The translations under genes and the position numbers were made by a program. A DNA stretch of 64,000 nt. Origin: Haloferax litoreum. GTDB taxonomy: Archaea; Halobacteriota; Halobacteria; Halobacteriales; Haloferacaceae. The notes beneath the pieces were generated by a model. The model was not told the DNA's origin. It did not search any database and was given only the letters and a program-made list of their open reading frames with translations. Each line of letters opens with the position of its first letter. Within the stretch, counting starts at the first letter, position 1. Below, one piece after another: positions 1 through 64,000 of this stretch. The stretch covers positions 372,001 to 436,000 of the forward strand of contig NZ_WKJO01000001.1 of NCBI RefSeq assembly GCF_009674605.1. Reading direction: 5' to 3'.

Positions 1-1
1 C

Positions 2-2260
2 GCCGCCCTCCGCCGACTCGCCCGCCGCGCCGGCAGTGTCACCATCGCCACAGACTACGACCGCGAAGGTGAACTCATCGGCAAGGAAGCGTACGAACTC
101 GTCCGCGAGGTGAACGAAGACGTACCCGTCGACCGGGTTCGGTTCTCTTCCATCACGAAACGCGAAGTGACGGAGGCGTTCGAGAACCCCGACGACCTGG
201 ACTTCGACCTCGCCGCCGCCGGCGAAGCACGACAGATTATCGACCTCGTGTGGGGGGCCGCCCTCACGCGATTCCTCTCACTCTCGGCCCGGCAACTCGG
301 CAACGACTTCATCTCCGTCGGCCGGGTGCAGGGGCCGACGCTGAAACTCATCGTCGACCGCGAACGCGAAATCGAGGCGTTCGACCCCGAGGACTACTGG
401 GAACTGTTCACCAACCTGACGAAGGACGCCGACGGGGCCGCCGAATCCTTCGAGGCCCAGTACTTCTACCTCGACGAGGACGGAACCGAAGCGGAACGTG
501 TCTGGGACGAAGCGGCCGCAGAGGAGGCCTATCAGACCCTCCTCGGCGTCGACGCCGCCGAGGTCACGTCCGTCAAGCGACGGACTCGCACGGACAAACC
601 ACCCGCGCCGTTCAATACGACGCAGTTCATCCGCGCCGCCGGGTCGATTGGCTACTCCGCCCAGCGAGCGATGAGTATCGCTGAAGACCTCTACACGGCA
701 GGGTACATCACCTACCCACGTACGGACAACACCGTCTACCCGGACGACTTGGACCCGCGCGAACTCCTCGGTGCGTTCGAGGGTGACCGCCGCTTCAAGG
801 AAGACGCCGAGTCCCTCCTCGAACAAGAGGAGATAGAACCGACCGAGGGCGACAACGAGACGACCGACCACCCGCCGATTCATCCGACTGGGGAACTCCC
901 CTCCGCGTCGGACCTCTCGGACGACGAGTGGGACGTGTACGAACTCGTCGTCCGTCGGTTCTTCGCAACCGTCGCAGAAGACGCCGTGTGGGAACACCTC
1001 CGCGTCGTCGCCGAGGCCGCCGGTCTCTCGATGAAGGCGAACGGCAAACGCCTCCTCGAAGCGGGGTACCACGAGGTCTACCCGTACTTCAACTCCACCG
1101 AATCGTTCGTCCCCGACGTGGAAGAAGGCGAATCGCTCGCCGTCACCGACACACACCTCGACGCCAAGCAGACCCAACCGCCGCGTCGCTACGGGCAGTC
1201 GCGTCTCATCGAGACGATGGAGCAGATGGGCATCGGGACGAAAGCGACCCGCCACGACGTGATTCAGAAACTCTACGACCGCGGCTATATCGAGAGCGAC
1301 CCGCCGCGTCCGACCCGCCTCGCGCGGGCCGTCGTGGAGGCGTCCGAAGACTTCGCGAAACTCATCGTGAGCGAGGAGATGACCTCCCAACTCGAATCCG
1401 ACATGATGGCTATCGCCCGCGGCGAGGCCACGCTGGAGGACGTCACCGACGAGTCCAAGGAGATTCTTCAGGACGTGTTCGAGGGGCTGATGGAGTCCCG
1501 AGAAGAACTCGGAAAGCAACTCCAAGACTCGCTGAAGGCCGACAAGACGGTCGGCCCGTGCCCCGACTGCGGCGGTGACCTCGTCGTCCGCAAGAGTCGC
1601 CGTGGGTCGTACTTCATCGGGTGTGACTCCTATCCCGACTGTACGTACACCCTCCCCCTCCCGTCGACGGGGAAACCGCTCATCATGGAAGAGACGTGTG
1701 ACGAACACGACCTGCACCACATCAAGATGCTCGCCGGGCGCAAGACGTTCGTCCACGGATGTCCGCTCTGCAAGGCCGAAGAGGCAGACGAGGAAGACGA
1801 CTTGGTCATCGGCGCGTGCCCCGAGTGCGGTGAAGAACACGGGGGAGAACTCGCTATCAAGCGCCTCCGTTCCGGGTCTCGCCTCGTCGGGTGTACTCGC
1901 TACCCCGACTGCGACTACTCGCTTCCACTCCCGCGGCGGGGGGACATCGAAGTGACCGACGACTCGTGTGACGAACACGACCTACCGGAACTTCGCATCA
2001 CCTACGACGGTGACCGCGAACCGTGGGAACTCGGCTGCCCCATCTGTAACTTCCGTGAGTACCAGGCCCAGCAGAACGGCGAAGGCGGGTCGGAGTTAGA
2101 GAGCATCAAGGGCATCGGTGCGAAGACCGCCGAGAAGTTGAAAGACGCCGGTATCGAGGACGTGAAGACGCTGAAGGCGGCCGAACCGGACGATATCGCC
2201 GCGAAAGTCGAGGGTATCGGTGCCGACACGGTCCGAAAGTGGCAGTCTGCCGCTGACTAA
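2..2260 (+). CDS. topA: DNA topoisomerase I (type IA), 5'-truncated by window edge
   Basis: Type IA topoisomerase that relaxes negatively supercoiled DNA by transient cleavage of one strand. The reading frame is open from base 2, so the N-terminus lies outside the window. The TOPRIM acidic motif DYDREGE is visible near base 52. The catalytic tyrosine sits in the conserved motif GYITYPRTDN near base 703. The C-terminal part carries two four-cysteine zinc ribbons (CPDC...CDSYPDC at about 1560-1640 and CPEC...CTRYPDC at about 1820-1910) and ends in a helix-hairpin-helix pair (SIKGIGAKTAEKLKDAGIED) that should bind DNA. It stops with TAA and stands alone before the lipid gene downstream. Only the beginning is missing; no frameshift is seen. 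Confidence 0.95.
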   Translation, partial: AALRRLARRAGSVTIATDYDREGELIGKEAYELVREVNEDVPVDRVRFSSITKREVTEAFENPDDLDFDLAAAGEARQIIDLVWGAALTRFLSLSARQLGNDFISVGRVQGPTLKLIVDREREIEAFDPEDYWELFTNLTKDADGAAESFEAQYFYLDEDGTEAERVWDEAAAEEAYQTLLGVDAAEVTSVKRRTRTDKPPAPFNTTQFIRAAGSIGYSAQRAMSIAEDLYTAGYITYPRTDNTVYPDDLDPRELLGAFEGDRRFKEDAESLLEQEEIEPTEGDNETTDHPPIHPTGELPSASDLSDDEWDVYELVVRRFFATVAEDAVWEHLRVVAEAAGLSMKANGKRLLEAGYHEVYPYFNSTESFVPDVEEGESLAVTDTHLDAKQTQPPRRYGQSRLIETMEQMGIGTKATRHDVIQKLYDRGYIESDPPRPTRLARAVVEASEDFAKLIVSEEMTSQLESDMMAIARGEATLEDVTDESKEILQDVFEGLMESREELGKQLQDSLKADKTVGPCPDCGGDLVVRKSRRGSYFIGCDSYPDCTYTLPLPSTGKPLIMEETCDEHDLHHIKMLAGRKTFVHGCPLCKAEEADEEDDLVIGACPECGEEHGGELAIKRLRSGSRLVGCTRYPDCDYSLPLPRRGDIEVTDDSCDEHDLPELRITYDGDREPWELGCPICNFREYQAQQNGEGGSELESIKGIGAKTAEKLKDAGIEDVKTLKAAEPDDIAAKVEGIGADTVRKWQSAAD

Positions 2261-2365
2261 TTACAGTTCGATAGCACCGCTCACACGGCGATACATGTCG
2301 TCTCTGACACTGCGCGCCCAAAACTTCCGCACGCTTTTTAGGCCCCCTCCGGCATAGAGCGACCA

Positions 2366-3091
2366 ATGAGCTATCCGTGGGAAGACTGGGACCACATCAC
2401 CAAAATCGACCCAGACAAGGACCTGGTGGACGGCGAGACGTTCGAAGACGTGTGTGAGACGGGCACCGACGCCCTCGAAATCGGGGGCACGCTCGATATC
2501 ACCGAAGAGAAGATGGAACGCGTCATCGAGGCGACGGCGAAGTACGACGTGCCCATCTATCAGGAACCGTCGAACCCCGGCGTCGTCATCGACGACGACC
2601 GGCTAGACGGCTACCTCATCCCGACGGTGTTCAACGCGAGCGACTCGTTCTGGATTACCGGCGCGCACAAAGAGTGGGTCCGCATCGAAGACGGTCTCGA
2701 CTGGGACCGTACCCACACCGAGGCGTACATCGTGATGAACCCCGACTCGTCGGTCGCCGAGTACACCGAGGCAGACACGGACCAGTCGGCCGAAGACGTG
2801 GCCTCGTTCGCCCGCGTCGCCGAGAAGATGTTCGGCCAGAAGATAATCTACGTCGAATACTCCGGCACCTACGGCGACCCCGAGAAGGTGGCCGCGGCCC
2901 ACGACGCACTCGACGAGTCGACGCTGTTCTACGGCGGCGGCATCCACGACTACGACTCTGCCTACGAGATGGGCCAGCACTCCGACGTCGTCATCGTCGG
3001 CAACCTTCTGCACGACAAAGGCGTCGACGCGGTCCGTGAGACGGTCGAAGGCGCGAAAGACGCGTCTGCGGAACTCGTCGACGCAGAGTAA
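2366..3091 (+). CDS. Geranylgeranylglyceryl phosphate synthase (GGGPS, PcrB family)
   Basis: A TIM-barrel prenyltransferase that joins geranylgeranyl diphosphate to sn-glycerol-1-phosphate, the first committed step of archaeal ether-lipid synthesis. The 241-aa protein has the family pattern: the N-terminal acidic motif KIDPDK, the glycine-rich strand DALEIGGT, the YVEYSGTYG segment and the phosphate-binding end [14 protein letters not shown]...VVIVGN. The ATG start lies 31 bp after an AT-rich stretch (TTTTTAGG), which fits a short or absent leader. Length and motifs match haloarchaeal GGGPS. The next gene is convergent, so the gene is probably monocistronic. Confidence 0.93.
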
Positions 3092-3131
3092 CCCGGCGGG
3101 ACGGCGGCGAACTGACCGCACACTCTTCTGT

Positions 3132-3866
3132 TTACGCCGACCCGACCGCGTCTCTCTCCGGTTCGTGAGTCGGCCGAAGTGCACGCTTCGAGACGACGTT
3201 CGTCCCACGACCGAGGAGCGTCGCGGCCGCGACGAGCGTCACGAACGACACGCCCGCCGTGAGTACGACGCCGACGAGAGGGACCGTCCCGACGAGGAAC
3301 CCGAGCAGTCGACCGCCGAAGACGACGAGCGCCGACGCGGACACGACCGAGAAAAACGCTCGGTCACCGACGAGCGCACGGGTCACGGGGACGGCGGCGA
3401 CGAGAGACTGCTCACGGGCGAGCGCAACCGTCGCAGCGGCACCGATGTACGTCCCAGCGAGTGCGGCGAGTCCCGCGACGACGAGACCGGCCACGTCAAA
3501 CGCAGAGAATCCCAGATACTGGAGTGTTCGCGGGTCGGCGACAGCGGCGAACACCGTGAGCGGTGTGGACGACGAACCGAGGACTGCGCCAGCGATGGCG
3601 ATTGCTGGCAATTGGAGCACGACGAGAACGACCGAGAGGCGTATCCCCTCGACACCCATGCCGAGAACGCCGTCGAACGTCGAGAGCGTGGCCTCGTCGC
3701 GACTGCCGGCGCGGACGAGTCTGGCGACGTAGCCAGCGAGGAGAACGCCGGCCAGCGGCGTCGTGAACGATGCGAGTGTTACGAGGACGCCGATGGCGAC
3801 GCTATCGAACGAGGTGTCCGCAGCGAACGGGAGTGCGACGGCGGTTTCGAGGTCTGACAGGTCCAT
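3132..3866 (-). CDS. DUF4013 family membrane protein
   Basis: A 244-aa integral membrane protein of unknown function. The start MDLSDLETAVALPF is chosen because a TATA box (3893-3903) lies about 30 bp upstream, giving a nearly leaderless mRNA; the frame runs further upstream but lacks a credible start. The pattern of five or six hydrophobic segments, with the motif LLAGYVARLVRAG and a following acidic stretch before the next helix, is what I associate with DUF4013. The neighbours (GGGPS, cupin) give no functional clue. Confidence 0.72.
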   Translation of the reverse strand: MDLSDLETAVALPFAADTSFDSVAIGVLVTLASFTTPLAGVLLAGYVARLVRAGSRDEATLSTFDGVLGMGVEGIRLSVVLVVLQLPAIAIAGAVLGSSSTPLTVFAAVADPRTLQYLGFSAFDVAGLVVAGLAALAGTYIGAAATVALAREQSLVAAVPVTRALVGDRAFFSVVSASALVVFGGRLLGFLVGTVPLVGVVLTAGVSFVTLVAAATLLGRGTNVVSKRALRPTHEPERDAVGSA

Positions 3867-3892
3867 GTTCGAGGCGGAGTGGTCCCGGTTTC

Positions 3893-3903
3893 GTATATAA
3901 ACC
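3893..3903 (-). promoter_or_regulatory. TATA box of the DUF4013 gene
   Basis: GGTTTATATAC on the minus strand, 27-37 bp upstream of the ATG at 3866. The spacing is right for a leaderless haloarchaeal transcript and supports that start over upstream in-frame codons. Confidence 0.6.
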
Positions 3904-3918
3904 TCCGCAGGCGGGTGG

Positions 3919-4500
3919 CTACTCTTCTTCAGTCGGTTCACCTTCGGTCGATTCATCCTCAGTCGGTTCCCCGTCCCAGTAGCCGACTGCGGCGTCGCGC
4001 GGGAAGTAGTCGTGGAGCGTTCGCTGGTCTTTGTCGCCGCCGGGTGCGGCACCGCAGAAGACACCGACTTTGTCCGAGTCGGGGTAGACGGTCACGTCGG
4101 GGTGGTTCATCGTCGAGAGGGCGAGGTACCGAAGCGGTTCGTCGCCGTCGTTCTCCACCTGCCGGACGTACTCCGCTCCCGCTGGCAGGGCGACGTACGC
4201 CCCCGGTTCGAGCGCGAGGGTAGATGCGCCTTCGCGGGTGTGGAGCGTCCCCGACCCGGAGAGGACGTACACTGCCTCTTCGTTTCCTTCGTGATAGTGT
4301 GTCGGCCACGGGCGCTTGCCCGGCGGGACTTCGTAGAGCGAACACCCGATGTCGCGCCCGCCTGCCGCCGCGCCGAGTTGTTTCCGTCGGAAGGCGAACC
4401 GGGTGCCGCGTTCGGTCTCGCGCCAGTCGAGGTCCTGTTCGCAGACGGCAATCGGGGTGTTCGGTGTCTCGTCTGCGGGCGACGTCGTATCGGGTCCCAT
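3919..4500 (-). CDS. Cupin-domain protein
   Basis: A 193-aa single-domain cupin. The metal-binding motif 1 is seen as [19 protein letters not shown] (two His, a Glu, and the downstream Gly), and motif 2 as [16 protein letters not shown]. The latter has no obvious His, so metal binding may be altered. The family covers sugar isomerases, dioxygenases and sensors, and no substrate can be named. The C-terminus is a low-complexity acidic tail with a repeated pattern ([16 protein letters not shown]), typical of halophile surface acidity. The gene is divergent from aspS, with starts about 100 bp apart. Confidence 0.82.
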
Positions 4501-4599
4501 AGTCTGACTGACACACTGCTCGACAAAGTAACATGGTACCGAGTACCTCGCGGAGTCGAAACGACCGTATTTATCACGCGCGGTCCGGAATCACGTCGT

Positions 4600-5904
4600 A
4601 TGCGAAACCGAACGTACACGGCCGACGCCGAGCCTGGCGACACGGTCACCGTCGCCGGCTGGGTACACGAGATTCGTGACCTCGGCGGCATCGCGTTCCT
4701 GATTCTCCGGGACACCACCGGCAAGATTCAGGTCAAATTCGAGAAGGACGAGATGGACGACGAACTCGTCGAGACGGGCCTCGGTGTCCACCGCGAGAGC
4801 GTCATCACCGTCACCGGTGACGTCGCAGAAGAACCCCGCGCACCGACGGGCGTCGAAGTCACACCCGAGAGCCTCGACGTCGTCGCGGAAGCCGAAGCGC
4901 AACTCCCCCTCGACCCCTCCGGGAAGGTCGACGCCGAACTCTCGACGCGCCTCGACAACCGCACGCTCGACCTGCGCAAGGACGAAGTGAAGGCCATCTT
5001 CGAGATTCGCGCCGAGGTCCAGCGCGCCGTCCGCGAGAAGTTCCGCGACCTCCGCGCTACCGAAATCAATACGCCGAAAATCGTCGCCACCGGGACCGAA
5101 GGCGGCACCGAACTCTTCCCCATCACGTACTTCGGCAAAGAGGCGTTCATGAACCAGTCGCCCCAGCTCTTCAAGCAGCTGATGGTCGGCTCTGGTCTCG
5201 AACGCGTCTTCGAAGTCGGCCCAATCTTCCGCGCAGAAGAACACAACACGCCGCGCCACCTCAACGAGGCGACCTCCATCGACTTCGAGTCGGCATTCAT
5301 CGACCACACCGAAGCGATGGACGTGTGTGAGGCAGTCGTCAAGGCCGCCTACGAGGCTGTCGAAGAGAACTGCCAGGACGAACTCGAAGCGCTCGACCTC
5401 GCCGAGGAGTTCGAAGCGCCGTCCGGCGAGTTCCCGCGTCTCACCTACGAGGAGGCCATCCAGCGCATCAACGCGACGGGTGAACTCGACGAGCAACTCG
5501 TCTGGGGCGACGACCTGCCCACGGAAGGTGAGAAGGCGCTCGGCGACGACGTCGGCGAGCACTACTTCATCACCGACTGGCCGAGCGAAATCAAGCCGTT
5601 CTACATCAAGGACCACGACGACGACGAGACCCTCTCGACGGGCTTCGACATGATGCACCCGAACATGGAACTCGTCTCCGGTGGCCAGCGTGAACACCGC
5701 TACGACCACCTCGTCGCTGGCTTCGAACAGCAGGGCCTCGACCCCGACGCGTTCGAATACTACACGAAGATGTTCAAGTACGGCATGCCCCCGCACGCAG
5801 GCTTCGGCCTCGGCGGCGAGCGTCTCATCATGACGATGCTCGGACTGGAGAACATCCGCGAGGCCGTTCTGTTCCCGCGTGATCGCCAACGTCTGAGCCC
5901 TTAA
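4600..5904 (+). CDS. aspS: Aspartate--tRNA ligase (archaeal AspRS)
   Basis: Charges tRNA-Asp; many archaeal enzymes of this type also charge tRNA-Asn. The 434-aa protein begins with an OB-fold anticodon-binding domain (about 1-105: [20 protein letters not shown]). The class II catalytic core follows, with motif 1 around [19 protein letters not shown], motif 2 in [20 protein letters not shown] and motif 3 in [19 protein letters not shown]. It ends with the conserved [11 protein letters not shown]. The ATG at 4600 is preferred because upstream in-frame sequence overlaps the divergent cupin gene. The stop codon lies inside the perfect palindrome GCCCTTAAGGGC, and diverged copies of the gene's last codons recur three times downstream. 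Confidence 0.95.
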
Positions 5905-5949
5905 GGGCGAAGACTTGGAGAGCCAGCGAGACGAACGAAGTGAGTCTCG

Positions 5950-5976
5950 CCGGACCGGCAGCGCCTGTCGCCGTAG
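5950..5976 (+). pseudogene. Remnant copy 1 of the AspRS C-terminal codons
   Basis: Reads P-D-R-Q-R-L-S-P-stop (CCG GAC CGG CAG CGC CTG TCG CCG TAG), matching the AspRS end (...R-D-R-Q-R-L-S-P-stop), with the Arg before Asp missing. Most codons differ from the genuine tail only at synonymous positions. It lies 46 bp beyond the true stop. Confidence 0.6.
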
Positions 5977-6032
5977 GTGACGGCGCAACGCGAGCGTGGG
6001 AGCAGCGAGCAAATCTCTGATTTGCGAGTGGG

Positions 6033-6059
6033 TTCCCGCGAGACCGCCAGCGTCTCTCC
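6033..6059 (+). pseudogene. Remnant copy 2 of the AspRS C-terminal codons
   Basis: Reads F-P-R-D-R-Q-R-L-S (TTC CCG CGA GAC CGC CAG CGT CTC TCC), the same residues as the AspRS tail with synonymous codon changes. The final Pro and stop are lost: the frame continues into the hairpin at 6050-6069. Confidence 0.62.
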
Positions 6060-6117
6060 GTAGAGACGCTCCGGGCGAGCGAGTGCTCGTCGGACGAACG
6101 ACGTGAGTCCGACGGTG

Positions 6118-6150
6118 TTCCCGCGAGACAGACAACGCCTGAGTCCGTAG
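6118..6150 (+). pseudogene. Remnant copy 3 of the AspRS C-terminal codons
   Basis: Reads [10 protein letters not shown]-stop, an exact protein match to the last ten residues of AspRS and a stop. Seven codons are changed, all synonymously (for example AGA for CGC, AGT for AGC, CCG for CCT), and TAG replaces TAA. This is the most complete displaced tail and abuts the 3' end of the toxin gene. Confidence 0.7.
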
Positions 6151-6171
6151 GCGACCGAAAATCAGTCTCGA

Positions 6172-6690
6172 CTATTCTTTCGCAGCCTCGTCGATGAGGC
6201 GGTAGGCTGTCTCTCGAAGTTCGCCAGTCATGTGCAGACCGTGTGAGTCGATTCGGCGGATGAGGTCTTTGGCCTCACTCGGGGGCAGTCCTTCGTGGAC
6301 GGCACGAACGACGACTCCGACAGTACCGGTGACAGTCGCACCAAGTCCTTCAGCGACAGTTCGGACACGCCGGTCGTCGGAGACGATGGCAATCGATTGG
6401 TCATGTTCGCGCCATCTGAGAACCTGCGCAATGAGCGCCACACCACCGTTTATCTCTTCTTCGTCGAGAATTTCTTTTGCCTTCGAATGTTCCGCTCGTA
6501 CTCCATCTCTCGAACGACGGGCACCCTCGTGCTTTAGTAGAGAGTGGAGATTGGTTGCCGCAGGTTCCGTGGTTATCTCGTGGTATACCTCAAGTTCCAC
6601 AACCACGTCACCGTCGAAGTTTAGCAACAACTCCAACTCCCCAACCGTCCCCAACGCTATCAGCGTCGACGCGTCCACGTAGATATCCAT
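6172..6690 (-). CDS. PIN-domain toxin-like protein (DUF3368 type)
   Basis: A 172-aa PIN-domain protein, the nuclease fold of VapC-like toxins. Acidic residues in the expected places are visible: an Asp in the first strand (MDIYVDASTLIALG), a mid-domain Glu in the segment EEINGGVALIAQ, and the Asp pair in AIVSDDRRVRTVAEGLG. The C-terminal part (VVVRAVHEGLPPSEAKDLIRRI) is like DUF3368 PIN proteins. It starts directly after the stop codon of the upstream UPF0175 gene (TAG followed by ATG, no gap), so the two are translationally linked as antitoxin and toxin. Targets are unknown, probably RNA. It sits just behind the AspRS-tail repeats. Confidence 0.78.
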   Translation of the reverse strand: MDIYVDASTLIALGTVGELELLLNFDGDVVVELEVYHEITTEPAATNLHSLLKHEGARRSRDGVRAEHSKAKEILDEEEINGGVALIAQVLRWREHDQSIAIVSDDRRVRTVAEGLGATVTGTVGVVVRAVHEGLPPSEAKDLIRRIDSHGLHMTGELRETAYRLIDEAAKE

Positions 6691-6993
6691 CTACAAGTCG
6701 AGTGCTGCGTCCGCCTCACGTTCTATTTCATCGGGCGACAACTGCGAGGTGAGGTTTCTGTCTCGGGCGATTTCGAACCACTCTCCCAAACTCACGCCCG
6801 CCAGACGGGCCGCTTGATTGAGCGAAACGTCCCCAGATTGGTATCGCTCGATAGCGACGCGAACCCGCAGTTCGCGGAGACCCTCTCCGAGCGCTTTCCG
6901 TATCACTGTACTCCGGTCTTCGCCTAGCAGTTCAGCCACGTCCTCCAGTTCATCTCGTTCGTCGTCGGGGATTCGAGCACTGATAGACGGCAT
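6691..6993 (-). CDS. UPF0175 family antitoxin-like protein
   Basis: A 100-aa small DNA-binding-type protein. The N-terminal half (ARIPDDERDELEDVAELLGEDRSTVIRKALGEGL) looks like a ribbon-helix-helix region. The second half has the UPF0175 signature AIERYQSGDVSLNQAARLAGVS...EWFEIARDRNL, a helix-turn-helix-like stretch. The start MPSISARIP is chosen over an upstream in-frame Met because a TATA-like sequence falls at the right distance for a leaderless mRNA. It is first in a two-gene operon with the PIN protein and likely neutralises it and represses the promoter; this is inferred from the family pairing. Confidence 0.78.
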   Translation of the reverse strand: MPSISARIPDDERDELEDVAELLGEDRSTVIRKALGEGLRELRVRVAIERYQSGDVSLNQAARLAGVSLGEWFEIARDRNLTSQLSPDEIEREADAALDL

Positions 6994-7012
6994 CTGTATA
7001 CATTGTATTACT

Positions 7013-7027
7013 GCGTATTCGTATTTG
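7013..7027 (-). promoter_or_regulatory. Probable promoter of the toxin-antitoxin operon
   Basis: AT-rich sequence CAAATACGAATAC on the minus strand, 20-34 bp before the antitoxin ATG at 6993. The overlapping TAATACAATGTATAC stretch nearer the gene could be an operator. Assigned by position only. Confidence 0.4.
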
Positions 7028-7081
7028 AACCTACGCACTGTCAGCGAAACAGTCGTTACCCCTCCGCCGAGTGACTACTGT

Positions 7082-7534
7082 ATGAGTGAACGTGGTCGCC
7101 GGAGAGACCGAGACGAGCGACCGATGAATATCGTCGACGACGAAGACGACGAAGGAACCCCACTCGAACAAATCGTCGCCGGTGTCGTCATGGCCCTCAC
7201 CTTCCTCGTCGGGTTCGGTCTCCTCGCACTCGGGAATCCATTTTTCTGGATTGCATTTCCCGTCGGTTTCGCCGGCGTCCTCCCGGCCGCTATCGGTCTC
7301 GTGAGGCTCTACGAGTCACGTCAGACCGAGGAAGCGGACGAAGCACAGTCAGGGACAGAAGACGCGTTGGCGACGCTTCGGCGACGCTACGCGAACGGGG
7401 AACTCACAGAAGAAGAGTTCGAAGAGAAGGTCGAGCGCCTGTTGGAGACCGAGACGGTCGCAGACGCCCGTAACGCGGTTTCGGCGCGTCGGATGCGCGA
7501 ACCCGAACCCGACGTGGAGTCAGAACAGAACTGA
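7082..7534 (+). CDS. SHOCT-domain membrane protein
   Basis: A 150-aa protein with a charged N-terminus (RGRRRDRDERP), two membrane segments (about residues 28-50 and 54-76), and a C-terminal SHOCT motif (LATLRRRYANGELTEEEFEEKVERLLE). SHOCT is a short oligomerisation motif common in archaeal membrane proteins. No function is known. The ATG at 7082 is taken because it is the first methionine after the divergent toxin-antitoxin promoter region. It may be a single-gene unit; pantoate kinase follows 75 bp later. Confidence 0.75.
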   Translation: MSERGRRRDRDERPMNIVDDEDDEGTPLEQIVAGVVMALTFLVGFGLLALGNPFFWIAFPVGFAGVLPAAIGLVRLYESRQTEEADEAQSGTEDALATLRRRYANGELTEEEFEEKVERLLETETVADARNAVSARRMREPEPDVESEQN

Positions 7535-7609
7535 ACTGAGGTGACAGCGGAGGCGTCCGAGCGAGACGAAACGCAACACCGTTAACCGACCCCCGTCGTA
7601 GGAAGACCG

Positions 7610-8443
7610 ATGAGCGACGACGCGACGGCTTTCGTCCCCGGTCACATTACGGGTTTCTTCAGCGCCCATCCCGACGACGACCCGGCAGTCGCAGGGTCGC
7701 GCGGCGCAGGTGTGACGCTCTCTGACGGCGTCACCGTCACCGTCGAACCGGCGGACAAATCGGTCGTCACCCTCGACGGCGAGGCTGTCGAGATGCCACC
7801 TGTCACCGACGTATTGGGTGCCCTCGGCGTGACCGCCGTGGTTCGCGCCGATAGCGAGTTACCCCTCGGTGCGGGGTTCGGCGTCTCAGGGGCGATGGCG
7901 CTCGGGTCGGCACTCGCGGCAAATGCCGTCTTCGAGTGTGGGCGGTCTGAGAACGAACTCGTCACGCTCGCCCACGAAGCGGAAGTCCGCGCAGGGACGG
8001 GACTCGGAGACGTCGTCGCACAGGCCCGCGGCGGCATGCCCATCCGTGTCGACCCCGGCGCACCGGGCCACGGTCGAATGGACGGTATCCCCGCGCGACC
8101 ACACATCGAGTACGTCGCCTTCGGTGGCCTCTCGACAGCAGACGTGCTCGCAGGCGATACGACCACACTCACCGCCGCGGGCGAGACGGCACTCGACGCA
8201 CTCCTCGAAGAACCGACCGTGGGACGCTTCCTCAGCGAATCCCGACGGTTCGCACGCGACGCGAATCTACTCACCGACCGTGTCGAGACAGCAATCGACG
8301 ACGTGCGAGACGCCGACGGCGACGCGTCGATGGCGATGCTCGGTGAGACAGTCTTCGCCGTTGGAACCGGTCTTTCGGACGCTGGGTACGACCCCGAGCG
8401 GTGTCGCATCCACCCTGCCGGAGCGACACTGCGGAGTGAGTGA
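7610..8443 (+). CDS. Pantoate kinase (GHMP family)
   Basis: Archaea make phosphopantothenate by phosphorylating pantoate first and then adding beta-alanine; this enzyme does the first step. The 277-aa protein shows the GHMP kinase phosphate-binding loop PLGAGFGVSGAMALGSAL (about residues 85-102), the N-terminal FVPGHITGFFSAH and the C-terminal IHPAGATLR segment. The next gene is the partner ligase, 86 bp downstream on the same strand. Together they form the archaeal coenzyme A entry route. Confidence 0.9.
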   Translation: MSDDATAFVPGHITGFFSAHPDDDPAVAGSRGAGVTLSDGVTVTVEPADKSVVTLDGEAVEMPPVTDVLGALGVTAVVRADSELPLGAGFGVSGAMALGSALAANAVFECGRSENELVTLAHEAEVRAGTGLGDVVAQARGGMPIRVDPGAPGHGRMDGIPARPHIEYVAFGGLSTADVLAGDTTTLTAAGETALDALLEEPTVGRFLSESRRFARDANLLTDRVETAIDDVRDADGDASMAMLGETVFAVGTGLSDAGYDPERCRIHPAGATLRSE

Positions 8444-8529
8444 GTAAGTGAAGGTCGATTCGCGTTCTGCGTGAGTTCTGCATCCGCGATGAGAAAACGT
8501 GTTACTCTCCGAGTGACGACCCTCCGTCA

Positions 8530-9276
8530 ATGAGCGACATCGAGATTCCAGAGAGTCACCCCCGATACCAGTCGCTTCTCACCCGTCACCGAATCGAAGC
8601 GGGCGTCGAGAAGGGCATCACGAGCAAGCAAGGCCTCATCGCGCAGGGTCGCGGCGAGGCGTTCGACTACCTCCTCGGCGAACAGACGATTCCGAGCGCG
8701 GACGAGGCGGCGCGCGTCGCTGCCGCGTCTCTCCTTCTGGCCGACCACCCCGTCATCTCCGTCAACGGAAACGTCGCCGCACTGTGCCCGAAGGAAATTA
8801 TCGAACTCGCCGACGCCGTCGACGCAGATATCGAAGTGAACCTGTTCAACCGGACCGAAGAGCGCATTCAGGCTATCGTAGAGCACCTCCGCGAGCACGG
8901 TGCCGACGAGGTGAAAGGACTGACCGCCGACGGGCGGATTCCGGGCATCGACCACGAACGCGCCAAAGTCGACGCCGACGGCATCGAGAGCGCCGACGTA
9001 GTCGTCGTCCCACTCGAAGACGGTGACCGCGCCGAGGCCCTCGGCGCGATGGGCAAGACCGAAATCGTCGTCGACCTCAACCCGATGTCGCGGTCCGCGC
9101 AGGTCGCCACCATTCCCATCGTGGACAACATCATGCGCGCCGTTCCGAACATCACGGCCCACGCGAGAGACCTGAAAGACGCCTCACGCGACGAACTCGA
9201 AGCCATCGTCGACGCGTTCGACGCAGACGAGGCACTCGCGGCGGCCGAACGGGCGATTCGAAGCGGCGACGAGTGA
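8530..9276 (+). CDS. 4-phosphopantoate--beta-alanine ligase
   Basis: ATP-dependent ligase making 4'-phosphopantothenate from 4-phosphopantoate and beta-alanine in archaeal CoA synthesis (formerly DUF137). The 248-aa protein has family hallmarks: HPRYQSLLTRHRIEAGVEKG near the start, PVISVNGNVAALCP in the middle, VNLFNRTEERI and the C-terminal KTEIVVDLNPMSRSAQ and PIVDNIMRAVPNI segments. Length is typical. The gap from pantoate kinase contains an AT-poor stretch, so both cotranscription and a separate start are possible. Confidence 0.92.
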   Translation: MSDIEIPESHPRYQSLLTRHRIEAGVEKGITSKQGLIAQGRGEAFDYLLGEQTIPSADEAARVAAASLLLADHPVISVNGNVAALCPKEIIELADAVDADIEVNLFNRTEERIQAIVEHLREHGADEVKGLTADGRIPGIDHERAKVDADGIESADVVVVPLEDGDRAEALGAMGKTEIVVDLNPMSRSAQVATIPIVDNIMRAVPNITAHARDLKDASRDELEAIVDAFDADEALAAAERAIRSGDE

Positions 9277-9336
9277 GGTTTCAGCCGGACGCGACCACAC
9301 AAGAAGTTATTTCTGAGCGACACGAGTGGTGCCGAT

Positions 9337-9813
9337 ATGACCCGTCAGCGAATCCTCGCAGTCGCGGTGGCCATCGTCGGTTTCGCAGCCATCGTCGTCG
9401 GAATTCACCAAGAGTTGCTCCACGTCGCCCCCGGATACACCGGGACGATAGAAACCGGATGGAGTGGCCCACTCAACCACGGAGAGAACCTGCTGGCACG
9501 ACTCGCTGGCGTCGGTGTCGTCGGGACGCTGGCCACACTCCGGTGGAAGTACGCCGCAGTCGTTCCGTTGGGTGTCGGTGGTGTCGAAATCGGCTATTCG
9601 CTCGTGGCCGTCTTCACATACGTCCAGAGCCCGGGACTCTACACCACCGTCCAGACGTCCGGGGGGACGACACGATTTCTGCTCGGGGCTGAGCCGTTCT
9701 TGCTCGTCGCCGGCGGCCTCCTCTTGCTCGTCGCGGGCCTCGTCGGGTGGCGGACCCACGGTGAACGCGCGGAGACTCACGACTCGGCATCGAGGGCGTC
9801 TTCGCACGCGTAA
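9337..9813 (+). CDS. Uncharacterised four-helix membrane protein
   Basis: A 158-aa protein with about four hydrophobic segments (residues 6-24, 58-75, 82-102 and 113-136) and a short hydrophilic C-terminus. The first extracytoplasmic loop contains HQELLHVAPGYTGTIETG. No family or catalytic motif is recognised. Its 3' end faces the molybdopterin oxidoreductase gene, 35 bp away. Confidence 0.65.
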   Translation: MTRQRILAVAVAIVGFAAIVVGIHQELLHVAPGYTGTIETGWSGPLNHGENLLARLAGVGVVGTLATLRWKYAAVVPLGVGGVEIGYSLVAVFTYVQSPGLYTTVQTSGGTTRFLLGAEPFLLVAGGLLLLVAGLVGWRTHGERAETHDSASRASSHA

Positions 9814-9848
9814 CGAGTCGAACCGTCAGCACCGAACGGCTACCTGTT

Positions 9849-10943
9849 TCATCCAAACCCACTGACCAACACCGCAAGCCACTGCGCTGGGTCGCGTCGG
9901 CGGCGAACCTCCACCGAGTCTATCCACTTCACCCACTGGAACCCGCGGCGGTTCGGGGCGACGAGACGAAGTGGTGCGCCGTGGCCGTGCGAGAGCGGTT
10001 CACCGCCGACGTGCGTGGCGAGGAGCATCTCACGAGCCTCCTCGATAGGGAACGACCACCGAAAGCCCGTCACCGACCGAACCGTGACCCACCGCGCTGA
10101 CGAGTGAACATCGGCGCTGTCGAGTACGTCGCCGAGCCTGACGCCGGTCCAGTCCTGTTCTGTGTACCACCCGCTCGTGCAATCGAGCAGAACCGACTGC
10201 GTCTCCCGTGGGACCGACTGCGCCTCGTCTGGGTCGAGGGCAGAGACGCCGAGCGTGCGCGGTCGGTCGACCAACCCACTGACCGAGAGCGACCACGTCG
10301 CGGTGTCGATGGGGTCTGGGTCGTCGGCGACCCAACTCGTGACCGGAAACGCGCTGTTTCCCTCACCCGGAGGGAGCGGACGAGAACCGGTGAATCGCCG
10401 TGTCGTCCCTTGGAGCGCACCGACTGTCTCTGTCGCGCGGGACGCGACAGCGCCGAAGACGAGGAGTGCCCCGTACTGGAGCGCTCTCCGGCGTCCCTCG
10501 AAGTCGGCACGACGCGGCGTGTGGAACCGCGACCGAAGGTGAACGAGAAGAATCGGGACGACGAGGAGACCAAAGCCGATGTGGACGTTGAGGAGCGTCC
10601 AAAAGCCGAGTCGGACCTCCACGCCGCTGACCCACGCGATGCCAGTCCCCAACGCCGCGAGTGCGACGACAGCGAGGAGGACGGAGGCGGCCGTATTCCC
10701 GTCGTGGAGACGCGAGTCGACGACGCGATGGCGAACCCGATACAGTTTGAACCCGACGAGCGCCACGAGCGTCAGGCCCGCGATGCCGTGGAAGAGAAAC
10801 AGTGCCCCGTTCGCGGGGTGGCCAGCGCCAAGGCTCAACACACCCGAGAGCGCCTCGAACAGTACGAGGACGAGAATAGACCAGTCGACCGCTCGCGGTG
10901 GCGGTTCGACTCGTCTGAGCGCGCGGACGAAACGGCCAGCCAT
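9849..10943 (-). CDS. Molybdopterin oxidoreductase fused to cytochrome-b-like membrane domain
   Basis: A 364-aa two-part protein. Residues 1 to about 175 form four membrane helices with histidines placed like heme-b ligands (LFHGIAG, KLYRVRHR, NVHIGFG, ILLVHLRSRFH). Residues about 185-364 form a sulfite-oxidase-type molybdopterin domain (SWVADDPDPIDTATWSLSVSG), with the likely Mo-coordinating Cys in VLLDCTSGWYTEQDW, and the end GFQWVKWIDSVEV. It probably passes electrons between a substrate at the Mo site and the membrane quinone/cytochrome pool; the substrate cannot be inferred. The start MAGRFVRALRR is chosen because the TATA-like TTATACG lies just upstream. Confidence 0.8.
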   Translation of the reverse strand: MAGRFVRALRRVEPPPRAVDWSILVLVLFEALSGVLSLGAGHPANGALFLFHGIAGLTLVALVGFKLYRVRHRVVDSRLHDGNTAASVLLAVVALAALGTGIAWVSGVEVRLGFWTLLNVHIGFGLLVVPILLVHLRSRFHTPRRADFEGRRRALQYGALLVFGAVASRATETVGALQGTTRRFTGSRPLPPGEGNSAFPVTSWVADDPDPIDTATWSLSVSGLVDRPRTLGVSALDPDEAQSVPRETQSVLLDCTSGWYTEQDWTGVRLGDVLDSADVHSSARWVTVRSVTGFRWSFPIEEAREMLLATHVGGEPLSHGHGAPLRLVAPNRRGFQWVKWIDSVEVRRRRDPAQWLAVLVSGFG

Positions 10944-11060
10944 GCGAACGTATAACAGTCGAACGCGGAAGTACCCGTCGCGGTGAGTCGTCGGGACCGA
11001 CCCCAGAGCGCGCCGCCTCCGCCACCAAAAATTTTCTACGAATCGACACGAACCGAGGGC

Positions 11061-12125
11061 ATGGTCAACGTCCCCGAGGCACGGGAGGTGTCCGAGCAGA
11101 CGATAGCGGACATCGTCCACTCGGCGTTGCCGGGGTGGCGACTCCGGACGGCAGACCCGGCAGAGCGAGGGTTCTCTTCGGTCTATCGGGTCGTCGTCGA
11201 GCGCGATGGCTCGGAACGAGAACTGTACCTCAAGAGTTCGCCCGACGGCCAGACGTGGGGCATCCCAACCGAAGCGAGAATTCAGGCCGTCCTCACCGCA
11301 CACACGTCCATTCCCGTCCCCGAGGTGCTCAGCGTCACCGACGACCACGAGTCCCACCCGACGCCGTACTTCCTCATGCGTTCGGTGCCCGGTGCAGAAG
11401 TTCCCTACGAGCGAGTCGGTCGGTTCGACGACGACGTACTCCAGCGACTCGCCCGAGAAGTAGGCGCGTACCTCGGTGAGTTACACGCCGTTCCAGCAGT
11501 CGACCGGTTCGGGCACGTCCGGTCCGACGGTCCCGAGTTGGCCTGCGGGCGACCCAGCGGAGACCCAGAAACGCTGACCGTCAGAAACCCACGGGAGGAC
11601 TGGCCGAGGTATCTGCGAGAACGGGTCGACGGAGAACTCGACCGGCACGCAGAGAGCCGATTTTCGGACCTGACGCCCGAGTTAGCGCAGTGGTTCGACG
11701 CGAGAATCGAGAACCTCGACGGTCCGTTCGAGCCAGTCTTAGGCCGCAACGACCACGGGTTACACAACCTTCTCGTCGACCCCGACACGGGCGAAGTCAC
11801 CGCGATGCTCGACTGGGCGTACACCCTCGCCGTCCCGGCAGCGTTCGACTTCGAGTTCGCCGTGTACCTCTTCAGTGGAGCGTTCCTCGCCGGACTCCCC
11901 GACGTTACAGACCGCCGTGCGATGGTCCGTGAGGCGATGCACGCCGGCTATCGGACGACTGCACCGGAGCGTGCCGAGGCAGTGTCGACGCACGAACCGG
12001 TCTACGAGATGCTCGCGATGGTCCGTGTCATGAACGACTTTCACCACTTGACGTTGCCGGAGGGGACCGAGACGGCGGTGGCAGAGCGAATCCGGGCAGA
12101 TGCGCGGATGCTGTCGAATCGATAG
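11061..12125 (+). CDS. Aminoglycoside-phosphotransferase-fold kinase
   Basis: A 354-aa member of the APH/choline-kinase-like group. It has an N-lobe with the nucleotide-binding Lys in LYLKSSP, a long linker, the Brenner-type loop NDHGLHNLL, and the metal-binding LDWAYTLAVPAAFDFEF (DFG equivalent). The loop usually reads H-G-D, but here the residue two before the catalytic Asp is Arg (R-N-D). The spacing from Asp to the downstream Asn is kept, so activity is plausible. The acceptor is unknown and antibiotic resistance should not be assumed. It is divergent from the Mo oxidoreductase, and convergent with the GST-like gene. Confidence 0.8.
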   Translation: MVNVPEAREVSEQTIADIVHSALPGWRLRTADPAERGFSSVYRVVVERDGSERELYLKSSPDGQTWGIPTEARIQAVLTAHTSIPVPEVLSVTDDHESHPTPYFLMRSVPGAEVPYERVGRFDDDVLQRLAREVGAYLGELHAVPAVDRFGHVRSDGPELACGRPSGDPETLTVRNPREDWPRYLRERVDGELDRHAESRFSDLTPELAQWFDARIENLDGPFEPVLGRNDHGLHNLLVDPDTGEVTAMLDWAYTLAVPAAFDFEFAVYLFSGAFLAGLPDVTDRRAMVREAMHAGYRTTAPERAEAVSTHEPVYEMLAMVRVMNDFHHLTLPEGTETAVAERIRADARMLSNR

Positions 12126-12166
12126 CGGTCGGCCAGCGAAGAGACGGCCGACCCGCCAACACGGCC

Positions 12167-13144
12167 TCAATCGTCTGCGAGAACGGGAGGGAGTTCCGCG
12201 TCGAATCGGTCCCTATCGTGCGGTTCGGCGAAGTCGAGGTCCGGGCCGACGCCGTAGATGCGCTTCGGGTTGATGTCGCCGTGACTGACGAAGTAGTGCC
12301 GGACGATGTGGTCGATATTGACCGTCTTGGGAACGCCCGACAGTTGGTAGATATCCTTCGTGTAGTTCCAGAGGTTGTCGTACTCGTGGATGGCCTTCTT
12401 GTTGCACTTGAAGTGCGTGTGGTAGACGTGGTCGAAGCGGACGAGGGTGGCGAACATCGCGATGTCTGCCTCGGTGAACACGTCGCCGGCGAGGAAGCGC
12501 TGGTCAGAGAGGACGGACTCCCAGTGGTCGAGTGCGTCGAACAGTTCCCTGACGGCGTTCTCGTAGGCCTCCTGCGTCGTCGCGAATCCGGCGCGGTAGA
12601 CGCCGTTGTTGACTGGTTCGTAAATCTCGTCGATGAGGCGGTCCACCTCGGCTTCGTACCCGTCTGGATTGAGGTCCACGTCGTTCTCGGCGAGGGGGTC
12701 GAACGCTTCGTTCAGCATCCGCATTATCTCGCGCGACTCGTTGTTTACGATGGTCTCGCGTGCTGTGTCCCACAGCACGGGGACGGTGACGCGCCCGGTG
12801 AACTCGTCGTCGGCGCGGAGGTAGATGTCACGGAGATACGCCTCACCGTAGAGTGGGTCGGGATACTCCTCGGAGAACTCCCATCCGTCGTCGATACGGA
12901 CCGGTTCGACGAGTGAGAGCGAGACGGCGTCTTCGAGGCCTTTCAGCGCCCGTGTCATCGCGGTGCGGTGTGCCCACGGACACGCGCGGCAGATGAACAG
13001 GTGGTATCGTCCCGCCTCGACGGGGAATCGGTCGTCCTCGCCGACCCAGTTGCGGAACGTCGTCGTCTGGCGCTCGAACTCGCCGTCGTCGTTGTTGGCG
13101 ACGAACGTGTCCGTTCGCCACTCGCCCTCGTAGAGCATGTTCAT
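12167..13144 (-). CDS. Glutathionyl-hydroquinone-reductase-like GST-fold protein
   Basis: A 325-aa protein of the Xi-class glutathione transferase family (YqjG/ECM4). It has a thioredoxin-like N-domain with the catalytic CRACPWAHR motif at about residues 53-61, VPVLWDTARETIVNNES (thiol-substrate contact) and an all-helical C-domain. The family reduces glutathionyl-hydroquinones. Haloarchaea are known to use gamma-glutamylcysteine in place of glutathione, so the natural thiol is probably different. ATGs at codons 1 and 3 are both possible starts. No operon partner. Confidence 0.85.
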   Translation of the reverse strand: MNMLYEGEWRTDTFVANNDDGEFERQTTTFRNWVGEDDRFPVEAGRYHLFICRACPWAHRTAMTRALKGLEDAVSLSLVEPVRIDDGWEFSEEYPDPLYGEAYLRDIYLRADDEFTGRVTVPVLWDTARETIVNNESREIMRMLNEAFDPLAENDVDLNPDGYEAEVDRLIDEIYEPVNNGVYRAGFATTQEAYENAVRELFDALDHWESVLSDQRFLAGDVFTEADIAMFATLVRFDHVYHTHFKCNKKAIHEYDNLWNYTKDIYQLSGVPKTVNIDHIVRHYFVSHGDINPKRIYGVGPDLDFAEPHDRDRFDAELPPVLADD

Positions 13145-13394
13145 GCTACCACGACCTGGGGTGTTCGCATCAGCGGGCGTTAGGGATTCACGAATAAAAG
13201 GAGGCAGGCGACATCGGTGTAACCGGGTGACGGAGTGGCTACGGTCGAGACGGCCGAAACTGTGGTCTTTGAATTGACATTTAGATGAGGCGAACGGTGT
13301 CTTCGGGTTAAACCCTCACAGAGCGCCGAAATTCACCGGTTCTGGTAGGTAGAGAAAGAGCAATGATTAATGCTGCCAATTGTTGTGATGCCGC

Positions 13395-14429
13395 ATGGTG
13401 GTAATAGACATAGAAACCGAGGATGGACAGCGAGAAGCGCTCCGTCGAATGCTGACGATTCGTGCGTTCGACACGAAAGCAGGAGAACTCTTTGCAGACG
13501 GAGAGCTTCCGGGATTCGTTCACCTCTACGTTGGTGAGGAAGCAGTCGGGGTCGGTGCGTGTTCGGCCCTCGAAGAGAACGACTACATTACCAGTACCCA
13601 CAGAGGCCACGGTCACTGTATCGCGAAGGGACTCGACCCGAAGCAGATGATGTCCGAGCTGTACGGCAAAGCCGACGGGTACTGTAACGGAAAAGGTGGG
13701 TCGATGCACATCGCAGACGTCGATGCCGGAATGCTCGGCGCGAACGGCATCGTCGGTGCAGGCCCGCCGCTGGCAACAGGTGCCGCACTCACGGCACAAC
13801 TCAAAGGAGAAGACAAAGTCGCACTCGCGTTCTTCGGAGACGGCGCAGTCGCACAGGGACAGGTTCACGAGGCAATCAACATCGCGGCGACCTGGGACCT
13901 CCCGGCCGTCTTCGTCGTCGAGAACAACCAGTACGGTGAGGGGACGCCAGTCGAGAAGCAACACAACGTCCAGAACCTCAGCGAGACCGCTGAGGCGTAC
14001 AACATCCCCGGCTTCACCGTCGACGGGATGGACATCACCGCCGTCTACGAGGCAGTGAAGGAAGCCCGGAAGCGGGCCGCAGACGGTCAGGGACCGACGT
14101 TCATCGAAGCCGAGACCTATCGGTACCACGGTCACTTCGAGGGCGACCAACAGCCGTACCGAACAGAAGAAGACATCGACATTTGGAAAGACCGCGACGC
14201 TATCGAGTCGTTCAAACAGCGACTCGTCGACGCGGGAACCATCACCGAAGCCGAGTTCGACGAGATGAAAGCCGAAATCGACGAGCAAATCGAAACGGCC
14301 GTCGAAGAGGCGAAATCGGCACCATACCCAGACCCGAGCGAGGCCTACGAAGACATGTTCAACGCGACAGTACCGGAGATTAGTCAGTTCTCGAGTCAGA
14401 TGCGGGCCGACGGAGGTGAAGACCGATGA
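13395..14429 (+). CDS. acoA: 2-oxoacid/acetoin dehydrogenase E1 component, alpha subunit
   Basis: The thiamine-diphosphate-binding subunit of an E1 decarboxylase. The 344-aa protein shows the ThDP motif AFFGDGAVAQGQVHEAINIA...VVENNQYG (GDG to NN), the gate region STHRGHGHCIAKG, and NGKGGSMHIAD typical of the AcoA group. With the adjacent AcoX gene, acetoin or a related diketone/2-oxoacid is the likeliest substrate; a branched-chain or pyruvate role is not excluded. It heads the operon and overlaps the beta-subunit gene by 4 bp (ATGA). A 250-bp gap with several AT-rich stretches precedes it and probably holds the promoter. Confidence 0.88.
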   Translation: MVVIDIETEDGQREALRRMLTIRAFDTKAGELFADGELPGFVHLYVGEEAVGVGACSALEENDYITSTHRGHGHCIAKGLDPKQMMSELYGKADGYCNGKGGSMHIADVDAGMLGANGIVGAGPPLATGAALTAQLKGEDKVALAFFGDGAVAQGQVHEAINIAATWDLPAVFVVENNQYGEGTPVEKQHNVQNLSETAEAYNIPGFTVDGMDITAVYEAVKEARKRAADGQGPTFIEAETYRYHGHFEGDQQPYRTEEDIDIWKDRDAIESFKQRLVDAGTITEAEFDEMKAEIDEQIETAVEEAKSAPYPDPSEAYEDMFNATVPEISQFSSQMRADGGEDR

Positions 14430-15436
14430 GTACCGAAACGACCTCCGGAACAGGTCCAGAAGATACCCAAGAGATGACGTTCCGGGAGGCGATTCGTCTC
14501 GCCATCCGCGAAGAGATGGAACGCGACGAAGACGTCTTCATCATGGGTGAAGACGTCGGGGAGTTCGGCGGTGTCTACGAAGTCACCGGTGACCTCGTCG
14601 AGCAGTTCGGTGAAGCACGCGTCCGGGACACGCCAATCAGCGAGGCGGGGTTCATGGGTGCCGGCGTCGGTGCGGCGGCAACCGGGTCGCGCCCAATCGT
14701 CGAAATCATGTTCTCGGACTTCATCGGCGTCTGCTCCGAGCAGATAATCAACCAGATGGCCAAGAACCGCTACATGTTCGGCGGGAAGACGGAGATGCCC
14801 GTCACCGTCCGAACGACCGAAGGTGGCGGCAGTGGCGCTGCCAGCCAACACTCCGGGACGCTCCACACGTGGTTCGCCCACTTCCCCGGGGTTATGGCCG
14901 TCGCGCCCGGCACACCCGAGTCAGCGAAAGGCCTGTTAAAGTCGGCAATCCGGTCGGACGACCCTGTCATCTTCTTCGAGAACAAGGAGATATACGGACA
15001 GACGGGTGACGTCCCACTCGACGAGAACTACACCCTTCCCATCGGGCAAGCGAACGTCGAACGCGAAGGTGAAGACGTGACCGTCGTCGCGACCCAGCGC
15101 ATGGTGGGTGAGTCGCTCGAACTCGCCGAGGAACTCGACGGGCAGGTCAGTGTCGAAGTCATCGACCCACGGTCACTGTACCCGCTCGACACCGACACAC
15201 TCGTCGAGAGCGTCAAGAAGACTGGCCGCCTCGTCATCGCCGACGAGAGTCCGCTATCGTACGGGACACACGCCGAAATCGGCATGCGGGTCATGGAGAA
15301 CGCGTTCTTCAGCCTCGACGCACCAATCCAGCGTGTCGGTGTCGCTGACGTGCACATCCCCTTCAGCCCCGCGCTCGAAGACGAGGTTCTCCCGCACGCC
15401 TCGGACGTAGAAGCCGCAATCAACCGTATCGTATAA
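14426..15436 (+). CDS. acoB: 2-oxoacid/acetoin dehydrogenase E1 component, beta subunit
   Basis: The 336-aa transketolase-like beta subunit that completes the E1 heterotetramer. The conserved start EAIRLAIREEMERDEDVFIMGEDVGEFGG, the RVRDTPISEAGFMGAGVGAA segment and the C-terminal transketolase domain with IDPRSLYPLDTDTLVESVKKT are clear. Its ATG overlaps the alpha stop by 4 bp, and AcoX starts directly after its TAA. About 20 N-terminal residues before MTFREA are low-complexity and acidic. Confidence 0.9.
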   Translation: MSTETTSGTGPEDTQEMTFREAIRLAIREEMERDEDVFIMGEDVGEFGGVYEVTGDLVEQFGEARVRDTPISEAGFMGAGVGAAATGSRPIVEIMFSDFIGVCSEQIINQMAKNRYMFGGKTEMPVTVRTTEGGGSGAASQHSGTLHTWFAHFPGVMAVAPGTPESAKGLLKSAIRSDDPVIFFENKEIYGQTGDVPLDENYTLPIGQANVEREGEDVTVVATQRMVGESLELAEELDGQVSVEVIDPRSLYPLDTDTLVESVKKTGRLVIADESPLSYGTHAEIGMRVMENAFFSLDAPIQRVGVADVHIPFSPALEDEVLPHASDVEAAINRIV

Positions 15437-16432
15437 GTGACGACGACAGTCGGTCTCGCCGTCAACCCTGCTGCCGGGCGCGACATCCGTCGCCTCACCG
15501 GCGGTGCCAGCGTCAGTAACAACTACGCGAAACGACGCACCGCGGGGTGCGTCCTCGCGGGACTGACGCTCGTCGAAGACGTCGACGTCCTCGTCATGCC
15601 CGACAGCTCCGGCCTCGCAGACCGTATCGTCGACGACGCGCCGTCAGAACTCGACGTCGGATTCGTCGAGATGTCGGTGACAGCGTCTGGGAAAGACAGT
15701 CGGACTGCGGCCGAACACTTCGAAGCGAACGCGGACGCGGTAGTCGTCCTCGGCGGAGACGGGACGACCCGCGACGTCGCACACTCCATCGGTGACGTTC
15801 CAGTCGTGAGCATCTCGACGGGGACGAACAACGTCGTCCCGACACCAATCGACGGCACTGTCGCGGGTGCCGCCGCCGGACTCGTCGCAACCGGAGCGAT
15901 ACCCGCCGACGAGGCGACGATTCGCCACGGGGCCATCGAAGTCGACGTGGAAAAAGCAACCGGCGCAACGTCGATTCGCGGACTCGCGACCGTCGGGGTT
16001 CTCGACCGAGCGTTCATCGGAACACGGGCGATTTTGGACCCAGAAGACATCGTCGGTGGTGTCGTCTCGCGCGCGTCACCGGCCGAAATCGGTCTCTCCG
16101 GCCTCGCAGGTGGTCTCGTCACACACCGTCCAGACGAACCCGGGGGTGTCGGCTTCCGACTCGCCCGCGAGGGTGCCACTGGAACGAGAGTCCACGGGAT
16201 TACGGTTCCCGGGACACTCTCGGAGGTTCAGGTCGCGGACTACCACGTCCTCGACGACGGTGAACCGTACACCTTCGAGGTACCTCGCGGTGTGGTCAGC
16301 GTGGACGGCGAACGTGAACACGAGGTCCAAGACGGCCTCGTCACACTCCGACCGGTTTCAGACGGCCCGCGTCTCGTCCAGATAGAATCGGTGCTCGAAC
16401 AAGCAGCCCACGAGGGCTACTTCCGAGCCTGA
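15437..16432 (+). CDS. acoX: AcoX-like NAD-kinase-fold protein
   Basis: A 331-aa protein of the ATP-NAD kinase fold. The N-terminal NPAAGRDIRRLTGG and the central VVLGGDGTTRDVAHSIG and ISTGTNNVVPTP motifs match the GGDG and NE/NN positions of NAD and diacylglycerol kinases. In bacteria acoX sits inside acetoin dehydrogenase operons, and its exact role is unsettled. The start is GTG, immediately after the acoB stop (TAA GTG), so translation is coupled. Phosphorylation of a cofactor or diketone is possible but unproven. Confidence 0.85.
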   Translation: MTTTVGLAVNPAAGRDIRRLTGGASVSNNYAKRRTAGCVLAGLTLVEDVDVLVMPDSSGLADRIVDDAPSELDVGFVEMSVTASGKDSRTAAEHFEANADAVVVLGGDGTTRDVAHSIGDVPVVSISTGTNNVVPTPIDGTVAGAAAGLVATGAIPADEATIRHGAIEVDVEKATGATSIRGLATVGVLDRAFIGTRAILDPEDIVGGVVSRASPAEIGLSGLAGGLVTHRPDEPGGVGFRLAREGATGTRVHGITVPGTLSEVQVADYHVLDDGEPYTFEVPRGVVSVDGEREHEVQDGLVTLRPVSDGPRLVQIESVLEQAAHEGYFRA

Positions 16433-16456
16433 CTTTCTTTTCGCGTCGCCGAAGTG

Positions 16457-17932
16457 TTAGCGGCCACCTGCTGCGATGACGAGTGGCCACGGCTTTTCGA
16501 CGTGTTCGACGAGGCTCCCGAGGAACCGTGCAGCGTCGGCACCGTCGACGATACGGTGGTCGAACGAGAGCGAGAACGAGATGACTCGCCGGACTGCCAC
16601 GTCCCCGTCGTCTGTCGGGACGACTTCCTTTCGAATCGTGTTGACACCGAGGATGGCGACCTGTGGCGGGTTGATTATCGGGTCGAACGATTCGACGCCG
16701 AGGACGCCGAGGTTCGATATCGTGAACGTGCCACCGGTCAGGTCGTCCATCGTGTAGTCACCCGAGAGCGCCCGCTGGGTAACTTCTATGCGTGTCTCAG
16801 CCAGTTCGGCGAGCGAAAGCGAGTCCACGTCGCGGACGACAGGGGCGATGAGTCCCTCGTCGATATCGACTGCGATGCAGATGTGGTGCGATTCGTGGAG
16901 TTGGTGAACGTCGTCTTCGAAGGTGGCGTTGAACGCCGGGTACTCGTCGAGCGCCGCCGAGACGGCGAGGATGAGTACGTCGGAGATGGACACGTCGACG
17001 CCGAGTGCGTCGTCCGCCGCGTCCGCCGCCGCGAGCAGTTCCTCCGCGTCGGCCCGGCGATTGACTGTCACGTGGACAGACTCTCGGTAACTCTGGCCGA
17101 GTCGGTCTGCAATCGTTCGACGCATCCCCGAGAGTGGTCGCTCCATCTCGACAGGTTCGGCTTCGGCGGCGACTGCTTCACCTTCGGACACACCACCCGA
17201 CTCGGCCGCCGCGCGCACGTCCGATTCGGTTATCCGACCGTTCTGACCGGTCCCTTCGACCTGCGAGATTTCGACGCCGAGTTCTCGGGCCAACCGACGA
17301 GCGCTCGGTGGCGCGAACACTCGCTTCCCCGCTGCACCCTCGCTCGACGTCGCTGCGTCCGCCGCGGCCGCACCGCCCTCACTGGGTGCGGACTCGGCCG
17401 CCCCCTCGACGTCCTCTTCGGTAATCGAACCCTGGAAGCCGGTTCCTTCGACTGTCGTGAGGTCGACACCGAGTTCGTCTGCGAGTTGTTTCGCTCGTGG
17501 TGAAGCACGAACGTCACTGGCCTCCTTCGTCTGTTCCTGTTCGGCCGGTTTCTGCTGTGTGACCGCCGACTGGGACGCGCTGGACGCTTCTGCAGTCGCC
17601 GTCTCGGGTTCTTCCTCGGCCGCTTCTGCGTCTTCCGCACCTGCGTCGGCATCTCCCACACCTGCTTCTGCTTCCAGCGACGAGATATCCTCGTCTGCTT
17701 CGGCCACGATTGCGACTACCCCACCGGGTGCTGTCGAGTCACCTTCGGCGAGGAGTACACGTCGCAAGACGCCGTCTTCTTTTGCCGTTATCTCGGCCGT
17801 CGTCTTCTCAGACTCGATTTCGGCGATAGGTTCACCCTCGGTGACCGCTCCACCCTCTTCGACGAGCCACGCGGCGAGTTCCCCGGACTTCATCTCCAGC
17901 CCGAGTTTGGGCATCTTGACAATGTACGCCAT
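16457..17932 (-). CDS. acoC: Dihydrolipoamide acyltransferase E2 with two subunit-binding domains
   Basis: The lipoyl-bearing core of the 2-oxoacid/acetoin dehydrogenase complex. The lipoyl domain is at residues 1-80, with lipoylation Lys about 43 (in IESEKTTAEI). An acidic Ala/Glu linker follows, then two peripheral subunit-binding domains (about 142-177, SPRAKQLADELGVDLTTVEG; and about 206-241, SARRLARELGVEISQVEG). The catalytic domain runs from about 264 to the end, with SFDHRIVDGADAARF containing the active-site His. The gene is convergent with acoX and has its own promoter. No E3 gene is in the window, so a shared E3 is likely. The start MAYIVKMPKLG fits the lipoyl-domain consensus. Confidence 0.9.
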   Translation of the reverse strand: MAYIVKMPKLGLEMKSGELAAWLVEEGGAVTEGEPIAEIESEKTTAEITAKEDGVLRRVLLAEGDSTAPGGVVAIVAEADEDISSLEAEAGVGDADAGAEDAEAAEEEPETATAEASSASQSAVTQQKPAEQEQTKEASDVRASPRAKQLADELGVDLTTVEGTGFQGSITEEDVEGAAESAPSEGGAAAADAATSSEGAAGKRVFAPPSARRLARELGVEISQVEGTGQNGRITESDVRAAAESGGVSEGEAVAAEAEPVEMERPLSGMRRTIADRLGQSYRESVHVTVNRRADAEELLAAADAADDALGVDVSISDVLILAVSAALDEYPAFNATFEDDVHQLHESHHICIAVDIDEGLIAPVVRDVDSLSLAELAETRIEVTQRALSGDYTMDDLTGGTFTISNLGVLGVESFDPIINPPQVAILGVNTIRKEVVPTDDGDVAVRRVISFSLSFDHRIVDGADAARFLGSLVEHVEKPWPLVIAAGGR

Positions 17933-18007
17933 GGTAACAACATACACTATCTATCACGAAATAGGTTGGCAGGGAAACGAATCCGACTTCCTGCGTTCGA
18001 GGCCCGT

Positions 18008-18715
18008 TCACTCGTCGACGACACCGGCGCGAACCCGTGCGAATCCCAAGGCTTGCGTCGACGAGTCGACGGCGTAGCACCGCGATTCGAGGGACCGATG
18101 GGCCGCGAGGAGTCGCTGGTCGAGCATCGCCGTCGGCGACCCGCGCATCGTCCGCGTGCCGGGCGGCGCAGTCACGCGGACGAGCGCTCGGAAGACAGGA
18201 TTGAGTGGTCGCCACGTTGGGTCTGTCGTCCGCGCGAGGTCGACGAGACAGAGACGCCCACCGGGACCGACGAGGTCCGCCCACGACGAGACGACGTCGG
18301 CAGGGTCGGCGAACATCCCGGAGACGAACGTCGCGAGGACGGCGTCTACGTCGGTGATTGGTGGACGTGTCGCGTCTGCGCGGACGAGGTGGACGTTCGG
18401 ATACGCGGCCATCCGGTCGCGAGCGACGTCGAGTACGCCCGGAGCGAAGTCGACACCGACGACAGTGCCCTCGGGTCCGACGCGGTCTGCGAGGTACGGC
18501 AGGTTCGCACCCGTCCCGCACCCCATCTCGACCACGGTGTCTCCTGTGTCGAGTCCGAGCGCGTCTGCTGCGTCGGTTCGGACGCTCCCGACGCCGGGTG
18601 TCCGACGGGCGATGGCATCGTAGAGCGTCGCCCACCGCGTGTAGAAGGATTGCGCGACTGCCGACGGTGACGGAGTCGACGAGTGTTGTGCAGAGGCCGA
18701 CGAGTCTGAAGGCAT
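18008..18715 (-). CDS. SAM-dependent methyltransferase (class I)
   Basis: A 235-aa protein with the Rossmann SAM site VVEMGCGTGANLPYLADRVG (motif I), VVGVDFAPGVLDVARDRM (motif II region) and VRADATRPPITDVDAVL. It resembles UbiE/phospholipid-type methyltransferases, but the substrate is not evident. Its ATG shares one base with the stop of the upstream regulator gene (TGATG), so it is the third gene of a dcd - regulator - methyltransferase operon. The first 25 residues are Ser/Thr-rich and may be disordered. Confidence 0.8.
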   Translation of the reverse strand: MPSDSSASAQHSSTPSPSAVAQSFYTRWATLYDAIARRTPGVGSVRTDAADALGLDTGDTVVEMGCGTGANLPYLADRVGPEGTVVGVDFAPGVLDVARDRMAAYPNVHLVRADATRPPITDVDAVLATFVSGMFADPADVVSSWADLVGPGGRLCLVDLARTTDPTWRPLNPVFRALVRVTAPPGTRTMRGSPTAMLDQRLLAAHRSLESRCYAVDSSTQALGFARVRAGVVDE

Positions 18716-19614
18716 CAGAGTAAGACGCGAACCACGTCGGCGACAGTCGGCGCGTCGGGACCGAGGATGTACGTGATTGGTTCGATGCCGTACCCACCCG
18801 ACTGGTAGACGACGAACGTCTCCGGCACGTCGCGGCCTTCGAGCGTCGCGCGGACCGGGTCCGTCGGCGCGTCCGGGTCGAACTCGATGCACTCGTACCC
18901 CGCCGCTTCGAGGTCACTGATGACACCGGCGTCGTAGACGACGTTCAGGGCCGCGTTCACGTCCACACCGGCGGCGCGGGCCGACAGCAACACGCTGGCG
19001 ACGTGTTCGCTCACGCCGAACTCCGGTTCGCCGGGGACCGTCGCTTGCCCCTTCACGTCGAAGATTCGGCCGGGGACGCCGGCAACGTCGTCGATGTTGT
19101 CGGCACCGGGGAGCGCTTCGACGAGGTTCGACCCGACGTTGGGAATGAGACCGGCGAATCCAGAGGTGTTCGTGAGCATCCGAAGGCCTCGGCGAACCGA
19201 CGACCGAACCTGTTCGACCGTCCGGAGGTGGCCCTCCGGGTCGTGGATGCTGTGGAACCCGTCGTACGAGGAGAGTTCCGGCATCGCCTCCTCGTGGAGG
19301 TCCGAGAGGAGGTCGCCTTCTTCGAGTTGGCGGATGAGGACTTCCGACTCCACGAGTGCCTGCACCGGCGTCATGTCGCCGGTCGCGAGGCCTTCGCCGA
19401 CGCGGGCGACTAAGTCGTGAACGCGTTCGTCGTCGGCGATTCGCTCGTTCATGCTGACTTCGCCATGGGCGTACTTCGAGACGGCGCTCTGACTGATGCC
19501 GAGTGCGTCGGCCACCTCGGCCTGTGTAAAGCCACGAGAGCGGAGGTCTTCTGCGAGCAACGCGCGGAACGTGGGAAGAAACGCGTCGACGACGATTTCT
19601 TCGATGAATCTCAT
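18715..19614 (-). CDS. thiR: ThiR-like transcriptional regulator (HTH plus ThiN domain)
   Basis: A 299-aa regulator. An HTH lies at about residues 20-50 ([24 protein letters not shown]). The C-terminal half (about 120-297) resembles the ThiN domain of archaeal thiamine-phosphate synthases, with the conserved stretches [13 protein letters not shown] and [14 protein letters not shown]. Such HTH-ThiN proteins control thiamine genes in archaea by sensing a thiamine phosphate; that role is inferred here. It overlaps the dcd stop by 4 bp and the methyltransferase start by 1 bp. No thi biosynthetic gene is in the window, so control would be in trans. Confidence 0.78.
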
Positions 19615-20204
19615 GTGTCGTCGGAGGCGGAAAACTCGGGGTCAGAACCGATGCGCGAGGCCTGTGGACCGCGCTGTCCCTGATACTTCGACCCGCGTTC
19701 TGCGCCGTAGGGACGGTCTGCGGGCGACTTCATCTCCGTGAAGATGAGTTGAGAGATGCGCATGCCGGGCGTGAGCGCGACGGGTGCGGTCCCGAGGTTC
19801 GAGAGTTCGAGCGTAATCTGTCCCTCGTATCCTGGGTCGACGATACCGGCCGTCGCGTGGATGACGACGGCGAGTCGGCCGAGGGACGACCGGCCTTCGA
19901 CCGTCGCCAGCAGGTCGGCGGGAATCTCCACGCGTTCTTTGGTCGTCCCGAGGACGAAGTCACCCGGATGGAGGATGAAGTCCTCACCCTCGGGGACGTG
20001 CGTCTCGGTGACGTATTTCGACACTTCGTCTTCACGAGTCGGGTGGATACACGAGATGTTCGTGCGCTGGAACTCCAGAAAGTCCGTGCCCAGTCGAAGG
20101 TCCACACTCGCCGGTTGGACCTGCATGTCGATGTCGTCGATTGGGTCCACTACGAGGTCGCCTCGTTCGAGGCGAGCGAGGATGTCTGCGTCCGAGAGTA
20201 TCAT
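19611..20204 (-). CDS. dcd: dCTP deaminase
   Basis: Converts dCTP to dUTP, feeding dTTP synthesis. The 197-aa protein starts at [16 protein letters not shown] and contains the family motifs [15 protein letters not shown], the catalytic segment [26 protein letters not shown] (Ser-Arg pair and Glu), and the C-terminal lid [14 protein letters not shown]. It is the first gene of the operon with the ThiR-like regulator and the methyltransferase (4-bp overlap). The deaminase-only and bifunctional dUTPase versions differ subtly and cannot be separated with certainty here. Confidence 0.93.
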
Positions 20205-20314
20205 TGTCGGAATGAGCGCGAGGAGGTAACGTAAATCCACCTTCTCGCCCGAGGTGTGTGACGACTTGTAGCCAGAGAACCTCGCACCCAACCCGACACG
20301 AATTCGAGACCAAA

Positions 20315-21055
20315 CTACAGCAGTTCGAAGAAGAGACCGGCGACGCTCAACCCGACAGTGACGAGTGCGGCGTCACCGACGTCGACGTCGCGTCCGCGGG
20401 CGAGGCCGTAGGTTCGGACGTACGTCGCCCACGCGACGACGACGAGTGTCACGGCACCCGTCAGTAGGCCAAGCCCCGAGAGAGACGCCTGTATGGCGCT
20501 GACCGCTCCGTTCGGGTTCGCAGGCAGGGTCACGCGACTGAGGTGGTAGACGAGGAACGACCCGACCACCAACAGACGAAGTGTGCTGGGAATCAACCCC
20601 CACCCGGCGACGACGAGCGTGTCGGTGAAGCGACCCGACCCGCCGACGAGTGACGACCCGATGTGGAGGACAGCACCTTGGAACACCCAGCCGAGAGGAA
20701 CGAAGAGCAGCATGGCCCACGGTACCCACGAGAGTTCCTGCCAGACGAGGTCGCCGAGGCGCCTGTCTATCGTCTCGGGGACAGATGAGTCACACCCGTC
20801 GGGCGGGGACATGTCGTCGAACGCACCGCCGTCTTCGTACTGCTCGCAGGACCACGCTGGAACGTGGTCGGGATTGTCAACCGAGACCTGTTGGTCGAGT
20901 TGCTGGGTGAACGTCCAGAAGATACCGCCGACGCCGGCAGTGAGGACGATACTCAGGAGTGCAACGACGGCGAGGACGCGGCCGAAATCGAACGGTGGCG
21001 TCTTCGAATCGAAGTATTCGCGGGGCTCGAGGAGGGGCGTTCGGGGACCAGCCAT
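20315..21055 (-). CDS. Yip1-family membrane protein
   Basis: A 246-aa protein with the N-terminal motif [17 protein letters not shown] typical of archaeal YIP1-like proteins. One membrane helix (about 28-48) is followed by a soluble loop containing three Cys ([18 protein letters not shown]) and then four more helices. Function is unknown in archaea; in eukaryotes Yip1 proteins act in vesicle traffic. The start at 21055 is chosen over longer frames because upstream sequence is shared with the divergent pth2 promoter region. Confidence 0.68.
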
Positions 21056-21155
21056 CGGTCGAACGACGGAGATGTCAATTAAGTTTCTTGTGATTCTCGG
21101 AGAGTCGACGCCCACGATGGGAGGACATTTACCGCGTCGGCGGGGAGAACACGCC

Positions 21156-21494
21156 ATGAAACAGGCCATCGTCGCCCGAGCAGACCTCGGCATGGGCCGA
21201 GGGAAACTCGCCGCGCAGGTCGCCCACGCCTCGCTATCCGCGTACGAGGACACGGACACACAGACACGGAAGCGCTGGAAGGGCGAAGGACAGAAGAAAG
21301 TCGTCCTCAAGGCGAACGGCGAGTCGGCGCTGTTCGAACTCGCCGACAAGGCAGAACGTGCGGGCCTTCCCACCGCCATCATCCGCGACGCGGGACACAC
21401 CCAACTCGACCCCGGTACGGTGACGGCACTCGCCGTCGGCCCCGGTGACGACGAGGAAATCGACCGCGTGACGGGCGACCTCTCGCTGTACTGA
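21156..21494 (+). CDS. pth2: Peptidyl-tRNA hydrolase, Pth2 type
   Basis: Releases peptides from prematurely dissociated peptidyl-tRNA. The 112-aa protein is a complete archaeal/eukaryotic Pth2: [24 protein letters not shown] at the start (catalytic Lys and His area), [19 protein letters not shown] in the middle and [21 protein letters not shown] at the end. Its TGA shares a base with the ATG of truD, so the two are translationally coupled. Confidence 0.95.
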
Positions 21495-22843
21495 TGCGCG
21501 AGGCACACCCCCTCGAACAGGCAGTCGGCATCGACTACTACGTGAGCGACGCGGACGGTATCGGCGGCACCCTTCGAGTCGCCCCCGAGGACTTCCGCGT
21601 CCGCGAACTCGAACTCGACTCACTCAACATTCGCCCAGCGGACGCCCACACGGGCGACTTCCCCAACCTCGTCCTCCGCGTGACGCTCCGCGGGTGGGAC
21701 ACCAACGACTTCGCCGGACGACTCTCCGACGAACTCGGCGTGAGCAGAGAACGCGTCTCGTGGGCCGGGACGAAGGACAAACACGCCGTGACGACCCAGT
21801 TGTTCACCGTCCACGGCGGCGAGGCAGAGTCCGTCCCCGAGGTTCCGAACGCCGATATCGAAGTCGTCGGTCGACTCGGACGAACACTCGACTTCGGTGA
21901 CCTCGCGGGCAACGGATTCCGCATCCGCGTCCGCGACCCGGAACGCCCAGAGAACGCGGCGGCCATCACCGAGGCCCTCCGCGACTTCGGCGGCCGAGAC
22001 GACATGGTGGGGGTGCCAAACTTCTTCGGCCACCAGCGCTTCGGAAGTATCCGGCCCGTCACCCACACAATCGGCCTCCACGTCCTCCGCGGTGAGTGGC
22101 GCGAGGCCGTCCTCGCGTACTGCGGTGGCCCGACCGAAGACGAACCCGAAGAGACCCAAAAAGGACGCGCTATCGTCGACGAGGAGGCCGAATCCGACGA
22201 CCCCGACTGGCATCGCGCACTCGACGCGATTCCGGGCTACCTCGGCTACGAACGCGGCATGCTCCACCGCCTCGCCGAAGACGGTGCAGAGACCGAAGCG
22301 GACTGGCGCAACGCGCTCGAATCCGTCCCGTCGAACCTCCAGCGACTCTTCGTCAACGCCGCCCAATCGTACGCTTTCAACCGAATCCTCTCGGAGCGAC
22401 TCGCTCGCGGCCTCCCCTTCGACGAACCCGTCGAGGGCGACGTGGTTTGCTTCGCCGACAGAGACGCACCCGACGGCCTCGAACTGCCCGACGTGAGTCG
22501 CCTCCAGTCGGCGACTGGCCGTCGCGTCGACGTGATGGCCCGCCACATCGAACGCGGACGTGCCTTCGTCACCGCGCCACTCGTCGGCACCGAGACGGTA
22601 CTCGCCGACGGCGAACAGGGCGAAATCGAGCGGGAAGTCCTCGACGAGTTGGACCTCGAACCGAGCGACTTCGACCTGCCCGGAAACTTCCGTTCGACCG
22701 GCACCCGGCGAGCGATTCTCGTCCGAACCGACCTCACCATCGACGACGACGACGAGTTCGCCGTCGACTTCGCACTCCCGCACGGGTCGTACGCGACGGC
22801 CGTGATGCGCGAGTATCTGAAGGCCGGTCCGCTGGACCTCTGA
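21494..22843 (+). CDS. truD: tRNA pseudouridine synthase D
   Basis: Makes pseudouridine-13 in tRNAs (family TruD/Pus7). The 449-aa protein shows the catalytic Asp near residue 95 in [14 protein letters not shown], the [16 protein letters not shown] segment and a TRUD insertion domain between about residues 200 and 360. The start overlaps the pth2 stop by one base. The pth2-truD pairing joins two tRNA-related activities. It ends 38 bp from the convergent membrane-protein gene, with a T-run (CCCTTTTTAG) between them that may end transcription. Confidence 0.94.
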
Positions 22844-22880
22844 ATAGGGGTGCAGACCCGTAGAATCCCTTTTTAGCTGT

Positions 22881-23663
22881 TCAATCAGTGGACTGCGACG
22901 CCGCTGTCGCCCGCGTCGTCGCGTACCCGATTGCCGCGAACGGGAGCGACAGCAGTGTCGCCACGAGTGCGAATCCGATAGCGAGTGCAACGGTCCAGAG
23001 TTGGAATCCCGAGGCTTCGGCCGCCGGCGGGAAGTACGACCACACGGGGACTGCGAACGCGAGCGTCGAGACGGCCGCCCCGAGGCGATACCGGCCCCGG
23101 GCACTCGCCACGCCGAGTGCGTATCCGACGGCAAGCGGGAGTGCGAGCGTCGAGGTGCGCGCGACAGATGGGCCGACGACGGCGTAGGCGACACCCGCGC
23201 CGAGGGCGATGGGTGCCATCGCGTACAGTGACCCCGTGACGACGCCTTCGGTGTTCGAGCGCCCGGCGAAGATTGCACCTGCCGCCGCGAGGAAGACGAC
23301 ACCCGTCCCGACGACGACCACGGGTCTGTCGCGGGCGAACACGGCCACGAGTGGAATACCAGCGGACGCGACGAGTGCGAAGACGAGTTCCGCTGTCGTG
23401 CGGGTGTCCGCGGGGTCACGGTGGGCGAAGAACGCGCGGAACGTTCCCGCGGCAAGCCACGCGAAAACGGCGAACAGCACCGTCGAGATGGGTGCGGCCC
23501 GGCGGAGATACGATGCGATGGCACGGCCAGTGTCGAGCGCTGACTGCCCGAGTTGGGTTGCGAGACGAATGGTCGTCTCTGGGTCGAGTGCGAGGGCGAA
23601 CACCCCGACGAGACCAGCGAGTGCGAGCGGAGACAGAGACGCCAGAAGGGCGCGACGACGCAT
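22881..23663 (-). CDS. Uncharacterised polytopic membrane protein
   Basis: A 260-aa protein with about seven hydrophobic helices rich in Ala, Val and Gly. It starts MRRRALLASLSPLALAGLV, which could be a signal anchor. A segment between helices two and three, HRDPADTRTTAELV, is the most polar loop. No family recognised. It is convergent with truD and divergent from the DUF2103 gene. Confidence 0.65.
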   Translation of the reverse strand: MRRRALLASLSPLALAGLVGVFALALDPETTIRLATQLGQSALDTGRAIASYLRRAAPISTVLFAVFAWLAAGTFRAFFAHRDPADTRTTAELVFALVASAGIPLVAVFARDRPVVVVGTGVVFLAAAGAIFAGRSNTEGVVTGSLYAMAPIALGAGVAYAVVGPSVARTSTLALPLAVGYALGVASARGRYRLGAAVSTLAFAVPVWSYFPPAAEASGFQLWTVALAIGFALVATLLSLPFAAIGYATTRATAASQSTD

Positions 23664-23808
23664 ACCTCGGTGTCACGGACACGGCACCAATAGTTTTCGC
23701 CACGAGAGACAGTCCGGGAACCCGTTCAGAGTCGCCTCGCGGGGACGGGCGTGAAGAGCCACTTCCAATATAAACGACCTTTTGTACGCGCACACCCGAA
23801 CCGACGGT

Positions 23809-24534
23809 ATGCATTGCCGGCGGTGTGGGAATCCGTTAGCCAAACCGGGAGACTACTGTCTCACCTGCAACACCGCCAACTGCGACGCCGTCGTCGCCGT
23901 CTTCGACACCGACCGCGCGACGCTCACGTTCCTCGACGAAGACGACATCGTCGGCGAGACGACGGTCACGACCATCCCCGAGACGGACGACGACACCAGA
24001 GTCGTCCAACTGCGGAACTTCGCGGGCCTCGTCGCCGACGAGATTCGACGCAAACGCCCCGAGACGGTCTACGCCGCAGGCGAGCGTGCCCCCCTGCGCG
24101 AGACGCGCGCCCAACTCCACTACGAGTTCTACCGCGTCACTGAAACGGATCCGGTACAGGCCGTCCTCGACCGGCGAGGGGAACGAGCGCTGGAAGTCGT
24201 CGACATCCCACCCGCGGAGAAACTCGGTGGCAGTCACACGACACTCATCGGCGGGCGAAAGGGCAGACGGGCGATTGGCGTCGTCGCCGGCCACCCGCAC
24301 GTCAAGAAGGTCATTCCCGGCCCTATCGACGCCAGTGGAACCGGGTCGCGGACCGGTCTCCGCGCCAAAGTCACGCGGGCCGATACCAATGGAAACGTCA
24401 GACTCCTCTTACGCGATGGGTCGAGCGTCCAAGAAAACCGCATCGTCACGACGGCGATGAACCGCGAGACGGGCGAACGCGTCCGCGACGACCTGAACGA
24501 CGCACTGCGGGAAGACGGCTTACAGGACGAGTGA
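23809..24534 (+). CDS. DUF2103 family zinc-ribbon protein
   Basis: A 241-aa soluble protein. Residues 1-25 form a zinc ribbon (MHCRRCGNPLAKPGDYCLTC), followed by a conserved domain with EKLGGSHTTLIGGRKGRRAIGVVAGHPHVKKVIPGPI, the hallmark I associate with DUF2103 (annotated as predicted metal-binding). The C-terminus reads VRLLLRDGSSVQENRIVTTA, resembling a nucleic-acid-binding barrel. The start at 23809 is preferred over an upstream in-frame ATG because a TATA-like sequence (AATATAAACG, from about 23767) is better spaced. Function is unknown. Confidence 0.75.
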   Translation: MHCRRCGNPLAKPGDYCLTCNTANCDAVVAVFDTDRATLTFLDEDDIVGETTVTTIPETDDDTRVVQLRNFAGLVADEIRRKRPETVYAAGERAPLRETRAQLHYEFYRVTETDPVQAVLDRRGERALEVVDIPPAEKLGGSHTTLIGGRKGRRAIGVVAGHPHVKKVIPGPIDASGTGSRTGLRAKVTRADTNGNVRLLLRDGSSVQENRIVTTAMNRETGERVRDDLNDALREDGLQDE

Positions 24535-24674
24535 CCTCGTGCCCACTGGGTGAGCGACGAGGAGGGTTCTGTGAGAGTCTCGACGGCCGAGAGGAGTCGC
24601 GTTCGAAGCGGGTTCCCGCCAGACGGGGAAATTCCCGCCGGAATTGGTAATACCGTAGCAAGCGTCTAAGTAGC

Positions 24675-25463
24675 ATGATAACACCGGTCGAAGACATCGA
24701 ATTTCTGGCTCGTTCAGCACACCGTGTGAACGCGCTCGGTGCACTGGCGGCCGGCCCCCAGAGTCGCGAGGACCTACGGGAAGCGATCGGCGCATCGAAC
24801 GCCACGGTCGGACGTCTCCTCAACGAGTTCGACAAGCGAACCTGGATATCGCGTGACGGTCACCGATACGAACTGACACCGCTCGGTGAGTTCATCGCCA
24901 CTGGGTTCTTCGACCTCGTAGAACGATTCGAGACAGAGCACTCGATCCGTGACATCTGGCAGTGGTTCCCCGCCGGTCTCGGGTTCACCATCGACATGTT
25001 CTCCGGGTCGACGATCACACTGCAAGACGAGCGCAACCCCTACTGTCCGAACAGCCGCTACGCCGAACTCATCGAGACGTCCGAGTCGCTCCGAGAGGTG
25101 GGAACTGTTCTCCACAAGCCGGAGAACGTCGAGATGGTGTTTGAGCGTGCTGTCGACGGCATGGAGGTCGAACTCGTCTTTCCGAGAGAAGTAATGACGG
25201 ACATGGTCGGCTTCGCTCCCGAACTCGCGGACGAGGCGCTGAAGAGCGGGAATCTCGTTCTTCTGGTCTACGACGACCTTCCGGATGGGTTCTGGATATT
25301 CGACGAGCGTGTCGGAATGTGCTGTCGCGACCAAGAGACGGAACTCTCCCGGGCCGTCATCGATACCAGCACGGCCGAAGCGCGAGCGCACGCGCAGTCG
25401 CTCTACGACGCGTACAGAAGCGAGGCAACCCCGTTCAACCCAACTGTGTTCGTCGCGAGCTAA
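24675..25463 (+). CDS. HTH regulator with FilR1-type sensor domain
   Basis: A 262-aa regulator. An N-terminal winged helix (about 10-75: ALAAGPQSREDLREAIGASNATVGRLLNEF) is followed by a domain resembling the FilR1/DUF1724 sensor (about 120-250). In other archaea such proteins respond to small ligands; FilR1 was described in methanogen filament control, but the ligand class here is unknown. It lies 208 bp upstream of a coupled three-gene unit on the same strand and is a natural candidate to control it. Confidence 0.75.
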   Translation: MITPVEDIEFLARSAHRVNALGALAAGPQSREDLREAIGASNATVGRLLNEFDKRTWISRDGHRYELTPLGEFIATGFFDLVERFETEHSIRDIWQWFPAGLGFTIDMFSGSTITLQDERNPYCPNSRYAELIETSESLREVGTVLHKPENVEMVFERAVDGMEVELVFPREVMTDMVGFAPELADEALKSGNLVLLVYDDLPDGFWIFDERVGMCCRDQETELSRAVIDTSTAEARAHAQSLYDAYRSEATPFNPTVFVAS

Positions 25464-25671
25464 CACCTCCGCTGCAGACTCCCGTCGTCGACGGGGAGCA
25501 CGAGCGTGCGTATCTAGCCTCAGAGTGCGGTAATTTCGATTTCAACTCCCGGAGGATGTCACGCATCGAGGACGAAACTGTATCGAGGAAAGAGCGGATT
25601 TCAGCATGTGCAATGATATCACGCAGCATCGTCAAGAACCATGGGCGCCATTAGTAAGTGAGGAAACAAGT

Positions 25672-25851
25672 ATGGCAACAGTAATCAGACAGACTAAGAA
25701 CACGGTCCCCGTTGGGATGACACCCGTTCCGAAGTACGCCACTTGGGACGAACACCGTGATGCATTGCGCCAGGAGGCCGAGGCTCTTCGAGCGAAGATG
25801 GAACGGCGACGGACCGAGGGTGCCACAGATCACCGTTCTGCGGTGAGATAA
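25672..25851 (+). CDS. 59-residue protein coupled to an FAD oxidase
   Basis: A small ORF that is probably real: its TAA shares one base with the ATG of the oxidase gene, its codon use is like its neighbours, and it has a clear start (AAGTATGGCA). The sequence is basic at the N-terminus (VIRQTKNTVPVGMTPVPKYA), followed by an amphipathic helix rich in Arg, Glu and Ala (HRDALRQEAEALRAKMERRR). No signal peptide or Cys. It could be a regulatory leader, a chaperone or a partner peptide of the oxidase. No family known to me. Confidence 0.6.
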   Translation: MATVIRQTKNTVPVGMTPVPKYATWDEHRDALRQEAEALRAKMERRRTEGATDHRSAVR

Positions 25852-27260
25852 TGGCCTTGACAGCAGACCGACCGCTGGCTAACGACGAAATCGACGCACT
25901 TAGAGACAGACTCAGAGGTGATGTCCTGCTCCAGACTGACGAGGAATACGACGAGAGACGGTCGATCTGGAACGCAGCAATCGACAGGCGTCCAGCAGTC
26001 GTCGTTCGACCACTCGGGGCCGCCGACGTGATGGCCGCGGTCCGATTCGCCCGTGAACAGAGCCTCGAGATATCCATCCGCGGCGGGGGACACCACGTGG
26101 CTGGGCACGCTGTCACAGACGGCGGACTGATGATTGACTGCTCGGCGATGAAATCGGTCCGTGTGAACCCCGACGGAAAACGGGCGTGGGTCGAACCCGG
26201 TGCACTCCTCCACGACGTGGACGTCGAGACACAGGCGCACGGGCTCGTCCTCCCGGGCGGCTTCATTTCTCTGGTCGGAATCGGCGGTCTGACGCTGGGC
26301 GGCGGGTTCGGGTACCTGTCACGCTCACTTGGGCTGACCGTCGACAACCTCCGGTCGGTCGAGTTGGTGACCGCCGACGGGGAGTTCGTCACCGCGAGCG
26401 AGAGCGAGAACTCCGACCTGTTCTGGGCACTCCGCGGCGGCGGTGGGAACTTCGGCGTCGTGACGGCGTTCGAGTTCGGTCTTCACGAACTCGAGCCTAC
26501 TGTCCTGGCGGGCCCCATCGTCTACGACTTCGCGGACGCCCCCGAAGTGATGGCTGCGGTTACCGGCGCCATTCGGGAGGGCCCGGACGAAATCGGGTGT
26601 GTCATGACGCTTCGGAAGGCACCACCCGCTCCGTTCCTCCCCGAGGAGGTTCACGGCCAGTCAGTACTCATCGTGACGGTGATGTACGGCGGTGACGTGT
26701 CCGCGGGCGAAGAGGCGCTCGCACCGATTCGTGCGATCGGTTCCCCGATTGCCGACGCCGTCGGACCGAAGCCGTACGCGGTGTTCCAAACGATGTTCGA
26801 CGCGGCCGCTGGCCTCGGCGCGCGCAACTACTGGAAGACACACTACCTCGCGGAGATGAGTCCGGAAGCAATCCGCGCCATCTGCGACCGTGCCACCGAC
26901 ATCGCCTCGCCCGAGACGGCCATCGGGATGATGGCGCTCGGCCGTGAGATTGCCCGCCGCCCGGCCGACTCCACTCCGTACCAGCACCGCGACGCAGAGT
27001 GGTTCGTGGTCATCCAAGCCCGCTGGCGCGAAGCCGACGAGGACGGGACCCACACCGGATGGGCACGGGGACTGTTCGAGGACCTCGCGCCGCACGCGAC
27101 CGGTGGTGTGTACCTCAACGCCACCAGTCTCGACGAGGACGAGACGGGCGTCCGCGACGCTTTCGGGGCGGACACGTACGAGCGTCTCGTGACGGTGAAA
27201 ACTGAATGGGACCCAGAAAACGTGTTCCACCTTAATCCGAACGTGCGGCCAGAAGCCTGA
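25851..27260 (+). CDS. FAD-linked oxidoreductase (BBE/VAO type)
   Basis: A 469-aa flavin oxidase of the berberine-bridge/VAO superfamily. The FAD-binding domain covers about residues 40-210, with SIRGGGHHVAGHA, where the histidine normally holds FAD covalently, and GIGGLTLGGGFGYLSRSLGL. The second site, often Cys in bicovalent enzymes, reads GGFISLVG, so a single covalent link is likelier. The C-terminal BBE domain ends with the classic TEWDPENVFHLNPNV. Substrates are typically sugars, alcohols or secondary metabolites. It is the middle gene of a tightly coupled trio. Confidence 0.9.
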   Translation: MALTADRPLANDEIDALRDRLRGDVLLQTDEEYDERRSIWNAAIDRRPAVVVRPLGAADVMAAVRFAREQSLEISIRGGGHHVAGHAVTDGGLMIDCSAMKSVRVNPDGKRAWVEPGALLHDVDVETQAHGLVLPGGFISLVGIGGLTLGGGFGYLSRSLGLTVDNLRSVELVTADGEFVTASESENSDLFWALRGGGGNFGVVTAFEFGLHELEPTVLAGPIVYDFADAPEVMAAVTGAIREGPDEIGCVMTLRKAPPAPFLPEEVHGQSVLIVTVMYGGDVSAGEEALAPIRAIGSPIADAVGPKPYAVFQTMFDAAAGLGARNYWKTHYLAEMSPEAIRAICDRATDIASPETAIGMMALGREIARRPADSTPYQHRDAEWFVVIQARWREADEDGTHTGWARGLFEDLAPHATGGVYLNATSLDEDETGVRDAFGADTYERLVTVKTEWDPENVFHLNPNVRPEA

Positions 27261-27580
27261 TGGAAATCGTGTTCATCACGTTCGAGTCGGAACTGCGTCT
27301 CGAGGAGGTCGAGGCCCGATTTCGAGCGCGGACCCGGCAGTTCCGCGACATGGGTGGACTCCTGCAGAAGTTCTACGTTCACGACGAGCAGCGTGGACGG
27401 AATGGGGGAATCTACGTCTTCGACTCCGAAGCGTCTCGCGACGCGTTGTTCGAGTCGGAGATTCACGCCAACCTCCGAGACGCACCCGATGTACACGACC
27501 TCGACATCGTGACGTTCCACGTGTTGTTCCCGCTCTACGAGTTCGGCGACGTTTCGACGCCCACAGACACTCAGCCGTAG
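27260..27580 (+). CDS. Small YdhR/ABM-type monooxygenase-like protein
   Basis: A 106-aa alpha/beta-barrel dimer-type protein. MEIVFITFESELRLEEVEAR..FRDMGGLLQKFYVHDEQRGRNGGIYVFDSEASRDAL resembles the YdhR/antibiotic-biosynthesis-monooxygenase group. Those proteins either oxidise small aromatics without cofactors or act as stress proteins. Its ATG overlaps the oxidase TGA by one base (TGATG), so it is made along with the flavoprotein and may act on the same metabolite. Confidence 0.7.
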   Translation: MEIVFITFESELRLEEVEARFRARTRQFRDMGGLLQKFYVHDEQRGRNGGIYVFDSEASRDALFESEIHANLRDAPDVHDLDIVTFHVLFPLYEFGDVSTPTDTQP

Positions 27581-27657
27581 CCACGATGTGTCGACAGCGC
27601 AGTTTCGTCCGACCGTCAGTTACTGGGTGCTTTTCGATAGCGTTTCCGTGAACTCAC

Positions 27658-28662
27658 TTACTGCTGTGTCGCTTCGGGAGACTGGTCCGAGTCGGTACCG
27701 AGGCGAATCGGTTCGGCCGCGACCCCTTGTTCGCGGTACCACTCGACCGTCTCTTCGATAGCCGTTTCGAGTGGCGTCGCCGTCACCGCATCGCCGAACG
27801 CGTCTCTGAACTTCGAGTCGTCAACGATGAACGGCGCTTCGAACGAGTACCGCTGTTCGCTGAGTTCCTTCAGCGGCGAACTCACGTAACTACCGAGCGT
27901 CAACACGAGTCCCGAGGCGGCGACGATGTGTGGGAATCCCGGGTCGGCCCCCGCGGCGTCGTAGACGAAGTCGACGAAGCGGCGGGTCGAAACAGTCTCC
28001 GGGTTCGGCACGTGCCACGCCTCGCCGAGTGCTTCGTCACGCTCGCCGAGGAGGACCAGCGCACGTGCGAAGTCCGGGACGTAGGTGTACGTGTGGGGGT
28101 ATTTCGGGGTCCCGAAGACCATCGCACGCTTGCCAGCGACGGCGGCACCGAACACCTGTTCGCCGACGGCAGACTCGCGGACTCGCGGGCCGAAGAAGTC
28201 GCTCGCCCGGCCGATGGTCGCCTCGATTCGCCCCTCGTCGTGGGCGTCGAGGACCATCCGGGCGCACGCCGCGCGCGTTCGTCCCTTCGGGCCTGTGGCC
28301 GCGTACGGCAGGTCTTCGGTGAGTCGGGCGTCTACCTCGCCGTACATGTAGAGGTTCTCCGCGACGACCAACCGTGCGTCGGCGGCCTCCACACCTTCGA
28401 CGATGCCACGAGTCAGGTCGGGGAACAGTTCCGGCCACGAGTCGTAGGGAGGTTGCGCGCACTGGTAGACCACGTCCGCGTCGGCGAACGCTTCGGCCGC
28501 AACGGTCGGGTCTGAGACGTCGACTCTGCGGTGTTCGACGCCCTCGGGGAGCGTGTGTTTCACGTGTCGTGTGACGACGACGACGTCCTCGTCGCGTTCA
28601 CGGAGGTGTTCTGCGACTGCCAGTCCGACTGGACCCGCCCCGACAACGAGGTGTTTTGTCAT
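27658..28662 (-). CDS. NAD(P)-dependent epimerase/dehydratase (extended SDR-like)
   Basis: A 334-aa Rossmann protein. MTKHLVVGAGPVGLAVAEHL is the nucleotide-binding loop (GxGxxG-like), and VYQCAQPPYDSWPELFPDLTRG and VVAENLYMYG follow the extended-SDR pattern, though the usual YxxxK is degenerate. It probably acts on a nucleotide-sugar or similar substrate; specificity is unknown. The start at 28662 follows family alignment: the upstream in-frame residues are not conserved in character. Divergent from the ribosomal protein gene. Confidence 0.78.
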   Translation of the reverse strand: MTKHLVVGAGPVGLAVAEHLRERDEDVVVVTRHVKHTLPEGVEHRRVDVSDPTVAAEAFADADVVYQCAQPPYDSWPELFPDLTRGIVEGVEAADARLVVAENLYMYGEVDARLTEDLPYAATGPKGRTRAACARMVLDAHDEGRIEATIGRASDFFGPRVRESAVGEQVFGAAVAGKRAMVFGTPKYPHTYTYVPDFARALVLLGERDEALGEAWHVPNPETVSTRRFVDFVYDAAGADPGFPHIVAASGLVLTLGSYVSSPLKELSEQRYSFEAPFIVDDSKFRDAFGDAVTATPLETAIEETVEWYREQGVAAEPIRLGTDSDQSPEATQQ

Positions 28663-28764
28663 GCTACTCACTACGCGAAGTAGCGACAAAGCCGTGTCTA
28701 GGGTTCCGTCTGGCCGAGACGACTCGTAGGGTTTATCCATACTGCCGAGGTAGTTCGCGGTACT

Positions 28765-29034
28765 ATGGCCGACAAGAAGGCACGATCTGTTGGAAGTGCC
28801 GGGCGCTTCGGTGCACGGTACGGCCGTGTCGCCCGCCGCCGCGTCAAGGAAATCGAAGCAGAGATGCGCAATGCGAAAGTCGACGGCGACGACGTCACCC
28901 GCGTCGGAACCGGAATCTGGAAGAACGAGAAGACTGGCGAAGTCTTCACCGGCGGTACCTACCGTCCCCAGACCCCGGCAGGTAAGCAGGTTCGTCGTTC
29001 CATCCGCGCTGCACTGACTGGCGATTCCGAATAA
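28765..29034 (+). CDS. rpl43e: 50S ribosomal protein L37Ae without zinc-finger cysteines
   Basis: An 89-aa large-subunit protein. Both conserved ends are intact: [20 protein letters not shown] at the N-terminus and the C-terminal [15 protein letters not shown]. The central part normally holds a C-x2-C...C-x2-C zinc finger, but here it reads [20 protein letters not shown] and the protein has no Cys at all. The TGIW and FTGGTY landmarks keep the alignment certain. It begins a same-strand run with rpoP, pcc1, pfdB and DUF3194. Confidence 0.93.
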
Positions 29035-29067
29035 CCTCGAGTTAGCCTCGATTCCTCACATCTTACA

Positions 29068-29202
29068 ATGAGCTACAAGTGTTCCCGGTGCAAGCGCGAC
29101 GTCGAACTGGACGAGTTCGGTGGCGTTCGTTGCCCGTACTGTGGGCACCGCGTCCTGCTGAAGGAGCGGTCCCCCAACGTGAAAGAAGTCAACGTCGAGT
29201 AA
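29068..29202 (+). CDS. rpoP: DNA-directed RNA polymerase subunit Rpo12 (RpoP)
   Basis: A 44-aa zinc-ribbon subunit of archaeal RNA polymerase (Rpb12/RPC10 homologue). It starts [14 protein letters not shown] and has [16 protein letters not shown], giving a four-Cys zinc site (CSRC/CPYC). It lies 33 bp after rpl43e and one base before the pcc1 start codon, inside an information-processing operon. Confidence 0.93.
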
Positions 29203-29203
29203 C

Positions 29204-29473
29204 GTGCGCTCAGCGCACAGCGCTTCTCTCGAGTTCGACTACCCCGACGAGCGGCGCGCACACGTCGTCGAGCGGAGCGTCGCCGTCGAAGTCGGCGAGA
29301 TAGACGACGCCCGGTCGAGCGCGCGTGTCCACCGCGAGGGGCGGACTGTCGTCGTCACCGTCGACGCCGGAGACGTCGTGGCACTCCGCGCCGGCGTGAA
29401 CACGTGGATTCGCCTCGTCGAGACCGCAGAGGCCGTCGCAGCGGCGAGCGAGAGTCGTTCACAATCTGCGTAG
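29204..29473 (+). CDS. pcc1: KEOPS complex subunit Pcc1
   Basis: An 89-aa dimerisation subunit of KEOPS, which makes the t6A modification of tRNA. Residues HSASLEFDYPDERRAHVVERSV at the start and VTVDAGDVVALRAGVNTWIRLVETAE at the end fit Pcc1/CTAG-like proteins. The start is GTG, one base after the rpoP stop, so translation is probably coupled. It fits the neighbours, all concerned with translation, transcription or folding. Confidence 0.88.
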   Translation: MRSAHSASLEFDYPDERRAHVVERSVAVEVGEIDDARSSARVHREGRTVVVTVDAGDVVALRAGVNTWIRLVETAEAVAAASESRSQSA

Positions 29474-29516
29474 GAGACCGCGGGTGTTTTAGGGCCGGCG
29501 TCCCGTCCGTTCGGGT

Positions 29517-29894
29517 ATGCAGGGAAGTCTGCCGCCGGAAGCCCAAGAGAAGCTCGAAGAACTGCAGAACCTTCAGGAGACCGCGCAGAACGTCTCCGAG
29601 CAGAAGCAGTCTTCCGAGACGGCGCTCAACGAAGCCAAGACGGCCCTCGAGACGCTCGAGGACGTCGACGCTGACTCCACGATGTACCGCGAAGTCGGAG
29701 AACTCCTCATCGAGACGGACTACGAAGCGGCGCAGGAAGACCTCGAAGAGAAGGTCGAGAGCCTCGAAGTCCGCGTCGAGCAGCTGACGAAGCAGGAGTC
29801 GCGTGTCCAAGAGAAGTTCGAGAGTCTGCAGGAAGAACTCCAGCAGATGCTCCAAGGCGGCGGTGCCGGCCCGATGGGCCCCGGCGGCGCATAA
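29517..29894 (+). CDS. pfdB: Prefoldin subunit beta
   Basis: A 125-aa coiled-coil chaperone subunit that, with prefoldin alpha, delivers unfolded proteins to the thermosome. Two long heptad helices (about 5-50 and 70-115) flank a short hairpin ([19 protein letters not shown]). A Gly-rich end ([12 protein letters not shown]) follows. The stop abuts the ATG of the next gene (TAA ATG, no gap). Confidence 0.93.
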
Positions 29895-30149
29895 ATGCCA
29901 GAGCCGACGGACGAAGAAGTGGTCCAGACCGCCGCGGAAGCGGCCGAGGGCCTCATCTTCGCCCGGTTCAAGCAGTCGCGCGTCACTGACTTCGACGTCA
30001 CTGTGACGTTCGAAGACGGCGTACTCGACGTGGACGTGTACATCAACGCGCCCGACGACGCCGAAAACGCCGAGGCGGTCGCCGACGAGGCGGCCCGAAC
30101 GGCACAGGAAGCCGTGGACGAACTGTTCGCGGCCGCTGACGACGAGTAG
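29895..30149 (+). CDS. DUF3194 family protein
   Basis: An 84-aa acidic protein directly downstream of prefoldin beta, with its ATG following the TAA. The pattern AAEGLIFARFKQSRVTDFDVTVTFEDGVLDVDVYI matches archaeal DUF3194, which is usually found next to prefoldin genes. Function unknown; a folding-related role is suggested only by position. Confidence 0.85.
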   Translation: MPEPTDEEVVQTAAEAAEGLIFARFKQSRVTDFDVTVTFEDGVLDVDVYINAPDDAENAEAVADEAARTAQEAVDELFAAADDE

Positions 30150-30261
30150 GGTTGTTTTCGCGGGAACCCCCCGCACTCGCTTCACACCGTGAGCGGTGCA
30201 TTGGTCGTCACCGACGCCACGGCAGGTGGCCAGTCGTCTCTCTGCGTGACGCGTTGCCACC

Positions 30262-30353
30262 AAACTGTGCAATCATCATATCGTTTCGGCACGCCACTAC
30301 GGAAACCGAAACCAGCACGGGGCCAAACTGTACAATCGCCCGGTACAATTATC
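30262..30353 (+). promoter_or_regulatory. Repeated AAACTGT(G/A)CAATC boxes upstream of zinc-ribbon gene
   Basis: Two 13-bp direct repeats, at 30262-30274 (AAACTGTGCAATC) and 30325-30337 (AAACTGTACAATC), 63 bp apart (six helical turns). A third partial copy (GTACAATTATC) begins at about 30343. They lie 25-115 bp before the gene at 30378. Repeats of this spacing before a start suggest an operator or activator site. Confidence 0.45.
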
Positions 30354-30377
30354 ACGATATATGGTGTATGTTACCTC

Positions 30378-30584
30378 ATGTCAATAAGACGTACCCCGAG
30401 AGGGACGACTGCGTTGGACCGACTGCGAGAACGCTACACCGACGTCGAGCGAGTCTGTTCGAAGTGCGGACACGTCGATACAGACGGTGGGTGGTCGGCA
30501 AAGACAACCGGTTCGACCGTCCTCTATCGACACATCTGTCCGAGTTGTGGTGCCATCGAGACGCGAACGCTCTCGCTGAAGTAA
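30378..30584 (+). CDS. Small zinc-ribbon protein (HVO_0649-like)
   Basis: A 68-aa protein with one four-Cys zinc ribbon (CSKCGHVDTDGGW...CPSCGAIET) after a basic N-terminus (IRRTPRGTTALDRLRERY). It is like the zinc-finger microproteins annotated in Haloferax; the HVO_0649 similarity is from memory. The ATG at 30378 is favoured over longer frames because a TATA-like sequence (ACGATATATGG) lies about 20 bp upstream. It may bind nucleic acid or proteins. Confidence 0.78.
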   Translation: MSIRRTPRGTTALDRLRERYTDVERVCSKCGHVDTDGGWSAKTTGSTVLYRHICPSCGAIETRTLSLK

Positions 30585-30675
30585 GTGCGGCGGGGCGTTT
30601 TCTCGTCGTCCGAGTTCACTCGGTGAGTGGCGACGGTGTCGGAGAAAGCGGGAGACGCAGGGTGGGCAAGGCGCC

Positions 30676-32589
30676 TTACGCGAGGAAGAACACGAGTAAA
30701 CTGACCGCCATCGACGCGAGGATAACCGCCAGTGCCAGCGCCCCACCCATCGAGACGACGGCGTTCGCGTGACTCGCGAGCGTCTCGGTCCGGTCGTTGC
30801 CGAAGATGGTCACTTCGGCACGCTGGGTGGCCATCCCCGCAGTGACGGGTTCTTGGTCTGCAACTGCCGTCTCGACGAGGTCCGTAATCGTCGCGAGCAG
30901 TTCGTCGTGGTCGATGGCCGCCCCGACCTGATTCTCGGCTTCGACGGTGTTGACGATGTGCGTGTCCGTCGTCATCACTTCCGCGACGTCCGCCAGCGCA
31001 TTCGGGCCGTTCGTCAGGTCGTCGACGATGTAGTCGCGCAGGCCGGGTTCCATGTTGTTCCCGTCGATGAGGACGTACGCGGTCACCTGACCGTTTACCT
31101 CGGTCACCGCCACGCGGATTCCCAGCGGGCCGATACCCTCTCGCGGCACCCACTCGGTCTGTTCCCACGCAGTCCCGAGTGTGAGTGCTCCGCGAGACGA
31201 CGCGCCGAGGTGCTCGCCCGCGAGACCCGCGGCCGATATCATGTCGAACGAGCGTTTGCTACCGGGGGTGACGTGGCCGAGGTCCGGGCCTTGCAGTCCG
31301 TTGTTACAGTTGTGAGCGTCCACGAGGAGGACGTTTTCGAGGCCCGTCGTTCTCGCCTCGGCGGCGGCCGAGAGGCCGACGGCGTACTCCACGTCGTCCG
31401 CGAACATAGGTGCGTACGTGGAGACGAGTACGGCATCGTCGCCGAAGCTTTGGCCGAGCATCTTGGCATCGCCGGATTCGACACGGACGCTCTCGGTTGC
31501 TTCGCCCGTGTACTCGATGTCCTCGTAGGCGGCGTCGGCGGCGTCGAGGACGACGTCGACTTCGCGCTCGGTCACGAGGTTGAAGTCGTGGCCGGCGGTT
31601 GCGTGCGGCGGGAACGCGAGGCCTTCGGCACGTCGGGCGACCCGTTCGGGGAAGTTGCCGCCGCCGATTTCGCCCATCGGGCCGGGGTGAATCATCGGCA
31701 GGACGAATCGGGCTTTCTCGGTGCCGTCGTCTCGGCGGAACGAGAGGACGGTCACGGGGACGATTGCCTCTTGGCCGAGTTGCTCGAAGAAGTCCTCCAG
31801 TTCGCGAGTCCCCTCGGCGACGTGGCCGATGAACCCGCGGATGAAGTCGAGGACCGACACGCCGAGGCTCCGACGCCACGGTCGGTCGACGATGCGGAGG
31901 AAGGCGTAGACGCCCAGCGAGTAGATGACGCAGGTAATCGCCAACAGTTGGAAGTGAGTGAGCGCGATTGCCGAGAGTTCGGGCGGCGCTCTGTCGGGGC
32001 GGGCGAGGTAGGGCAACAGGTACGCGTCGAGGATGGGACCACCCACCTCGAAGAATCGGAGCGTCCCGCTGTAGACGAACAGTAACGCCGCGGCCGTGAG
32101 CGTCTGGATGCTCGCTGGAACCGCCGCAATCAGCAACGACGACCGGGAGACGGCCATGATGATGAGCAGGCGGAACGCGAAGACCGACGCGAGGGAGACC
32201 ACGAGCGCGTCGAAGACGAACCGCTGGCCGAGTCCGGTGAACACCGAGACGATGGCGGCGACGGTGACGAACGTCACGATGATGACTTCGCCCGCCAGTG
32301 CGAGGAGTGACGAGCGATTGTGCGTCAGTTTCCCGCCGACGAATCGGTCGACGCCGGTCGTCCCGAACGCCGCGACGACAGTGGGGATACCGATGAAGAA
32401 GATGCCTTCCCAGGCGTCCCTGCCGAGGAAGAAGATACCCCGCCACGAGCTTTCGAGGTCACCGGAGTCGAACGCCGCGATTCCGGCCATCGCGGCGACG
32501 AGCAAGGCGAACCCCAGACTCGTGTACCAGTTGGGCGCGCGGAAGATGAACCGCGACAACCCAGCGAGGTCGCTCTGCGTGGAGGTCAT
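30676..32589 (-). CDS. DUF2070 family membrane protein
   Basis: A 637-aa protein. An N-terminal membrane part has about seven helices (20-235), a large soluble domain follows (about 255-600) with SFRRDDGTEKARFVLPMIHPGPMG and VLLVDAHNCNNG, and the C-terminus has one or two helices. This layout and the conserved HPGPMGEIGGGNFP stretch match DUF2070 (archaeal, unknown function). The conserved His and Asp in the soluble part (HPGP, VDAHN) look like possible metal ligands. No operon partner is evident. Confidence 0.83.
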   Translation of the reverse strand: MTSTQSDLAGLSRFIFRAPNWYTSLGFALLVAAMAGIAAFDSGDLESSWRGIFFLGRDAWEGIFFIGIPTVVAAFGTTGVDRFVGGKLTHNRSSLLALAGEVIIVTFVTVAAIVSVFTGLGQRFVFDALVVSLASVFAFRLLIIMAVSRSSLLIAAVPASIQTLTAAALLFVYSGTLRFFEVGGPILDAYLLPYLARPDRAPPELSAIALTHFQLLAITCVIYSLGVYAFLRIVDRPWRRSLGVSVLDFIRGFIGHVAEGTRELEDFFEQLGQEAIVPVTVLSFRRDDGTEKARFVLPMIHPGPMGEIGGGNFPERVARRAEGLAFPPHATAGHDFNLVTEREVDVVLDAADAAYEDIEYTGEATESVRVESGDAKMLGQSFGDDAVLVSTYAPMFADDVEYAVGLSAAAEARTTGLENVLLVDAHNCNNGLQGPDLGHVTPGSKRSFDMISAAGLAGEHLGASSRGALTLGTAWEQTEWVPREGIGPLGIRVAVTEVNGQVTAYVLIDGNNMEPGLRDYIVDDLTNGPNALADVAEVMTTDTHIVNTVEAENQVGAAIDHDELLATITDLVETAVADQEPVTAGMATQRAEVTIFGNDRTETLASHANAVVSMGGALALAVILASMAVSLLVFFLA

Positions 32590-32727
32590 TTTCGGAACAG
32601 ACAGAGTGGAGTGGGGTAAATCTCTCGTATTATTTCGACCGAAAAAGGATATGAGAGAGGAGATGGGCGTTCGGGGCCACGAGTTTGGCCTCGACCGGCC
32701 GAACGTCTCGTTCGCGAGTGGGCGGAG

Positions 32728-33279
32728 TTACGCTTCGCAGATGGCGATGAAGTTCTCGAAGACTTCCTCACCCTCGTCGGTGTGGGCCACCTCGGGGTGC
32801 CACTGGACGCCGTAGAGGTCACGTTCGGTGTCGCTCATCGCCTCGATGGTACACACGTCGCTCGTGGCGGTGTGGGTGAAGCCCTCTGGGACTTCCTTCA
32901 CTTCGTCGGCGTGACTCGCCCAGACGCGCGTCTCGGGGGCGAGCGAACCGATTAGTGGGTCGTCTTCGTCGAGAATCTCCACGTCCACGTCCGCGTAGCC
33001 ACCGTAGTCGCCGGACCCGACGCGGCCACCGAGTTCCTCGGCGAGAATCTGCATGCCGAGACAAATGCCGAGGACCGGAACGTCGAGTTCGAGGTAGTCG
33101 GCACAGCGGCCGATTCGGTCCATGTCGGGACCACCGGAGAGGACGATACCGTCCGCGTCGATGTCTGCGGGGTCCGTGTCGTTGTCGACGAGTTCGGTGT
33201 CGACGCCGAGGTCACGGAGTGCGCGCCGTTCGAGGTGGGTAAACTGCCCGTGGTTGTCGATGACGACGATGCGGGTCAT
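32728..33279 (-). CDS. guaAA: GMP synthase, glutamine amidotransferase subunit
   Basis: A 183-aa class I glutaminase that supplies ammonia to a separate GuaAb ligase; archaea commonly split GMP synthetase into two chains. The nucleophile Cys lies in VLGICLGMQILAEELGG and the His-Glu pair in GVQWHPEVAHTDEGEE. The N-terminus, MTRIVVIDNHGQFTHLERR, is the usual fold start. The ligase gene is not in this window. Confidence 0.93.
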   Translation of the reverse strand: MTRIVVIDNHGQFTHLERRALRDLGVDTELVDNDTDPADIDADGIVLSGGPDMDRIGRCADYLELDVPVLGICLGMQILAEELGGRVGSGDYGGYADVDVEILDEDDPLIGSLAPETRVWASHADEVKEVPEGFTHTATSDVCTIEAMSDTERDLYGVQWHPEVAHTDEGEEVFENFIAICEA

Positions 33280-33396
33280 GAGCGGGATTGGACTACCGTG
33301 CCTAAAAGTGGTTCGAAGAGTGGTCGAGATGCGCGTATCCGTGCATCATATTGGCATATCGACCGGGAAAACCCCGGGTGGCGTTCGGGGAAGACG

Positions 33397-33921
33397 CTAT
33401 CCGTCGCCGAACCGGTCTCGTGCCGACTGAAAGCCCATCTCTTCTAGCTCTTTCGTCCGCCGCGCTTCACGTGCAGCGATGGCTTCCGGGTCGGGCGAAG
33501 CGTCGTCGTCGGTGCGGGCGAACGACTTGTGGACTTTCGTGTGACACCATCGGCACAGTGCGACGGTAATCTCGTGAGAGGGCTTGTCGCCGGTGCGACT
33601 CCCGTACGAGAGGTGATGTTCTTCGAGTAGGGGGCGTGCCGTCGAGTCGTGTGCCATACGGACCTCTTCGAGGCCACAGCGAGTGCACTCGCGGCCGCTG
33701 GTGGTCGAAGCGTAGTGCGGGCAGTCGCGGAAGTCGCAGTCCTCGTCTGCGGCGACGCACTCGTAACCGACTCGTGCGCGTTCGCGGGCGAACGCCGGGT
33801 CTCTATCGGCGTACTCGCGGGCGAGACGGCAGTGCCCGTCGCTGGTGAGGTGGTCACACCGGCCGGCGTGGTCGTAGGGGTCGTCGACACCCACGGGCGT
33901 GCCTGTCGGCGTCTGTTCCAT
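33397..33921 (-). CDS. Cys/His-rich HNH-like protein
   Basis: A 174-aa haloarchaeal protein. It has several cysteine pairs (CDHLTSDGHC, CDFRDCPHY, CTRCGLEEV) and a C-terminal HNH-type pattern, LEEHHLSYGSRTG...HEITVALCRWCHTKVHKS, where histidines and CxxC could build a beta-beta-alpha metal site. It may be a nuclease or only a zinc protein. I associate it with a DUF7097-type family, but not securely. A solo gene between guaAA and a DUF192 gene. Confidence 0.68.
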   Translation of the reverse strand: MEQTPTGTPVGVDDPYDHAGRCDHLTSDGHCRLAREYADRDPAFARERARVGYECVAADEDCDFRDCPHYASTTSGRECTRCGLEEVRMAHDSTARPLLEEHHLSYGSRTGDKPSHEITVALCRWCHTKVHKSFARTDDDASPDPEAIAAREARRTKELEEMGFQSARDRFGDG

Positions 33922-34062
33922 GCACCGGGGTCAGACCGGCGCGTGTGTAAACGTTGCTCTCGACTGTCAGACGGTCTGCGGTCGGGTCAGGAGAACCCTC
34001 CCGAAACCCTGAATGTCGATTCGTCGATGGTTTCATCATCTACTCTGTCATAACGCAGGATA

Positions 34063-34410
34063 GTGAGGCTCGTACACCGACAGAACGGCGACCACACGAC
34101 GCTCGCCTCGAACGTCGAAACCGCCGATTCGTTCCTCTCGAAGGCCCGTGGACTGATGTTCCGCGGGTCCGTCCCCGAAGATTACGCACTCGTCTTCCGA
34201 TTCGACGACGCCGACAGACACAGTCTCCACATGATGTTCGTTCCGTTCGACATCGACGCGCTGTTTCTCATCGGCGACGAAGTCAAGCAGAAGAAACGCC
34301 TGTCTGCGTGGACCGGCATCGGATTCGGAATGGCCGACACCATCATCGAACTCCCCGCCGGTGCGGCCGAAGACGTCGAACCGGGTGACCTCGTCGAACT
34401 CGCGGAGTGA
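34063..34410 (+). CDS. DUF192 family protein
   Basis: A 115-aa protein of DUF192. Conserved stretches are SKARGLMFRGSVPEDYALVF, HMMFVPFDIDALFLI and MADTIIELPAGAAEDVEPGD. The function is unknown; bacterial members are often exported, but no signal peptide is seen here. The start is GTG at 34063 (GTG AGG CTC GTA). Confidence 0.85.
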   Translation: MRLVHRQNGDHTTLASNVETADSFLSKARGLMFRGSVPEDYALVFRFDDADRHSLHMMFVPFDIDALFLIGDEVKQKKRLSAWTGIGFGMADTIIELPAGAAEDVEPGDLVELAE

Positions 34411-34526
34411 GATAGACACAGTTGCGCACGCGACTGCCAGACGTAGCGTCCACGACTGCTGTTGTGCAGGAGTACGGGACGTGACGGCCATCTCCGACGT
34501 GACACCAATTTCTGTCGGAACCATCT

Positions 34527-34536
34527 CTTTTATACA
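34527..34536 (+). promoter_or_regulatory. TATA box upstream of leuA/cimA
   Basis: CTTTTATACA centred about 32 bp before the ATG of the small upstream ORF at 34563. A transcript started at the usual distance would begin at about that ATG, so the small ORF would be read leaderless and leuA would be reached through a leader of about 100 nt. Confidence 0.5.
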
Positions 34537-34562
34537 TTCTTCGACAAATGTGTTCAATTACT

Positions 34563-34640
34563 ATGTCGGAAGATACCACACCGACGGAGGATAGAGTAAG
34601 TCGTCGCGAGACGGCTGGCTGTGAAATTCGACGGTTCTAA
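34563..34640 (+). CDS. 25-residue upstream ORF in the leuA leader
   Basis: An ATG ORF beginning MSEDTTPTEDRVSRRE and ending CEIRRF-stop, 22 bp before the GTG proposed for leuA. It contains no Leu and only one Ile and one Val codon, so it is not a classical branched-chain attenuator. A TATA box is placed so that its ATG would be at the 5' end of the mRNA. It could couple translation to leuA or be a chance ORF. Confidence 0.4.
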   Translation: MSEDTTPTEDRVSRRETAGCEIRRF

Positions 34641-34662
34641 CCTACAAGGACACGATTCTACC

Positions 34663-36201
34663 GTGAACGAACGATTCGGGAAGACCCCCGAGCTACGCAC
34701 TTCTGATTCGGTACAGCTGTTAGATACGACGCTTCGCGACGGCGAGCAAGCGCCCGGTGTCTCGTTGACGCCGGACGAGAAGGCAGACATCGCGCGCGCA
34801 CTCGACCGAGCACAGGTCGATTACATCGAGGCGGGAAGCGCCTGCACCGGCCCCGGCGAGCGCGAGACCATCAAGCGCGTCACGTCACTCGGCCTCGACG
34901 CGACGGTGACGAGTTTCGCCCGTGGCGTGCAAGGCGACATCGACCTTGCGCTCGACTGCGACGTGGGCGGCATCACGCTCGTGGTTCCGGCGAGCGAACG
35001 CCACATCGAGTCGAAGGTCGGGACGACCCGCGAGGGCGTCGTCCAGACGACCGACGAACTCGTCGCGTACGCCAAAGACCACGGCCTCTGGGTCGAAGTC
35101 ATCGGCGAAGACGGGTCTCGGGCGTCCCCCGGGTTCCTCGAAGAACTGGCACGCACGTCTCACGACGCCGGTGCCGACCGATTCTGTTTCGCCGACACGG
35201 TCGGTCACACCAGTCCCGAGCACACGTACGACGTGGTCTCGCGTCTCGCTGAGTACGGGCCGACGTCGACGCACACCCACGACGACCTGGGACTCGCGAT
35301 GGCGAACGTCCACGCCAGTCTGGCCGCAGGTGCGGACCTCGTCCACACGACGGTCAACGGCATCGGTGAACGCGCCGGCAACGTCGCCCTCGAAGAAGTT
35401 GCAATCGCGCTTGCCCACTGCTACGACGTCGAGAGCGTCAAACTCGACGAGCTCTACGCACTGGCACAGAAGGTGGCCCACGCGACTGGTGTCGCACTCC
35501 CGCCAAACAAGGCCGTCGTCGGGCAGAACGCGTTCACCCACGAGAGCGGCATCCACACGGACGGCACGCTCAAAGACGACGCGATGTACGAACCGTACCC
35601 GCCAGAGACGGTGGGGCGCGAACGACGACTCGTCCTCGGAAAACACGCCGGGCGCGCCGGCGTGAAGGCGGCACTCGACGAACACGGTGTCGACGCCACC
35701 GACGAGGAAGTCGCCGCCGTCGTCAGTCGAGTCAAGGAACTCGGCGACCGCGGAAAACGCGTCACCGACGCCGACCTACTCGCGTTCGCTGAAGACGTGC
35801 AGGGACGTGAACGCGACCGACAGGTCGAACTCCTCGACCTCACGGCCGCATCCGGCGGTGGCACGCCGACTGCCAGCGTCAGGCTCCGGGTCGACGGCGA
35901 CGAACGCGTCGCATCCGGCACCGGGTCCGGTCCGGTCGACGCTGCGGTGAAAGCCGTCAGAAAAGCACTCGGCCCAGACGCCGACGCCCAACTCGACGAT
36001 TACCACGTCGACGCCATCACCGGCGGCACCGACGCCGTCGTGACCGTCGAAGTGACCATGTCGCTCGGCGACCGGAGCGTCTCCGTCGCCGCGTCGGACG
36101 CCGACATCACGCGAGCGAGTGTGCAGGCGATGGTCGATGCACTCGACCGACTCCTCGAAACGACCGAGACGACGCCAGAACCCGCATCCGCGGACGACTA
36201 A
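34663..36201 (+). CDS. leuA: 2-isopropylmalate / (R)-citramalate synthase
   Basis: A 512-aa acetyl-CoA-dependent Claisen condensing enzyme for leucine or isoleucine synthesis. The TIM-barrel holds LLDTTLRDGEQAPGVSLTPDEK, HTHDDLGLAMANVHASLAAGAD and the metal-site region AFTHESGIHTDG. The C-terminal LeuA allosteric domain (about 385-500) is present, so end-product inhibition is expected. LeuA and CimA are not separable by eye. GTG at 34663 is chosen because an AAGGA lies 12 bp upstream and the reading begins near the barrel; an earlier in-frame GTG at 34621 would overlap the upstream ORF. Confidence 0.88.
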   Translation: MNERFGKTPELRTSDSVQLLDTTLRDGEQAPGVSLTPDEKADIARALDRAQVDYIEAGSACTGPGERETIKRVTSLGLDATVTSFARGVQGDIDLALDCDVGGITLVVPASERHIESKVGTTREGVVQTTDELVAYAKDHGLWVEVIGEDGSRASPGFLEELARTSHDAGADRFCFADTVGHTSPEHTYDVVSRLAEYGPTSTHTHDDLGLAMANVHASLAAGADLVHTTVNGIGERAGNVALEEVAIALAHCYDVESVKLDELYALAQKVAHATGVALPPNKAVVGQNAFTHESGIHTDGTLKDDAMYEPYPPETVGRERRLVLGKHAGRAGVKAALDEHGVDATDEEVAAVVSRVKELGDRGKRVTDADLLAFAEDVQGRERDRQVELLDLTAASGGGTPTASVRLRVDGDERVASGTGSGPVDAAVKAVRKALGPDADAQLDDYHVDAITGGTDAVVTVEVTMSLGDRSVSVAASDADITRASVQAMVDALDRLLETTETTPEPASADD

Positions 36202-36241
36202 CTGGCGACGCGTCTTCTTCGCGACGCGCCACCGACCGCGT

Positions 36242-36421
36242 TCAGCGCGTTTCTTTGGCGACGAGGTAGGTCCACCCACCTCGGCGCTCGAACCCGATTG
36301 CGTCCTCGCCGAGTGTCGACTCCGCGTAGTCGGCGACTCGACCGGTTCGAACCGTCGTGACGTCTATTCGGCGCGTCCCGCCGTCTTCGCTCGTGTTCGT
36401 GTCTGCCGCGTTCGCGCTCAT
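36242..36421 (-). CDS. Small uncharacterised protein (59 aa)
   Basis: A small acidic protein, starting MSANAADTNTSED and ending GWTYLVAKETR. The middle (RIDVTTVRTGRVADYAEST) looks like one strand and one helix. No cysteines or membrane segments. Its stop lies 40 bp from the convergent leuA end. The codon pattern and the clear start after an AT-rich region support expression. Confidence 0.5.
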   Translation of the reverse strand: MSANAADTNTSEDGGTRRIDVTTVRTGRVADYAESTLGEDAIGFERRGGWTYLVAKETR

Positions 36422-36501
36422 ACCACCACTAACGATTGGCGGTGACATGTATCGAATCCTAGTAGAGTGAAAGTGAAACCGACAGACAGCACCGAGTCGT
36501 G

Positions 36502-37167
36502 TCACTCGGTGTCGTATCGGAGCCAGACGAGGCCATCGTCGAGTAACTCGACCGCTTTTCGGTGAAGTTCGACACCCTCCTCGGCGAGTGTCGGGCCGGG
36601 TTCAGGACCACGCAGGAAGGGCCGTGCAGACTCGCCACCGACGAGTCGCGGGTGGACGAGGACGCTCACCTCGTTCACGAGGCCGGCACGGAGGAGGACG
36701 CCGGAGAGTGTCCCACCGCTATCGACGAGGACTGTCTCGATGCCGTGCGTCGATTCGAGTGAAGTCAAGGCGGCAGAGAGGTCGACTCGGTCGTCACCCG
36801 CTTCGATAGCCTCGATACCGACTCGTTCGAGGTACGTGCGGTACTCGTCGGGCGTGGACGCGGAGACGAGCGCGATGCCGCGACTCCAGAACGGACTTTC
36901 GAGGAGACCACGCCAGTTGCGGATTTGGCCGCGACTGTCGGGGACGACGAGCAGTGGACAGTCCTCGTCTTGGACCTCGAACGGCGCGAGCGATGCTGGG
37001 TCGTCGGCGGGTGGTGCCTCTTCGTCGGCGAGGAGTGTCTCACTGCCGACGAGGTGAACGTCGGCGTTCCACGTCGCGGCGAGTTCGTAGAACGTCCCGA
37101 TGTCCGCGGGGAAACCTTCGATTCGGCCGTCGAGACTGACGGCGCTGTGGACGACGACGTGGGCCAT
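36502..37167 (-). CDS. RibD C-terminal-type reductase (possible pyrimidinone-phosphate reductase)
   Basis: A 221-aa dihydrofolate-reductase-fold protein. The start MAHVVVHSAVSLDGRIEGF is the typical substrate-binding entry of RibD-C/ArfC enzymes. VDSGGTLSGVLLRAGLVNEVSVLVHPRLVGG is the conserved end, and HLVGSETLLAD carries the nucleotide-binding region. Archaeal relatives reduce the ribosylamino-pyrimidine in riboflavin synthesis, but RibD-C domains also include unrelated reductases, so the substrate is open. ATG at 37167. Confidence 0.78.
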   Translation of the reverse strand: MAHVVVHSAVSLDGRIEGFPADIGTFYELAATWNADVHLVGSETLLADEEAPPADDPASLAPFEVQDEDCPLLVVPDSRGQIRNWRGLLESPFWSRGIALVSASTPDEYRTYLERVGIEAIEAGDDRVDLSAALTSLESTHGIETVLVDSGGTLSGVLLRAGLVNEVSVLVHPRLVGGESARPFLRGPEPGPTLAEEGVELHRKAVELLDDGLVWLRYDTE

Positions 37168-37256
37168 GTGGGAGATACGTCGCGTACGGACAAATCGATA
37201 TGTGAAGCGATGCAGACACCGGGCCGTACAAGGTTCCCGAGCCACGACAGGTCAAT

Positions 37257-37592
37257 GTGACAGACGCCGCCTTCGTCGTCGATATCAAACCCTCGGCCCG
37301 CCGGACCAACGGCGCAGTGGGGACACTCGTTAATCGGCGCGGCGCGCGACACGTCTTCAGTTCCCGCGACGACGCCGAGATGTGGGCCAGTGGCCTGTCG
37401 AGTCGTGGGAGCGTCGCCGTCTGGATTCGCAGTGCCGACCCGCGCGACGAGAGCGACGTGGACGCGTATCTGGTCGGCAGGCGTGCGCGCGAGTCGGTGC
37501 TTGCGGGCGCGTACGACAAGCGACGGCGGCGGTTACGTGGAGGAGACGACGGCGAGCAAGTGGCGTTCGAGACGTTCGACGGCGAGAGTTAG
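37257..37592 (+). CDS. Uncharacterised basic haloarchaeal protein (111 aa)
   Basis: A 111-aa protein starting with GTG (VTDAAFVVDIKPSARRTNG). The N-terminal part may be a small beta domain (AFVVDIKP...RHVFSSRDDAEMWASGL); the C-terminal part is Arg-rich (KRRRRLRGG), which is unusual among the acidic neighbours and suggests nucleic-acid contact. It overlaps the 3' end of the convergent small membrane-protein gene by a few bases. Family unknown to me. Confidence 0.6.
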   Translation: MTDAAFVVDIKPSARRTNGAVGTLVNRRGARHVFSSRDDAEMWASGLSSRGSVAVWIRSADPRDESDVDAYLVGRRARESVLAGAYDKRRRRLRGGDDGEQVAFETFDGES

Positions 37593-37765
37593 TCGCTGGC
37601 CGAAGAGTGATTCGCTGTCGACGACGAGAACGTGAGCACTGCGCCGCCGAGCACGATTGCGAGGACGAGGCCCAGTACGCCCGCCGCCCGGTACGCTTCG
37701 GCGACGAGAATGAGGAACAAGAGGGCCAAGACTGCGTCGAGTTTCTTCGTGAGCGTGGGGTCCAT
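37589..37765 (-). CDS. Small membrane protein (58 aa)
   Basis: A 58-aa protein that begins MDPTLTKKLDAVLALLFLIL, has two hydrophobic segments (about 9-22 and 28-46) with one Glu between them, and ends in a Ser-rich tail. The 3' end overlaps the end of the convergent gene by 3-4 bp. The strong start and the haloarchaeal codon pattern make it credible. Function unknown. Confidence 0.6.
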   Translation of the reverse strand: MDPTLTKKLDAVLALLFLILVAEAYRAAGVLGLVLAIVLGGAVLTFSSSTANHSSASD

Positions 37766-38035
37766 AGTCGTCGTTTCTGGAGAATATGTGACAACTCTTT
37801 CGGCGACGTGCGTGTGTGCACTCGCAGGGTACGTCGTAAGTGGCGTCGACAGAGTGGAGTGGACACGTCACTGCGGGGTACTGTCCCCGGTTTCGTTCAT
37901 AAAGCTTTGCACTGGAGATGTCAGATTATGGCGCTGCTGAAAGACCATCAGAGCAAGACAGGAATAGCGTGCTGAATAGAGGGGGTGAGTTCAGCAAATA
38001 AGAAGTCGAAAGTCCGGCAGCTTATCGGCTGAGGA

Positions 38036-38400
38036 AGTAATTTCCAATCCCTGCGACCACACCGTAGAGTAACAGAACTCCGATGAGAACCCCCAATAAT
38101 CGCACCGAGAGCATTATCACGAAATCTATGAAAATCTCTCCAATAATCAGCCACCATTCTTTGATTGGCCTTCAGAATCCCCCAATCTATCCCAACAACC
38201 CATCTCACAGAGACGACTGTACCCACAAGGACGCCCCAAGAAGCTAGTGCAAGTCCAGCAGGATTAGAGGGTGTTGTCTAACAAGGAGATAATCGCTCCC
38301 ACTATCGCCCAGCCAAGGATACAAACGATAACCCATGGGGAATTGTATCTCGCCTCTTGAACGAGAATTCCGCACAAGCCATCAGTAGACGTGTATCCTC
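38036..38400 (-). pseudogene. Decayed small membrane-protein gene(s) in AT-richer island
   Basis: Three hydrophobic pieces lie in different minus-strand frames: SPWVIVCILGWAIVGAIISL, followed by a stop near 38274; then ALASWGVLVGTVVSVRWVVG; then MLSVRLLGVLIGVLLLYGVV, ending GNYFLSR-stop at about 38036. None has a convincing start, and stops or frame changes separate them, as in a broken polytopic protein. The base composition is distinctly less GC-rich than the flanks. Two tiny intact proteins cannot be ruled out. The rest of 37766-38567 shows no gene. Confidence 0.35.
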
Positions 38401-38504
38401 ACTCATCATTTTGAGAAAAGCTGGTCAAGGACTTTGACAGTGCCCAAATCCCTGTCAAGACACGAACCAGATGCGCTCCCGTGATAAACCGGCTGAAGAG
38501 GAAA

Positions 38505-38516
38505 AGCGCCGAGGGT
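38505..38516. repeat. Partial copy of tRNA-Ser 3' end (possible att remnant)
   Basis: AGCGCCGAGGGT, identical to 39920-39931, which covers the last bases of the tRNA-Ser gene plus two flanking bases. The two copies face the same way and enclose 1.4 kb with the TnpB gene. It is short, so chance is possible. Confidence 0.35.
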
Positions 38517-38567
38517 CAGTAACCAACGTGAGCACGTAAGCTTGTCAGTGGACTTTGCATCTATCTC

Positions 38568-39806
38568 TCAGAGGGAGTAGGCACTGAAGTCGCCATGTAG
38601 ATTCAACGTCCCTGACGTCAGCGCACACTGACAGGGTGCGCCTCCACCCGGAGACTTCTGCTCCGAATGGAGTGTCTTCATGAGTTTACGAGCGATGTTC
38701 TTGCTCGCATTATAATCTGCGTTCGATTGGTACCCGCACTTCCGACACACAAATGCGTGCTTCGACGGACGGTTCGATTTGTGCGTGAACCCACACTTCG
38801 AACACCGTTGGCTCGTGTACGCTGGGTCCACCTGCTCAACCGCAATCCCCAACATCTCGGCCTTGTATTCGACGTACTCGAACAATCGCCTGAACGCCCA
38901 AGCGTGAAATTTCTTTGTACCAGCCATCCGAGTGCGAATATCTGTCAGGTTCTCAAACGCAATGTGTGTACAACCGTGACCACGAGCTTCGGAAACAATT
39001 TCGCAAGACACGCGATGTAGTTCGTCTTTCATCCATCGACGCTCACGGTACTTCATCGACTGAATCGAAAGGTGTGCAGACCGCGTCCCCGTCCGTTGCA
39101 TCGACCCGCGGGTCGTCTCAAACTCACGACGACGATGATTCATTTTGTTGGCATTCCCGATGAACGAACCCGTTGAGGTTACGGCAAGTGTGCCGTCTAC
39201 ATTTACATCGACACCAAGGACTGTTCTGTGCTTGCTATCGGAGGTTTTCATAGGTAGCTCACGAACGGGGCGACGCATTCGTGCGTGGAGGTAGAACGAT
39301 TCTGTTGATTGGTCGTACTGCAGTGTGGACATACGGAACTCGAAGTCCTCGTTTAGCAGGTACTCGCCAATCGGAGTCCCATCCGGGTCGTCAGGAAGAA
39401 CATAATTACACTCAACGCGACCATTCACCGTTGAGAGCGAAACATGGTCACGGTAGAACGTCGCACTTCGCTTGTCGTAGACGACGCTCCACGCGTCGAA
39501 GTGTGGTTGACTTGTGTTCTCACCTTTCTTGAGTCGGGCGACACCACTTTTGCTGGCCTCGATAGCACGGCGAATCCCTTTCTGTACGAGGTTCGCGGTC
39601 AACTCTGTCTCACTACGAAGTTGCTCGTAGAGGGCTTTCTCGGCTTTCTGTTTTGAGGTCACACAGTAGTCGTTTGGGTACCTCCATGCCCACTCTGCGG
39701 TAGTGTTTGCACAGTGGAGGAACTGATTTTTGGTCTGATGGAGGTCGTCGCACCGCTCGTCAGGTACGTCAAGTTTGACTATTACAGTGCGAATTATGTG
39801 CTCCAC
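38568..39806 (-). CDS. tnpB: TnpB (IS200/IS605 family RNA-guided nuclease), orphan
   Basis: A 412-aa TnpB. The RuvC triad is intact: Asp in LGVDVNVDGTLAV, Glu in HIAFENLTDIR and Asp in SNADYNASKNIARK. The zinc finger CSKCGFTHKSNRPSKHAFVCRKCG is also complete, so nuclease activity is plausible. The GTG at 39806 gives the family N-terminus VEHIIRTVIVKLDV. No TnpA transposase is near, so it is an orphan or non-autonomous copy. Its 3' end holds hairpins at 38610-38636 and 38649-38665, the place where such elements encode the guide RNA. The gene lies beside tRNA-Ser in an AT-richer island. Confidence 0.9.
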   Translation of the reverse strand: MEHIIRTVIVKLDVPDERCDDLHQTKNQFLHCANTTAEWAWRYPNDYCVTSKQKAEKALYEQLRSETELTANLVQKGIRRAIEASKSGVARLKKGENTSQPHFDAWSVVYDKRSATFYRDHVSLSTVNGRVECNYVLPDDPDGTPIGEYLLNEDFEFRMSTLQYDQSTESFYLHARMRRPVRELPMKTSDSKHRTVLGVDVNVDGTLAVTSTGSFIGNANKMNHRRREFETTRGSMQRTGTRSAHLSIQSMKYRERRWMKDELHRVSCEIVSEARGHGCTHIAFENLTDIRTRMAGTKKFHAWAFRRLFEYVEYKAEMLGIAVEQVDPAYTSQRCSKCGFTHKSNRPSKHAFVCRKCGYQSNADYNASKNIARKLMKTLHSEQKSPGGGAPCQCALTSGTLNLHGDFSAYSL

Positions 39807-39919
39807 TACGGCCTTCTGGCCCCGTCTTAGCTTATAAATGTGAGCACAGTCGAGGAATATCGACTTCAAGCAATGAAGCTCAACACTACAGGTCAACGAC
39901 TGGGTTTTGAGAGAATGTG

Positions 39920-39931
39920 AGCGCCGAGGGT
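39920..39931. repeat. Right copy of 12-bp repeat at tRNA-Ser 3' end
   Basis: AGCGCCGAGGGT at the 3' end of the tRNA-Ser gene (minus-strand gene), matching 38505-38516. If the island entered by integration at the tRNA, this would be the copy that keeps the gene whole. Confidence 0.35.
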
Positions 39932-40006
39932 GAGATTTGAACTCACGTGTCCGAATGGACAGTAGATTTCGAATCTACCGCCTTGGCCGGGCTAGGCTAC
40001 CTCGGC
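39922..40006 (-). tRNA. tRNA-Ser (CGA)
   Basis: An 85-nt gene that folds as a type II tRNA. The acceptor stem is GCCGAGG with CCTCGGC and discriminator G. The D-arm begins TAGCCTAGCCCGGCCAAGGC, and the anticodon loop TTCGAAA sits in a five-pair stem (GTAGA/TCTAC), giving anticodon CGA for UCG codons. The long variable arm (TGTCC/GGACA) is typical of serine tRNA, and the T-loop is TTCAAAT. No CCA is encoded and no intron is present. Its 3' side faces the TnpB island. Confidence 0.93.
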
Positions 40007-40132
40007 TTCCATTGCTTCATATCTCGCGGATAGTTTAATCCGTTTCGATTTCGAGAAGCTTCGAGTGCCGTGACCACACGACGAAACCGCGGCGACCACC
40101 GAGACTAAGTTCCGCGCAGACGGGGACGTAGC

Positions 40133-41083
40133 ATGGACATCGACCAGGCGAGCGAAACGTGTTCGCAGGTTCTCGACGCCATCTCCGGGGCCGTCATCGC
40201 CGAACGGTCGTTCCTCGAAACCGTTCTCACGGGCGTCCTCGCCCGTGGCCACGTCCTCCTCGAAGACGTTCCGGGGACGGGAAAGACCCTCACCGCCCGG
40301 AGTGTGGCGACCGCACTCGGCCTCTCGTTTTCGCGCGTGCAGTTTACGCCGGACCTCCTCCCGGCCGACGTGACCGGGACGAACATCTACGACGAACGCG
40401 ACCGGTCCTTCGAGTTCTCACCCGGACCCATCTTCGCGAACGTCGTCCTCGCCGACGAAATCAACCGCGCACCACCGAAGACGCAGGCGGCCCTCCTCGA
40501 AGCGATGGAGGAAGGACAGGTGACCGTCGACGGCGAGACGCACCAACTCCCGAAACCGTTCTTCGTCATCGCCACGCAGAACCCCGTCGAACAGGAGGGG
40601 ACGTTCACGCTCCCAGAAGCACAGGTGGACCGCTTCGTCGTGAAGTCGGCTATCGGTTACCCTGACCTCGACGGTGAAATCGAACTCCTCCGCCGACGCG
40701 CAGGCCGTGAGGAACAAAGCCCGAGCATCGAACGCGTCCTCGACCGGGAGTCCGTGGTCGCTATCCGCCGGGCGCCCGAGCAGGTTCGCGTCGACGACGA
40801 CCTGTTGGGCTACATGGCCGAACTCACCCGCGAGACACGGACCGACCGGCGCGTCCGCGTCGGCGTCTCACCCCGTGGGACGCAACGGCTGTTCGAAGCC
40901 TCGCGTGCCCGTGCCGTCATCGAAGGACGGGCGTACGTCACGCCCGACGACGTGAAGCGCGTCGCACAGTCCGTCCTCGCACATCGCCTCGTCCTCACGC
41001 CGGACGCTCGCGTCGAAGACGTGCAGAAGGCAGACGTGGTTGCTGAGGTTCTCGACCGAGTGACGGTGCCGACGATAGACTGA
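40133..41083 (+). CDS. MoxR-family AAA+ ATPase
   Basis: A 316-aa AAA+ ATPase. Walker A is LEDVPGTGKTLTARSVA, Walker B is NVVLADEINRAPPKTQAALLEAMEEGQV, sensor 1 is VIATQNPVEQEGTFTLPEAQVDRF, and a C-terminal lid follows. MoxR proteins act as chaperones for metal insertion or assembly of VWA-type (DUF58) partners. Here the DUF58 protein is encoded in the convergent operon 37 bp away, which fits that pairing. It follows tRNA-Ser, divergently. Confidence 0.92.
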   Translation: MDIDQASETCSQVLDAISGAVIAERSFLETVLTGVLARGHVLLEDVPGTGKTLTARSVATALGLSFSRVQFTPDLLPADVTGTNIYDERDRSFEFSPGPIFANVVLADEINRAPPKTQAALLEAMEEGQVTVDGETHQLPKPFFVIATQNPVEQEGTFTLPEAQVDRFVVKSAIGYPDLDGEIELLRRRAGREEQSPSIERVLDRESVVAIRRAPEQVRVDDDLLGYMAELTRETRTDRRVRVGVSPRGTQRLFEASRARAVIEGRAYVTPDDVKRVAQSVLAHRLVLTPDARVEDVQKADVVAEVLDRVTVPTID

Positions 41084-41119
41084 GCGCGTCGCTGAGGGAG
41101 TGGGAACTCGGTCGGGAGG

Positions 41120-41626
41120 TCAGCGTCTGACGGCGGCCACGAGTGCGATGACACCGACGAGGAGCAACACGACGGCCGCAACAGGTTGTCCGCCCGACGC
41201 AACCGACCCGAGTACGTAGACGATAGCGACGCCGACGGTGAGAACGAGCAGCGTCGTCGCCGCATGGACGACTTCGAGGCGGGTTGTGTCCGTCTCTCGG
41301 CCGAGGTGTCCCCCCACAGAGAGGGCGTTCTCTGCGGTGTCCCACGCGAGAATCGACGCGACACCCCCGAGGAGGAGTGCTTCGAGGCCCGAACCGGAGA
41401 CACCCGCAGCGAGGAGTGCGAGGAAGAACACGCTCCCTGCTGTGTCGAGGAACCGGCGAGACCCACGCGTCAATCCAGCCGCGAGGAGGACAGTCCCGAC
41501 GAGACCAGCGAGGGCCGCGACCGTCGTCGTGAACGCGAGCGCAAGCGTGGCGAGTCCGGCGGCCGAGAGCGCAATTGCCGTTCCAGTCCTTGTCGGCAGG
41601 CGGGTGATTTCGCTCACTGGGACCAC
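41120..41626 (-). CDS. Membrane protein of the DUF58/DUF4129 cluster (DUF7519-like)
   Basis: A 168-aa protein with about five hydrophobic helices, very rich in Ala, Val and Leu. The one clear polar stretch, WDTAENALSVGGHLGRETDT, lies between helices three and four. It is the last gene of the minus-strand cluster after the DUF58 gene (30-bp gap). The position fits what I associate with DUF7519, but the sequence signature is weak. Function unknown. Confidence 0.6.
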   Translation of the reverse strand: MVPVSEITRLPTRTGTAIALSAAGLATLALAFTTTVAALAGLVGTVLLAAGLTRGSRRFLDTAGSVFFLALLAAGVSGSGLEALLLGGVASILAWDTAENALSVGGHLGRETDTTRLEVVHAATTLLVLTVGVAIVYVLGSVASGGQPVAAVVLLLVGVIALVAAVRR

Positions 41627-41656
41627 CCGGACCTCATCGTGACCACCCTGATTGAC

Positions 41657-42925
41657 TCATTGTACCCACCCCGATTCTGCCCGCGCGAGCGCCACCGCGA
41701 GCGGTTCTGCACCCCAGTCGACGACGCGGATACCGGCACGTCGCAAGTCGCGGAGACGCAAGTCGCGTTCGAGGCGGGCGAGACGAGCGCCGACAGTCCC
41801 CGTCGTCGTCGGGTCGGGCGAGACGACGGTGACCGCGTGTCCGTACGCTTCCAGTCGTCGGGCGACGGAGACGGCGTAGTCGTCGGTGAGCGGCGTACAG
41901 AAGATGACCTGCGCGTCACTGGAGAGACGTCGGCGCAATCGTCGGACTGCGATAGAGGGGAAGAACGCCTCGTCGGGCGGTGTCGGTGCGAATGCGGGAT
42001 GGGTCGCAAAGAGTCGGCGGGCGCGGGCGCGGTGGTCGACTCCCGACGACGGGGCGAGCCAACACTCTCTCGGGCCGAACGCCGCCACACCGACTCGGTC
42101 ACCGCTGTCGAGGAGCGCCGAGAAGGCGATGCTCGCCGCATCGACACTTCGTTCGACCGCTGTCTCGGCGTCTGCATCGGGGGCGACGTGTGCTTCCGAC
42201 CGCGTGTCGACGACGAGGACGACTGCCGCGGCGCGTTCCTCACGGAACTGGACCGTCGCGAGTTCGCCCGTTCGAGCGCGGCGGTTCCAGTCGATTCGTC
42301 GAATCGGGTCGCCGTGTCGGTACTCACGGATGGACGCGAACTCCAAGCCCGACCCCGGGACGTCGGTTTCGACGCGACCCGCGTACTTCGACGTGAGGCC
42401 GCGAAGCGGAAGGTCGGCCGTCGCCGCCAACTCGGGTTCACAGCGCATCGTCGTCTCCGCGAGTACCGTCTCGCGGCGTTCGACGGCACCGCTCGGGTCG
42501 CGCGCGACGACGACCGTTTCGTCCCACGTGTGCTCGCCGCGAATCGCCGTGACGGTGTACGTTGCCGTCGCAGTCGCGCCGGGACGGAGTGCCGTTCCGA
42601 GACGAGCAGGTCCATCCACGACGGCCAGGGCCGGCGGGACGCCATCGACGATTCGGAGGTCGAAGAGCGTCCGAGTCCCTTCGTTGGTGACGCTGAGCGT
42701 GACTTCGACTTCCTCGTCCGGGTCGGGCGTCGAGTCGGAGAGTTCACGCTCGACGTCGAGCGTGACCGCTGGAATCGAAGCGATGCGGACGTATCCGAGG
42801 AGGACGACGCCGAGTCCGGCGAGCAAGAGCGGTGCGGGTTCACGCGTGAGGACACCCGCCGCCGCGGCGACGAGGACGAGGCCTTCGAGGCCACTCCAGC
42901 GCTCGGTGTCGAATCCGCGAGTCAT
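41657..42925 (-). CDS. DUF58 / VWA-type protein
   Basis: A 422-aa protein. Two N-terminal membrane helices (about 12-47) are followed by an immunoglobulin-like region (VTLSVTNEGTRTLFDLRIVDGVP). The DUF58 signature comes next: GLEFASIREYRHGDPIRRIDWNRRARTGELATVQF. A VWA-like part ends the protein (VVLVVDTRSEAHV, with a MIDAS-like D-x-S). DUF58 proteins pair with MoxR ATPases; the MoxR gene is convergent. The ATG overlaps the upstream stop by 4 bp. Confidence 0.88.
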   Translation of the reverse strand: MTRGFDTERWSGLEGLVLVAAAAGVLTREPAPLLLAGLGVVLLGYVRIASIPAVTLDVERELSDSTPDPDEEVEVTLSVTNEGTRTLFDLRIVDGVPPALAVVDGPARLGTALRPGATATATYTVTAIRGEHTWDETVVVARDPSGAVERRETVLAETTMRCEPELAATADLPLRGLTSKYAGRVETDVPGSGLEFASIREYRHGDPIRRIDWNRRARTGELATVQFREERAAAVVLVVDTRSEAHVAPDADAETAVERSVDAASIAFSALLDSGDRVGVAAFGPRECWLAPSSGVDHRARARRLFATHPAFAPTPPDEAFFPSIAVRRLRRRLSSDAQVIFCTPLTDDYAVSVARRLEAYGHAVTVVSPDPTTTGTVGARLARLERDLRLRDLRRAGIRVVDWGAEPLAVALARAESGWVQ

Positions 42926-43545
42926 CGGCGTGCTCCGATTCTATCGCCGTCACCTTCAGAGGACCGCGCGATGTCGCGTCCGGCAGTTTCTCTTCTCGAA
43001 TCGCGCCCGATATCCTCTATCGCAGCAATCGTCCGTTCGACTCGGGCGACCAACCGCGACTGGCCCGACAGGAGGAGTCGAAGTCGATAGCTGAACGGAA
43101 CGGGGACGTCCGCTCCCAAGAATCGGGCAGCGACCACGTCGTCGGTCCACCCTCCCGTGTCGACGAGTGCCGATGCACCCTCTGGGGTTCGGCCGTCACG
43201 GAGGACGAGTGCGCGCACCGCTCGCTGTTCGAGTCTGTCGGTGAGTCGGTCACGAGCACCCCACCGGCCCTGACGCGTCGTGGCCGCCAGGAGTTCGCTG
43301 TCGAAGTCAGTACCGGGGACGGGGACTTCGACGCGAACTTCGGGGTCGCCCGTCGTCGTCGTCCGGATTTGTGTCCCACGCCGACGTTGGATGTACCGCA
43401 ATCCTTGAATCGTCGCCAGCGCGGCGACCACTCCGAGAAACACGTCTGTGAGTTCGATACCAAGTGAGATGCCGGCGACGATAGCGAGGCCCCCAACAGT
43501 GGCGACGACGCCGACGAGAAGCGCGAGAGACCGTCTCTTCGTCAC
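42922..43545 (-). CDS. DUF7269-like membrane protein
   Basis: A 207-aa protein with two N-terminal helices (about 6-26, 30-46) and a soluble Arg-rich C-terminal part (GARDRLTDRLEQRAVRALVLRDGRTPEGA). It starts with GTG at 43545, which overlaps the DUF4129 stop by 4 bp (GTGA), and its stop overlaps the DUF58 ATG by 4 bp. This tight coupling shows one unit. The family name is from my memory of similar gene clusters; function unknown. Confidence 0.7.
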   Translation of the reverse strand: MTKRRSLALLVGVVATVGGLAIVAGISLGIELTDVFLGVVAALATIQGLRYIQRRRGTQIRTTTTGDPEVRVEVPVPGTDFDSELLAATTRQGRWGARDRLTDRLEQRAVRALVLRDGRTPEGASALVDTGGWTDDVVAARFLGADVPVPFSYRLRLLLSGQSRLVARVERTIAAIEDIGRDSRRETAGRDIARSSEGDGDRIGARR

Positions 43546-44552
43546 GGTTCGTCCTCCTGTCTCGAATCTCTCTCGTGTCTCGAATCTCGCGTTGGTCCAG
43601 ACCCGTCGGTGGGTGCATAGGTCGATTCGATGCGACGAAGCGCGTCGATTGCACGTTGCTCGCGCGCCGTCGTCGCATCGGCCCCGCCGTACCGAACTTC
43701 CTCGAAGAGCGTCGTCAGTTGCGTCACGTCCTCCCGCGCCATGCCCGCTTCGACGGCGACCGCGGCGAACTCCGCCGGCGTCGAAGACTGTCGGTTGGGT
43801 ACGTTGAGGTGGTCGGTCATCTCCGCCCACGCGCGGAACACTTCGTTTTCGACGCCGCTCTCACCGGATTCGATCCGCTCGGCAGCAGCACCGGCGGCCC
43901 TCCCGACGGCCGCGACGTTCGGGACTTCGTCGGGTGTCGCGTCCGCTTCGTCGTCGCCTTCGTCTGGTGAGTCACCCGTCCCTGTCACGAGCATGAAGAG
44001 GGCAACGGCGAGGGCGACGACGAGCAAGAGAGTGAACACTGCCGTCGGGGGCGAGATGTTCTGGGCTCCGCCCGCACTCTCGCCGAGTTGCCCACCGCCA
44101 CCGGGGGCGAACAGCGAGATGTTCCCTGCGGCGGCAGCGGCCTGTCTCGAAAACGAGAACTCCTGACTGCACGCGGTCAGAAACCCGAACAGGAGAACGA
44201 CGGGTGGCCCCAACGCGAAGACGATTGCGACTGGGGGAAGGAGCGAACGAGTCTCCCAGTAGGCGTACCCACCGAGAAGGAGAAAGACGGCGGCGACGAG
44301 GGCGAGCACCCACGGTGAGAGAAGCCACGGAAGACACGGAGTCGGGATACTGATTCCTTCGCTATCGCCCGAAAGTGGTTGGAATCCCGTGTCCTGTGAC
44401 TCACCAACGCCACCACCGCCGTCGTTGCCAGCACCGAATCCCGAGGGACCACCGTCTGTTACGACAGTCGAGTCGATGGTTGCCGCGGCGACGGCGAGGG
44501 CGACGACGGCGAGGAGGGCGAGTGCGAGCGCACCGTACGCAGAGCGGTCCAC
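43542..44552 (-). CDS. DUF4129-domain membrane protein
   Basis: A 336-aa protein and the first gene of the MoxR-partner cluster. It has a signal anchor (about 5-25), a Gly-rich extracytoplasmic stretch (GFGAGNDGGGGVGES), three or four more helices, and a soluble DUF4129-like tail with FRAWAEMTDHLNVPNRQSSTPAEFA and LTTLFEEVRYGG. DUF4129 proteins occur with transglutaminase, DUF58 and MoxR genes. The GTG at 44552 is taken because AT-rich sequence (AAATATCTTTA on the minus strand) lies about 30 bp upstream, as in leaderless genes. Confidence 0.75.
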   Translation of the reverse strand: MDRSAYGALALALLAVVALAVAAATIDSTVVTDGGPSGFGAGNDGGGGVGESQDTGFQPLSGDSEGISIPTPCLPWLLSPWVLALVAAVFLLLGGYAYWETRSLLPPVAIVFALGPPVVLLFGFLTACSQEFSFSRQAAAAAGNISLFAPGGGGQLGESAGGAQNISPPTAVFTLLLVVALAVALFMLVTGTGDSPDEGDDEADATPDEVPNVAAVGRAAGAAAERIESGESGVENEVFRAWAEMTDHLNVPNRQSSTPAEFAAVAVEAGMAREDVTQLTTLFEEVRYGGADATTAREQRAIDALRRIESTYAPTDGSGPTRDSRHERDSRQEDEP

Positions 44553-44776
44553 GATACACAGTAACAGTATGCGAGGTAAAGATATTTCGAGGACTGCGCC
44601 GCCGGAGTGGGTAGATTCCACAGAGATGCGAGGTGAACAGACTCAGGTCGGTCGGGTGACGTACGTCTCCCGTGACGACGAGAACGACGGCCACTCGAAC
44701 CTCTCTGTTCCGCGTTCCTCTCTTCTCGAGGCAGTCCACTGCGCCGATAGTCGCTGTACTTCTGACAGAGACAGAC

Positions 44777-45173
44777 CACCAATACAAGTGAACACGGTTT
44801 CTCCCGCGTGGTCAGGTACCGTCACTGCATGCCGACACACCACTGCTGCAAGTGAATGATGACGGCCGAGCGACGGCAGAGACTCGACCCAGAGACACCA
44901 CCGTTTCATGTGAACCAGAGTGAGCGTCCGAGTGGTCGAAGTCGAAGAGACCACACGTACAAGTGAATGGACGGGAGTGGGCTCGGCTTCGTGGACCCAC
45001 CACAATTGCAGGTGAATTGCCACCGAGAGTCCCAGCAGGTGCTAAATTCACGAGTTTGCCGTCACGTGTGAGAGCGGTCCGACCTCGTTTTCGTGTCAAC
45101 GATTTAGTTGAAACTGTGCTCTGTTACTCTTCTAGAGTGTGTCGTGTGTCGTTATTCACTTGTAACAGTGGTG
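44777..45173. other. Probable replication origin: repeated boxes beside orc1/cdc6
   Basis: Six copies of a box with consensus CACCAC-N4/5-T(G/A)CAAGTGAA. Five are direct: 44777-44792, 44838-44856, 44896-44914, 44950-44967 and 44998-45016. One is inverted, at 45155-45173 (CACCACTGTTACAAGTGAA on the minus strand). The direct copies are 50-60 bp apart. Between the last direct and the inverted copy lies a lower-GC stretch (GATTTAGTTGAAACTG) that could unwind. The orc1/cdc6 gene begins 212 bp further on. This arrangement is the plan of an archaeal origin with origin recognition boxes. No ORF in 44553-45384 is convincing. Confidence 0.7.
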
Positions 45174-45348
45174 TGTGTCTGTGTCGTGAGTGTCGGGAAC
45201 AGCAGAGTGAGATATCGTCTGTATTCAGCACGTCGTCGATATCGTTCGTGGATGACTTCGACGACTCGGCGTCTGGTCGACTCACTCTGTGGCGACAAGG
45301 AACGGACACACGAGCGTGTGCGTTCAAATGAATCAGATGAAATCGGGG

Positions 45349-45357
45349 TTTTAAATA
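45349..45357 (+). promoter_or_regulatory. TATA box of the orc1/cdc6 gene
   Basis: TTTTAAATA, 28-36 bp before the ATG at 45385, a spacing that predicts a nearly leaderless transcript. Confidence 0.6.
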
Positions 45358-45384
45358 GGGGGACGCGACAACGACCCGACGCTA

Positions 45385-46611
45385 ATGCGCCGGTTCGAAC
45401 GAAAACAAAACGTCTTCGTCAACAAGGACGCTCTCGGTGAGTCCTACAAACCCGAGCGCATCGAAGAACGCGACGACGAGATTTCGGAGTACATGGACGC
45501 CCTCCAACCCGTCGTCGACGGGTGGGAACCGAACAACATCTTCCTCTACGGGAACACCGGTGTCGGAAAGACAGCAGTGACCGAGTTCCTCCTCGAGATG
45601 CTCCTCGAAGACGTCTCACAGTACGACGACGTAGATTTGAGTGTCATCTCCATCAACTGCAAGACGCTCAACTCCTCGTATCAGGTCGCAGTCGAACTCG
45701 TCAACGAACTCCGACCGTCGGGCGCGGAGATAAGTTCGACCGGCTATCCCCAACAGACCGTCTTCAAGAAACTCTTTCAGGAGTTAGACGACGTTGGTGG
45801 GACCATCCTCATCGTCCTCGACGAAGTCGACTCTATCGGTGACCGCGACGAATTGCTCTACGAACTCCCTCGCGCGCGCTCGAACGGCAAACTCGAAGAC
45901 GCGAAAGTCGGCCTCATCGGCATCTCGAACGACTTCAAGTTCCACGACCAACTCGACCCGCGCGTGCAGGATACCCTCTGCGAGCGTGAACTGCACTTCC
46001 CGCCATATCAGGCCCCGGAACTCCAGAACATCCTCGAATCACGCGCCGAGGTAGCCATCGCCGCAGACTCGTGTGAAGAAGGAGTTCTCAACCTCTGTGC
46101 CGCACTCGCCGCCCGCGACAGCGGAAGCGCGCGGCAGGCCCTCGACTTGCTCAGACTGGCGGGTGAACACGCGGAGAACAAAGACGACGACCGAATCACG
46201 CTCGACCACGTCGACATCGCCCGGCAAAAACTCGAACAGGAACGCGTCGTCGAAGGGATGCGCGAACTCACCGAGAACGGTCACTTCGCACTCCTCGCAG
46301 TCGTCTCGAAAGCGGCGCACGACGAGACGCCCTGCCGAATGCGTGACCTCTACCAAGAGTACCTCCGCCTGTGCAACTCCGCCGGCATCGACCCACTCGC
46401 CCAGCGGTCGGTCCACAACCACCTCTCTGACCTCAGGATGCTCGGCATCCTCTCGGCCGAAGAGAACCGAACCGGGTCGCGGGGGAACTACTACAGTTAC
46501 GCCCTCGACGTTCCCTTCTCCAGCGCGATGGAAGCGCTCTCGGACGTGTTGTCGCTCGACTCGGTGTTAGACGAGATTCGAAAGACGGCGCGGCAGGCGG
46601 AAGCAGTCTAA
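45385..46611 (+). CDS. orc: Orc1/Cdc6 origin-binding ATPase
   Basis: A 408-aa replication initiator. The AAA+ core contains FLYGNTGVGKTAVTEFLLEM (Walker A, about 55), TILIVLDEVDSIGDRDELLYEL (Walker B), and LIGISNDFKFHDQLDPRVQD (sensor 1). A winged-helix domain follows from about 310 (HLSDLRMLGILSAEENRTGSR). Haloarchaea carry many Orc paralogues, and each origin is served by the adjacent one. From gene order I suspect an orc5-like paralogue, but only alignment could tell. The upstream box cluster is its likely target. Confidence 0.92.
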   Translation: MRRFERKQNVFVNKDALGESYKPERIEERDDEISEYMDALQPVVDGWEPNNIFLYGNTGVGKTAVTEFLLEMLLEDVSQYDDVDLSVISINCKTLNSSYQVAVELVNELRPSGAEISSTGYPQQTVFKKLFQELDDVGGTILIVLDEVDSIGDRDELLYELPRARSNGKLEDAKVGLIGISNDFKFHDQLDPRVQDTLCERELHFPPYQAPELQNILESRAEVAIAADSCEEGVLNLCAALAARDSGSARQALDLLRLAGEHAENKDDDRITLDHVDIARQKLEQERVVEGMRELTENGHFALLAVVSKAAHDETPCRMRDLYQEYLRLCNSAGIDPLAQRSVHNHLSDLRMLGILSAEENRTGSRGNYYSYALDVPFSSAMEALSDVLSLDSVLDEIRKTARQAEAV

Positions 46612-46642
46612 GCAGTCTACCTCCACTCACGTCGACGTAGTC

Positions 46643-46843
46643 TCACTTCTCGGCCGGGCGATTGTGTTCGAACAGTTGCCACAGTAAGACCACACTGGCA
46701 ATCGAGAACGCGACGAACAGGACGAACGAACCAGTCCCAACGTCACCACTGAAAACAGCCTCTGCCTGACTGACCGCCCCGACGAGTGTGAGGACGAAGA
46801 GAACAACCACACCACGACGGTTCACCCCGACAGGTCTGTCCAT
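46643..46843 (-). CDS. Small membrane protein (66 aa)
   Basis: A 66-aa protein with two hydrophobic helices (VVVLFVLTLVGAVSQAEAVF and FVLFVAFSIASVVLLWQLFE) and a charged end. It stands alone, convergent with orc. Function unknown. The helical pattern and a good ATG support it. Confidence 0.55.
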   Translation of the reverse strand: MDRPVGVNRRGVVVLFVLTLVGAVSQAEAVFSGDVGTGSFVLFVAFSIASVVLLWQLFEHNRPAEK

Positions 46844-46913
46844 ACGACATTATGTGCGCGAAGGTACATGAAATTGCACCGTTCAGCGAGGTGACGACGG
46901 TTCTGCGGCGGGC

Positions 46914-47519
46914 TTAGACGCCCTTGGCCAGTCGCGCAAACACGAACTCGCTACTCGTTCCGAGTGGGTCGTTCGCCATCCGCGTCTCCAACCGGTCGAA
47001 CCCCGCTTCTCGAAGTTGCTGGAGCGTCTGTGCCCGCCCGGGCGACGAGAAGAACATCTCTCCACCCATCCATCCACGACGAACGGTTTCGAACCGACCG
47101 CCGGGAAGTGTCATCAGCACGCACCCATCGGGTTTCAAGACCCGTGCGAACTCGCGGTAGACGGCCGAGTGCGACTCCCGGGGCACGTGGAACACGGCGT
47201 GGTAGGCAGTGAGACCGTCGACCGAGTCGTTACGGAGTGGTATCTGAAGCATGTCGGCCATGACCAACTGCGCGTCGGGGACTGTGGTCGTGGCCAAGTC
47301 GAGTCCGCGTCGAGAGAAGTCGAGGCCGATGCTTCCGGCAGGGAGGTTTGCGAGCGTCCGTGCACCGTCTCCGCATCCAACGTCGAGGACGACTGGGTCG
47401 TCTGGGAGGTCGGCGACGAACTCCGAGAGGAGAGCGGCGTCGGACCCGGTGGGGTCTCTGTTTCGGGCGTACGCATCGGAGACGGCATCCCACGCGTGTC
47501 GCACGGCGTTTCGGTCCAT
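46914..47519 (-). CDS. SAM-dependent methyltransferase (class I)
   Basis: A 201-aa protein with SAM motif I (VVLDVGCGDGARTLANLPAG), motif II region SIGLDFSRRGLDLA, and the UbiE/type-11 motif AYHAVFHVPRESHSAVYREFARVLKPDG. Substrate unknown. The start MDRNAVRHAWDAVSDAYARN is typical of methyltransferase type 11. Solo gene, same strand as the transporter cluster further on. Confidence 0.82.
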   Translation of the reverse strand: MDRNAVRHAWDAVSDAYARNRDPTGSDAALLSEFVADLPDDPVVLDVGCGDGARTLANLPAGSIGLDFSRRGLDLATTTVPDAQLVMADMLQIPLRNDSVDGLTAYHAVFHVPRESHSAVYREFARVLKPDGCVLMTLPGGRFETVRRGWMGGEMFFSSPGRAQTLQQLREAGFDRLETRMANDPLGTSSEFVFARLAKGV

Positions 47520-47614
47520 GTCCTCTGGTAGGGAGGGAGACGAGATAACCGTCTGTCAGTCTCGCCAGTTCCGGTGGTCTCGACCGTCGAAAAAGAAGGT
47601 GAGCGCTCGCCCAA

Positions 47615-48007
47615 TCAGAAGACCGACCCGAAGACGACCGACCCGACGAGCATCGTCCCGACCATGACGCCGAGTCCGAACCCGAGAATACGAGTCATCG
47701 CGCGACGGGCGTCTGGCTCGGTCCACCCCGTTCGTGTGTCGAGGTGGTCCTGCATGGCCTCGATGCCCCGGCCGAGTGCGACCGCACCCGACCAGCCGAG
47801 GAGGCCGAATCCGAAGACGAGGGACCCGAGGGCGAACGTCGTGTCGACGGCGGCGGTCACGTCACCAAAGAGAGCAGACCCGACCAGCGCGACGACTGCG
47901 ACTCCCACGCCGACGGCGAGTGCCGTTCCGACGAGGTGAAGCCGAACGGTAGCCCGTTCGGTAAGCGGCGGGCGTTCGTCCGGCGGGTACTCGGGTGCTG
48001 TAGACAT
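47615..48007 (-). CDS. Uncharacterised three-helix membrane protein (130 aa)
   Basis: A 130-aa protein with a hydrophilic N-terminus (STAPEYPPDERPPLTERATV) and three or four Ala/Gly/Val-rich helices. The ATG lies 27 bp downstream of the last ABC-transporter gene (dppC, which stops at 48035). Possibly cotranscribed, but no functional link is clear. Confidence 0.6.
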   Translation of the reverse strand: MSTAPEYPPDERPPLTERATVRLHLVGTALAVGVGVAVVALVGSALFGDVTAAVDTTFALGSLVFGFGLLGWSGAVALGRGIEAMQDHLDTRTGWTEPDARRAMTRILGFGLGVMVGTMLVGSVVFGSVF

Positions 48008-48034
48008 CGTGTGAAGAAACGCCGTGAGGAGACG

Positions 48035-48970
48035 TTAGTCGACCGCTTCGCGCATCCGTGGGTCCAGTGCGTCGCGCATCCCGTCACCGAGGAGGTTGAA
48101 CCCCAGCACGGTGAGTGCGAGGAAGAATCCGGGGAAGAACGACCACCACCAGACTCCGGTGAGGAGGCCTTGGCTCACACCGTTCGAGAGCATCAGCCCC
48201 CACGAGGGCGTCCCGGCCTCGGCACCGAACCCGAGGAACGAGAGTGCCGCGAGGTCGATGATAGCGAGACCGAAGTTGAGCGTACTCTGCACCGTGATGG
48301 GTGCGAGACAGTTCGGCAGGACGTGTCGAGCGAGCACACGCGGGTCGGCCGCCCCGAGGGCGACTGTCGCGTCGATGTACTCGTTTTCGAGGACGGTCAA
48401 CGCCGCTCCGCGGACGACGCGGGCGAACCGCGGCGTGTAGACCAAGGTGAGTGCCGCAACCGCGCGCCACAGACCAAGGTCGTCGGGGAAGATAGCGACG
48501 AGTGCGAGCGCCAACAGGAGCGATGGGAACGCGAGCAGTACGTCCATTGTCCGCATGATGACGTTGTCGGTCACGTCGCTGTAGTACGCCGCGATGATGC
48601 CGAGTGAGACGCCGAGCGTCGTCGACGCCGCGACGGTCACCGTCCCGAAGAGCATCGCGTACCACGCACCGTAGGCGACGCGCGGCACGAGGTCACGCGC
48701 CTGCCCGTCGGTCCCGAAGGGGAATTCGAGACTCGGTGCGGCACGGTTCGGGTTCGTCCCCAGTTGCGACTGGGTGATGACGTCGAGGTCGACGAACAAT
48801 CTGGCGTAGATTGCGATGAGCACCATCGCGACGATGATGGCAATCCCGGCCAGCGCCAGGCGGTTCGAGAGCAGTCGGGAGACGAACGGTGACGCTGTGA
48901 AGCGGTCGATGAGACTGCGCTGGTTGGCGTCCACCGTCGTCTTTGTCGTGGTTTTCGTGTCAGTGCTCAT
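48035..48970 (-). CDS. dppC: Dipeptide/oligopeptide ABC transporter permease (DppC type)
   Basis: A 311-aa inner-membrane permease. One N-terminal helix (about 38-60) precedes the permease domain with five more helices. The coupling loop ENEYIDATVALGAADPRVLARHVLPNCLAPI is the EAA-type motif that contacts the ATPase. The N-terminal tail is Thr-rich. ATG overlaps the dppB stop by 4 bp. Last transporter gene of the operon. Confidence 0.9.
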   Translation of the reverse strand: MSTDTKTTTKTTVDANQRSLIDRFTASPFVSRLLSNRLALAGIAIIVAMVLIAIYARLFVDLDVITQSQLGTNPNRAAPSLEFPFGTDGQARDLVPRVAYGAWYAMLFGTVTVAASTTLGVSLGIIAAYYSDVTDNVIMRTMDVLLAFPSLLLALALVAIFPDDLGLWRAVAALTLVYTPRFARVVRGAALTVLENEYIDATVALGAADPRVLARHVLPNCLAPITVQSTLNFGLAIIDLAALSFLGFGAEAGTPSWGLMLSNGVSQGLLTGVWWWSFFPGFFLALTVLGFNLLGDGMRDALDPRMREAVD

Positions 48971-49986
48971 TGTTCGATGCGTGGGTCGAGGATGGAGTAG
49001 GTGATGTCGACGCCGAGGTTAACCAGCGTGAACAGGAACGCGAACGTCAGGACGGTTCCCTGCACGATGGGGTAGTCGCCGACCTTGATGGCCTCGACCA
49101 GGAGCGTCCCGATGCCGCCGATAGCGAACACCGTCTCCGTCAGCACTGCGCCGCCGAGCAGGCCACCGAACTGGATGCCGATGACCGTGATGACGGGAAT
49201 CATTGCGTTGCGGAAGCCGTGTTTCAGGACCGTAATCTTCGCGCCTTGGCCCTTCGCCCGTGCGGTCCGCATGTAGTCCTGGCGAATGACCTCCAGCATC
49301 GACGAGCGCATCATCCGCGAGATGAGCGCCATCGAGTAGATGCCGATGACCGTCGCCGGGAGAATCATGTGCCGCGCAGCAGAGACGAACATCTCCCACT
49401 CGCCCGCCAGCAACGTGTCGACGGTGACGAGACCCGTCACGCGAATCGCTTCGACGTTGTAGAGGACCGAAATCCGGCCGCTCGTCGGGAGCCATCCGAG
49501 CACCTGCGCGAACAGCAGGATGAGGAGCGGGCCGCTCCAGAAGATGGGCACGCTGATACCGGCGAGTGCGCCGATACGGGTCGTGTGGTCCGTGAAACTG
49601 TCTTGCTTGACGGCGCTCAAAATCCCGAGCGGGATGCCGAGCGAGATGCCGATGAGTTGCCCGTAGATGGCGAGTTCCAGCGTGACAGGCAGTTTGTTCG
49701 TGAGAACTTCACTGACCGGCGTGTTCCGCTGGATGATGAAGGACTCGCCGAACTCGAATTGTGCCGCGTCGAAGAGGAACCGGCCGTACTGGACCCATAT
49801 CGGGTCGTTCAGTCCGAGACTCTCTCTGACCTGCTGGACGAACTCCTCGCTGGCCCGCTCGCCGGCGATGGTCAGTGCCGGGTCGCCCGGCGAGAGGTGC
49901 AGAATGGCGAAGACGAGCGACGCCACTCCCACCAACACCGGGACGAGCAACAGCAGCCGCTTGAGTACGAATCGTGTCGAAATCAT
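48967..49986 (-). CDS. dppB: Dipeptide/oligopeptide ABC transporter permease (DppB type)
   Basis: A 339-aa permease with six helices. It starts MISTRFVLKRLLLLVPVLVGVASLVFAILHLSPGDPA, the classic DppB entry. The EAA-type loop is SSMLEVIRQDYMRTARAKGQGAKITVLKHGFRNAMIPVIT. It pairs with DppC to form the membrane pore. It lies 25 bp after the binding-protein gene and overlaps dppC by 4 bp. Confidence 0.92.
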   Translation of the reverse strand: MISTRFVLKRLLLLVPVLVGVASLVFAILHLSPGDPALTIAGERASEEFVQQVRESLGLNDPIWVQYGRFLFDAAQFEFGESFIIQRNTPVSEVLTNKLPVTLELAIYGQLIGISLGIPLGILSAVKQDSFTDHTTRIGALAGISVPIFWSGPLLILLFAQVLGWLPTSGRISVLYNVEAIRVTGLVTVDTLLAGEWEMFVSAARHMILPATVIGIYSMALISRMMRSSMLEVIRQDYMRTARAKGQGAKITVLKHGFRNAMIPVITVIGIQFGGLLGGAVLTETVFAIGGIGTLLVEAIKVGDYPIVQGTVLTFAFLFTLVNLGVDITYSILDPRIEQ

Positions 49987-50011
49987 GTATGGAAAGACGA
50001 CCGGTCAGGCT

Positions 50012-51739
50012 CTATTCGAGGCTGACCAGGTTGAGGTACGGACCACTGATGGCCGCAATCTGGAACCCACTGACGCGGCTGGAGACGCCACGGAGTTCGT
50101 CGGCGTAGTCGAGGTAGACCCACGGTGCCTCGTCGTGGGCAATCTGGTTCGCTTCGTTGTAGAGCGACTCGCGCTCTGCTTCGTCGTAGGACGACTGACC
50201 CTGTTCGACGAGGTCCATGTACTCCTGGTTTGCCCAGGCGGAGCGGTTACTGGTGTTGTAGCCTTCGGTGTCGAAGCTAACCCAGTCCTGCCCCTCGGTG
50301 AGTTGGTCTTCTTCCACCTGCGGGTGGAGCAGCACGTACATGAAGTTGTCCGGGTCGGCGTTGTCGGTGTACCAACCGAGGAAACAGGCGTCGTGGCGGC
50401 CCTGTGCCGTGTATTCGAGGAACGGACCGAACGACTGCTGGTTGATGTCGACTTCGATGCCGATGTCACCGAGGTTGGACGCGACAGTCTCTGCGGTCTG
50501 AATCGGCGACGGGTTGTACCCGCGCGGGTTCTGGAACGTCGCGAGTTCGAACGAGAATCCGTCACCGTAGCCGGCCTCTTCGAGGAGGCTCTGTGCCTGC
50601 TCGGGGTCGTACGGGTACGGGTCGAGGTCCGAGTTGTGACCGAGGACGTTCGGTGGGAGCGGCTGACTCGCCTGCGTCGCGAAGCCGGAGTAAATCTCGT
50701 TGACGATGGCTTCGGTGTTGATGGCGTAGCTCACTGCCTGACGGACGCGCTTGTCGCGGAACTCCTCACGGCTGGCCATGTTGAACGCCATGTAACCGAT
50801 GTTGATACCCTCGGTTCGGACGAGTTCGGCGTTACTCGCGTTCTCGACCTGGATGGACGACTGCGCACCAAGGCCGTCGATGATGTCGAGTTCACCGCTG
50901 GCGAGCGACTGCGCACGCGTGGAGTTCTGGCCGATGGTGACGAAGACGACTTCGTCCACGTTCGGACCGTCGCCCCAGTAGTCGGGGTTCGCCGACAGAC
51001 GGATGAGTTCGTTCGCGTCGTCGAGGTTCTCGAGTTGGAACGGACCGGTTCCGACAGGGTTCTTGTTGAGGTCCGTGCCGTACTCCTCGATTGCGGCCTG
51101 AGAGTGAACGGCCGCGGCGAACATCGCCAGGTTACGCAGGAACGGCGCGTACGTCTGGGTCAGCTGAATCGTCATCGAGTAGTCGCCGTCGACCTGAATC
51201 TCGTCGATCCAGGCACCGAGCGTGAACGGACCGTAGGCGGAGACGTAGTCGTCGCCACCGTAGTACTCGTAGTCGGAGTCGACGAAGCGGCGGTACGTCG
51301 CGACGAAGTCGTCTGCGGTGAACTCCTCGCCGTTGTGGAACGTCACGCCTTCGCGGAGCGTGATGGAGGCCGTCTGGCCTTCGAGGCTGTACTCCGTCGC
51401 GAGTCCCTGCGTCAGCGTGGACTGGCCCGGTTCGAAGTTGATGAGCGTGTCGTAGAGTTGCTCCGTGACCTTCGCAACCTCACCGCTCGTACTGTTCTGG
51501 AAGTCGAGCGTGGGCGAGTGACTCCCACGACCGTAACGGAGGACCTGCGGCGACCCGTTGTCGTCGCCGTTGCCACCATCGGTAGACTCGGTTTCGGTCG
51601 TATCGGCACCACCGGTATCCTCGGTGGTCGTCTCTTCGCCGTTACCGCCGGTACAACCAGCAAGCGCCGCGGTGGCCGCGGCCGTCCCCGCCGCGCTCAG
51701 GAAGCGCCGTCGGGAGACACTATTGCCATCTTGTGACAT
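50012..51739 (-). CDS. dppA: Peptide/solute-binding lipoprotein (SBP family 5), Tat-exported
   Basis: A 575-aa substrate-binding protein for the ABC importer. The N-terminus is a Tat signal (SVSRRRFLSAAG) with the lipobox LAGC at about residue 28, then a Gly/Thr/Glu-rich linker (NGEETTTEDTGGADTTETES). This is the usual haloarchaeal layout: folded export and lipid anchoring. The SBP_bac_5 core spans about 75-500. The ligand may be a peptide, nickel or an oligosaccharide; peptide is the default. The start at 51739 puts the twin arginines correctly. A TATA-like TTATTTTTATAGG lies about 30 bp upstream, so it may have its own promoter. Confidence 0.9.
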   Translation of the reverse strand: MSQDGNSVSRRRFLSAAGTAAATAALAGCTGGNGEETTTEDTGGADTTETESTDGGNGDDNGSPQVLRYGRGSHSPTLDFQNSTSGEVAKVTEQLYDTLINFEPGQSTLTQGLATEYSLEGQTASITLREGVTFHNGEEFTADDFVATYRRFVDSDYEYYGGDDYVSAYGPFTLGAWIDEIQVDGDYSMTIQLTQTYAPFLRNLAMFAAAVHSQAAIEEYGTDLNKNPVGTGPFQLENLDDANELIRLSANPDYWGDGPNVDEVVFVTIGQNSTRAQSLASGELDIIDGLGAQSSIQVENASNAELVRTEGINIGYMAFNMASREEFRDKRVRQAVSYAINTEAIVNEIYSGFATQASQPLPPNVLGHNSDLDPYPYDPEQAQSLLEEAGYGDGFSFELATFQNPRGYNPSPIQTAETVASNLGDIGIEVDINQQSFGPFLEYTAQGRHDACFLGWYTDNADPDNFMYVLLHPQVEEDQLTEGQDWVSFDTEGYNTSNRSAWANQEYMDLVEQGQSSYDEAERESLYNEANQIAHDEAPWVYLDYADELRGVSSRVSGFQIAAISGPYLNLVSLE

Positions 51740-51873
51740 ACGAGTAACTATCAATCACACCCTATAAAAATAACGAAGCGAGCGGCCGGCGAATGAGAGA
51801 CAGCGGCGACTCGTTTCGGTAAATATGTGGAATTATCGAAAAGGAATTTCCTCGGATGCGAGTAGTTCGCCGG

Positions 51874-54573
51874 TTAGTTATCCAACAAGTGGCACGCCGC
51901 GGGATGGTCGGCCGTTCCGAGTTCGGGTGCGTCCCGCTCACAGACACTTTCGAACCGGTCGCGGAGGACGTCGGCAGCGTGTTCCCAGTCGTCGTCGACG
52001 ACGTACTCGAGTGCTTCGTCGATGACCTCGACCAGTTCGGGAGACAACGAGTACGAGAGGTGCGACTCGCGAAGTTCGTCGACGACAGCGCCGTGTTCGG
52101 CGGTGCCGCCGTCCGCGCTCACCGTCGCTGCCTGTTTTCCACGCCCTTCCATCGCCTCTTCGCGCGCAGTCGCGACGTCGAGGCTCTGCTTTTCGATGCG
52201 TTGGCGGAGGTCCATCACTTCGCGGTACGCGGCCTGTTCGATATCGAGGTCCTCCGGCGGGATGACCTGTGGACACCGCGTCCGGAAGTGGCACCCCGAC
52301 GGCGGGTTGATGGGACTCGGCACGTCTCCTTCGAGGATGATGCGGTCGTCGGTGGACGCCGCCGGGTCGGGTTCGGGAATCGCCGACAGGAGTGCCTGTG
52401 TGTACGGATGCCGCGGGTCGTCGAACAACTCGTCGGTCCGGGCGACTTCGACGATTTCACCGAGGTACATCACGGCGATACGGTCCGAGATGTGCCGGAC
52501 GACCGAAAGGTCGTGCGCGATGAAGAGATACGTCAGACCGAATCGCTCTTGGAGGTCTTCGAGCAGGTTGAGAATCTGCGCCTGCACGGACACGTCGAGT
52601 GCCGAGACGGGTTCGTCGGCGACGATGAAGTCCGGGTCGACAGCGAGGGCGCGAGCGATGCCGACACGCTGTCGCTGACCGCCCGAGAGTTCGTGCGGGT
52701 AGCGGTCGTACTGGCCGACTTCGAGACCGACGGCGTCCAACAGTTGGTTAACGCGGCGACGCTGGCGTTCACGGTCGGAGTCGCCGGGCGAGACGGTCAC
52801 GTCGACTGCCGTTACCGTGTCGCCGTCGCGTTCGACTTCCACGTCGACCCGAAGTCGTTCTTCGACGGACACGTCGACTTCCGACCCTTCGACGGTGACG
52901 GAGACGTGTGCCGTGGCGACGCCGTCGGACGACCCGACGATGGCGTCGATTTCGTCGCTGGCGGTGACCGTGACACGACTGGAGTCGATGCCCGAAAGTT
53001 CGGTTTTGACCTCACCGCGAACGTCCGGGTCCGACGCCGGTAAATCGTGGACCTTGAGCGGTTCTTGGATGGTCTGTCCGACGGTCATCCGCGGGTCGAG
53101 CGACGACAGCGGGTCCTGGAAGATCATCTGCATGTCGCGCCGTGTCTTCCGGAGTTCGTCGCTGTCGAGGTCCGAGAGGTCCGTCCCCGCGAAGACGACG
53201 CGTCCGTCGGTCGGTTCGGTCAAGTGGAGGAGACTTCGGCCCGCGGTAGACTTCCCACACCCGGACTCGCCGACCAGCCCGAGCGTCTCGCCCTCGAAGA
53301 CGGTGAAGTCGATGCCGTCGACGGCTTTGACACTCTGTTGGTCCACGCCGAGGACGCGGTCCAAGAAGCCCTCACCCTGCTGGTAGTACTTCTTGAGACC
53401 GTCCACTTCGAGCAGTGGGTTGTCCGACGGTTCCGACGTTTCCTTCGCCACCATCGCCTCGGTACCGTACTCGTCGGTGTCGAAGTCGTCGAGGACACAC
53501 TTCGACCGGTGGTCGACTGCCCCGGCACCGTGTTGCTTGTACGGAATCTCGCCGGCGGTACACTCGGGTTTGGCCCACGGACACCGCGGCGCGAAGTGGC
53601 ACCCTTCGGGCATGTCGATGAGGTCCGGGACGTTCCCCTCGATGGGAGTCAGACGCTCTTTCTCCTCGCTCGGGAGCGATTCGAGGAGTGTGTACGTGTA
53701 CGGGTGCGACGGGTTGTGGAATATCTCGTCGACCGGCCCCTCTTCGACGATTTCACCCGCGTACATGACCGCGACGCGGTCACAGGTCTCGGCGACGACG
53801 CCGAGGTCGTGGGTAATCATGAGAACCGACATCCCGAGGTCCTCCTGTAGGTCGTCGATGAGGTCGAGAATCTGCGCCTGAATGGTCACGTCGAGCGCCG
53901 TCGTCGGTTCGTCGGCGACGAGCATCCGTGGTTGACACGCGAGTGCGATTGCGATGAGGACGCGTTGACGCATGCCGCCGGAGAACTCGTGGGGGTACTC
54001 GTCCACGCGCGCACCGGGTTCAGGGATACCGACCGATTCGAGCACGTCGATGGTCCGTTCGACCACCTCGTCGTCGATATCTCGACTGATTCGCGGGAGC
54101 AGTTCTCGGACCGCGTTGAGCCACGAGTCTTTCCGTCGGCCACCGTACTGGTGGAGTCGCAGACTCTCTGCGACCTGTTCGCCGACCGTCAGCGACGGGT
54201 TCAGCGAGGTCATCGGGTCCTGGAAAATCATCCCGATTTCGCTGCCGCGGACGGCGCGAAGGGCCTCTTCGGGTGCCTGCACGAGGTCGATGACGTCGCC
54301 ATCGACGAACTCGGGATTCTTGTACTGCGCGCGGAACTCGTCTGCGAGGTGCGCGCTCTCCAGTTCGACGCTGCCCGAGACGATTTCACCGGGGTCGTCG
54401 ATGAGTCCCATCGTCGAGAGGGCCGTCACACTCTTTCCGGACCCCGATTCGCCGACCAGACCGACCGTCTCCCCTTCACGGACGGTGAGGTCGAGACCGT
54501 CGACTGCTTTGACGCGGCCACGGTCTGTCGCGAACTGCGTCCGGAGGTCCGAAAGAGAGAGTAGATTTGTCAT
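51874..54573 (-). CDS. dppDF: Fused DppD-DppF ABC ATPase with a long insertion
   Basis: An 899-aa protein with two complete ATPases. The first covers about 1-350: Walker [11 protein letters not shown] near 41-50, signature FSGGMRQR near 198, Walker B LVADEP near 218, and a Cys motif [14 protein letters not shown]. The second covers about 388-780: Walker [10 protein letters not shown] near 436, signature LSGGQRQR near 629, and a Cys motif CHFRTRCPQ. Between the Q-loop and the signature of the second half lie about 90 extra residues (514-600) forming a Val/Thr/Asp-rich beta-like domain. Together they power the DppBC permease. First gene of the transporter run. Confidence 0.9.
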
Positions 54574-54603
54574 TGTGTGTCAGTGACCTGCATGTGATGA
54601 AAT

Positions 54604-54618
54604 AACTTTTTAATTATT
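54604..54618 (-). promoter_or_regulatory. Promoter of the transporter operon
   Basis: AT-rich AATAATTAAAAAGTT on the minus strand, 31-45 bp before the dppDF ATG. It is the clearest TATA-like element in the 186-bp divergent gap. Confidence 0.5.
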
Positions 54619-54758
54619 GCCGGAAACGCGAGCACGAATCACCCCGGATTCACTCACCAGAGTGTAACAATCGAGAAGCGAGGGTGACTCGACACTGACT
54701 CCCTGCACCCGAAGTAGCAAAGCGAAGGTTTAGGTAGCGCACTCCGACACCATGCCGC

Positions 54759-55268
54759 ATGGAAGAACATCCGCTCTCTGAGTCGTCGAACACCTGGGAA
54801 ACGGTCGTCGAAGAGTGCGAAGCAGTCGCCGAAGAGTATCGAGAACGCGACTGGCACGTCGTCGTCGCCCTCCCCGGCGACGTGGTTCCCGTCCCCGGAA
54901 CGGGCGACGAAGTTGTCAGCCACGTCGGACTCGACGTCATCGTCGGCGACGACGTGTACCCCGAAGTCGAATCTGCCGTCGAGGGCGTGACCTTCGACGA
55001 GTACGAGGCGTTCCGAGCAGTCGAAGGCGGACTCGTCTACCTGACGCTCGTCGTTCGCGCCACGGAGGACGAAGTCGCCGTCTGTCTCCCGTTGTACTAC
55101 CGTCTCGCCGAGACGGACAGACTGTTCTCGCTCCTCAGACAGGGTGAGACGATGCGGACCAAGGTCCACCCACTCGACCCAGAGAAAGGTGTCGAGTTCG
55201 TCCACGAGGACCCAGACCCACTCTTGCCGCCGAACTGGGACGACGAACCGGACCCGTCGGCAGAGTAG
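54759..55268 (+). CDS. Uncharacterised acidic protein (DUF7529-like)
   Basis: A 169-aa soluble, highly acidic protein. It starts MEEHPLSESSNTWETVVEECEAVAEEYRERDW. The core strand-rich stretch VVVALPGDVVPV...GLDVIVGDDVYPEVES looks like an alpha/beta fold. Haloarchaea have a conserved family of this type; the DUF number is from memory. No catalytic motif seen. Divergent from the transporter operon. Confidence 0.65.
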   Translation: MEEHPLSESSNTWETVVEECEAVAEEYRERDWHVVVALPGDVVPVPGTGDEVVSHVGLDVIVGDDVYPEVESAVEGVTFDEYEAFRAVEGGLVYLTLVVRATEDEVAVCLPLYYRLAETDRLFSLLRQGETMRTKVHPLDPEKGVEFVHEDPDPLLPPNWDDEPDPSAE

Positions 55269-55311
55269 AACAGACTGTTTCAGTAAATGGGTCTGCAGGG
55301 TCGGTGACCCC

Positions 55312-55980
55312 TCAGGACGAGGGTTCGTCTTCTGTTTCGACCGATTCGTCGGACGCGTCTGCGTCTGTTTCGGACTCGATGTCTGTTTCTGTCTCGGTGT
55401 CCGCTTCGGCTTCGGTGTCAACTTCAGCCTCTGCATCCATCTCTGTCACGTCTTCAGCCGTCTCGGTGGACTCCGTTTCGACTCTGATTGGTCCGGCATC
55501 CTCCGGTTCCGATTCGGACTCGGCCGCTTCCGATTTGGTGGTTTCGACGACGTCTGCGACGGGTACTTCGTGTGCGTGTTCTTCGGCCCGGAGAGCCTCG
55601 GCCCGGAGTTCCGCTCTCGTGTACGCGTCGTATATCGCGTAGAGCCACACCGCCGGGAAGAGGATGAACCCAACGAACACGAGCGTCGATATCGCGGCGA
55701 CGATAGTGGCGATGATGAAGACGAGTCCGCGTTCGAGTTCGCGGTTGTATATCTGCCCCAGTCCGGGGAAGAGCGCCGAGAGCAGGGCCGCGACGAACGG
55801 GTTCCCACCCTCTAAGAGCGAGTCGACCGCGGAGTCGACTGACGACTTCGGCGGCGGACGCTGGCGAACGCCACAGGACGGGCAGATTTCTGCCTTCTCG
55901 TCGATGACCGCGCCACAGTTACGACAGAACACTTCGTTTTGACCGCGCTCGCGACCCGGTGTTTCGGTGGATTCCGACAT
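55312..55980 (-). CDS. Zinc-ribbon / TM2-like membrane protein with Glu-Thr tail
   Basis: A 222-aa protein. It has an N-terminal zinc ribbon (CRNCGAVIDEKAEICPSCG), then the stretch NPFVAALLSALFPGLGQIYN, a TM2-domain-like motif, and two helices (VFIIATIVAAISTLVFVGFI and a short one). The last 70 residues are a low-complexity run dominated by Glu, Asp, Thr and Ser with an imperfect TE(A/T)E(A/T)D repeat. Zinc ribbon plus TM2 suggests a small membrane sensor or scaffold; no direct evidence. Confidence 0.75.
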   Translation of the reverse strand: MSESTETPGRERGQNEVFCRNCGAVIDEKAEICPSCGVRQRPPPKSSVDSAVDSLLEGGNPFVAALLSALFPGLGQIYNRELERGLVFIIATIVAAISTLVFVGFILFPAVWLYAIYDAYTRAELRAEALRAEEHAHEVPVADVVETTKSEAAESESEPEDAGPIRVETESTETAEDVTEMDAEAEVDTEAEADTETETDIESETDADASDESVETEDEPSS

Positions 55981-56098
55981 ACGTCAAATAGTTCTCGGAC
56001 GGTCCTAAACCTAGCCCGCCAGATAGCGTCGAGTGCCCCCCAGAGAGTCACAGGTCAGAGACAGGAGAGGAGCGACGTTGGAGACAGAATCGGTGGGA

Positions 56099-56134
56099 TG
56101 TCAGAGGCAGGACAGGGAGTGTTGTCAGAGGCAG
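56099..56134. repeat. Direct repeat TGTCAGAGGCAG (two copies)
   Basis: 12-bp copies at 56099-56110 and 56123-56134, 24 bp apart; a looser copy (GTCAGAGACAGG) starts at 56054. The second copy contains the stop codon and last codons of the MoaD-like gene. Confidence 0.6.
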
Positions 56135-56526
56135 AATAGGAAAGGGTAGACGAGCGCCACACGGTCACCGTCTTGGAGTTCCGTGTCTAACCCCGCCAGA
56201 CTCTCGTTGAACACGCCGTTCACTAACACTCGCGCGTAGGCGCGAGTCTGGTCACCCTCGGGATTCTTCCGCCACGTCCCAGGTAGTGAGTCAGCCTTCA
56301 CCCACCCGCGAGTCGTCGCGTCCGCTTCTCGCCGTGCCATCACCAGGTCACGAACGTCGTACTCGTCGAAGAACGCCTCCAGAAACTCGCGGAGGGTGTC
56401 GCCTTCGAACGTGTACTCCAGTCGGTGCGTCCCGACCGCAGTCCGAACGTGTCCAGTGAACCGTGCTTCGACTGTCGTCGTCGCCTGCTGCGTCCCAGTC
56501 GGGGTATCGATAGTCTTCGACTCCAT
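56125..56526 (-). CDS. MoaD/ThiS-like beta-grasp protein without di-glycine end
   Basis: A 133-aa beta-grasp protein of the ubiquitin-like sulfur-carrier family. VEARFTGHVRTAVGTHRLEYTFEGDTLREFLEAFFDEYDVRDL and RVLVNGVFNESLAGLDTELQDGDRVALVYPF follow MoaD. Sulfur carriers and SAMPs end in Gly-Gly, but this one ends YPFLFCL, so it cannot be adenylated the usual way. A longer middle region (READATTRGWVKADSLPGTW) is extra. The last codons lie in a short direct repeat, so the natural C-terminus may have been altered. Role unknown. Confidence 0.72.
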   Translation of the reverse strand: MESKTIDTPTGTQQATTTVEARFTGHVRTAVGTHRLEYTFEGDTLREFLEAFFDEYDVRDLVMARREADATTRGWVKADSLPGTWRKNPEGDQTRAYARVLVNGVFNESLAGLDTELQDGDRVALVYPFLFCL

Positions 56527-56629
56527 ATGTGTGACCTACGCGAGCGAGGAGGATGAGCATCACTCCGAACACGTTCGGGGTGTGTCGAGGTGAACTCTAA
56601 CCTGTGTACCGTTCACACTGTGAATCGCT

Positions 56630-57517
56630 ATGCAACCCATTCCAAACCGAGTGTACGCTGCTGTCGTTCACAGTTCGTTGTTCCTCGGGCTAGCGACCAT
56701 CGGGGAGGTGTACGTCGCGTCGTCGTTCGCAGGAGTCGAAGCGAACGTCGCCCTTCTCGTCGGACTCCTCGCGACCATCGGCGTCTACAACCTGGACAAA
56801 CTCGCGGACTTGGAAGCCGACGCCGCGAACTACGCCGAACGGACCGCGTTCGTCTCGGCGTTCCCCCGCGTGTACGCGACACTCTCAGGTATCGCCATCG
56901 TCGGTGCCGTGGCACTCTCCATCCAGTTCGGTGGGGTCTCAGGACTCGCCCTGGTGGTGTTCCCCGGTGTCATCGCCGCCGTCTACAGTTTCCCGGTCCT
57001 CCCGAGCGACTCGGTCAAACGTCTCAAAGACGTCTTCCTCGTCAACACGACTGTCGTCTCGCTCGCGTGGGCGGTTCCCGTCGCGTTCGTCCCCGTCGCC
57101 GTCGCAGTCGACAGGTCCGGACACCTCACCGGTGCTGCCGTCGCCGCACTCTGGTTCTTCCTCCGGTCGGCGGTTTCGGTCGAGGTGCACAACGTCCGCG
57201 ACGTACACGGCGACGCAGAGAACGGCGTCGAGACGCTCCCGACGGCAATCGGAGTCCGACGCACCCAGTACGTGCTGTACGCACTGGAAGTGATTTCGCT
57301 GGCCATCGTCGTCGCCGCCGCAGTCGTCGGTTACATCCCGTGGTGGGCACCTTCGGCACTCACGCCCGCCCTCGTCTACTCGACGTGGATTACCTACTCA
57401 CTCACCGAGCCCAACTGGTCTGTCGAACGACTCTGCACGCTTCGAGATGGAGAAGGCGTCTTGATGACCGTCGGCGTGGCGTTCGTCGCGTCAGGGATGT
57501 CACTGTTCGCCGTCTAG
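56630..57517 (+). CDS. UbiA-family prenyltransferase
   Basis: A 295-aa polytopic membrane enzyme with about eight or nine helices. Both prenyl-diphosphate motifs are seen: NLDKLADLEAD (first Asp-rich motif) and DVHGDAENGVETLP (second). Members prenylate quinones, hemes or lipids. Archaeal ones also include the enzyme adding the second geranylgeranyl group (DGGGP synthase) and menaquinone enzymes, and assignment is not possible by eye. A solo gene with a possible promoter AT-rich stretch just before it. Confidence 0.85.
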   Translation: MQPIPNRVYAAVVHSSLFLGLATIGEVYVASSFAGVEANVALLVGLLATIGVYNLDKLADLEADAANYAERTAFVSAFPRVYATLSGIAIVGAVALSIQFGGVSGLALVVFPGVIAAVYSFPVLPSDSVKRLKDVFLVNTTVVSLAWAVPVAFVPVAVAVDRSGHLTGAAVAALWFFLRSAVSVEVHNVRDVHGDAENGVETLPTAIGVRRTQYVLYALEVISLAIVVAAAVVGYIPWWAPSALTPALVYSTWITYSLTEPNWSVERLCTLRDGEGVLMTVGVAFVASGMSLFAV

Positions 57518-57560
57518 ATTCCAACATACGCTTTTGTCACTTGGGTAGAAATACCCAGTC

Positions 57561-59402
57561 GTGAGTACGATTTCGGGGGCCGCGTCCGAGATATCGGTGG
57601 CACCAGCGATGGCATCGGCCGGTGCCATCTCGTCGCACCACATCTCGTTCGTCGCGTTCGCACTCGGGTTGACCGCCGTCGCTGCATTCGTCAGTCTGGG
57701 CGTCGCGGCGTACGCGTGGCGACGGCGCTCGACGCCCGGTGCAGTAGCGCTGAGCGTGCTCTCACTCGCCAGTGGGTGGTGGTCGTTCGGGTACTTCGTC
57801 GAACTCGTTGCCACCGACCTCTCGACCAAACTTCTGGTCGCGAACCTCGAGTGGGCGGGCGTCCTCGCGGCACCAGTCGCGTGGTTCGTCTTCGCGTCGA
57901 ACTACTCCGGACGGGACCGATACACGTCCACGCCGTCAGTTCTCGCCGCCTCGTTCCTGCCGATGGTCGCCTTCGTCGCCGTGTGGACCAACCCCGCCCA
58001 CCACCTCATGTGGACTTCGGTCACCGCCGAACCGGCCGCCAACGGGAACATCACCATCCTCCAGACCGAGTGGGGACCGCTCTACTGGGTGATGCTCGGG
58101 TACGGCTACCTGCTGTGGCTCGCCGGTGCGACGATTCTCGTCCGAACGGCGTTCGACATGCCGACCATCTACCGGTTGCAGGCCGTCACACTGGTCGTTG
58201 GCGCATTGATGCCCATCCTCGGGAACTTCGCGACGACACTCCTCGAACTCGAAGGGGCGTCGTTCGACATGACGCCCGCCTCGTTCACGTTCGCAGGCCT
58301 CGCCTGTGCCGTCGCTCTCAACAGATACGGCCTCCTCGAATCGCGTCCCGTCCCGCGATGGATGGCCCGTGACCGAGTCGTCCAGACGATGGCCGACGCG
58401 ATGCTCGTGACCGACACGAAGTGGCGCGTGACCGACTTGAACGAGGCAGCACAGACAGTGTTCGAGCATCACGTCGAGCGACTCAAGGGCCGAACTGTCG
58501 GCGACATCGTCCCCGAATTTTCACCGCTTCGAGCGGAACGAGGGCCGCAGACCATCTCGTTCGACAACAGCCAGCGGTACTACGAACTCTTCACGAGCGA
58601 CTTCACCGACACGCAGGGTCGGACGATTGGCCACGCCGTCATCTTCCGTGACGTGACGGACAAGCGTCACAACCTCCAACAACTCGAAGTGATGAACCGT
58701 GTCCTTCGGCACAACCTTCGAACCGAGGCCAATCTCCTCGATGGCTACACAGGACTCGTCTTCGACGACCTCGAAGAGGGTGACATCGACGCCGCACGTT
58801 CGCACGCCGACGTGGTCCGGTCGCACGCGAACATCCTCGTCAACATCAGCGAGAAAGCACGGAAACTAGGGGAACTCCGTGACGCAGATGGCGAAGTAGA
58901 CGAAGCCAGAAATTCGCCCGCCACAATCCAGATACAGAACGCGGCAGCGACTGTCGAGTCGGACTATCCGGAGGCGACTATCCGGTTCGACTCGCTCCCC
59001 AGTGGCGACGTAGTCTGTCCGCCACTCTTCGAGTCGATAGTGGTCGAACTCATCGAAAACGGCGTCGAGCACACCGACGCCGCCGACCCAGTCGTCACCA
59101 TCTCTGGAAGCGTCGAAAACGGGACGCTGGAACTCCACGTCGTCGACGACGGCCCGGGAATCGCCCAGAGTGAACTCGCGGCTATCGAAGCGGACGGAGA
59201 GACACCACTCCGACACGGGAGTGGACTCGGTCTCTGGTTGGTCACGTGGGGTGCCGACCAACTGCGAGGTGACGTGTCGTTCGAGCGCCGTCCGGAAGGT
59301 GGCACCGACGCTGTCGTCCGAATCCCGATTCGACGGAATCGAGTAGACGAAACGGTATCCGATGCGACACACGAGAAGAACGGTCCAGACGAGGCCGTCT
59401 GA
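57561..59402 (+). CDS. Histidine kinase with 7TM N-terminal domain and PAS
   Basis: A 613-aa sensor kinase. An N-terminal 7TM domain (about 28-250, histidine-kinase 7TM type) has the conserved LLVANLEWAGVLAAPVAWFVFA. A PAS domain follows at about 270-375 (MLVTDTKWRVTDLNEAAQTVFEHH). The phospho-acceptor box is LRHNLRTEANLLDGY and the HATPase domain shows VVELIENGVEHTD (N-box), VVDDGPGIAQSE and HGSGLGLWLVTWG. The start is GTG. It has no adjacent response regulator, as often in haloarchaea. Confidence 0.87.
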   Translation: MSTISGAASEISVAPAMASAGAISSHHISFVAFALGLTAVAAFVSLGVAAYAWRRRSTPGAVALSVLSLASGWWSFGYFVELVATDLSTKLLVANLEWAGVLAAPVAWFVFASNYSGRDRYTSTPSVLAASFLPMVAFVAVWTNPAHHLMWTSVTAEPAANGNITILQTEWGPLYWVMLGYGYLLWLAGATILVRTAFDMPTIYRLQAVTLVVGALMPILGNFATTLLELEGASFDMTPASFTFAGLACAVALNRYGLLESRPVPRWMARDRVVQTMADAMLVTDTKWRVTDLNEAAQTVFEHHVERLKGRTVGDIVPEFSPLRAERGPQTISFDNSQRYYELFTSDFTDTQGRTIGHAVIFRDVTDKRHNLQQLEVMNRVLRHNLRTEANLLDGYTGLVFDDLEEGDIDAARSHADVVRSHANILVNISEKARKLGELRDADGEVDEARNSPATIQIQNAAATVESDYPEATIRFDSLPSGDVVCPPLFESIVVELIENGVEHTDAADPVVTISGSVENGTLELHVVDDGPGIAQSELAAIEADGETPLRHGSGLGLWLVTWGADQLRGDVSFERRPEGGTDAVVRIPIRRNRVDETVSDATHEKNGPDEAV

Positions 59403-59468
59403 CGGAGTGCAGTCGGCACACACGTCGACAGAACGCCTATCACCACGCCGACTGTGCAACAGTATACC

Positions 59469-60356
59469 ATGACTATCGACGCGAGCAAACAGGTGTACGA
59501 GTCGGCGGCGACCGGGTGGCAACGCGGACTCTACGACGACATCAAAACCACGTTCCGGGCACCGGTCGTCAACTGGTTCTTTCGGACGCTCATGGCGAAC
59601 CAACCGACGTTCCTACGCTACGCGTGGGGACAACTCAAACCGGCGTTCGAGACGCGCGCGTTCGCTCGATACGAAGTGGAGTATCGGGATACGGTCCTCA
59701 CCGTCCTCGAAGAGGACCGGACACTCCCACACTACGACCCGACCACTGCCGGCATCTCACCCGCAGAGTTCCGAGAAGCACGCGGGCAACTCGTCACGCT
59801 CGACACGGTGATACCTCGACTCGCGTTCCTCTTCGAGACACTCGACCGAGCACTCTCGGACGAACCAGTGGGCGAATCACCCGCCGAAGATTGGGAGGCA
59901 ACCGCACCGTTCCCTGAGATGAACAGAGAGTCCGGGCGGTCGGTGACGATGACGCCGTTCGAGGACGTTCCCGACTCACTCGCCGAGACGGTTGCGTCCA
60001 TCCAAGACGTACACGGCTTCGACTCCGGACTGCCGACCATCTATCGGAGTCTCGCCCAGTGGCCATCCCTCCTCGAAACGATGTGGGACGACCTCGAACC
60101 GGTCCTCGAGTCGACGGCGTTCGAGGCCGCGTGTGTCTCCTCGTGGTCGAACGCCGCAGAACAGGCGTCTGCGTTGGCGTACACGCCTCGACTCAGCCCC
60201 GCCGACCTCCGCGACGTCGGAATGACCGACGAGGATATCGAGGGGCTACAGGGTCTCGCCGAGCAGTTCCGCCACGGCCCCGTCGAGACAGTTCTTCCGG
60301 CGGTCACACTCTACGCGGCGACGCTCGGGGCGACCGGTCCGCGTCGTCTTGGGTGA
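59469..60356 (+). CDS. DehI-type 2-haloacid dehalogenase-like protein
   Basis: A 295-aa all-helical protein. Two similar halves are visible: WFFRTLMANQPTFLRYAWGQLKPAF...FARYEVEYRD and STIYRSLAQWPSLLETMWDDLEPVL, as expected for the pseudo-dimer fold of DehI. DehI dehalogenates D- and L-2-haloacids; the family is annotated in haloarchaea, but the substrate is unproven. The ATG at 59469 is preferred because the MTIDASKQVYESAA start gives a normal N-terminus. It follows the histidine-kinase gene by 66 bp. Confidence 0.75.
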   Translation: MTIDASKQVYESAATGWQRGLYDDIKTTFRAPVVNWFFRTLMANQPTFLRYAWGQLKPAFETRAFARYEVEYRDTVLTVLEEDRTLPHYDPTTAGISPAEFREARGQLVTLDTVIPRLAFLFETLDRALSDEPVGESPAEDWEATAPFPEMNRESGRSVTMTPFEDVPDSLAETVASIQDVHGFDSGLPTIYRSLAQWPSLLETMWDDLEPVLESTAFEAACVSSWSNAAEQASALAYTPRLSPADLRDVGMTDEDIEGLQGLAEQFRHGPVETVLPAVTLYAATLGATGPRRLG

Positions 60357-60365
60357 TGCACTATC

Positions 60366-61205
60366 TCAGACCATGAAGTCGACGACGCGGTCGTAGACAC
60401 GGTCACCGCCGATTCTGCGGGCGGCGAGGAGTGGCTTTGCATACTGGCCGACGGCGTATCGGGCCTTGGGGTCGTTGGAGCGGACGGCCTTCCGGATGGC
60501 ACTCGCGACGACTTGTGGGTCGGACCCGTCGCCGGCAGCTTCCCGGGTCGTGTCGGCCAACTCGTTGGCCATATCGGCGTAGGGACCGTTCCCACTGCGT
60601 TCGAGCAAGCCATCGACCATGATGCTGCTCCATTCGGTTTTGATAGAACCGGGTTCGATGACGACCACGTCGATTCCGAACGGAGCAACCTCGTAGCGTA
60701 AGCAGTCACTCCAGCCTTCGAGTGCGTGTTTCGTCGCGTGATACCACGCGCCCATCGGCGTCCAAATTCTCCCACCCATGCTACTGATGTTGATAATCTT
60801 CCCGTAGCCTCGTTCGCGCATCGTGGGGAGAACCAGTTGTGTGAGGCGGGCGAGGCCGAACACGTTGACCTCGAACTGGTAGCGAGCGTCTTCCATCGGT
60901 GTCTCTTCGACGCTGCCGTAGAGGCCGAATCCAGCGTTGTTGACCAGAATGTCGATTCTGCCGAACTCGTCAGTAACGGTTTCGACCAGCGAAGTGAGGT
61001 CGTCTTCTTCGGTCATGTCGGCCGGAACGACGAACGCGGTTCCACCACTCGATTCGATTTCGTCTGCGAGTGCTTCGAGTTTCTCCGCACGGCGAGCAGA
61101 GAGGACGACCGTGATTCCCTCTTTGGCCAGTGTCTTCGCAGTCGCTTTGCCGATGCCAGACGATGCGCCAGTGACGATTGCGACGCGTCCAGTGGTGTTT
61201 GCCAT
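60366..61205 (-). CDS. Short-chain dehydrogenase/reductase
   Basis: A 279-aa SDR. Nucleotide-binding loop VTGASSGIGKATAKTLA, the ILVNNAGFG motif, the catalytic Ser in INISSMGG and YxxxK in AWYHATKHALEG are all present. A likely NADP preference follows from the Arg pair after the first strand (LSARRAEKL). Substrate unknown. Convergent with the DehI-like gene (10-bp gap). Confidence 0.88.
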   Translation of the reverse strand: MANTTGRVAIVTGASSGIGKATAKTLAKEGITVVLSARRAEKLEALADEIESSGGTAFVVPADMTEEDDLTSLVETVTDEFGRIDILVNNAGFGLYGSVEETPMEDARYQFEVNVFGLARLTQLVLPTMRERGYGKIINISSMGGRIWTPMGAWYHATKHALEGWSDCLRYEVAPFGIDVVVIEPGSIKTEWSSIMVDGLLERSGNGPYADMANELADTTREAAGDGSDPQVVASAIRKAVRSNDPKARYAVGQYAKPLLAARRIGGDRVYDRVVDFMV

Positions 61206-61243
61206 GACGCACTAGGACGACCCTCCGAGAAGAGAAGGCTATG

Positions 61244-61921
61244 CTAAGCAGTAAGTGTGTTTAAGTACTTCTTCGGACCGAGCGTCTGGCTGATGAGTTG
61301 CTGTTCGGCGCGACGAAGGAGGTCCGAGGTGGACGCAGCGGTGATACCGAGTTTGTCGGCGAGTTCTTGTGTAGACATGCGACGCGGCGAGTCGTAGTAC
61401 CCACCGGTGAAAGCGAGCGAGAGTGCCCGATACTGTCTATCAGTTAGCCCAAATTGGTCACGCTCCCCGGGGTTCTCCGGGTCCGACGCGATGTTCAGCA
61501 ACTCCATCGGGATATCGTACACTTCACACCGGTCTCGAAGCGTGCTGAACGCCTCGTAGTTCGAGAAGACCTTCAGTTCTCGCACGCCCTCGCCGGTTAT
61601 CGTCGCGTCCATCATCACGCCTTCGAACGCTTCGGGGTCGTGAGCGTCTAACAGGTCGGATGCCCCGTCGACGGTCACTTGATAGAACCATCCATCTGCT
61701 GCCTTTCCGATTGGTGCGACATCGGTTATCTCGGGCTGGGAGTCGAGTTCTCGCTCGAAAGCCTCCTTCGAGTCGTCGTCGATACTGACCGTGACGAGGA
61801 GGTGTCCGCTATCGAGTTGGACTGTGTTGGCGACCGAGATTTCGCGACTCGGGAGCGCCTGCGCGAGTCCGACCAAGGGTAGCGTGGGGTCTGCGAGAAG
61901 AATCTCTGCGACGATAGCCAT
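61244..61921 (-). CDS. Bat-type HTH regulator (bacterio-opsin activator family)
   Basis: A 225-aa regulator. The N-terminal region (about 1-160) is the weakly conserved sensing part; the C-terminal HTH_10/Bat domain (LTDRQYRALSLAFTGGYYDSPRRMSTQELADKLGITAASTSDLLRRAEQQ) binds DNA. Such regulators are abundant in haloarchaea and often act on neighbouring genes. Its start is 39 bp upstream of the SDR gene on the same strand, so control of or cotranscription with the SDR is plausible. Confidence 0.85.
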   Translation of the reverse strand: MAIVAEILLADPTLPLVGLAQALPSREISVANTVQLDSGHLLVTVSIDDDSKEAFERELDSQPEITDVAPIGKAADGWFYQVTVDGASDLLDAHDPEAFEGVMMDATITGEGVRELKVFSNYEAFSTLRDRCEVYDIPMELLNIASDPENPGERDQFGLTDRQYRALSLAFTGGYYDSPRRMSTQELADKLGITAASTSDLLRRAEQQLISQTLGPKKYLNTLTA

Positions 61922-61994
61922 ACACAGTATGGGACGCCGAGGTAAATAACACGCCGCGTTGGTGAAAAACAGTGAAACCGGTTGCAGACAGGTG

Positions 61995-62495
61995 CTATGG
62001 GTACTGTCTGTCCGGTTCGGGAATCTCTTCTAAATTGGTCGCCGTCTCGAAGATGACGCCGTTGAGTTGCTCAGCCGTGTCGAAGTACCAGTACGGCACC
62101 TCCCCGAAGACACCGCTCTGGATGACGGGCATGTCGTTCTCCTCGAACGTTTCGACGACCGCCTCAGTGTCTTCGAACGCGAAGCAAGCAACGTGGTGGA
62201 GGCCTTCCCCGTGTTCGTCGAGGTGTTCGGTGTAGATGCTCTCTCCCTCCTGTGGTTCGATGAGTTCTATCATCGTGTCGCCCGCGTACGTGAGCGCCAG
62301 TGTCATCGAATAGTCGTGTTCTTCTCCCCTGTAGGTCGTGTCGTGGAGCGTCGGCGGCGCGAACTCGTAGACGTCCCACGGACCGAGTCCGAGGATGCCA
62401 CCGAAGCGGTCCATCCCGTCGTCGATGTCTTCGACCACGAACGCAATCTGTGTTATCTCTGGAATCTCGATTCCGAGGTCTGGTATCTCGACCAT
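61995..62495 (-). CDS. VOC-superfamily protein (glyoxalase/methylmalonyl-CoA epimerase-like)
   Basis: A 166-aa VOC protein with the two-module fold: TQIAFVVEDIDDGMDRFGGILGLGPWDVYEF in the first, and EGLHHVACFAFEDTEAVVETFEENDMPVIQSG with NGVIFE in the second. The likely metal His residue lies in LHHVACF; the family also includes methylmalonyl-CoA epimerases and dioxygenases, and it is not specific enough to assign. ATG at 62495 is favoured because a TATA box sits 26-37 bp upstream. Confidence 0.8.
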   Translation of the reverse strand: MVEIPDLGIEIPEITQIAFVVEDIDDGMDRFGGILGLGPWDVYEFAPPTLHDTTYRGEEHDYSMTLALTYAGDTMIELIEPQEGESIYTEHLDEHGEGLHHVACFAFEDTEAVVETFEENDMPVIQSGVFGEVPYWYFDTAEQLNGVIFETATNLEEIPEPDRQYP

Positions 62496-62520
62496 GGTCG
62501 ACAATCGTGCCCGAACACAA

Positions 62521-62532
62521 TATATCAATTTT
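62521..62532 (-). promoter_or_regulatory. TATA box of the VOC gene
   Basis: AAAATTGATATA on the minus strand, 26-37 bp before the ATG at 62495, as expected for a leaderless gene. Confidence 0.5.
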
Positions 62533-62590
62533 AAGACATTCTTGACAATCAGGTTTGGGGACTCGTTGGGTTACCACCTGACCGAGTTCG

Positions 62591-63079
62591 CTACGTCCGC
62601 AGTACCTCTCCGAACTCGTCTTGGTACATCACATTCAGTCGGGTGATAGCCGAACGAATGTTCTGAATCTCCGAGTTATTCGAGAGAACCGGATTCACGT
62701 CAACGACGTAGTCAGCGAGTCGTTCTGCGGCGACGACGACACCGTGAACGAGGCGTTTGAGGTCGGTCTCGACCGGATTCGAACCAGATGTCCAGACGGA
62801 AACTGTCGATGCGCCGGCCTGGTTGAGGTGGAGGATGTGGTCCGAATAGAGGTAGTGAACGTCGGCATCGCTTCCCTCCATCACGTCGATAGTGGCCTCG
62901 CAGATTCGGCGTACCGTGTAGACGACGGCATCGTCGATGGGGTACGCCGTCGGACTCCCGTCGAGGTACGTGTCGTCGACGACGTACCTGATTCCTGCAC
63001 CCGCGGCTATCTCCCCGTCTTCTATCGCGTCTCTGAAGTTCTCGTTTAGGTCGAGTTCGACGTTCACGTCTCTCACCAC
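62591..63079 (-). CDS. Uncharacterised protein (162 aa)
   Basis: A 162-aa soluble acidic protein. It begins MVRDVNVELDLNENFRDAIEDGEIA and has a central DDAVVYTVRRICEATIDVMEG and the segment VHYLYSDHILHLNQAGASTVSV. It ends in a helix ending YQDEFGEVLRT. No membrane segments or metal motifs are seen and no family is recognised. Confidence 0.6.
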   Translation of the reverse strand: MVRDVNVELDLNENFRDAIEDGEIAAGAGIRYVVDDTYLDGSPTAYPIDDAVVYTVRRICEATIDVMEGSDADVHYLYSDHILHLNQAGASTVSVWTSGSNPVETDLKRLVHGVVVAAERLADYVVDVNPVLSNNSEIQNIRSAITRLNVMYQDEFGEVLRT

Positions 63080-63283
63080 CGAAAGGCGTCAGTGTCACGT
63101 CGTTGGTACGCCGTGATGACCCGTCTGTTCACCTGCACGACTCGCATGTCCATTCGCAGTCACATCAGGGTTGTTGGGTTCGACTACAGTTCGTGCGGAA
63201 TACCCCTCGCTCAGTCTCACATTCGTGACAGTCGGGAGAGTGAGTAATACACGTTGATTTTGTAACAGGTCATACAGTACCGC

Positions 63284-63946
63284 ATGAGACTGGACCCAGT
63301 GATTGCACACCCACCGCGGAGCTTGTACCGTGATGCACTCACCGAAGAGGCGGAACGCGCCGCGGAGACGGAAGCAGAAGTCGGGCTAGAAGAAGAGGAA
63401 GCGGGGAGGGGATTGGACGTTCTCGTCGGTGAATCCCGTCGAGAGGAAGCCGTTGTTCGTGAACGCGAGGAAGAACCGTCTGACCTCGCGGGCGTGAGTG
63501 ATGCGCTCTACCAACTGAAGAACACCATCCCCAAGGAAGTGCTCGTCCTCTGGGCGGCGTTAGAGGGAGCAGTCAGACTCTATGGCCTCCCGTTCGAGGT
63601 GTACGTGGCGCTCGTCGCGTTCATCACGCTCGTGATGCCAGTCTACGTCTACCGCGCAATCGAGAAACCGGACACCCCGACGCTCGAAACGACACCCGGA
63701 CAGTGGTGGGACACCGCCAATATCCAGTGGCAGAGTCTCCTCTCTGCGGGTGCGTTTCTCGTCTGGGTGTACTACCTCGGCGGCCCATTTGCCATGGCCG
63801 GACTCCAAGACCCGGGCATCGCTGCCATCCTCGTCATCATCTACCCCGTGTTGGTCGTCACCTCCCAATTCTACGGAAGTTACGTCATCTACCAACTCGA
63901 AAAGATGCGTAAGCCCGGTACTGAGCGGTCACAGGACACCGTGTGA
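63284..63946 (+). CDS. Uncharacterised membrane protein with acidic N-terminus
   Basis: A 220-aa protein. The first 75 residues are soluble and Glu-rich (ERAAETEAEVGLEEEEAGR), possibly a coiled coil; three or four helices follow (about 83-98, 105-125, 148-166 and 172-198), and the end is basic. No family recognised. A TATA-like stretch (TGATTTTGTAAC) lies about 30 bp before the ATG. The trailing bases to the window end show no gene. Confidence 0.6.
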   Translation: MRLDPVIAHPPRSLYRDALTEEAERAAETEAEVGLEEEEAGRGLDVLVGESRREEAVVREREEEPSDLAGVSDALYQLKNTIPKEVLVLWAALEGAVRLYGLPFEVYVALVAFITLVMPVYVYRAIEKPDTPTLETTPGQWWDTANIQWQSLLSAGAFLVWVYYLGGPFAMAGLQDPGIAAILVIIYPVLVVTSQFYGSYVIYQLEKMRKPGTERSQDTV

Positions 63947-64000
63947 AGTGGGAGTGGAAATTAGGATTTCACGTCGCCGCTCGTGGAGTGGACTCTACCT

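Follow-up and report, generated by a model that had tools for sequence, protein, structure and literature searches.

We find that a 59-aa open reading frame in the 64-kb stretch of DNA analysed here (hereafter the window; G000:C1:372001-436000, set in a chromosome-sized contig of Haloferax litoreum) is, judging from the sequence comparisons below, a real gene, and that it represents a microprotein family of haloarchaea for which the libraries searched have no entry. On the + strand the gene follows a FilR1-type regulator and precedes an EncM/BBE-like oxidase gene and a YdhR-like gene, and we see about an even chance that these genes form a horizontally acquired, mobile and inducible oxidation cassette, resting on a core of regulator, operator and microprotein. 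The definition of the family, together with a concrete list of partners and a candidate 39-bp operator, opens the functions of the microprotein and of the FilR1-type sensor to direct tests in a group amenable to genetics. The features concerned are as follows (positions within the window).

24535..27648, no strand assigned: the whole unit, a 3.1-kb insertion, from the empty site in relatives
24675..25463, + strand: FilR1-type regulator, with an HVO_A0261_N winged helix at residues 6-89 and a FilR1_middle sensor at residues 122-249 (Pfam)
25596..25634, + strand: 39-bp conserved element, a candidate operator/promoter, at -76 to -38 from the ATG of the small gene
25672..25851, + strand: 59-aa basic microprotein, core VPVGMTPVPKYATWDEHR (A3 alignment, pN/pS, structure model, charge)
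25851..27260, + strand: EncM/BBE-like FAD oxidase (Pfam; PDB match to EncM; residue comparison)
27260..27580, + strand: YdhR-like protein (PF08803; 79% ortholog in genome G353, shortened remnant in genome G253)

Layout and insertion site of the unit

The unit lies between a convergent DUF2103 gene, which ends at 24534, and a gene for an NAD-dependent epimerase (27658-28740, - strand). A sequence-only reading made previously had described the last three genes as joined by overlapping junctions behind the regulator, and its coordinates hold, as do the junctions themselves: TAATG between the small gene and the oxidase gene (25849-25853) and TGATG between the oxidase and YdhR-like genes (27258-27262), with one base common to both genes in each case. 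However, the overlap of small gene and oxidase is restricted to the window genome, and gaps of 3 bases are found in its place in G353 and G253, the genomes of two further genera in which the small gene lies directly upstream of an ortholog of the oxidase.

In a relative whose flanking genes are 94% identical to those of the window (G006), these genes are 24 bp apart, and positions 24535-27648 are extra in the window. Such an empty site is present in five of the eight aligned loci of the genus, with gaps of about 24-283 bp, and the right side is arranged differently in three of the eight. Within the 14 other species of the genus, a 22-member profile gave no match to the small gene at E<=0.001, and a single-sequence search returned weak matches in two of these species (E 0.05-0.06), at the level expected by chance. 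It is on the empty sites in relatives, and not on composition, that our reading of insertion or transfer rests: we rejected a foreign composition for the unit (its tetranucleotide distance ranks 32nd against 122 windows) as well as a foreign G+C content (0.617 against 0.626). Inspection of the insertion by eye revealed no clear terminal repeats. Elsewhere in the window, positions 37000-40600 combine the lowest G+C (0.549) with the most deviant tetranucleotides, and are possibly foreign DNA.

A family of small basic proteins

A start at 25672, giving 59 aa, is preferred over an 81-aa frame from 25606 because the ATG and a GAGG Shine-Dalgarno sequence align in six genomes, and because conservation upstream of 25672 is at the level of DNA, the reading frame there differing across the six. 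Values of pN/pS among the six small genes range between 0.32 and 0.55 in all 15 pairs. The first search found relatives in two genomes (G020 and G029, E 2e-9 and 1e-7), a three-sequence profile in 27 of the 391 genomes searched from the class (E<=0.01, with 22 at E<=2.3e-9), and a 22-member profile, A3, in 11 of 170 genomes from the same taxonomic family and in 9 of 125, 4 of 146 and 4 of 10 genomes of three other families. In total, relatives are present in 29 haloarchaeal genomes, including G177, which was reached by the three-sequence profile. The A3 alignment is built without loci L102 and L104, and includes L085 (L085 and L151 denote one gene).

Members of the family are 42-65 aa long and share a core, VPVGxTPxxxYATWDEHR, that runs across the middle of the protein, with Gly15, Thr17, Pro18, Trp25, His28 and Arg29 invariant in A3. 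All 22 members are net positive, with pI between 10.0 and 11.9; by comparison, net charge per 100 aa across 41 large ORFs of the window has a median of -7.8 and does not exceed +1.6. The earlier statement that the protein has no known family is borne out, in that there is no above-cut-off match for it in Pfam, NCBIfam, PHROGs, PADLOC or PDB (22 members were compared with Pfam, PHROGs and PADLOC, and the window member only with NCBIfam), and no match in Pfam, PHROGs or PADLOC is common to more than two of the 22 members. We dismissed as chance a link to defence systems in PADLOC (best value 0.014, in 2 of 22 members), and also set aside weak Pfam and PHROG matches (0.0082-0.27; DUF7572, AvrRpt-cleavage, phrog_18832 and others), each from a single member of the 22, and a PDB match to 7kg5 (E 0.016) that covers only 28 residues. 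A viral link was rejected too, there being no relative in viral contigs or phage records; one plasmid record, from Natrinema gelatinilyticum, contains a relative. The haloarchaeal zinc-finger microproteins described in PMC10716476 carry two C(P)XCG motifs, whereas the 59-aa protein of the window has no Cys at all.

In a structure model built on five sequences, the N-terminus is extended and a helix spans residues 25-56; the mean pLDDT, 67, is weak. An amphipathic helix had been proposed for the protein, and while a helix is indeed predicted, its amphipathicity is not measurable (the moment of 0.25 is reached in 879 of 2000 shuffles). In two genomes, G444 and G445, the module is joined in-frame to an HSP20 domain (E 2.6e-13 and 3.2e-13; L148:6047-6466 and L149:5710-6129, respectively), making up the N-terminal part of a 140-aa protein, and displays the same core in the form VPVGMTPVPxYATWxEHR. 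This fusion is confined to one genus, and the window microprotein, unlike the fused proteins, is devoid of an alpha-crystallin domain. In G238, a 124-aa ORF (L104:5923-6294) holds the module twice in tandem; a gene for a Rieske-type protein follows this duplicated gene, and an HTH_10-type regulator is divergent on its other side.

A sceptical view of the small ORF would be that it is a mere leader that sets the translation of the next gene, and it does often lie upstream of a gene on the same strand. However, we regard this as highly improbable, given amino acid conservation in spite of unrelated neighbours, and a next gene that is on the opposite strand at L091, L096 and L103. Moreover, the tandem member and the Hsp20 fusion point to a module for protein interaction, not to a leader. 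A role in peptide tailoring, put forward in the sequence-only reading, is likewise unlikely, since the conserved core is located mid-protein and the module occurs in many contexts, including the Hsp20 fusion of two genomes.

The regulator, its candidate operator and the neighbours of the small gene

Both domains of the regulator are above their Pfam cut-offs (PF25213, 93.3 bits, cut-off 35; PF08350 FilR1_middle, 87.8 bits, cut-off 27), as for FilR1/HVO_A0261-type archaeal regulators, and the oxidase contains PF01565 (112.4 bits) and PF08031 (40.1 bits), in agreement with the FilR1-type and flavin-oxidase identities that had been assigned to them. The FilR1 of Methanosaeta is treated in PMC3991700 in the context of a two-component system that regulates methanogenesis, whereas the window regulator is found beside an oxidase in a haloarchaeon.

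We surveyed 31 loci of the small gene (30 fetched loci plus the window, with one, L154, being a weak fragment). A FilR1-type regulator of one orthologous group adjoins the small gene in six of them: it precedes the small gene on the same strand in the window and G353, is divergent in G253, and follows on the same strand in G177, G437 and G482; the enzymes are absent from three of these six loci of regulator, element and small gene. More distant regulators occur about 1 kb from the small gene in G238 and G524. An ortholog of the window regulator is lacking beside the small gene in 25 of the 31 loci. A regulator search that scored at most six candidates per genome may have missed orthologs. In the small-protein tree the regulator-linked members group together (support 0.88 for the window, L089, L090 and L093), and the link between regulator and microprotein may therefore stem from one founding event.

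The 39-bp element begins 74-76 bp before the ATG of the small gene in all six regulator-linked loci. A matrix built from these six sites scores them at 46-66, values that are high by construction, and has a best match of <=9.1 in each of 20 random 64-kb sequences; no site above 14 was found in the 30 other loci scanned. Allowing up to 3 mismatches, the consensus of the element occurs once per genome in three of 391 genomes (G000, G253 and G177), in every case before the small gene, in a scan for which G353 is too diverged for detection and which draws on a sample that G437 and G482 lie outside. We read the element as a candidate operator/promoter of the small gene, putatively bound by the adjoining regulator. 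Identity to the DNA-binding half of the window regulator (residues 1-89) is 96% in G353, 76% in G253, 79% in G177, 83% in G437 and 79% in G482, and the corresponding values for the sensor half (residues 122-249) are 85, 59, 15, 18 and 67%. By these identities G177 and G437 retain the DNA-binding half and have a different sensor, and their loci are without an oxidase; G482 has an oxidase-type sensor half yet no oxidase next to it, and the match between sensor and cargo is thus imperfect. The pattern suggests that the primary association of the microprotein is with a regulator-operator switch whose sensor can be exchanged and whose cargo is optional, its tie to the oxidase being secondary.

An orthologous oxidase follows the small gene in three of the 31 loci (the window, G353 at 88% and G253 at 84%), and G289 has a 40% oxidase paralog 258 bp downstream. 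There is no downstream oxidase in 27 of the loci, and eight of the 29 genomes that carry the small gene lack such an oxidase at E<=1e-60. The YdhR-like gene follows the oxidase in the window and in G353, and G253 keeps only the remnant, directly behind its oxidase (L090:7653-7794). Consequently, the outcome named in the sequence-only reading as its refutation, a small ORF not conserved with the oxidase gene, did not occur; that the small protein serves the oxidase in general is nonetheless unsupported, because the regulator with its candidate operator is the more conserved partner, and the oxidases most similar to those of the unit but outside it (74, 72 and 59%) have no small gene, regulator or YdhR beside them. 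Four relatives within the genus (G004, G007, G008 and G012) possess a cluster of oxidase, FilR1-type regulator (28-30%) and YdhR-like gene (46-51%) without the small gene. Association of the regulator with the enzymes thus occurs in the absence of the microprotein, and its association with the microprotein in the absence of the enzymes. At other loci, the neighbours named by Pfam include serS, chorismate synthase, OMP decarboxylase, a glyoxalase-like protein, a Rieske protein and a permease, and one further neighbour reads as aspS by eye. A universal stress protein was suspected as a recurring neighbour from equal lengths, and was rejected: Usp is present in G437 only, and the G353 gene taken for it encodes a different protein, alpha/beta-hydrolase-like by eye.

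Several roles for the microprotein may be weighed against this background. It could be a nucleic-acid- or ribosome-binding stress protein, with an incidental position before the oxidase. The high pI of all 22 members within an acidic proteome would fit such a role, as would the members upstream of serS or the aspS-like gene, but these tRNA-synthetase genes are neighbours in three genomes, which chance could explain, while proteins of this length with an unusual conserved aromatic/His/Arg core match no known nucleic-acid-binding family; we consider the idea unlikely. Somewhat less probable again is a co-regulator or feedback partner, which the FilR1-type regulator induces and which binds the regulator in return: the small gene is the first after the conserved element and adjoins the regulator in six genomes, from three families, whether or not the enzymes are present, although most family loci are without an ortholog of that regulator. 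We are more doubtful still that the microprotein serves the oxidase specifically, as a partner or as a peptide substrate. The close spacing to an oxidase ortholog in three genera, between 1 base of overlap and 3 bases of gap, speaks for this role, and against it stand the many loci, and the eight genomes, that do without such an oxidase.

The oxidase and a proposed mechanism

The oxidase has the characters of a BBE-like/VAO protein, including the flavin-linking His, and a PDB search places EncM as its best solved relative (E 9.9e-120 for the best chain). EncM is the FAD-dependent oxygenase of enterocin biosynthesis. The similarity extends over the full length (PDB 3w8w, 4xlo), and the flavin-linking His78 of EncM corresponds to window His81, which is kept in 43 of 43 aligned oxidase rows (three rows being repeats of a gene counted elsewhere in the set). 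Second by score among solved structures is 6-hydroxy-D-nicotine oxidase (PDB 2bvf; 192 bits, over residues 21-468 of the window oxidase), which is less similar than EncM. However, the EncM-type flavin-N5-oxygenase pocket (Val135, Val136, Thr139) is replaced in the window by Phe138, Ile139 and Val142, where Val142 corresponds to Thr139 of the O2 pocket and Phe138 to Val135; EncM His138 is Leu141. Moreover, in contrast to EncM, no biosynthetic cluster is apparent among the genes read beside the window oxidase.

At the position of EncM Thr139, 36 of the 43 rows (again with three repeats of a counted gene) have Thr, 3 have Val, 3 have Ile and 1 has Asn. Val is present in exactly the three oxidases of the unit (window, G353 and G253), and the nearest oxidases outside it carry Thr, the closest of them, at 74%, being that of G238 (C1:2514746). 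According to the review PMC7662398, the substitution T139V gave EncM oxidase activity. On this basis we predict that the unit enzyme is an ordinary oxidase giving H2O2, and not an EncM-type N5-oxygenase. The natural change from Thr to Val would provide a clean evolutionary test of the control of flavin oxidase versus N5-oxygenase chemistry. The product of the last gene matches PF08803 (ydhR; 39 bits, cut-off 27.1), a domain in common with E. coli YdhR (PDB 2hiq), to which it is distant by direct comparison (E 0.45).

Our overall reading, in which we place middling confidence, is of a self-regulated cassette with the FilR1-type regulator, the operator and the small basic protein as its core, and the oxidase and YdhR-like protein as cargo. 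The regulator would bind the 39-bp element and be set by a small metabolite through its FilR1 sensor, while coupled translation would yield the microprotein, the oxidase and the YdhR-like protein. The oxidase would then remove a hydride from the metabolite, producing H2O2, and the YdhR-like protein would handle the oxidase product. The small oxidation pathway of the sequence-only reading is plausible in this inducible form, but a general tie of the microprotein to the oxidase is unsupported. As to its biochemical role, we infer that the microprotein is most likely a basic interaction arm (the extended VPVGxTPxxxYATW segment and the helix) on an acidic partner protein, comparable in action to the N-terminal arm of a small heat-shock protein, a proposal made because the same module is the N-terminus of Hsp20 in two genomes. 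Rather more speculatively, the family may represent a novel class of microprotein, a portable interaction arm that is deployed on its own, with a private operator and FilR1 sensors that can be exchanged, tandem-duplicated, or fused to Hsp20, and that in the window accompanies an oxidase naturally past the step from oxygenase to oxidase represented by EncM T139V.

Two oxidase genes elsewhere are disrupted. That of the G008 cluster is broken into two fragments with about 1.8 kb between them (L114:1461-4482), and an EncM-like oxidase gene near a small-family gene in G238 (G238:C3:158206-159546, in L100) is interrupted by a TAG stop.
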